Source of the DNA: a virus
Direction: 5' to 3' (one strand)
IMG/VR virus record: IMGVR_UViG_3300006735_000351
Span: 1-20,081 of that record
Length of the DNA: 20,081 nt
A program made the translations under genes and the position numbers. The notes under the pieces were generated by a model. The model was not told where the DNA came from. It worked only from the letters and a program-made list of their open reading frames with translations, and did not search any database. Shown here piece after piece: positions 1 through 20,081 of this stretch. Each line of letters opens with the position of its first letter. Position 1 is the first letter of the stretch.

Positions 1-1
1 C

Positions 2-805
2 GCTGTTGAGGCCGGCACACGCCGCCTTGGCGCACGTTGGTCCGTCGAGCTTGAGCAAGACCTTAAGAACATGAACGGTATCGATATTGATGCTGAGATC
101 ACGAATGCTATGTCATACGAGATTCAAGCTGAGATCGACCGTGAAATGCTCATGAGAATGATTCAGGCTGCTCTTACAGCCGGATCTGGAGCTGGATTCT
201 CTATCTGGTCACCTGCTTCTGCAGATGGTCGTTGGATGGTCGAGCGTAACAGGGACTTCTATCAGCGTCTTATCATTGAAGCCAATCGTATTGCTGTCCG
301 TAACAGACGTGGAGCTGCTAACTTTATTGTTGCTACTCCTCGTGTTTGCGCCATCCTTGAGATGCTCCCTGAATTCCAGTGGGTACCTGTACAAGGTGAT
401 GTAAACACACAGCCTGTTGGAATTGCAAAGGTTGGTTCAGTCGGTGGAAGATTCAACGTTTACCGTGATACTCGTACTGAGCTTCAGAATAGCCCTAACT
501 ACACTTCTAATAGTGCTGGTTCATATTCAAATGGATCTGGAGGAGCCCTCCAGTCATCTATCGAATATGCACTTCTTGGTTACAAGGGTCCTGAATTCTA
601 CGATACTGGTATCATTTATTGTCCTTACATTCCTGTCATGGTTCAGAGAACTATCGGTCCTAACGATTTCGCGCCACGTGTTGGCTTGCTTACTCGTTAT
701 GGTGTTGTTGACAACATCTTCGGAGCGGATCTCTACTACCATGTCGTTATTGTTCAGGGACTTGGTACTGCGTTCACGCCAGCTTCTCAGACGGTGTACT
801 TCTAA
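2..805 (+). CDS. Major capsid protein, T4 gp23 family (5'-truncated by window edge)
   Basis: This is the C-terminal part of the T4-like major head protein, which forms the hexamers of the capsid shell. The frame is open from base 2 and encodes 23 residues (AVEAGTRRLGARWSVELEQD...) before the first ATG at 71. Those residues match the gp23 stretch ARYTIELAQDLKAVHG, so the ATG at 71 is internal and the true start lies outside the window. Other gp23 landmarks, in window numbering from the ATG at 71: NFIVATPRV near 84-92, GGRFNVYRD near 125-133, YKGPEFYDTGIIYCPYIP near 170-187, and FAPRVGLLTRYG near 201-212. The 267 residues seen are about half of a normal gp23 (T4: 521 aa). A Ser/Gly/Asn-rich loop (about 137-160) sits where T4 gp23 is shorter. 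Only two cysteines are present. Base composition is more GC-rich than in the fiber genes. An intrinsic terminator follows. Family assignment rests on remembered T4 sequence, not a search. Confidence 0.93.
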   Translation, partial: AVEAGTRRLGARWSVELEQDLKNMNGIDIDAEITNAMSYEIQAEIDREMLMRMIQAALTAGSGAGFSIWSPASADGRWMVERNRDFYQRLIIEANRIAVRNRRGAANFIVATPRVCAILEMLPEFQWVPVQGDVNTQPVGIAKVGSVGGRFNVYRDTRTELQNSPNYTSNSAGSYSNGSGGALQSSIEYALLGYKGPEFYDTGIIYCPYIPVMVQRTIGPNDFAPRVGLLTRYGVVDNIFGADLYYHVVIVQGLGTAFTPASQTVYF

Positions 806-850
806 TAGTACGTCGCTGATTAAGCAGCAGTCGTAAGACAAATCACTAAA

Positions 851-881
851 CAGCAGAGCGAAAGCTCTGCTGTTTTTTTTT
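851..881 (+). terminator. Strong Rho-independent terminator after the capsid gene
   Basis: A perfect nine-base-pair stem (851-859 pairing with 864-872) is closed by a GAAA tetraloop (860-863) and followed directly by nine T residues (873-881). This is a textbook intrinsic terminator lying 46 bases after the capsid stop codon. It separates the capsid transcript from the downstream 242-residue gene, which therefore probably needs its own promoter. Confidence 0.95.
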
Positions 882-921
882 GCTTAATTATGTTTATTTT
901 TCGAAAATAACGACACATTTT

Positions 922-929
922 AATAAATA
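922..929 (+). promoter_or_regulatory. Candidate T4-type late promoter (AATAAATA)
   Basis: AATAAATA differs at one position from the T4 late promoter octamer TATAAATA. It lies just after the terminator and just before the ATG at 935. With T4 late geometry the transcript would start at about 935, making the mRNA leaderless or nearly so. No Shine-Dalgarno sequence is visible between the motif and the ATG. The same NWTAAATAT motif precedes three other gene starts in the window. The call is inferred from position and similarity only. Confidence 0.4.
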
Positions 930-934
930 TTATT

Positions 935-1663
935 ATGGCAGCCAAAGACAACGCACCAATCATTTCATACGAGCATGGCTTTTATGCATCAAATACTGAC
1001 GTCGGCTCTCCGGGCCGTGGACCTGGAGGTATGCATGAACCAAAAATTGATCCACCTAACCTTTTAAGTTTTGTACCACCGGTTCCAAATAGTACTGGTG
1101 GTAATATTGCTAAGCGGTCTGGATTTGATACATTATCCTCAGGAACGGTTCGTTCAGATACAAAATCAGCGATAGTTGGAATTCTTTCATCTCCTGGTTT
1201 TGGTCAGCATTGGGGCTGTAGAGACGTGACATCGGGGTCACCAGCAATGTCTGCTGTAGGAGTCTTATGGACACTTCCTGGTGGACAATCTATGGAAAAT
1301 ACCAGTGGTACATACGCGCAAAGATCCGCCGCAGGTATCGCCGGTAACGGGACTTCTACACGTAAGGTTCATCTAAGTACTGGTTTTATACATGAAGATA
1401 GCCACGCTCATCAACGTACAACAACAATTCTAACGCATTTATCTTGCGCTATGGATCTCGCAATTGTTTATCATGATGGTTCAACAGCAGCTTATTCTTT
1501 ATCAGCAGACGCGTCAATGAAGAATACTACATTTAGTGGAAATGGTTATACCGGTCATAAAGGGTTATCAGCAAGAGGTAAAGTTAATGATTTAGGTAAT
1601 TATAGAAACTTTGATAACGTAGGACCTAATATCAGACGTTTAGTTGCTTTAGGCTACCGTTAA
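935..1663 (+). CDS. Hypothetical protein downstream of the capsid gene
   Basis: This is a 242-residue protein I do not recognise. It is rich in Gly, Ser, Thr and Asn. The N-terminus has a Pro/Gly-rich stretch (GSPGRGPGGMHEPKIDPPN, about residues 25-43). Mid-protein are two short hydrophobic patches (AIVGILSSPGFGQHW and AVGVLWTLPGG). The C-terminal half is His- and aromatic-containing (STGFIHEDSHAHQRTTTILTHL, near 147-168). There is no signal peptide, membrane helix or obvious enzymatic motif. The composition looks like a structural protein. Its place after the major capsid gene, behind a terminator and a late-promoter-like motif, fits a late virion component such as a head decoration protein, but that is inference. 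The start at 935 is the first ATG of the frame and lacks a Shine-Dalgarno sequence. The gene converges with the leftward fiber block. Confidence 0.75.
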   Translation: MAAKDNAPIISYEHGFYASNTDVGSPGRGPGGMHEPKIDPPNLLSFVPPVPNSTGGNIAKRSGFDTLSSGTVRSDTKSAIVGILSSPGFGQHWGCRDVTSGSPAMSAVGVLWTLPGGQSMENTSGTYAQRSAAGIAGNGTSTRKVHLSTGFIHEDSHAHQRTTTILTHLSCAMDLAIVYHDGSTAAYSLSADASMKNTTFSGNGYTGHKGLSARGKVNDLGNYRNFDNVGPNIRRLVALGYR

Positions 1664-1765
1664 TTGTTTTAGATAACCAAAACCTCTAAAGGACTTCTTT
1701 ATACAGAGTGTCTCCCTTAGTCTCTCAGTAGTAAACATACGTTTAAAGCTATAGTATAGCTGTGT
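1664..1765. other. Convergent intergenic gap
   Basis: This 102-base gap separates the stop codons of the rightward 242-residue gene and the leftward 2547-residue fiber gene. It contains no open frame of note. Its one clear structure is the palindrome at 1747-1761. A weak five-pair inverted repeat (1666-1670 with 1679-1683) lies just after the rightward stop. A transcription stop would be expected here for both directions, but neither structure is followed by a convincing T tract. Confidence 0.6.
1747..1761. terminator. Palindrome, possible weak bidirectional terminator
   Basis: AGCTATA-G-TATAGCT is a perfect inverted repeat lying four bases beyond the stop codon of the minus-strand fiber gene. 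It could fold as a five-pair stem with a five-base loop. Flanking sequence is T-rich on the plus strand (TGTTTATT) and only briefly so on the minus strand (TTTAAAC). The position between convergent genes suggests a terminator, but the stem is short and AT-rich, so efficiency is doubtful. Confidence 0.35.
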
Positions 1766-4700
1766 TTATTCTTCTGGCTTGTCGTACTCAACACGTACTC
1801 TACCGTCTTCATCTGTAGTAGGGTTGTCATACATGTGAGGATCGTGTCTCTCCCCTAATACCATCCATGATACTGTAGCGGTGGAATCTGCTACACAGCT
1901 CTCAACCGTTAGTAGGTTGCCTGATACTGACCCTCTTACTGGATCCCAGTTAGTTTCATTTGTAGTAAACGTTCTAAAACATCTGTTTAATGCGGTTAAT
2001 GTACCTGAGGTCATACCGTGTTTATTGTCGATATTTACTGTAGCTTTACCAGCAGTTAATTCTACAACCCCGCTATATATATTGTCTGCCTGTGGAGCCT
2101 CAACGAATGAGTGTGATAACCGCTTACTAGCAGACAACTCTGGTAATGGGTGCACAATATCAAAACACCCGGATGATTTACTCAAAGTACCACATATATT
2201 AACACCATAACATGCTATTATAGATGGCGTACCGCAACCGCATCCGCATGCACCTGCCCCACCGATAGTCAAGCAAGCACAGCTACTAGCTGATGTTCCT
2301 ATACCGGCACAAGAAAAACAAGCTGTCCCACCACACACAGATGTAGTACCGCATACTGCAGGGGATCTTAGACATGTTGTCGCGCAATGAGTACCAGTAG
2401 TACATGAACCTCCACTTGTAGTTACAAACTTTTTAGAGTTATTGTGATATAAATCAACACTACCGTTGCCAGTAAATTTAGCAGCCATTTCACCGCCTTG
2501 TACTTTTATATCGACATCATCAGCCCCTTGTACTACAACATCATCACCAGTACTACAAATATATAAATCAGCAGTACCATTAACAATATAACCGTTACTT
2601 CCGTCATGGCATATTTGCAGATCATCATCATCACCAATTCTCAAACAATTACTATCTTTTAAATTTAGATCTCCGTTAATATAAACAACTCCAAGGTTAC
2701 AGTTACCAATAGAAACTGTATTGTTACCGCAACCACAAGCGCAGTAACCTATTACTGTTTCGTTTGTTGCCCCTGTAGCTGCAGATCTTGTACAAGCTCC
2801 TAAATATGTATTACAATCAGGAGAGCATATGCAACTACTTCCATTATTTTCAAATGCTCCGGCAGCTAAACCAATAGCAACGTTACAACCACCGTCTTGA
2901 TTATATCTTAAAGCAACTGATCCAACCGCTGTATTACATGAACCGGTACTAGAGTTTGCTCCAGTGCAGGAACCAATATATACATTACAATTACCTGATA
3001 CATTGCTAGACCCTGCATTGAGGCCAAGACCAACATTACAGCCTCCACATGTGTTGTTAAAGAGTGCCGTTTGGCCAAGACCAACGTTATGTGAACCAGT
3101 TGTATTTTTCTCCAGTGTTTGATAACCTACAGCAGTACCACCGGTTCCTGTTGTGTTATTGCAAAGAGCAGCATAACCTACAGCAACCATATTGCCTCCA
3201 GTCTTACAACCGGATCCCCCTACAGCTTGGTATCCTATTGCAGTTATTCTACAAGCACCACATACAAATCTACCTGTTTCCCAACCAATAAATATATTGC
3301 AATGTCCACTAGTAGTACAACCCGCGCCATAACCTATACCAACGTTTCTAAATCCAGTCTGACGTGACATTGCATATGAACCTACAGCAGTATTTTCATT
3401 AGTTGTGCAATTGCAACATAGAGCTCTATACCCTACAGCTGTATTGCTCTTACCGGTCATATTTTGGTTTAACGCACATGCGCCCACTGCAGTGTTACAT
3501 GGAGCGTTACTCTCATACAAAGCTCTATACCCTAATGCTGTTTGACCATCACCTGTTATATTTGTAAATAAAGATTGTCCACCAACAGCAACGATTTCGT
3601 CAGCTGTGGCTCCACTATAACCTGCAGCATAACCAATACCAACGTTTAGATCACAAGTATTATTTCTTAAAGCTGTACGACCTACCGCAACGTTGTAATC
3701 ACCACCGGTATTACAATATAATGAAAAAGCTCCTACAGCAACATTACACGTACCATCTGTAGTCTGATATGAAGCTGCATAACCAAGAGCGGTATTTTGT
3801 GCACCGGTACTCTGATAAAGAGCATTACTACCTACAGCAACATTATAAGCATTAGTAGTATTACAATATAAAGCTGCATACCCAACAGCAGTATTATTAC
3901 CGTCACCACTTGAAGCAAACTGCAAAGCACGCGAACCAATAGCAGTATTAGAATTAGAAGTACTTGCATTTAACGCGCATATACCGAGAGCTGTATTATC
4001 ATTATTACATACATTGCTTTGCAAAGCCTTATTACCTACTGCAGTATTACGAACACCGGTTGTATTAGCCGTAGCAGCACAAGATCCTACAGCTAGCAGG
4101 TCTCCTACGGTACTACTATACAGTGCTTTTGAACCTATAGCTACGTTAGAGTTACCGGTTTGGTTACTATAACCAGCTTGGCAACCTAAAGCAACGTTAC
4201 AATCACCAGTTGTATTTAAAGTCAAAGCTCCACAACCAACACCTGTATTACGTAAACCTGTTGTATTGCATTGTAAGGCGGCATGACCAATAGCTGTGTT
4301 TTGATAACCAGTACAATTGTTTAGTAAAGCTTGTACACCAACAGCAACATTATTGGTCCCATCAGTATTAGCATACAGCGCTTGCAGGCCGACACCTACA
4401 TTTACACCAGTAGTGTTTGTATATCCAGCCTGGTGTCCAATATGAACACTACCGGTTGCGGTGGTATTATGACCAGCGCAGGTACCTATAGCAACATTAC
4501 AACTACCGGAGGAACTCTCTTGCATTGCTTGTACACCTATAACAACATTATCACTACCGGTAATATCAAGACCTGCATAAAAACCTATACCAATGTTATT
4601 ATTAGTACACTCTACCTCAAATAAAGCTTGATGACCTAACGCGATATTATAACAACCAGTGCAATTATTACACATTGCATAATAACCTTGAGCTATATTA

Positions 4701-7700
4701 GATTTACCGGTTGTATTATCTTTTAGTGAATTTTGACCTATAGCAATATTCCAATCACCACAAGTATTAGCATTCAAAGCACAAAAACCTAATGCTGTAT
4801 TATAGCCACCTCCTGTATTATTACGTAAATTTCTAAAACCTATACCAATATTACTATGACCACCGGTATTACATTTTAAAGCCTCTATACCTATTGCGGT
4901 ATTATAATTTCCTGTAGTATTAGCATTTAAAGCTTGCATGCCTAGCGCAGTGTTATTACAACCACATGTGTGAGACATACCTGCACATATACCTAAACTA
5001 ATATTACAACCGACTGTCTGTACACCGGATCCTGCACAAGATCCTATCGATATACTATAGTTACCGGTAGTAGTTGCACCACCGGCATTATTTCCTATAG
5101 CAATGTTACTAGTCCCGGTAGTTAAACACTGGTTAGCTATACAACCTATACCAATATTATGATTACCACATATACCGTCACAACACCCCATGGTAGCTTT
5201 ATAACCAATACCTATATTATTATTACCGGTAGCTAAATTTTGGGCAGCCATTTCCCCTATACCAATATTATTACATGACCCGGCTATATCTCTTACAACA
5301 CCCGGTGCCATCATTAATGCTCTACAACCTATCGCGACATTATTAGAACCAGATACGTTATAATACATACTTTGATAACCCACAGCAACATTCTTAGCAC
5401 CATCAACATTACATATAAGAGGCTGAGAACCTACGCCCACATTTTTGCTTCCTGTAGTAGTACTACAATTAGCGCGAAAGCCAACAGCAACATTATCACA
5501 ACTGGTTGTATTAGAGCAGAGAGAACATGTACCCACGGCAATATTGCAACTACCAGATGTATTACATAACATAGCAAAAGAACCTAAAGCTGTGTTATGG
5601 GCACCACCGGCATTGTTAATATAAAGAGCTGTATATCCTACAGAAGTATTACCTCCACCGGTGTTACCATAATTCTGAGATGCATAACCAATGGCAGTGT
5701 TATAGACACCTGATGTGTTACACGCTGCAGCATATGCTCCGAAGAATGAATTACTGTTAGCAGTATTTTTTAGTCCTGCTAAATAACCTACAGCTGTGTT
5801 ATTATCACAGGTTGTGTTACACATATGTGCTTGTGAACCTATAACAACATTGTATTCTCCTTCTGTATGTGCTAAAGCTGCGTTATAACCTATGGTAACA
5901 TTCTGTGTACCAATTGTAGCATTCGTTGATGCTTGATAACCTAAAGCTGTATTTTTACTCCCTGAAGTTATATCCAGTAAAGCGTCAGAACCTATTTTTG
6001 TATTAAATGTCTTATTATCACTACAATAACCACCACACTTGCTATGTGAGCTCAAAGAACCACATACAGTAAGTTTTTGATTTGGAACTGCTACACCTAT
6101 ACCAACTTTTCCATCTGCTTGAACATGAATTCTATCAGTACTATTTGTCTTTATTATAACATCACAAGCTGTACCAGTATAATTACCTGCTATAACCATG
6201 TCTTCATCATAAGATTGAACAACACCACCATTAATTACAAGACATTGATTAAAATAATATCGAGCTCTATCGGTAACAAAATGGGCCCAACTTCCGTTCT
6301 GCGGACCTATTTGAAGATACCCATTAGGATTTGTAACTTGAAAAGAAGAACTTGTGCCGTCTTTAAGATATAAACCACACGGGAATCGGAAGCATTGTGT
6401 AGCACTTATATCACCTACTACAGTTAGAGTTTCGTTTGGAATGTTTGTATTAATACCGACACATCCATTATGATCAATAACCATTCTTTGAGAAATATTT
6501 GACTCTGCAATTCCTGCGCCACTATTAGTTCCAAAAGAAAGTTTACCGTTTGCGCTCCCTGTTCTTATTGAACGAATCCACGCCCCATTATTGTCATAAT
6601 TTTGAAATAAAATACCTGCGTTGCTGTTTGTCGTGCTGCTGCAATTAGTAATTTTGACTCCAGTGGTGTCGGATGTTGAATTATCTGAAGCTTCAACATC
6701 AAGTTTATTATCAGGACTCGTAGTTCCTATACCAACATTTGCGGTTCCAGGTAATAAACCAATATCTCTATTGGCTGTGCAAATATCAAAATCAGCATTA
6801 CCTAAATAACCTAAACAAGCATATGAAGTACCTCCGTTATCGAAGGTCATAAACATATCGTCTGTATCTGTTGTATCACATAGCTGAATTTTAGCTTCTG
6901 CGCCGCAAACTGTTATAGAACCACCGCCGCCAGTTCCAACGATTAAATCATCATAAACGCAAATATCATTTTTAATGAGAATATCTGTAGCACTCAAAGT
7001 ACCGCATGCACTTAGGTTACCCTTTACAGTTAGTGCTTCATTTGGTGTTGTTGTATTAATACCAACTCTATTATTTGCTGCATCTGTAGCTAGAATCTCA
7101 TTACCATCATCTGCCATTATATGAACATCGACATCTGCATTGGTATTGTTAAGAACAATCTTACTAGAACTCGCGTCGTATTTTAGCGCAGATTTACCTC
7201 CAGCAACTAAGTTAACGAGATTTGTATCATATCGAAGATATGTATCACCGTCTCCATTATGATACAGGTACTGATTCATACCTATGCTTCCAGCTACATC
7301 TAGTGCATAATCTGGCGCGTTTGTACCTATACCAACTCTATCAGTTGATGCATCAGTGAATAACAGATTTGCCTCAGTATCTCCTTCTACTCTGAAGTCT
7401 ACATTCGCTCCTTCTTCATTAAAAGTTATTTCACTTACAGTATCTTGAGTAAGGTCTATAAAATTAACACCACCGGCTTGGATGTTTATGTCGTCGTCAG
7501 TAAAATTAATGTATGTATTAGCATCTCCGTTGTGGTAGATGTATTGGTCAACACCTATATTACCAGCTACATCTAATGTATAATCTGGTGCATTTGTTCC
7601 TATACCTACATTACCAGCAAAATAGTTTACAGCACCGTAAGAACCAGTAGCACTAAGACCACCAGAACTACTTAATCCATGATTGATTATTCGTACTCTT

Positions 7701-9409
7701 TGCTTACCTCCGGTACAAACCATTAAAGCTCTATTAGTATCATTGGCATTGTAATCCACGTCGATAACTAACTGATCTGCAGAGCATATATATGCTGTAT
7801 ATGAATCATTAGGAAAAATCAAAGCATCCCCGCCAATGCATACATCACTAGAAAATCTTCCACACTGTGCGTAAAGAAAGCCGTCAGTGCAAATACTACC
7901 ACATGCTTCAATTGTACCGCATGCGCTTATGTTACCTTTTACAGTTAGCCTCTCGTTTGGTGTTGTAGTAGCAATACCTAAACAACCACTACTATCTAAC
8001 CTCATTTTTGAAGAGGCATTCTGTGTAAAATCTGTAAATGAACTGCTATTATTAACTCTTAAACCACCGGCAACAGCTGCAATATAATGACCACCAACAC
8101 ATACATAAGCTTCACCCCACCCGGAAGATTGAACTACAGCATCTGCGCCTGGATGCCCAGCTCCATCATCTGCTTGTGATACACATATCTTTGTTACACC
8201 ACCACTGTATCCAGCTCCACTTACATGTAAGGTTGCAGTCGTTGGATCTGTACCAATACCAACCGCAGCAGTGCACCCTCTGGTAGGCGAAGCGGATATT
8301 GCCATACCGAATGCTTTAGATGTACCTATTTGTACACATCCACGACAACCACTAGTAATGCACACTTCTCCAACATTAGAACACCATTGCGCATCTAGTT
8401 TGGTTGCTATTAAACAGCTCTTTGCTCTTACTTGATGACCGTAAACCTGACAACAAGTAGTACAAATATTACCTCTTTCTGTACAAATATGACCAAGAGC
8501 GCTTATCCTGCCTGCAACAGTAAATTTTTCATTAGGTGTTGTTGTACTTACACCAACACTAGCACCTACTAAGCTTAATATATCACTACCACCAGCACGT
8601 AGATCCATTCTATCAGAGTCATGATAATATCTTACGTATCCTTGATTAGCGCTTCCAGTGTCCCCGAAAGCTAAATACTGATAACTGCTTGTGGGTCCAG
8701 AAATTTGAATACCAGCATTGGTATTGTTTTCTATTATTAGATCATCGTGATTACTATTAGTGCATATAGCTGCGCCTGCATCTGCAGTATATATATGCGC
8801 TGTACCTAAGGGTCTATTAGTACCTATACCTACCTTACCGGAAAAATAATTAGCTTTGTTAGTGTGGGAATGAGCACTAAGACCGCCACAAGCGCTTATG
8901 TTACCAGCTACGGTAAGTCTTTGACCAGGAGATGTAGTACTTATACCAACACATCCATTAGCATTAGTAGTTAATCTTTCAGATCCGTCTGTAACTATAC
9001 TTAATCTTGTATTTCCTCCTTGAAACGCTTTATATCCATAATAGTTACCTCCAGCAGTGTATAAATCGTGAAATATAAAACCATCATGATTCCCGTCAGT
9101 ACCAGCAAAAACTCCACAATCTTTAGCTACTATATTACCAGCTACTTCTAATCTTTCTGAAGGATTCGTACATCCTATACCAACATTGCCTCCATTTTCA
9201 ATATAGAAAGCTGATGTACCATCATCTTGAAAGTCTACTACTGGTTGCGCCCCAGTTTGATTTGCGAGAATAGCCGGACCTGTACCTGAATTTCGAACTT
9301 CAATAGCAGATGTTGTACATATTTTTGTATCAATACATGTTACTGTACCACGTACAGATAAATTACCTGTCATGGTAGTATTACCTGTCATAGTTGTATC
9401 GCCTGTCAT
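1766..9409 (-). CDS. Giant modular fiber protein with YadA-head-like repeat shaft
   Basis: This is a 2547-residue fiber-like virion protein, probably a trimeric host-recognition fiber (inference). Order of parts: residues 1-20 are TGDTTM/TGNTTM repeats. Up to about 1138 come paralogous modules of the type NVGIGT-P-E-LTV-GN-SACG-LSA separated by beta-rich inserts. Residues about 1139-2233 are about 64 tandem 17-residue repeats with consensus (V/I/L)G-x-x-A-L-x-x-N-T-T-G-x-x-N-T-A, like the left-handed beta-roll of YadA heads. A DDLQICHDGSNGYI module follows, then an extreme Cys-rich stretch (about 2334-2417). The C-terminal 130 residues form a distinct domain (FDIVHPLPELSASKRLSHSF, NIYSGVVELTAGKATVNI, SWMVLGERHDPHMYD). 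I recall relatives of that domain ending fibers of marine phages and proteins of large DNA viruses. It is probably the tip or a trimerisation domain. The start is an ATG overlapping the stop of the 355-residue frame, with AGGTGA seven bases upstream. That start may be an artefact: the two frames read as one gene broken by a one-base deletion. Confidence 0.85.
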   Translation of the reverse strand: MTGDTTMTGNTTMTGNLSVRGTVTCIDTKICTTSAIEVRNSGTGPAILANQTGAQPVVDFQDDGTSAFYIENGGNVGIGCTNPSERLEVAGNIVAKDCGVFAGTDGNHDGFIFHDLYTAGGNYYGYKAFQGGNTRLSIVTDGSERLTTNANGCVGISTTSPGQRLTVAGNISACGGLSAHSHTNKANYFSGKVGIGTNRPLGTAHIYTADAGAAICTNSNHDDLIIENNTNAGIQISGPTSSYQYLAFGDTGSANQGYVRYYHDSDRMDLRAGGSDILSLVGASVGVSTTTPNEKFTVAGRISALGHICTERGNICTTCCQVYGHQVRAKSCLIATKLDAQWCSNVGEVCITSGCRGCVQIGTSKAFGMAISASPTRGCTAAVGIGTDPTTATLHVSGAGYSGGVTKICVSQADDGAGHPGADAVVQSSGWGEAYVCVGGHYIAAVAGGLRVNNSSSFTDFTQNASSKMRLDSSGCLGIATTTPNERLTVKGNISACGTIEACGSICTDGFLYAQCGRFSSDVCIGGDALIFPNDSYTAYICSADQLVIDVDYNANDTNRALMVCTGGKQRVRIINHGLSSSGGLSATGSYGAVNYFAGNVGIGTNAPDYTLDVAGNIGVDQYIYHNGDANTYINFTDDDINIQAGGVNFIDLTQDTVSEITFNEEGANVDFRVEGDTEANLLFTDASTDRVGIGTNAPDYALDVAGSIGMNQYLYHNGDGDTYLRYDTNLVNLVAGGKSALKYDASSSKIVLNNTNADVDVHIMADDGNEILATDAANNRVGINTTTPNEALTVKGNLSACGTLSATDILIKNDICVYDDLIVGTGGGGSITVCGAEAKIQLCDTTDTDDMFMTFDNGGTSYACLGYLGNADFDICTANRDIGLLPGTANVGIGTTSPDNKLDVEASDNSTSDTTGVKITNCSSTTNSNAGILFQNYDNNGAWIRSIRTGSANGKLSFGTNSGAGIAESNISQRMVIDHNGCVGINTNIPNETLTVVGDISATQCFRFPCGLYLKDGTSSSFQVTNPNGYLQIGPQNGSWAHFVTDRARYYFNQCLVINGGVVQSYDEDMVIAGNYTGTACDVIIKTNSTDRIHVQADGKVGIGVAVPNQKLTVCGSLSSHSKCGGYCSDNKTFNTKIGSDALLDITSGSKNTALGYQASTNATIGTQNVTIGYNAALAHTEGEYNVVIGSQAHMCNTTCDNNTAVGYLAGLKNTANSNSFFGAYAAACNTSGVYNTAIGYASQNYGNTGGGNTSVGYTALYINNAGGAHNTALGSFAMLCNTSGSCNIAVGTCSLCSNTTSCDNVAVGFRANCSTTTGSKNVGVGSQPLICNVDGAKNVAVGYQSMYYNVSGSNNVAIGCRALMMAPGVVRDIAGSCNNIGIGEMAAQNLATGNNNIGIGYKATMGCCDGICGNHNIGIGCIANQCLTTGTSNIAIGNNAGGATTTGNYSISIGSCAGSGVQTVGCNISLGICAGMSHTCGCNNTALGMQALNANTTGNYNTAIGIEALKCNTGGHSNIGIGFRNLRNNTGGGYNTALGFCALNANTCGDWNIAIGQNSLKDNTTGKSNIAQGYYAMCNNCTGCYNIALGHQALFEVECTNNNIGIGFYAGLDITGSDNVVIGVQAMQESSSGSCNVAIGTCAGHNTTATGSVHIGHQAGYTNTTGVNVGVGLQALYANTDGTNNVAVGVQALLNNCTGYQNTAIGHAALQCNTTGLRNTGVGCGALTLNTTGDCNVALGCQAGYSNQTGNSNVAIGSKALYSSTVGDLLAVGSCAATANTTGVRNTAVGNKALQSNVCNNDNTALGICALNASTSNSNTAIGSRALQFASSGDGNNTAVGYAALYCNTTNAYNVAVGSNALYQSTGAQNTALGYAASYQTTDGTCNVAVGAFSLYCNTGGDYNVAVGRTALRNNTCDLNVGIGYAAGYSGATADEIVAVGGQSLFTNITGDGQTALGYRALYESNAPCNTAVGACALNQNMTGKSNTAVGYRALCCNCTTNENTAVGSYAMSRQTGFRNVGIGYGAGCTTSGHCNIFIGWETGRFVCGACRITAIGYQAVGGSGCKTGGNMVAVGYAALCNNTTGTGGTAVGYQTLEKNTTGSHNVGLGQTALFNNTCGGCNVGLGLNAGSSNVSGNCNVYIGSCTGANSSTGSCNTAVGSVALRYNQDGGCNVAIGLAAGAFENNGSSCICSPDCNTYLGACTRSAATGATNETVIGYCACGCGNNTVSIGNCNLGVVYINGDLNLKDSNCLRIGDDDDLQICHDGSNGYIVNGTADLYICSTGDDVVVQGADDVDIKVQGGEMAAKFTGNGSVDLYHNNSKKFVTTSGGSCTTGTHCATTCLRSPAVCGTTSVCGGTACFSCAGIGTSASSCACLTIGGAGACGCGCGTPSIIACYGVNICGTLSKSSGCFDIVHPLPELSASKRLSHSFVEAPQADNIYSGVVELTAGKATVNIDNKHGMTSGTLTALNRCFRTFTTNETNWDPVRGSVSGNLLTVESCVADSTATVSWMVLGERHDPHMYDNPTTDEDGRVRVEYDKPEE
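2160..2410 (-). other. Cysteine-dense segment before the fiber tip domain
   Basis: About 80 residues of the 2547-residue fiber (roughly residues 2334-2417) contain 15 cysteines by hand count, about one in five. Short runs include FSCAGIG, SSCACLTIGG and GACGCGCGTP. It lies between the DLQICHDG module and the C-terminal tip domain. Spacing is irregular, and there is no repeated CxxC pattern of the zinc-ribbon type. A covalently cross-linked collar or a metal-binding neck are possible readings; neither is shown by the sequence. Confidence 0.6.
2711..5995 (-). repeat. About 64 tandem 51-bp (17-residue) coding repeats
   Basis: A continuous in-frame array inside the 2547-residue fiber. Each unit is about 17 residues with consensus (V/I/L)G-x-x-A-L-x-x-N-T-T-G-x-x-N-(T/V/I)-(A/G). 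Examples are VGYRALCCNCTTNENTA and IGIEALKCNTGGHSNIG. A hand parse gives about 64 units, most 16-17 residues, with a few longer (for example those with MMAPGVVRDIAGSCN and ENNGSSCICSPDCN). Units are well diverged at DNA level. The pattern matches the YadA-head / trimeric beta-roll family, in which each unit makes one turn of a left-handed parallel beta-roll with hydrophobic G-(V/I) strands inside. By hand count there are about 65-70 cysteines in the array, at the x positions and the positions flanking N-T-T-G. Confidence 0.9.
7060..7605 (-). repeat. Two tandem LDVAG-YHNGD modules, homologous to modules in the neighbouring fiber
   Basis: Two successive units of about 90 residues begin GTNAPDYTLDVAGNIGV and GTNAPDYALDVAGSIGM and continue with YHNGD, DDINIQAGGVNFIDL and ITFNEEGANVDFRVEG. 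The 2610-residue fiber has closely similar units at about 16370-16640 and 16975-17240. Plus-strand runs near 7459 and 17108 are identical for more than 20 bases. The units therefore arose by duplication and exchange between the two genes. Confidence 0.75.
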
Positions 9410-9430
9410 GGTGGTATCACCTGTAACGTC
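9406..9430 (-). other. ATGA junction / probable one-base deletion splitting a fiber gene
   Basis: The 355-residue frame ends GDKTLQVIPP-stop, and its TGA (9406-9408) overlaps the ATG (9407-9409) of the 2547-residue frame. In the downstream frame the coding sequence continues upstream of the ATG as TGDTTM, in phase with the following TGDTTM and TGNTTM repeats. Adding one T in the TT at about 9425-9426 (minus-strand ACG-TT-ACA) would restore GDKTF-TGDTTM-TGDTTM, a continuous fiber motif. This points to a recent single-base deletion, a sequencing or assembly error, or a -1 frameshift. No classical X-XXY-YYZ slippery heptamer is present. AGGTGA (9417-9422) stands seven bases before the ATG and could allow coupled reinitiation. 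Confidence 0.75.
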
Positions 9431-10473
9431 TTATCACCAGCAATTGATTGTGTACCGGTTGTACGTACAACTGTAGAGTTAACAGCTATGGTACCAGACG
9501 AAGTTATTGTACCTCCATCTAAACCGTCGCCAGCTGTAATGCTTGTTACTGTTCCTTCACAATCGTTACCAACAGTACAAAATATAGTATTTAAATCACG
9601 ACCAGCAGAAACAATACCATTACGGGTATTACAAGCACTTAACCCACCGGTAACACATACGCCTGAATTAGTTGTCTCGAACTTCTTAGCGTCATTAAAT
9701 CTAAGCTCCACCCTCCCATCTGGGACATACATTAATCCCTTATTGGCATTATGCCCTATAACGACTGAATCATTACTGTTATTTCTAATGAATAGATCAC
9801 CAGTAGAATTATCTATATAAGAATTTTCGCCGGAGGAACAGTGGTATATTTGTAAATCGTTACCGGTTCCAAACATTGCTTTAACGTTGTCTGAATGCTT
9901 TACTGCATCTGCAGATTCATCAGCCTGAAAATAACCACCATTATCCATGGATACTAGTAAGTCACCATTGTCAATATGAAGAGCGTATCCAGGTCTGTTT
10001 GTACCAATACCTACGTTACCTGAAAAATAATTAGCTTGGTTAACATGAGAATGAGCGCTAAGACCTCCGCATGCGCTAACATTACCAGATACTGTTAATT
10101 TTTGTGCTGCTTCATCGTTACCGATACCAACTTCTCCAGAACTTCTTATACGTACCTTTTCACCGCCGTTAGTACGAAGCGCCATATAATCATACTGATG
10201 GTTATATATAACAGCTCCGGAAAACAACGAGGAAGCATCAGCAAAATATAATATACTATTATTTGTAGTACTAGAAGATTTTAAATATATGTAAGAACTA
10301 CCGCTAGAAGATTCAAATCTTGGACCATCAGAGCCGGTAAAACAAACATGAAGAGGTGTAACAGGTCTATTTACACCAATACCAACACTACAAGCAAAGT
10401 AATTATTTACTAGCGTTGAGCTGAGGCCACGTTGCGCGCTTATACCTCCTGTTGATGTTATTTTTATTGACAT
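9406..10473 (-). CDS. Fiber protein N-terminal segment (probably 5' part of the giant fiber gene)
   Basis: A 355-residue modular fiber segment beginning MSIKITSTGGISAQRGLSST. Visible parts: YFACSVGIGVNRP (about 25-37), a beta-rich insert, GEVGIGNDEAAQKLTVSGN (about 114-132), SACGGLSAHSHVNQANYFSG followed by VGIGTNRPGYALHIDNGD, a DLQIYHCSSGENSYIDN module (about 211-227), VELRFNDAKKFETTNSGV, and CNTRNGIVSAGRDLNTIF leading to GTVTSITAGDGLDGGTITSS and SIAGDKTL. It lacks any C-terminal tip or chaperone-like domain, which a free-standing fiber would need. Its last residues before the stop (QVIPP) break the expected GDKTF-TGD motif. It is best read as the N-terminal part of one protein of about 2,900 residues with the following frame. 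The alternative is two separate polypeptides made by coupled translation. The ATG lies 17 bases from the stop of the 2610-residue gene, with ATTAAATAT in between and no clear Shine-Dalgarno. Confidence 0.8.
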   Translation of the reverse strand: MSIKITSTGGISAQRGLSSTLVNNYFACSVGIGVNRPVTPLHVCFTGSDGPRFESSSGSSYIYLKSSSTTNNSILYFADASSLFSGAVIYNHQYDYMALRTNGGEKVRIRSSGEVGIGNDEAAQKLTVSGNVSACGGLSAHSHVNQANYFSGNVGIGTNRPGYALHIDNGDLLVSMDNGGYFQADESADAVKHSDNVKAMFGTGNDLQIYHCSSGENSYIDNSTGDLFIRNNSNDSVVIGHNANKGLMYVPDGRVELRFNDAKKFETTNSGVCVTGGLSACNTRNGIVSAGRDLNTIFCTVGNDCEGTVTSITAGDGLDGGTITSSGTIAVNSTVVRTTGTQSIAGDKTLQVIPP

Positions 10474-10483
10474 TTTATATATA

Positions 10484-10491
10484 TATTTAAT
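10484..10491 (-). promoter_or_regulatory. Late-promoter-like motif ATTAAATA before the 355-residue frame
   Basis: ATTAAATAT ends nine bases before the ATG at 10473 and overlaps the TAA stop of the 2610-residue gene. The same nine bases precede the mini-fiber gene at 19070. It resembles the T4 late octamer TATAAATA with two mismatches. It sits in a 17-base run of pure A/T, so chance similarity is possible. Confidence 0.3.
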
Positions 10492-13400
10492 TACATTTTG
10501 CGAATCATCGCCTTAACTAAGTGTGAATTTCCTGCACCAGCTTCCATAGATTGCGCTATAACAGAACCATAAATAGGCTCACACGTTTTTCTACCGTGTC
10601 CGGGTTTATTGGATGTAGTTATATAATCACCAATCTTTATGTCTCCAGTAACTAGAACAGGCTCAGCACCTAGAACTATTGGTTGACACACACCATTTTG
10701 CGTTACTCCAAATACTTTTTTATCATTTTCTTTTGTTGACTGTATTAAGTCACCACATTCACCTATAACAACTAATGTACCAGTTGGGTAGCAAGCTAAT
10801 GTATCATTAGCAGCTTTTTGCTCAAAATAACCACCAGCTATAACACAAGCAAAATAACCATTACCAGAAGCACTTACGCTGCCTCCTACTGTAAGTCTTT
10901 CATTTGGTGTGAGAACACAGCCTGTATTATCGTTGCCTATACCAACAAAACCGCATGCACAACTATCAGTACCTATAGTCATTCTAGGTGTTGTACCAGA
11001 TACATCTATCTTGATATTACAATCACCTATAACTAGATTGTCAGAACTATCCATCTTAACCGCATCAATTACACCGCCACCGGCAGTTTCTGTTTGATAT
11101 CTTCGGTTATTATCAATTCTTATATCTCCTCCGGCTACATGTAGTAGTGACTGTGGAGCGCATGTACCAATACCAACACATCCAGTTGCGTCGATACGCA
11201 TTTTTTCATTAGAATCACCGACATTAGGTGTTTGAAATCTTATTGTAGTAGCACCTACTGCAAAATTTGTAGAGCCAGCATTAATCTCCATTCGAGATGT
11301 CCGGCCTGCAGAAGCACCTGACCCCCAAGCATTTATCCAAGCACTATATTCTGAATTTTGTAGTTCAATAGTTGGACCCGTGGTATCATATTTTTGAATA
11401 TGTAAATTATAGGCTGGTCTATTTGTACCAATACCAACTTTACAAGCAAAGTAATTATTCATTTGCGTAGCACTAAGACCACCGCAAGCGCTTAAGTTAC
11501 CTTTAACTGTTAACTGCGTACAGCTTTGACAAGCTATACTGTTACCAATTGTATCTGTATCAGACCAAACTGGTAAGAAGTTAGCTGTACCAGAACCATC
11601 AACATTACCGGATGATGTTGCGAAGATGTCTGCTAGATCACGACCAGCTGAAACAAAACCATTATGTGTAGAACTTGCAGAAACACCACGAGTTACAGAT
11701 GCACCTCGTGTAACTGTAAGCTTACGTACGCTAGCATCACCATCAACATTTAAATCATTTGTAACACATTGACTACCGCATGTTGTTGTTCCTGTACTTG
11801 TTGTCTCAAGTCTTATAGTACCGCCCTGCGATAGTTCTACTTTCTCTCCGCTGCCTCCTTTAGCAGCTATCATAGTACGAGCACTGTTAGAGTCCTGTAT
11901 AAAGACACTAGCATTGTTTGTTGTTACATACAAATCACCTGTACCATTTTCAGAAATATAAGAGTTAGCTCCGTCGTGTTGTAGTTGTAAATCATTACCG
12001 TTACCTAGCTTAATTATACCGGCATCCGGTAAAAGGAGGCAGCCAGTAGCGCTTATGTTACCCGATACTGTAAGTTTCTGGTTTGGTGCTGTATTACCGA
12101 TACCAACACAACCTCCACCATCGATGGTCATTTTTCTACCGGCTGATACACCGAACGCCATCTTGTTCTCGGAATGCCTATATTGTACATAACCGACATA
12201 TGAACCGGTCCCCGACGTTGCATCAGCAAAATATAAATTAGCATTGTTATTATCTTCAGCAAAGATTGTTATACCTTGTCCTCCTGACCCACTACCAACA
12301 ACTAGTGAGTTACCATCGCTACCAAAAGTGCCCGGTCTATTATTACCAATACCTACACTACAAGCAAAATAACTCGGCATTTGTGTAGCACTAAGACCAC
12401 CACAAGCGCTTATGTTACCAGCTACAGTAAGTTTTTCTCCTGGTGCGGTTGTACCTATACCAACATTACCATCATTACTTCCTGTACCACCACGGATTGT
12501 CATCGCAACATTATCCGCTGGCGCAAATTGAATTAAGTTTAAGTCAGTTGAACTTTGATATTGCGTAGATAAAACAAGGGAGTTTTGAGCAGTTTGGTCG
12601 AATACAATTTTAGCTGTTTGTGTACCACCATCAGCATCTTCAAGAAGTATCTGTGTTGGATCCCCGGAAGCATCTTTAATGTGTAAATCAGCAGCGGGTC
12701 TATTAGTACCAATACCAACCTTACAAGCGAAGTAACCAACACCTTTAGTAGCGCTAAGACCACCACAAGCACTTATGTTACCTCCAACAGTTAATCTCTG
12801 TCCTGGATTCCCTCCTTTAATACCAACATTACCATCGCTATTAATCCGCATCCTCTCAGAACCACATGTATAAAATCTATGTAATGTTCTATCTATTTTA
12901 TATGCATCTAACGTATCAACTACAAATTTAAAATCACCACCCCATGAACTGTTTCTACCAACATTAAATTCGAATTCACCAGAAGATGGAGTTTGTTTTA
13001 TACAAGCATCAAATGTTGACCCGGAGTTAGCTTTCCACTCTATACCATAAGCAGTGTTACAGTTGTTTGCTAGTGTTATAACTGGATCATCGTCTAAAAT
13101 AAATAATTTACTAGTAGGTCTACATGTACCAATACCAACATTGCAAGCAAAGTAACTATTCATTTGGGTAGCGCTAAGACCACCACAAGCACTTAAGTTA
13201 CCTTTAACTGTTAATAAGCAAGCATTAGGTTGACAAACTATACTGTTACCAATTGTATCTGTATCAGACCAAACTGGTAAGAAACAAGCTGTACCAGAGC
13301 CATCAACGTTACCTGAGCTTGTTGCAAATATATCTGCTAAGTCTCTACCAGCTGAAACAAAACCATTGCGTGTGTTACAGGCGCTTAAACCTCCTACAAT

Positions 13401-16400
13401 GTCTACACCCGATGCATCTGTACGAAAACGCGTTATGTTATTGTGATACAAATTAACAGCCCCGTCCTCAAAGGCAGTCATCATTGTCTCGCCATTGTTT
13501 GCTGATTTTAATCTATACGCATTTGTACTAACTATTAAATCACCTGTCCCGCTTTCGTCTCGAATGTAAGAATTAGAACCATCATGATATAATTTTAAAT
13601 CTTGTGAATTACCTAATGTTATACAAGTACTATCAGGTACACGTATTGCATCTGATGCACTAAGAACCCCGCAAGCGCTTATGTTACCAACAACAGTAAG
13701 CTTTTCATTGGGGACCTCAGTGCCGATGCCGAGTTTGCCATCAGCTTGAAGGTTTAAAACTGTGCCTGCTGAATTCTTAGCTTTTAAAATGTCTCGACTA
13801 TCTGAAGCTGTGGCAGTTTCCAAAAGCAAAACACTTCCAGTAGATACCGTTCTTATTCTAGCGGTTGGGGTAACACTGCTGTTAGAACCTTCAATACAAA
13901 AAGTCTGTTGATCTACGCTAGAGTAAATATCGAGACTGGTCTCTGGTTTATTTGTCCCTATACCAACCTTACAAGCAAAATAACCAACACCTTTGGTAGC
14001 ACTAAGACCACCGCAAGCGCTTATGTTACCGGTAACAGTAACCCCGGTATTAGTTGTCTCTAATTTTTTATTACCACCGTTATAATAAAGTTCTACCGCT
14101 CCACCACCTTTAGCTGTAATACCAGATGCACCATTTCCTGGTTGGATATATACATCATCTATTGCCCTAACAAATATATCGTCACCAGTATTAACTGTGC
14201 GTAAGATTAAATCACCAGCTCTATTATCAATATAAGAATCAGTACCATTATGATATAATTGTAAATCTTGAATATTACCTAGTGTTATTTTACTATCATC
14301 GGGTACTCGAATCGCATCTGCTGCACTAAGAACCCCACAAGCACTTATGTTACCTGCTACAGTAAGTTTTTCATTAGGTGTTATATTGCCAATACCAACA
14401 CATCCAGTTGCGTCAAAAACAATCTTATTTGCAGCTGTAGACGTTGCATTAGGTCTAAACTCCAAAGTATCATCAGACTTACTTTCTAACCAATATCTAT
14501 TAGACCCATCTCTAAATTGAATATAAGCTGAATAGCTGTCATTCGCCATGATTTGAGTAAACGCATGATTATCTGTAGATTGAATTCGTAGACCATCATT
14601 GCCGGCAAAACACATATGCGCTTTCTTTTGAGGTCTATTTGTACCAATACCTACACTACAAGCAAGGTAACTATTCATCTGTGTAGCGCTAAGACCACCG
14701 CACGCGCTTAAGTTACCTGCTACATCTAACTGCGTACTACTCTGACAAGCTATACTGTTGCAAATTGTATCTGTATCAGACCAAACTGGTAAGAAGTTAG
14801 CGGTTCCAGATCCATCAACGTTACCTGAACTTGTTGCAAATATATCTGCTAAGTCGCGACCGCCTGATATAAATCCTCCATAAGAACTATTACAAACAGC
14901 AACATGCTCTCCAAGACCAGCGCTAAGACTACCAAGAGCGCTTATGTTACCAGCAACAGTTAGTTTTTGATTTGGTGTAGTTGTACCTATACCAACGTTA
15001 CCGTCTTTGTCTATACGAACAGCTCCTGATGTTGTCCCACCAGATTTTACATTAAATGATAATGCGTTGTTGTTGTTATCAATGAATTGAGAGCTTATCG
15101 CATCATATTGATTAGTAGCTCCGTAAGTTCTAAAACCAAAACTTCCATCTTTTGGTGCTAGAATATCTTTGTTCGCTATAATTGAATTATCTATTCCTTT
15201 GATAGTGTGTCCAACACCTAAATCTAGTAGACCTAGTAGATTTATCTTATCAACATGATAACTACCCGCGCCGTCAGCTACTTTGAAAGTAGTGCCATCA
15301 TTATAAATAACACTATCATATGTACCAGCACTATCTTTTAAGCCTATCTTTCCTCCATTACCCAACTCTAATTTTTCAGAAGGTCTATTTGTACCAATAC
15401 CGACTTTACAAGCAAAATAACCAACACCTTTAGTAGCGCTAAGACCACCGCATGCACTAACATTACCAGCAACAGTAAGCTTTTCATTTGGCGTTGTTGT
15501 ACCGATTCCAACTTTACCAGATGAAGGCATTAACACATCATATGTTAACTGATTAACTCTGAATAGATCAGTACCGTTTCCAGCCTCTACTCTCAATCCA
15601 TCGTAGTTACCACTAGCACCACCGCCACAAATTACAAGTAGATCTCTATCAATTGTCTTAAGAGCTGATACTTGCAAGTATGATGTAGGCCAGTTTGTAT
15701 TAATTCCGACATTACAAGCAAAATAACTCGGCATTTGTGTAGCGCTAAGACCACCACAAGCACTTATGTTACCAGCTACAGTAAGTTTTTCACCAGGAAC
15801 CTCAGTACCGATGCCGACGTCGCCGTCTTTTACTACAAGCGATCCAACGGTATCACTTCCACCTCCTTGTAGATGGAGTGCTCCGCTTTTACTACCAATC
15901 CAAGCTGTGCCCCCGTTGTCTTTTAGTTCAATTTTTGCCAATTCGTCTGAACTCTCCAGACGAATACCAACATCAAAAATCCCTGAGTTGACATGAAATT
16001 TCCTTTCAGGTCTATTTGTACCTATACCTACATTACAAGCAAAATAACCAACACCTTTAGTAGCGCTAAGACCACCGCAAGCGCTTAAGTTACCTGCTAC
16101 ATCTAACTGTGTACTACTTTGACAAGCTATACTATTTTCAATAGTATTAGAATCAGAAAAAACAGGTAAATAATTAGCAGTACCAGAGCCGTCAATATTT
16201 CCGGATGATGTAGCAAATATATCTGCTAAGTCTCTACCGCCTGATATAAATCCACCGTAAGAACTATTACAAACAGCAACACGTTCTGCACTAAGAGTGC
16301 CTGTTGCGCTTATATTACCTGATACAGTTAGCTCTTCATTTGGTACTGATATACCGTTGATTCCCACTTTATTTGTATTTGCATCAGTCTTGAATAGCGG

Positions 16401-18323
16401 GTTACCTTCATTAGCACCGGTACCCTTAATAATAACATCTACATTATTACCACCATCATTGAATGTAATATCGTGTGGCTGAGCACCAGCATCGTTTAAA
16501 TCTATATATGATATACCACCAATATTAAATCTAAGTCTATCATTTGTAAGATTAATATATGTGTTAGGATCACCATTATGATAAATGTATTGGTCAACAC
16601 CTATATCTCCCGCAACATCCAGTGTATAATCTGGCGTGTTTGTACCAATGCCAACCTTACAACCAAAGTAACTATTCATTTCAGTAGCACTAAGACCACC
16701 GCAAGCGCTTAAGTTACCTTTAACTGTTAACTGTGTACTAGTTTGACAAGCTATACTATTAGTAAGTGTATTACTGTCAGACCATGAGGGTAAGAAGTTA
16801 GCAGTTCCGGAACCATCAACGTTACCAGAAGCCGTTACAAAGATGTCTGCTAGGTCTCTCCCACCAGATATAAACCCTCCATAAGAACTATTGCAAGCAG
16901 CAACACGTTCTGCACTAAGAGTGCCTGTTGCACTTAGGTTACCTTTTATAGTTAGTTTTTCGTTTGGTGTCCTGGTACCTATACCAACTTTATCAGTTCC
17001 AGCATCTGTGTATAACAAGCCATTATCTGTGGTTCCTTCTACTCTAAAGTCTACATTCGCTCCAGCTTCATTAAAAGTAATTTCACTTGCAGTATCCTGT
17101 GTAATGTCTATAAAATTAACACCACCGGCTTGAATATTAATATCGTCTTCAGTAAAATAAATGAAAGTATCATCATCACCGTTATGAATAAGGCATGCCC
17201 CAACACCAATACTACCAGCTACATCAAGCATATGATCCGGTTTATGTGTATTAATACCAAGCCTTGCCTCCAAATAATTATAACCTTCACCAGAAGCACT
17301 AAGACTACCGCATGAACTTATGTTACCAGATACAGTAAGTTTTTCACCTGGATTTGAGTTAGCAGCAGCAGTAATTTCACCGGTACCGATACCGACGTTA
17401 CCGGATCCATTTATGGTCATCCTGGTATTGTCACCATTAGTCTTTAAGTAAATATTTTCAAACCTACAAGAACTACCACCATCATGATCAGCCCACAGTT
17501 CTAAGTTGTAATCTGATTTAATGAAACCATCTGACCCATCAGTATCCAAGAGTAATTGTCCATCACTAGAACCTCTAATATCCAATTTGGCTGCCGGTGG
17601 TGTAGTTACTGGGTGATTAGAGTTTGCTCCTATACCAACGTTACAACCAAAGTAACTATTCATTTGGGTAGCGCTAAGACCACCACAAGCGCTTATATTA
17701 CCAGCTATAGTTACATTACCTGTTGCGCTTAAGTTACCGTCTATAGTAAATTGCGAGCCAGACTCCCGTGCTATACTATCAGTTAACGTTGTTGAACCGG
17801 ACCATTTTGTTATTCGGCCTGTTGTTCCAGATCCACAGACACTACCAGAACAAGCTGAGGTTGCAAATATATCAGCTAGATCACGACCACCAGATATAAA
17901 ACCACCGTATGATGTATTACAGACAGCAACACGTAATGCGCTAAGATTATTTGTTGCGCTTACATTACCTGATACAGTAAGCTTTTCATTAGGATCTTTA
18001 GTGTTAATTCCTAAGTTTCCAGTATCAGCAAAGTATATTACACCACCCTCTTGATCAACAAACTCTGCAATTGGTTGACTAGCACCCTTTTGTCTTACAT
18101 ATAATGCTGGACCTGTACCATTATTAATAACAGATAAAGCAGAGGTTGACGTTACAATGGTTCTCGTAAATATAGCAGATGCCGCTTCGAACTCTGTTGC
18201 AGTTAATTTAGTGAACGTCGCATTAGTCCCGGTAAGTGCGTTCAAGTAAGCATTACCACCCACAGACAAATCCTGCGTGATAGTTGCACCATTCTTTACC
18301 TTAAAATCTTTATTTAGCGCCAT
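10491..18323 (-). CDS. Giant modular tail/virion fiber protein
   Basis: A 2610-residue fiber protein, probably a homotrimer at the phage surface (inference). The N-terminus MALNKDFKVKNGATITQDLS is a start typical of cyanophage-like structural fibers and is presumably the attachment end. Residues about 50-120 form an NNGTGPALYV...NEKLTVSGN module also found at the start of the 2547-residue protein. The shaft then holds about 20 LTV-GN-SACGGLSA units, six GGRDLADIF...VDGSGTAN-LP-WSD modules, three DLQLYHNG-type modules, and inserts with EKMRI / RMTI strands. The C-terminal 130 residues differ: YFEQKAANDTLACYPTGTLVVIG, then KVFGVTQNG, GDIKIGDYITTSNKPGHGRKT and GSVIAQSMEAGAGNSHLVKA. They resemble C-terminal domains of other T4-like marine phage fibers, in which a GTLVV-GEDGE-type strand and a GD-L-TS--PG turn recur. 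No S74 peptidase motif is seen. Cysteines number on the order of a hundred, many at fixed module positions (ISACGG, YFACKVG). ATG 18323 is supported by an upstream CATAAATA and a GGGGGAAAG leader. Confidence 0.9.
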   Translation of the reverse strand: MALNKDFKVKNGATITQDLSVGGNAYLNALTGTNATFTKLTATEFEAASAIFTRTIVTSTSALSVINNGTGPALYVRQKGASQPIAEFVDQEGGVIYFADTGNLGINTKDPNEKLTVSGNVSATNNLSALRVAVCNTSYGGFISGGRDLADIFATSACSGSVCGSGTTGRITKWSGSTTLTDSIARESGSQFTIDGNLSATGNVTIAGNISACGGLSATQMNSYFGCNVGIGANSNHPVTTPPAAKLDIRGSSDGQLLLDTDGSDGFIKSDYNLELWADHDGGSSCRFENIYLKTNGDNTRMTINGSGNVGIGTGEITAAANSNPGEKLTVSGNISSCGSLSASGEGYNYLEARLGINTHKPDHMLDVAGSIGVGACLIHNGDDDTFIYFTEDDINIQAGGVNFIDITQDTASEITFNEAGANVDFRVEGTTDNGLLYTDAGTDKVGIGTRTPNEKLTIKGNLSATGTLSAERVAACNSSYGGFISGGRDLADIFVTASGNVDGSGTANFLPSWSDSNTLTNSIACQTSTQLTVKGNLSACGGLSATEMNSYFGCKVGIGTNTPDYTLDVAGDIGVDQYIYHNGDPNTYINLTNDRLRFNIGGISYIDLNDAGAQPHDITFNDGGNNVDVIIKGTGANEGNPLFKTDANTNKVGINGISVPNEELTVSGNISATGTLSAERVAVCNSSYGGFISGGRDLADIFATSSGNIDGSGTANYLPVFSDSNTIENSIACQSSTQLDVAGNLSACGGLSATKGVGYFACNVGIGTNRPERKFHVNSGIFDVGIRLESSDELAKIELKDNGGTAWIGSKSGALHLQGGGSDTVGSLVVKDGDVGIGTEVPGEKLTVAGNISACGGLSATQMPSYFACNVGINTNWPTSYLQVSALKTIDRDLLVICGGGASGNYDGLRVEAGNGTDLFRVNQLTYDVLMPSSGKVGIGTTTPNEKLTVAGNVSACGGLSATKGVGYFACKVGIGTNRPSEKLELGNGGKIGLKDSAGTYDSVIYNDGTTFKVADGAGSYHVDKINLLGLLDLGVGHTIKGIDNSIIANKDILAPKDGSFGFRTYGATNQYDAISSQFIDNNNNALSFNVKSGGTTSGAVRIDKDGNVGIGTTTPNQKLTVAGNISALGSLSAGLGEHVAVCNSSYGGFISGGRDLADIFATSSGNVDGSGTANFLPVWSDTDTICNSIACQSSTQLDVAGNLSACGGLSATQMNSYLACSVGIGTNRPQKKAHMCFAGNDGLRIQSTDNHAFTQIMANDSYSAYIQFRDGSNRYWLESKSDDTLEFRPNATSTAANKIVFDATGCVGIGNITPNEKLTVAGNISACGVLSAADAIRVPDDSKITLGNIQDLQLYHNGTDSYIDNRAGDLILRTVNTGDDIFVRAIDDVYIQPGNGASGITAKGGGAVELYYNGGNKKLETTNTGVTVTGNISACGGLSATKGVGYFACKVGIGTNKPETSLDIYSSVDQQTFCIEGSNSSVTPTARIRTVSTGSVLLLETATASDSRDILKAKNSAGTVLNLQADGKLGIGTEVPNEKLTVVGNISACGVLSASDAIRVPDSTCITLGNSQDLKLYHDGSNSYIRDESGTGDLIVSTNAYRLKSANNGETMMTAFEDGAVNLYHNNITRFRTDASGVDIVGGLSACNTRNGFVSAGRDLADIFATSSGNVDGSGTACFLPVWSDTDTIGNSIVCQPNACLLTVKGNLSACGGLSATQMNSYFACNVGIGTCRPTSKLFILDDDPVITLANNCNTAYGIEWKANSGSTFDACIKQTPSSGEFEFNVGRNSSWGGDFKFVVDTLDAYKIDRTLHRFYTCGSERMRINSDGNVGIKGGNPGQRLTVGGNISACGGLSATKGVGYFACKVGIGTNRPAADLHIKDASGDPTQILLEDADGGTQTAKIVFDQTAQNSLVLSTQYQSSTDLNLIQFAPADNVAMTIRGGTGSNDGNVGIGTTAPGEKLTVAGNISACGGLSATQMPSYFACSVGIGNNRPGTFGSDGNSLVVGSGSGGQGITIFAEDNNNANLYFADATSGTGSYVGYVQYRHSENKMAFGVSAGRKMTIDGGGCVGIGNTAPNQKLTVSGNISATGCLLLPDAGIIKLGNGNDLQLQHDGANSYISENGTGDLYVTTNNASVFIQDSNSARTMIAAKGGSGEKVELSQGGTIRLETTSTGTTTCGSQCVTNDLNVDGDASVRKLTVTRGASVTRGVSASSTHNGFVSAGRDLADIFATSSGNVDGSGTANFLPVWSDTDTIGNSIACQSCTQLTVKGNLSACGGLSATQMNNYFACKVGIGTNRPAYNLHIQKYDTTGPTIELQNSEYSAWINAWGSGASAGRTSRMEINAGSTNFAVGATTIRFQTPNVGDSNEKMRIDATGCVGIGTCAPQSLLHVAGGDIRIDNNRRYQTETAGGGVIDAVKMDSSDNLVIGDCNIKIDVSGTTPRMTIGTDSCACGFVGIGNDNTGCVLTPNERLTVGGSVSASGNGYFACVIAGGYFEQKAANDTLACYPTGTLVVIGECGDLIQSTKENDKKVFGVTQNGVCQPIVLGAEPVLVTGDIKIGDYITTSNKPGHGRKTCEPIYGSVIAQSMEAGAGNSHLVKAMIRKM
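11415..17932 (-). repeat. Six dispersed copies of a ~270-bp GGRDLADIF / YFACKVGIGT coding module
   Basis: Inside the 2610-residue fiber, six copies of a module of about 90 residues lie at roughly 11415-11682, 13117-13388, 14632-14900, 16009-16279, 16636-16903 and 17640-17932. In protein order each reads NSSYGGFISGGRDLADIF or NTRNGFVSAGRDLADIF, then ATSSGNVDGSGTANFLPVWS, TIGNSIACQ, LTVKGNLSACGGLSA and YFACNVGIGTNRP. Three copies (near 11550, 13255 and 14765) share more than 25 identical consecutive bases. A seventh, shortened copy (SAGRDLNTIF) is in the 355-residue frame. The smaller SATKGVGYFACKVGIGT unit recurs at about 12697, 13950, 15380 and 16009 with high DNA similarity. Such repeats favour recombination within and between the fiber genes. 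Confidence 0.85.
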
Positions 18324-18347
18324 ATTTACGAGTTCACTTTCCCCCGT
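18324..18347 (-). promoter_or_regulatory. Short leader of the 2610-residue fiber gene with purine-rich ribosome-binding candidate
   Basis: If transcription starts six bases after the CATAAATA motif, the leader is about 24 bases and contains GGGGGAAAGTGA. The G-run is about 17 bases from the ATG, long for a Shine-Dalgarno, while GTGA is about 10 bases away. It is the only fiber gene start in the window with a G-rich leader. A second TAAATAT overlaps the ATG itself. Confidence 0.35.
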
Positions 18348-18352
18348 AACTA

Positions 18353-18360
18353 TATTTATG
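18353..18360 (-). promoter_or_regulatory. Candidate T4-type late promoter (CATAAATA)
   Basis: CATAAATA matches seven of eight positions of the T4 late promoter TATAAATA and lies in the 60-base gap between the mini-fiber and the 2610-residue fiber. T4 geometry would start the transcript near 18347, leaving a 24-base leader. Of the four NWTAAATAT motifs in the window this one has the most normal distance to its gene. It would let the giant fiber genes be transcribed independently of the upstream genes. Confidence 0.5.
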
Positions 18361-18383
18361 TTGCTTTAATTCAATCGAATAAC

Positions 18384-19070
18384 TTAATAATGCGCAACAC
18401 CATATATTGTTACATTACAATCAGCTGTAGTTGTTATATCTAGATTGATAAATTCCAACCCAACACTAACTGTCACATCTGATAAGAGTGATGTAGCTTG
18501 AGCGTCAACTATACCGTATGTCGTACCATCAGCTGTACTCACACCATCGTGCGTTACTAATATTTCAAAAGCTGTTCTAGATGGTGTATTATTTGAAAGA
18601 GTTACAACATACTTAGCTGTTTTAAAGTCATTTTTATTAAATGTTGCTATTGTATTTGCTCCTGTAGTAAGAGGACCAGCAAATACACTTGTTTTTGTAA
18701 ATACAATGCCATTTGCTGCGTATTCAATAATATCCCCCCTAATAATTAGATCTCCATTAATTTCTTCATTATTAAAAGTAAACTCATCCCCTTCTTCTAT
18801 AGAATCCCACGTTACCTTACCGTCACCTGTTGTTTTTAAAAATAAACCTTTTTCAATTCCTGTTGATTTTATATCAACACCCTCAACATTTACTTGTGAA
18901 CTAGATAATATATCTCCACTCCAAGTACCAAAAAAATTATTTGCAGATACGCTCCCAGATAACACGCCTATATTACCAGCTACTGAAAGCCTCTCGTTAG
19001 GTATTATACCTAAACCAACGTTTCCTTCAAAATAACTTTTACCGTCATATGTTCTTATAGGCTTAGCCAT
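18384..19070 (-). CDS. Short fiber-like virion protein (mini-fiber)
   Basis: A 228-residue protein whose first 50 residues carry one copy of the fiber module found in the giant genes (YFEGNVGLGIIPNERLSVAG, then SGSVSANNFFGTWSGD). The middle has fiber-like strands (DIKSTGIEKGLFLKTTGDGK, INGDLIIRGDIIEY). The C-terminal about 100 residues form a separate beta-rich domain: FAGPLTTGANTIATFNKNDF, TAKYVVTLSN, FEILVTHDG and TYGIVDAQA. I recall similar FRTAKYVV-type domains in cyanophage structural proteins. It is followed by a strand-rich end, NVTIYGVAHY. Unlike the giant fibers it has a single cysteine. Its place upstream of the giant fibers suggests a short fiber, adaptor or tip protein of the same appendage (inference). 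The start follows ATTAAATAT by five bases, with no Shine-Dalgarno. Confidence 0.8.
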   Translation of the reverse strand: MAKPIRTYDGKSYFEGNVGLGIIPNERLSVAGNIGVLSGSVSANNFFGTWSGDILSSSQVNVEGVDIKSTGIEKGLFLKTTGDGKVTWDSIEEGDEFTFNNEEINGDLIIRGDIIEYAANGIVFTKTSVFAGPLTTGANTIATFNKNDFKTAKYVVTLSNNTPSRTAFEILVTHDGVSTADGTTYGIVDAQATSLLSDVTVSVGLEFINLDITTTADCNVTIYGVAHY

Positions 19071-19076
19071 TAAACA

Positions 19077-19084
19077 TATTTAAT
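19077..19084 (-). promoter_or_regulatory. Late-promoter-like motif ATTAAATA before the mini-fiber gene
   Basis: ATTAAATAT lies in the 22-base gap between the glycosyltransferase stop and the mini-fiber ATG, ending five bases before the ATG. The identical nine bases precede the 355-residue frame. If it works as a T4-type late promoter, the message would begin at or one base before the ATG. Confidence 0.3.
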
Positions 19085-19092
19085 CGGAATAT

Positions 19093-19845
19093 CTATTCTT
19101 CAATATATCCCCGCTGCTTAATATATGTGGAACTTGAAACTGCTAAGTTAGCGCGTTGATCAGCAACAGGGCCTACACGAGGCATGTTCGGATTACCGTA
19201 AAAATGGTAAACATATAATATATCCTCGATGTGTTTAACTGCTGAATAATCACCATCTCTTTGTCTTAGTAAATATAACAACGGGAGAATATATGCATGA
19301 TCAGTCCCCATCTGAAACCAGTTATTATTTAAGTCTAAAAAATTACATGTAGGTATAGATAAAAGCGCTTTTACTTTAAAAGTTGATATATGACTAGTAA
19401 TCCAATCATCTTTATACGGGTCCCAGTCTTTAGATGGGATAGCTTTTGAAATACCCGGTTCATCATTACTCGATAATCTATAGTTAGAATAAACATATTC
19501 TAGCTTTGGATCATTATCATATGTATTTTTTATTATTGATAAAGCATCTTTTCTAGCTAACCAATCATCACTATCAACTGCACATATAATATCCTCAGGA
19601 TCTTTACTTCGAGCGTGATCGACGATATTTTTTAATCTATAATTACGTGTTTTATTACGGACGATTTCAATATACGAATTACGTCCTTGACATGTATCCA
19701 ATATATCAACAGTCTCTTGATCAGACATATCATCTACAATTATATGACTGTCTGGCTGCAACGTTTGCCTTTCAATGCTATCAATACAATTTAAAAGAAA
19801 CGGACCGGGATTACGCCCAGGTGATATAACATGTATTTTGCTCAT
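19093..19845 (-). CDS. Family 2 (GT-A fold) glycosyltransferase
   Basis: A 250-residue enzyme predicted to transfer a sugar from a nucleotide-sugar donor. The N-terminal HVISPGRNPGPFLLNCIDSI and ERQTLQPDSHIIVDDMSDQE (residues 5-44) form the first beta-alpha-beta of the GT-A nucleotide-binding fold, with the conserved acidic pair at D38-D39. DSDDW at 91-95 is the DxD-type metal/diphosphate motif. GTDHAYILPLL (180-190) is in the place of the catalytic acidic segment of GT2 enzymes. Length is that of a single-domain GT2. There is no membrane helix, so it acts in the cytosol. Its ATG overlaps the upstream QueF stop (TAATG), indicating coupled translation, and the mini-fiber follows 22 bases later. 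Acceptor and sugar cannot be read from sequence; fiber glycosylation, DNA-base glycosylation or host-glycan change are all possible. Confidence 0.88.
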   Translation of the reverse strand: MSKIHVISPGRNPGPFLLNCIDSIERQTLQPDSHIIVDDMSDQETVDILDTCQGRNSYIEIVRNKTRNYRLKNIVDHARSKDPEDIICAVDSDDWLARKDALSIIKNTYDNDPKLEYVYSNYRLSSNDEPGISKAIPSKDWDPYKDDWITSHISTFKVKALLSIPTCNFLDLNNNWFQMGTDHAYILPLLYLLRQRDGDYSAVKHIEDILYVYHFYGNPNMPRVGPVADQRANLAVSSSTYIKQRGYIEE

Positions 19846-20081
19846 TATTGCTTCGGAGTCTTAACATGAGGTACATCAACTTGACTTAGAGTATGATGTA
19901 GAAGCCTTTCATGAGATACACGTTCAGGGTTAATATCAATACCACCTCTACGAGCATACAAGCAACGAACAGCTAGCTCATCAGGACCAATAGTATCCAT
20001 TAGTCTTTTATAGATAGCTTCGCAAATTTCTTCATGAAAATGACATTCATCTCTAAAAGATACAATATACTGCAACAAAGA
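19845..20081 (-). CDS. queF: QueF-family deazaguanine enzyme (preQ0 reductase-like), C-terminal part
   Basis: The frame is open to the window edge and encodes about 78 C-terminal residues. The first visible codons are TCT-TTG-TTG, so an apparent TTG start at 20078 is only an edge effect. Landmarks match QueF (7-cyano-7-deazaguanine reductase): SFRDECHFHEEI (residues 7-18 from that TTG), where the FHE motif binds the preQ0 base, and YARRGGIDINPERV (41-54), the family's R-G-G-(I/L)-D/S-I-(N/D)-P strand. QueF reduces preQ0 to preQ1 with NADPH in the queuosine pathway. Relatives called QueF-like instead add ammonia to make archaeosine-type bases. The catalytic Cys and the NADPH motif lie outside the window, so the reaction cannot be decided. 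Type II QueF proteins are about 165 residues, so about half is visible. The stop overlaps the glycosyltransferase ATG. Confidence 0.82.
   Translation of the reverse strand, partial: SLLQYIVSFRDECHFHEEICEAIYKRLMDTIGPDELAVRCLYARRGGIDINPERVSHERLLHHTLSQVDVPHVKTPKQ

Follow-up and report, generated by a model that had tools for sequence, protein, structure and literature searches.

The two overlapping minus-strand reading frames of 355 and 2547 amino acids (aa) described here very probably represent, in a marine T4-like phage, a single giant tail-fibre gene with a frame broken by an insertion or deletion at the edge of a variable 18-base repeat. None of the relatives found has the break, which interrupts a single motif and is, within the aligned gene, the one gap that alters the frame. 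Because the closest relatives carry the gene whole, the break is most likely an ordinary mutation or an assembly error rather than a new device, and the arrangement is neither a native two-gene layout nor programmed recoding.

The window, i.e., the whole stretch of DNA analysed, is the 20,081-base IMG/VR virus record IMGVR_UViG_3300006735_000351 of a marine, T4-like phage; membership in the T4-like phages is indicated by a gp23-type major capsid gene on the same contig as the fibre genes. The minus strand carries three fibre-type frames, at 18323-10491 (2610 aa), 10473-9406 (355 aa), and 9409-1766 (2547 aa). The features referred to below are as follows.

2-805, plus strand: 3' part of a gp23-type major capsid gene (phrog_138, E 3.3e-51; T4-like gp23 records)
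1766..9409, minus strand: downstream (3') piece of the broken fibre gene, 2547 aa (matches to PHROG families for tail fibre, tail spike, and virion structural proteins; tip relatives)
1769..2281, minus strand: C-terminal fibre tip region, 171 aa (tip relatives, model)
9365..9424, minus strand: tandem array of an 18-base unit, 3.3 copies, encoding TGDTTM/TGNTTM (the close relatives L006 and L007 have a single unit)
9406..9430, minus strand: 25-base overlap of the open frames, with an ATGA stop/start and without a slip site
9406..10473, minus strand: upstream (5') piece of the broken fibre gene, 355 aa (residues 3-350 share 94% identity with L006 and L007)
9427..9483, minus strand: BppL_N-like motif (Pfam), cut at model position 19 of 25 (P0001 residues 331-349)
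10491..18323, minus strand: neighbouring giant fibre gene, intact, 2610 aa (open frame)
19070-18384, minus strand: 228-residue protein beside the fibre genes
19845-19093, minus strand: GT2 glycosyltransferase (Pfam)

The 355-residue frame ends SIAGDKTLQVIPP-stop, its C-terminal stretch reading ...TGTQSIAGDKTLQVIPP-stop, and the last few of these residues are an out-of-frame reading. The 2547-residue frame starts MTGDTTMTGNTTM and contains long repeat stretches followed by a C-terminal tip domain. This downstream frame extends no more than seven open codons (DVTGDTT) upstream of its own ATG, and the open frames therefore overlap by 25 bases (9430-9406), while the annotated frames share the four bases of an ATGA stop/start at 9409-9406, with a Shine-Dalgarno (SD)-like AGGTGA that ends seven bases before the downstream ATG. 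Everything observed in the initial annotation was confirmed.

Scans of IMG/VR yielded two close relatives of the 355-residue piece (L006 and L007), each 94% identical to it, and in both a single unbroken frame begins in the corresponding start region, crosses the break position, and continues to the end of the fibre (2606 aa in L006 and 3044 aa in L007); L007 also keeps the gene order of the window. A more distant record (L018/L027) has a single frame of 1081 aa that is open at the contig end, with a different linker at the break position, so that L006, L007, and L027 all have an unbroken frame at this place; the exact flanks on both sides of the break are common to only the first two. With residues 1-150 of the 3' piece as the query, six of nine fetched loci matched (no match was found in L008, L009, or L010); the best matches in all six lie in frames that remain open for at least 240 codons upstream, and four of the six begin within the first seven residues of the 3' piece. 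Among 12 further records with a related tip, eight match the junction region, and none of the 15 listed junction-region matches contains a stop. An IAG-KT-type motif with in-frame continuation after it is kept in seven of the nine loci inspected and is lacking in the other two (L110 and L117). No relative examined shows a two-gene layout at the break position, and a natural layout of this kind, for which homologous fibre genes had been proposed as the check, was rejected on these grounds. The proposal that one giant fibre gene has been split by a frame break is thus supported by an unbroken frame in every relative found. A DNA search against named phages gave no match and none of these phages is closer than 60% identity; bacterial and archaeal genomes scanned with the L007 protein gave two pattern matches and no relative.

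Alignment of the broken gene with L007 over 8,535 bases (90.5% identical) contains 12 gaps, 11 of which are multiples of three; the sole frame-changing gap, of 35 bases, is at the break. This, together with the unbroken frames of the relatives, makes the split more than a chance observation. At about 7606, 570 bases (190 codons, in frame) that are present in L007 are absent from the window, and this segment probably consists of fibre repeat modules. Module exchange is strong in the neighbouring fibre gene (10491-18323), whose alignment with L007 is one of shuffled modules only (identity 75.6%, with 51 gaps), and little in the broken gene, which is nearly collinear with L007. In the neighbouring gene 20 of the 51 gaps are not multiples of three with both frames open, a count that is unusable because the alignment crosses shuffled modules; the count for the stretch 19845-18384 (three of five gaps not multiples of three) is likewise unusable.

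The break also cuts through a recognizable element. The Pfam BppL_N model is covered at positions 1-25 of 25 across the corresponding place in L006 and L007 and at positions 1-19 in the window, and in solved TP901-1 baseplate proteins the motif forms one continuous piece (best E 1.1e-4). Since BppL_N is continuous both in the relatives and in TP901-1, the break lies inside an element and not between modules. The likeness to the lower baseplate protein of lactococcal phage TP901-1 is confined to a TG-TIAG-KTFTGN segment, which matches at the break in the relatives; in TP901-1 the motif occupies approximately residues 32-63 of chains 163-173 residues long, whereas here it is internal to a giant fibre. 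With regard to selection, dN and dS values for the 5' piece are alike in all three pairs (0.035 and 0.183 for window-L007, 0.031 and 0.211 for window-L006, and 0.041 and 0.183 for L007-L006) and therefore do not point to prolonged relaxation in the window; this pattern would be compatible with a recent break or an error, and gives no date.

At a score of 40 or more a single tandem array is reported for the window, and the break site coincides with its edge. The array has three units in the window compared with one in the close relatives, and relative to L006 and L007 the net difference of 35 bases corresponds to two extra 18-base units less one base. The initial annotation had proposed the loss of one base; that the frame is broken holds, and as the copy number of the tandem repeat at the break differs from that of the relatives, the event is better described as an indel at the repeat edge than as merely a lost base. 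The array itself had not been remarked upon in that annotation. A search with a pattern specific to this array gave no matches, and no second contig with it was found. Slippage at a homopolymer was rejected, the longest run of equal bases within 30 bases of the overlap being two.

Replication slippage or recombination at the repeat, giving a real mutation in the phage, would account for the break with what we judge to be about an even chance, and a misjoin of variants with different repeat numbers during assembly, such that the phage in the sample has a whole gene, is possible at a somewhat lower probability; both fall within the preferred explanation of a single broken gene. The position of the break at the edge of the window's only array, the variation in copy number between strains, and the restriction of the break to this one contig among the records examined all point towards an assembly or consensus error, while the shortness of equal-base runs around the overlap and the open state of the other long frames of the contig argue against it. 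An array of about 60 bases is, moreover, within the span of ordinary short reads. A real break would be expected to leave the 355-residue piece as a dead-end product. The 2547-residue piece retains the tip and, in that case, could still be produced, at a lower level, through termination-reinitiation at the ATGA; it would lack the N-terminal part that the relatives possess. By analogy with fibre families in general, the fibre is presumably a trimer.

The ATGA overlap and the AGGTGA before it raise the question of whether the two pieces are expressed together, and we consider a functional fission, with coupled translation of both pieces and their assembly into a fibre of two parts, very unlikely. 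The spacing of the SD-like sequence is good, ATGA overlaps commonly couple translation, and in tests elsewhere strict coupling was seen for 13 of 14 overlapping gene pairs (PMC6728339); furthermore, frame arithmetic on the intact genes indicates that a break would meet an ATGA restart with an SD-like core at only 1.2% (L007) and 1.0% (L006) of positions. Such a restart is thus uncommon unless breaks happen at the repeat, which counts to some extent against the preferred explanation; the array may be a hotspot, or else survival may be limited to those breaks that have a restart. However, each of the three array units ends in ATG followed by A, with AGG ten bases before that ATG, and a frame break at the array therefore meets a restart site at once. 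The coincidence of ATGA and AGGTGA to which attention had been drawn is present, and both elements look like by-products of the repeat unit. That the break cuts through a motif instead of falling between modules, and that no relative is split there, also argue against fission. Some expression of the downstream piece by reinitiation is possible, judging from these sequence features, and is more plausible than a -1 shift. A stable fission of a giant fibre at a repeat edge, with the tip part made via termination-reinitiation and assembling with or without the small N-terminal part, appears very unlikely; if true, slippage at the repeat would give phages a way to acquire fibres that are shorter or detachable.

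Programmed -1 frameshifting, which had been raised as another way of joining the two frames, is extremely improbable and was rejected. While its direction would be right, as the downstream frame is the -1 frame, the overlap of only 25 bases holds no zero-frame slippery heptamer (X XXY YYZ), at most one of the three bases of any codon in it is kept on a -1 slip, and the relatives need no shift. RNA from the break onward shows somewhat stronger folding than shuffled sequences (z of -2.1 to -2.3 for the window and -1.2 for the relatives), which favours a shift and stands against the preferred explanation, but taken alone means little. An internal promoter or terminator between the pieces was also rejected, as positions 8900-11000 contain five promoter-like sites against a shuffle mean of 8.0, i.e., no excess, and two terminator-like sites, neither of which is on the minus strand.

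Assignment of the broken gene to the tail fibres of T4-like phages is supported by the PHROG tail-fibre and tail-spike matches and by similarity to giant fibre genes of cyanophages in the T4-like group, such as that of Prochlorococcus phage P-SSM2, whose "phage tail fiber-like protein" is 54% identical to the tip over 84% of the query. The P-SSM2 protein has similar repeat stretches; it differs in that the tip is encoded in a 3513-base gene, far shorter than that of the window. The predicted structure of the tip (pLDDT 76, pTM 0.59) gave only weak matches in the PDB, the best being the tailspike of cyanophage Pam1 (E 3.6e-4, TM 0.33), and P-SSM2 was among its matches in BFVD; the C-terminal 200 residues, compared by sequence with the PDB, gave one match, at E 0.26. 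The 3' piece (1766-9409) is rich in cysteine (130 of 2547 residues, 5.1%), as are the intact relatives (140 of 3044 in L007 and 116 of 2606 in L006); the capsid fragment has two cysteines in 267 residues. Several places in the tip (1769-2281) are occupied by Cys in close relatives (L030-L040) and mostly by Ser or other residues in more distant tips (L043 onward, to L100), and the enrichment therefore seems, from these sequences, to be a trait of the window's phage group.

Other genes near the fibre genes include the GT2 glycosyltransferase gene (19093-19845), which has the same position in L007 and L027 and might modify fibres or capsid. Proteins of 242 aa (935-1663) and 228 aa (18384-19070) adjoin the capsid and fibre genes, and neither matches Pfam or PHROG at E 0.001. 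A PF00124 photosystem gene was found in none of five related records, which therefore gave no basis for assigning a host.

In the literature searched for split or frameshifted fibre genes, the closest known parallel is the stf (side tail fibre) gene of phage lambda PaPa, which is whole in relatives such as Ur-lambda and is divided by a frameshift into ORF401 and ORF314 (PMC9659904); the stf frameshift is likewise mentioned in PMC3945230. The two cases are alike in that a fibre gene that is whole in relatives is read as two frames, and they differ in that the lambda frameshift is a mutation of laboratory origin that is known to have cost the phage its side fibres, whereas the present case concerns one metagenome contig and an unrelated giant marine fibre with the break at a tandem repeat. 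The annotation should be corrected to one fibre gene with a break, and not a small fibre plus a baseless fibre. If the break is real, it would provide, beside lambda stf, a natural example of a fibre gene lost by frameshift, and the repeat may make such fibre losses recur.
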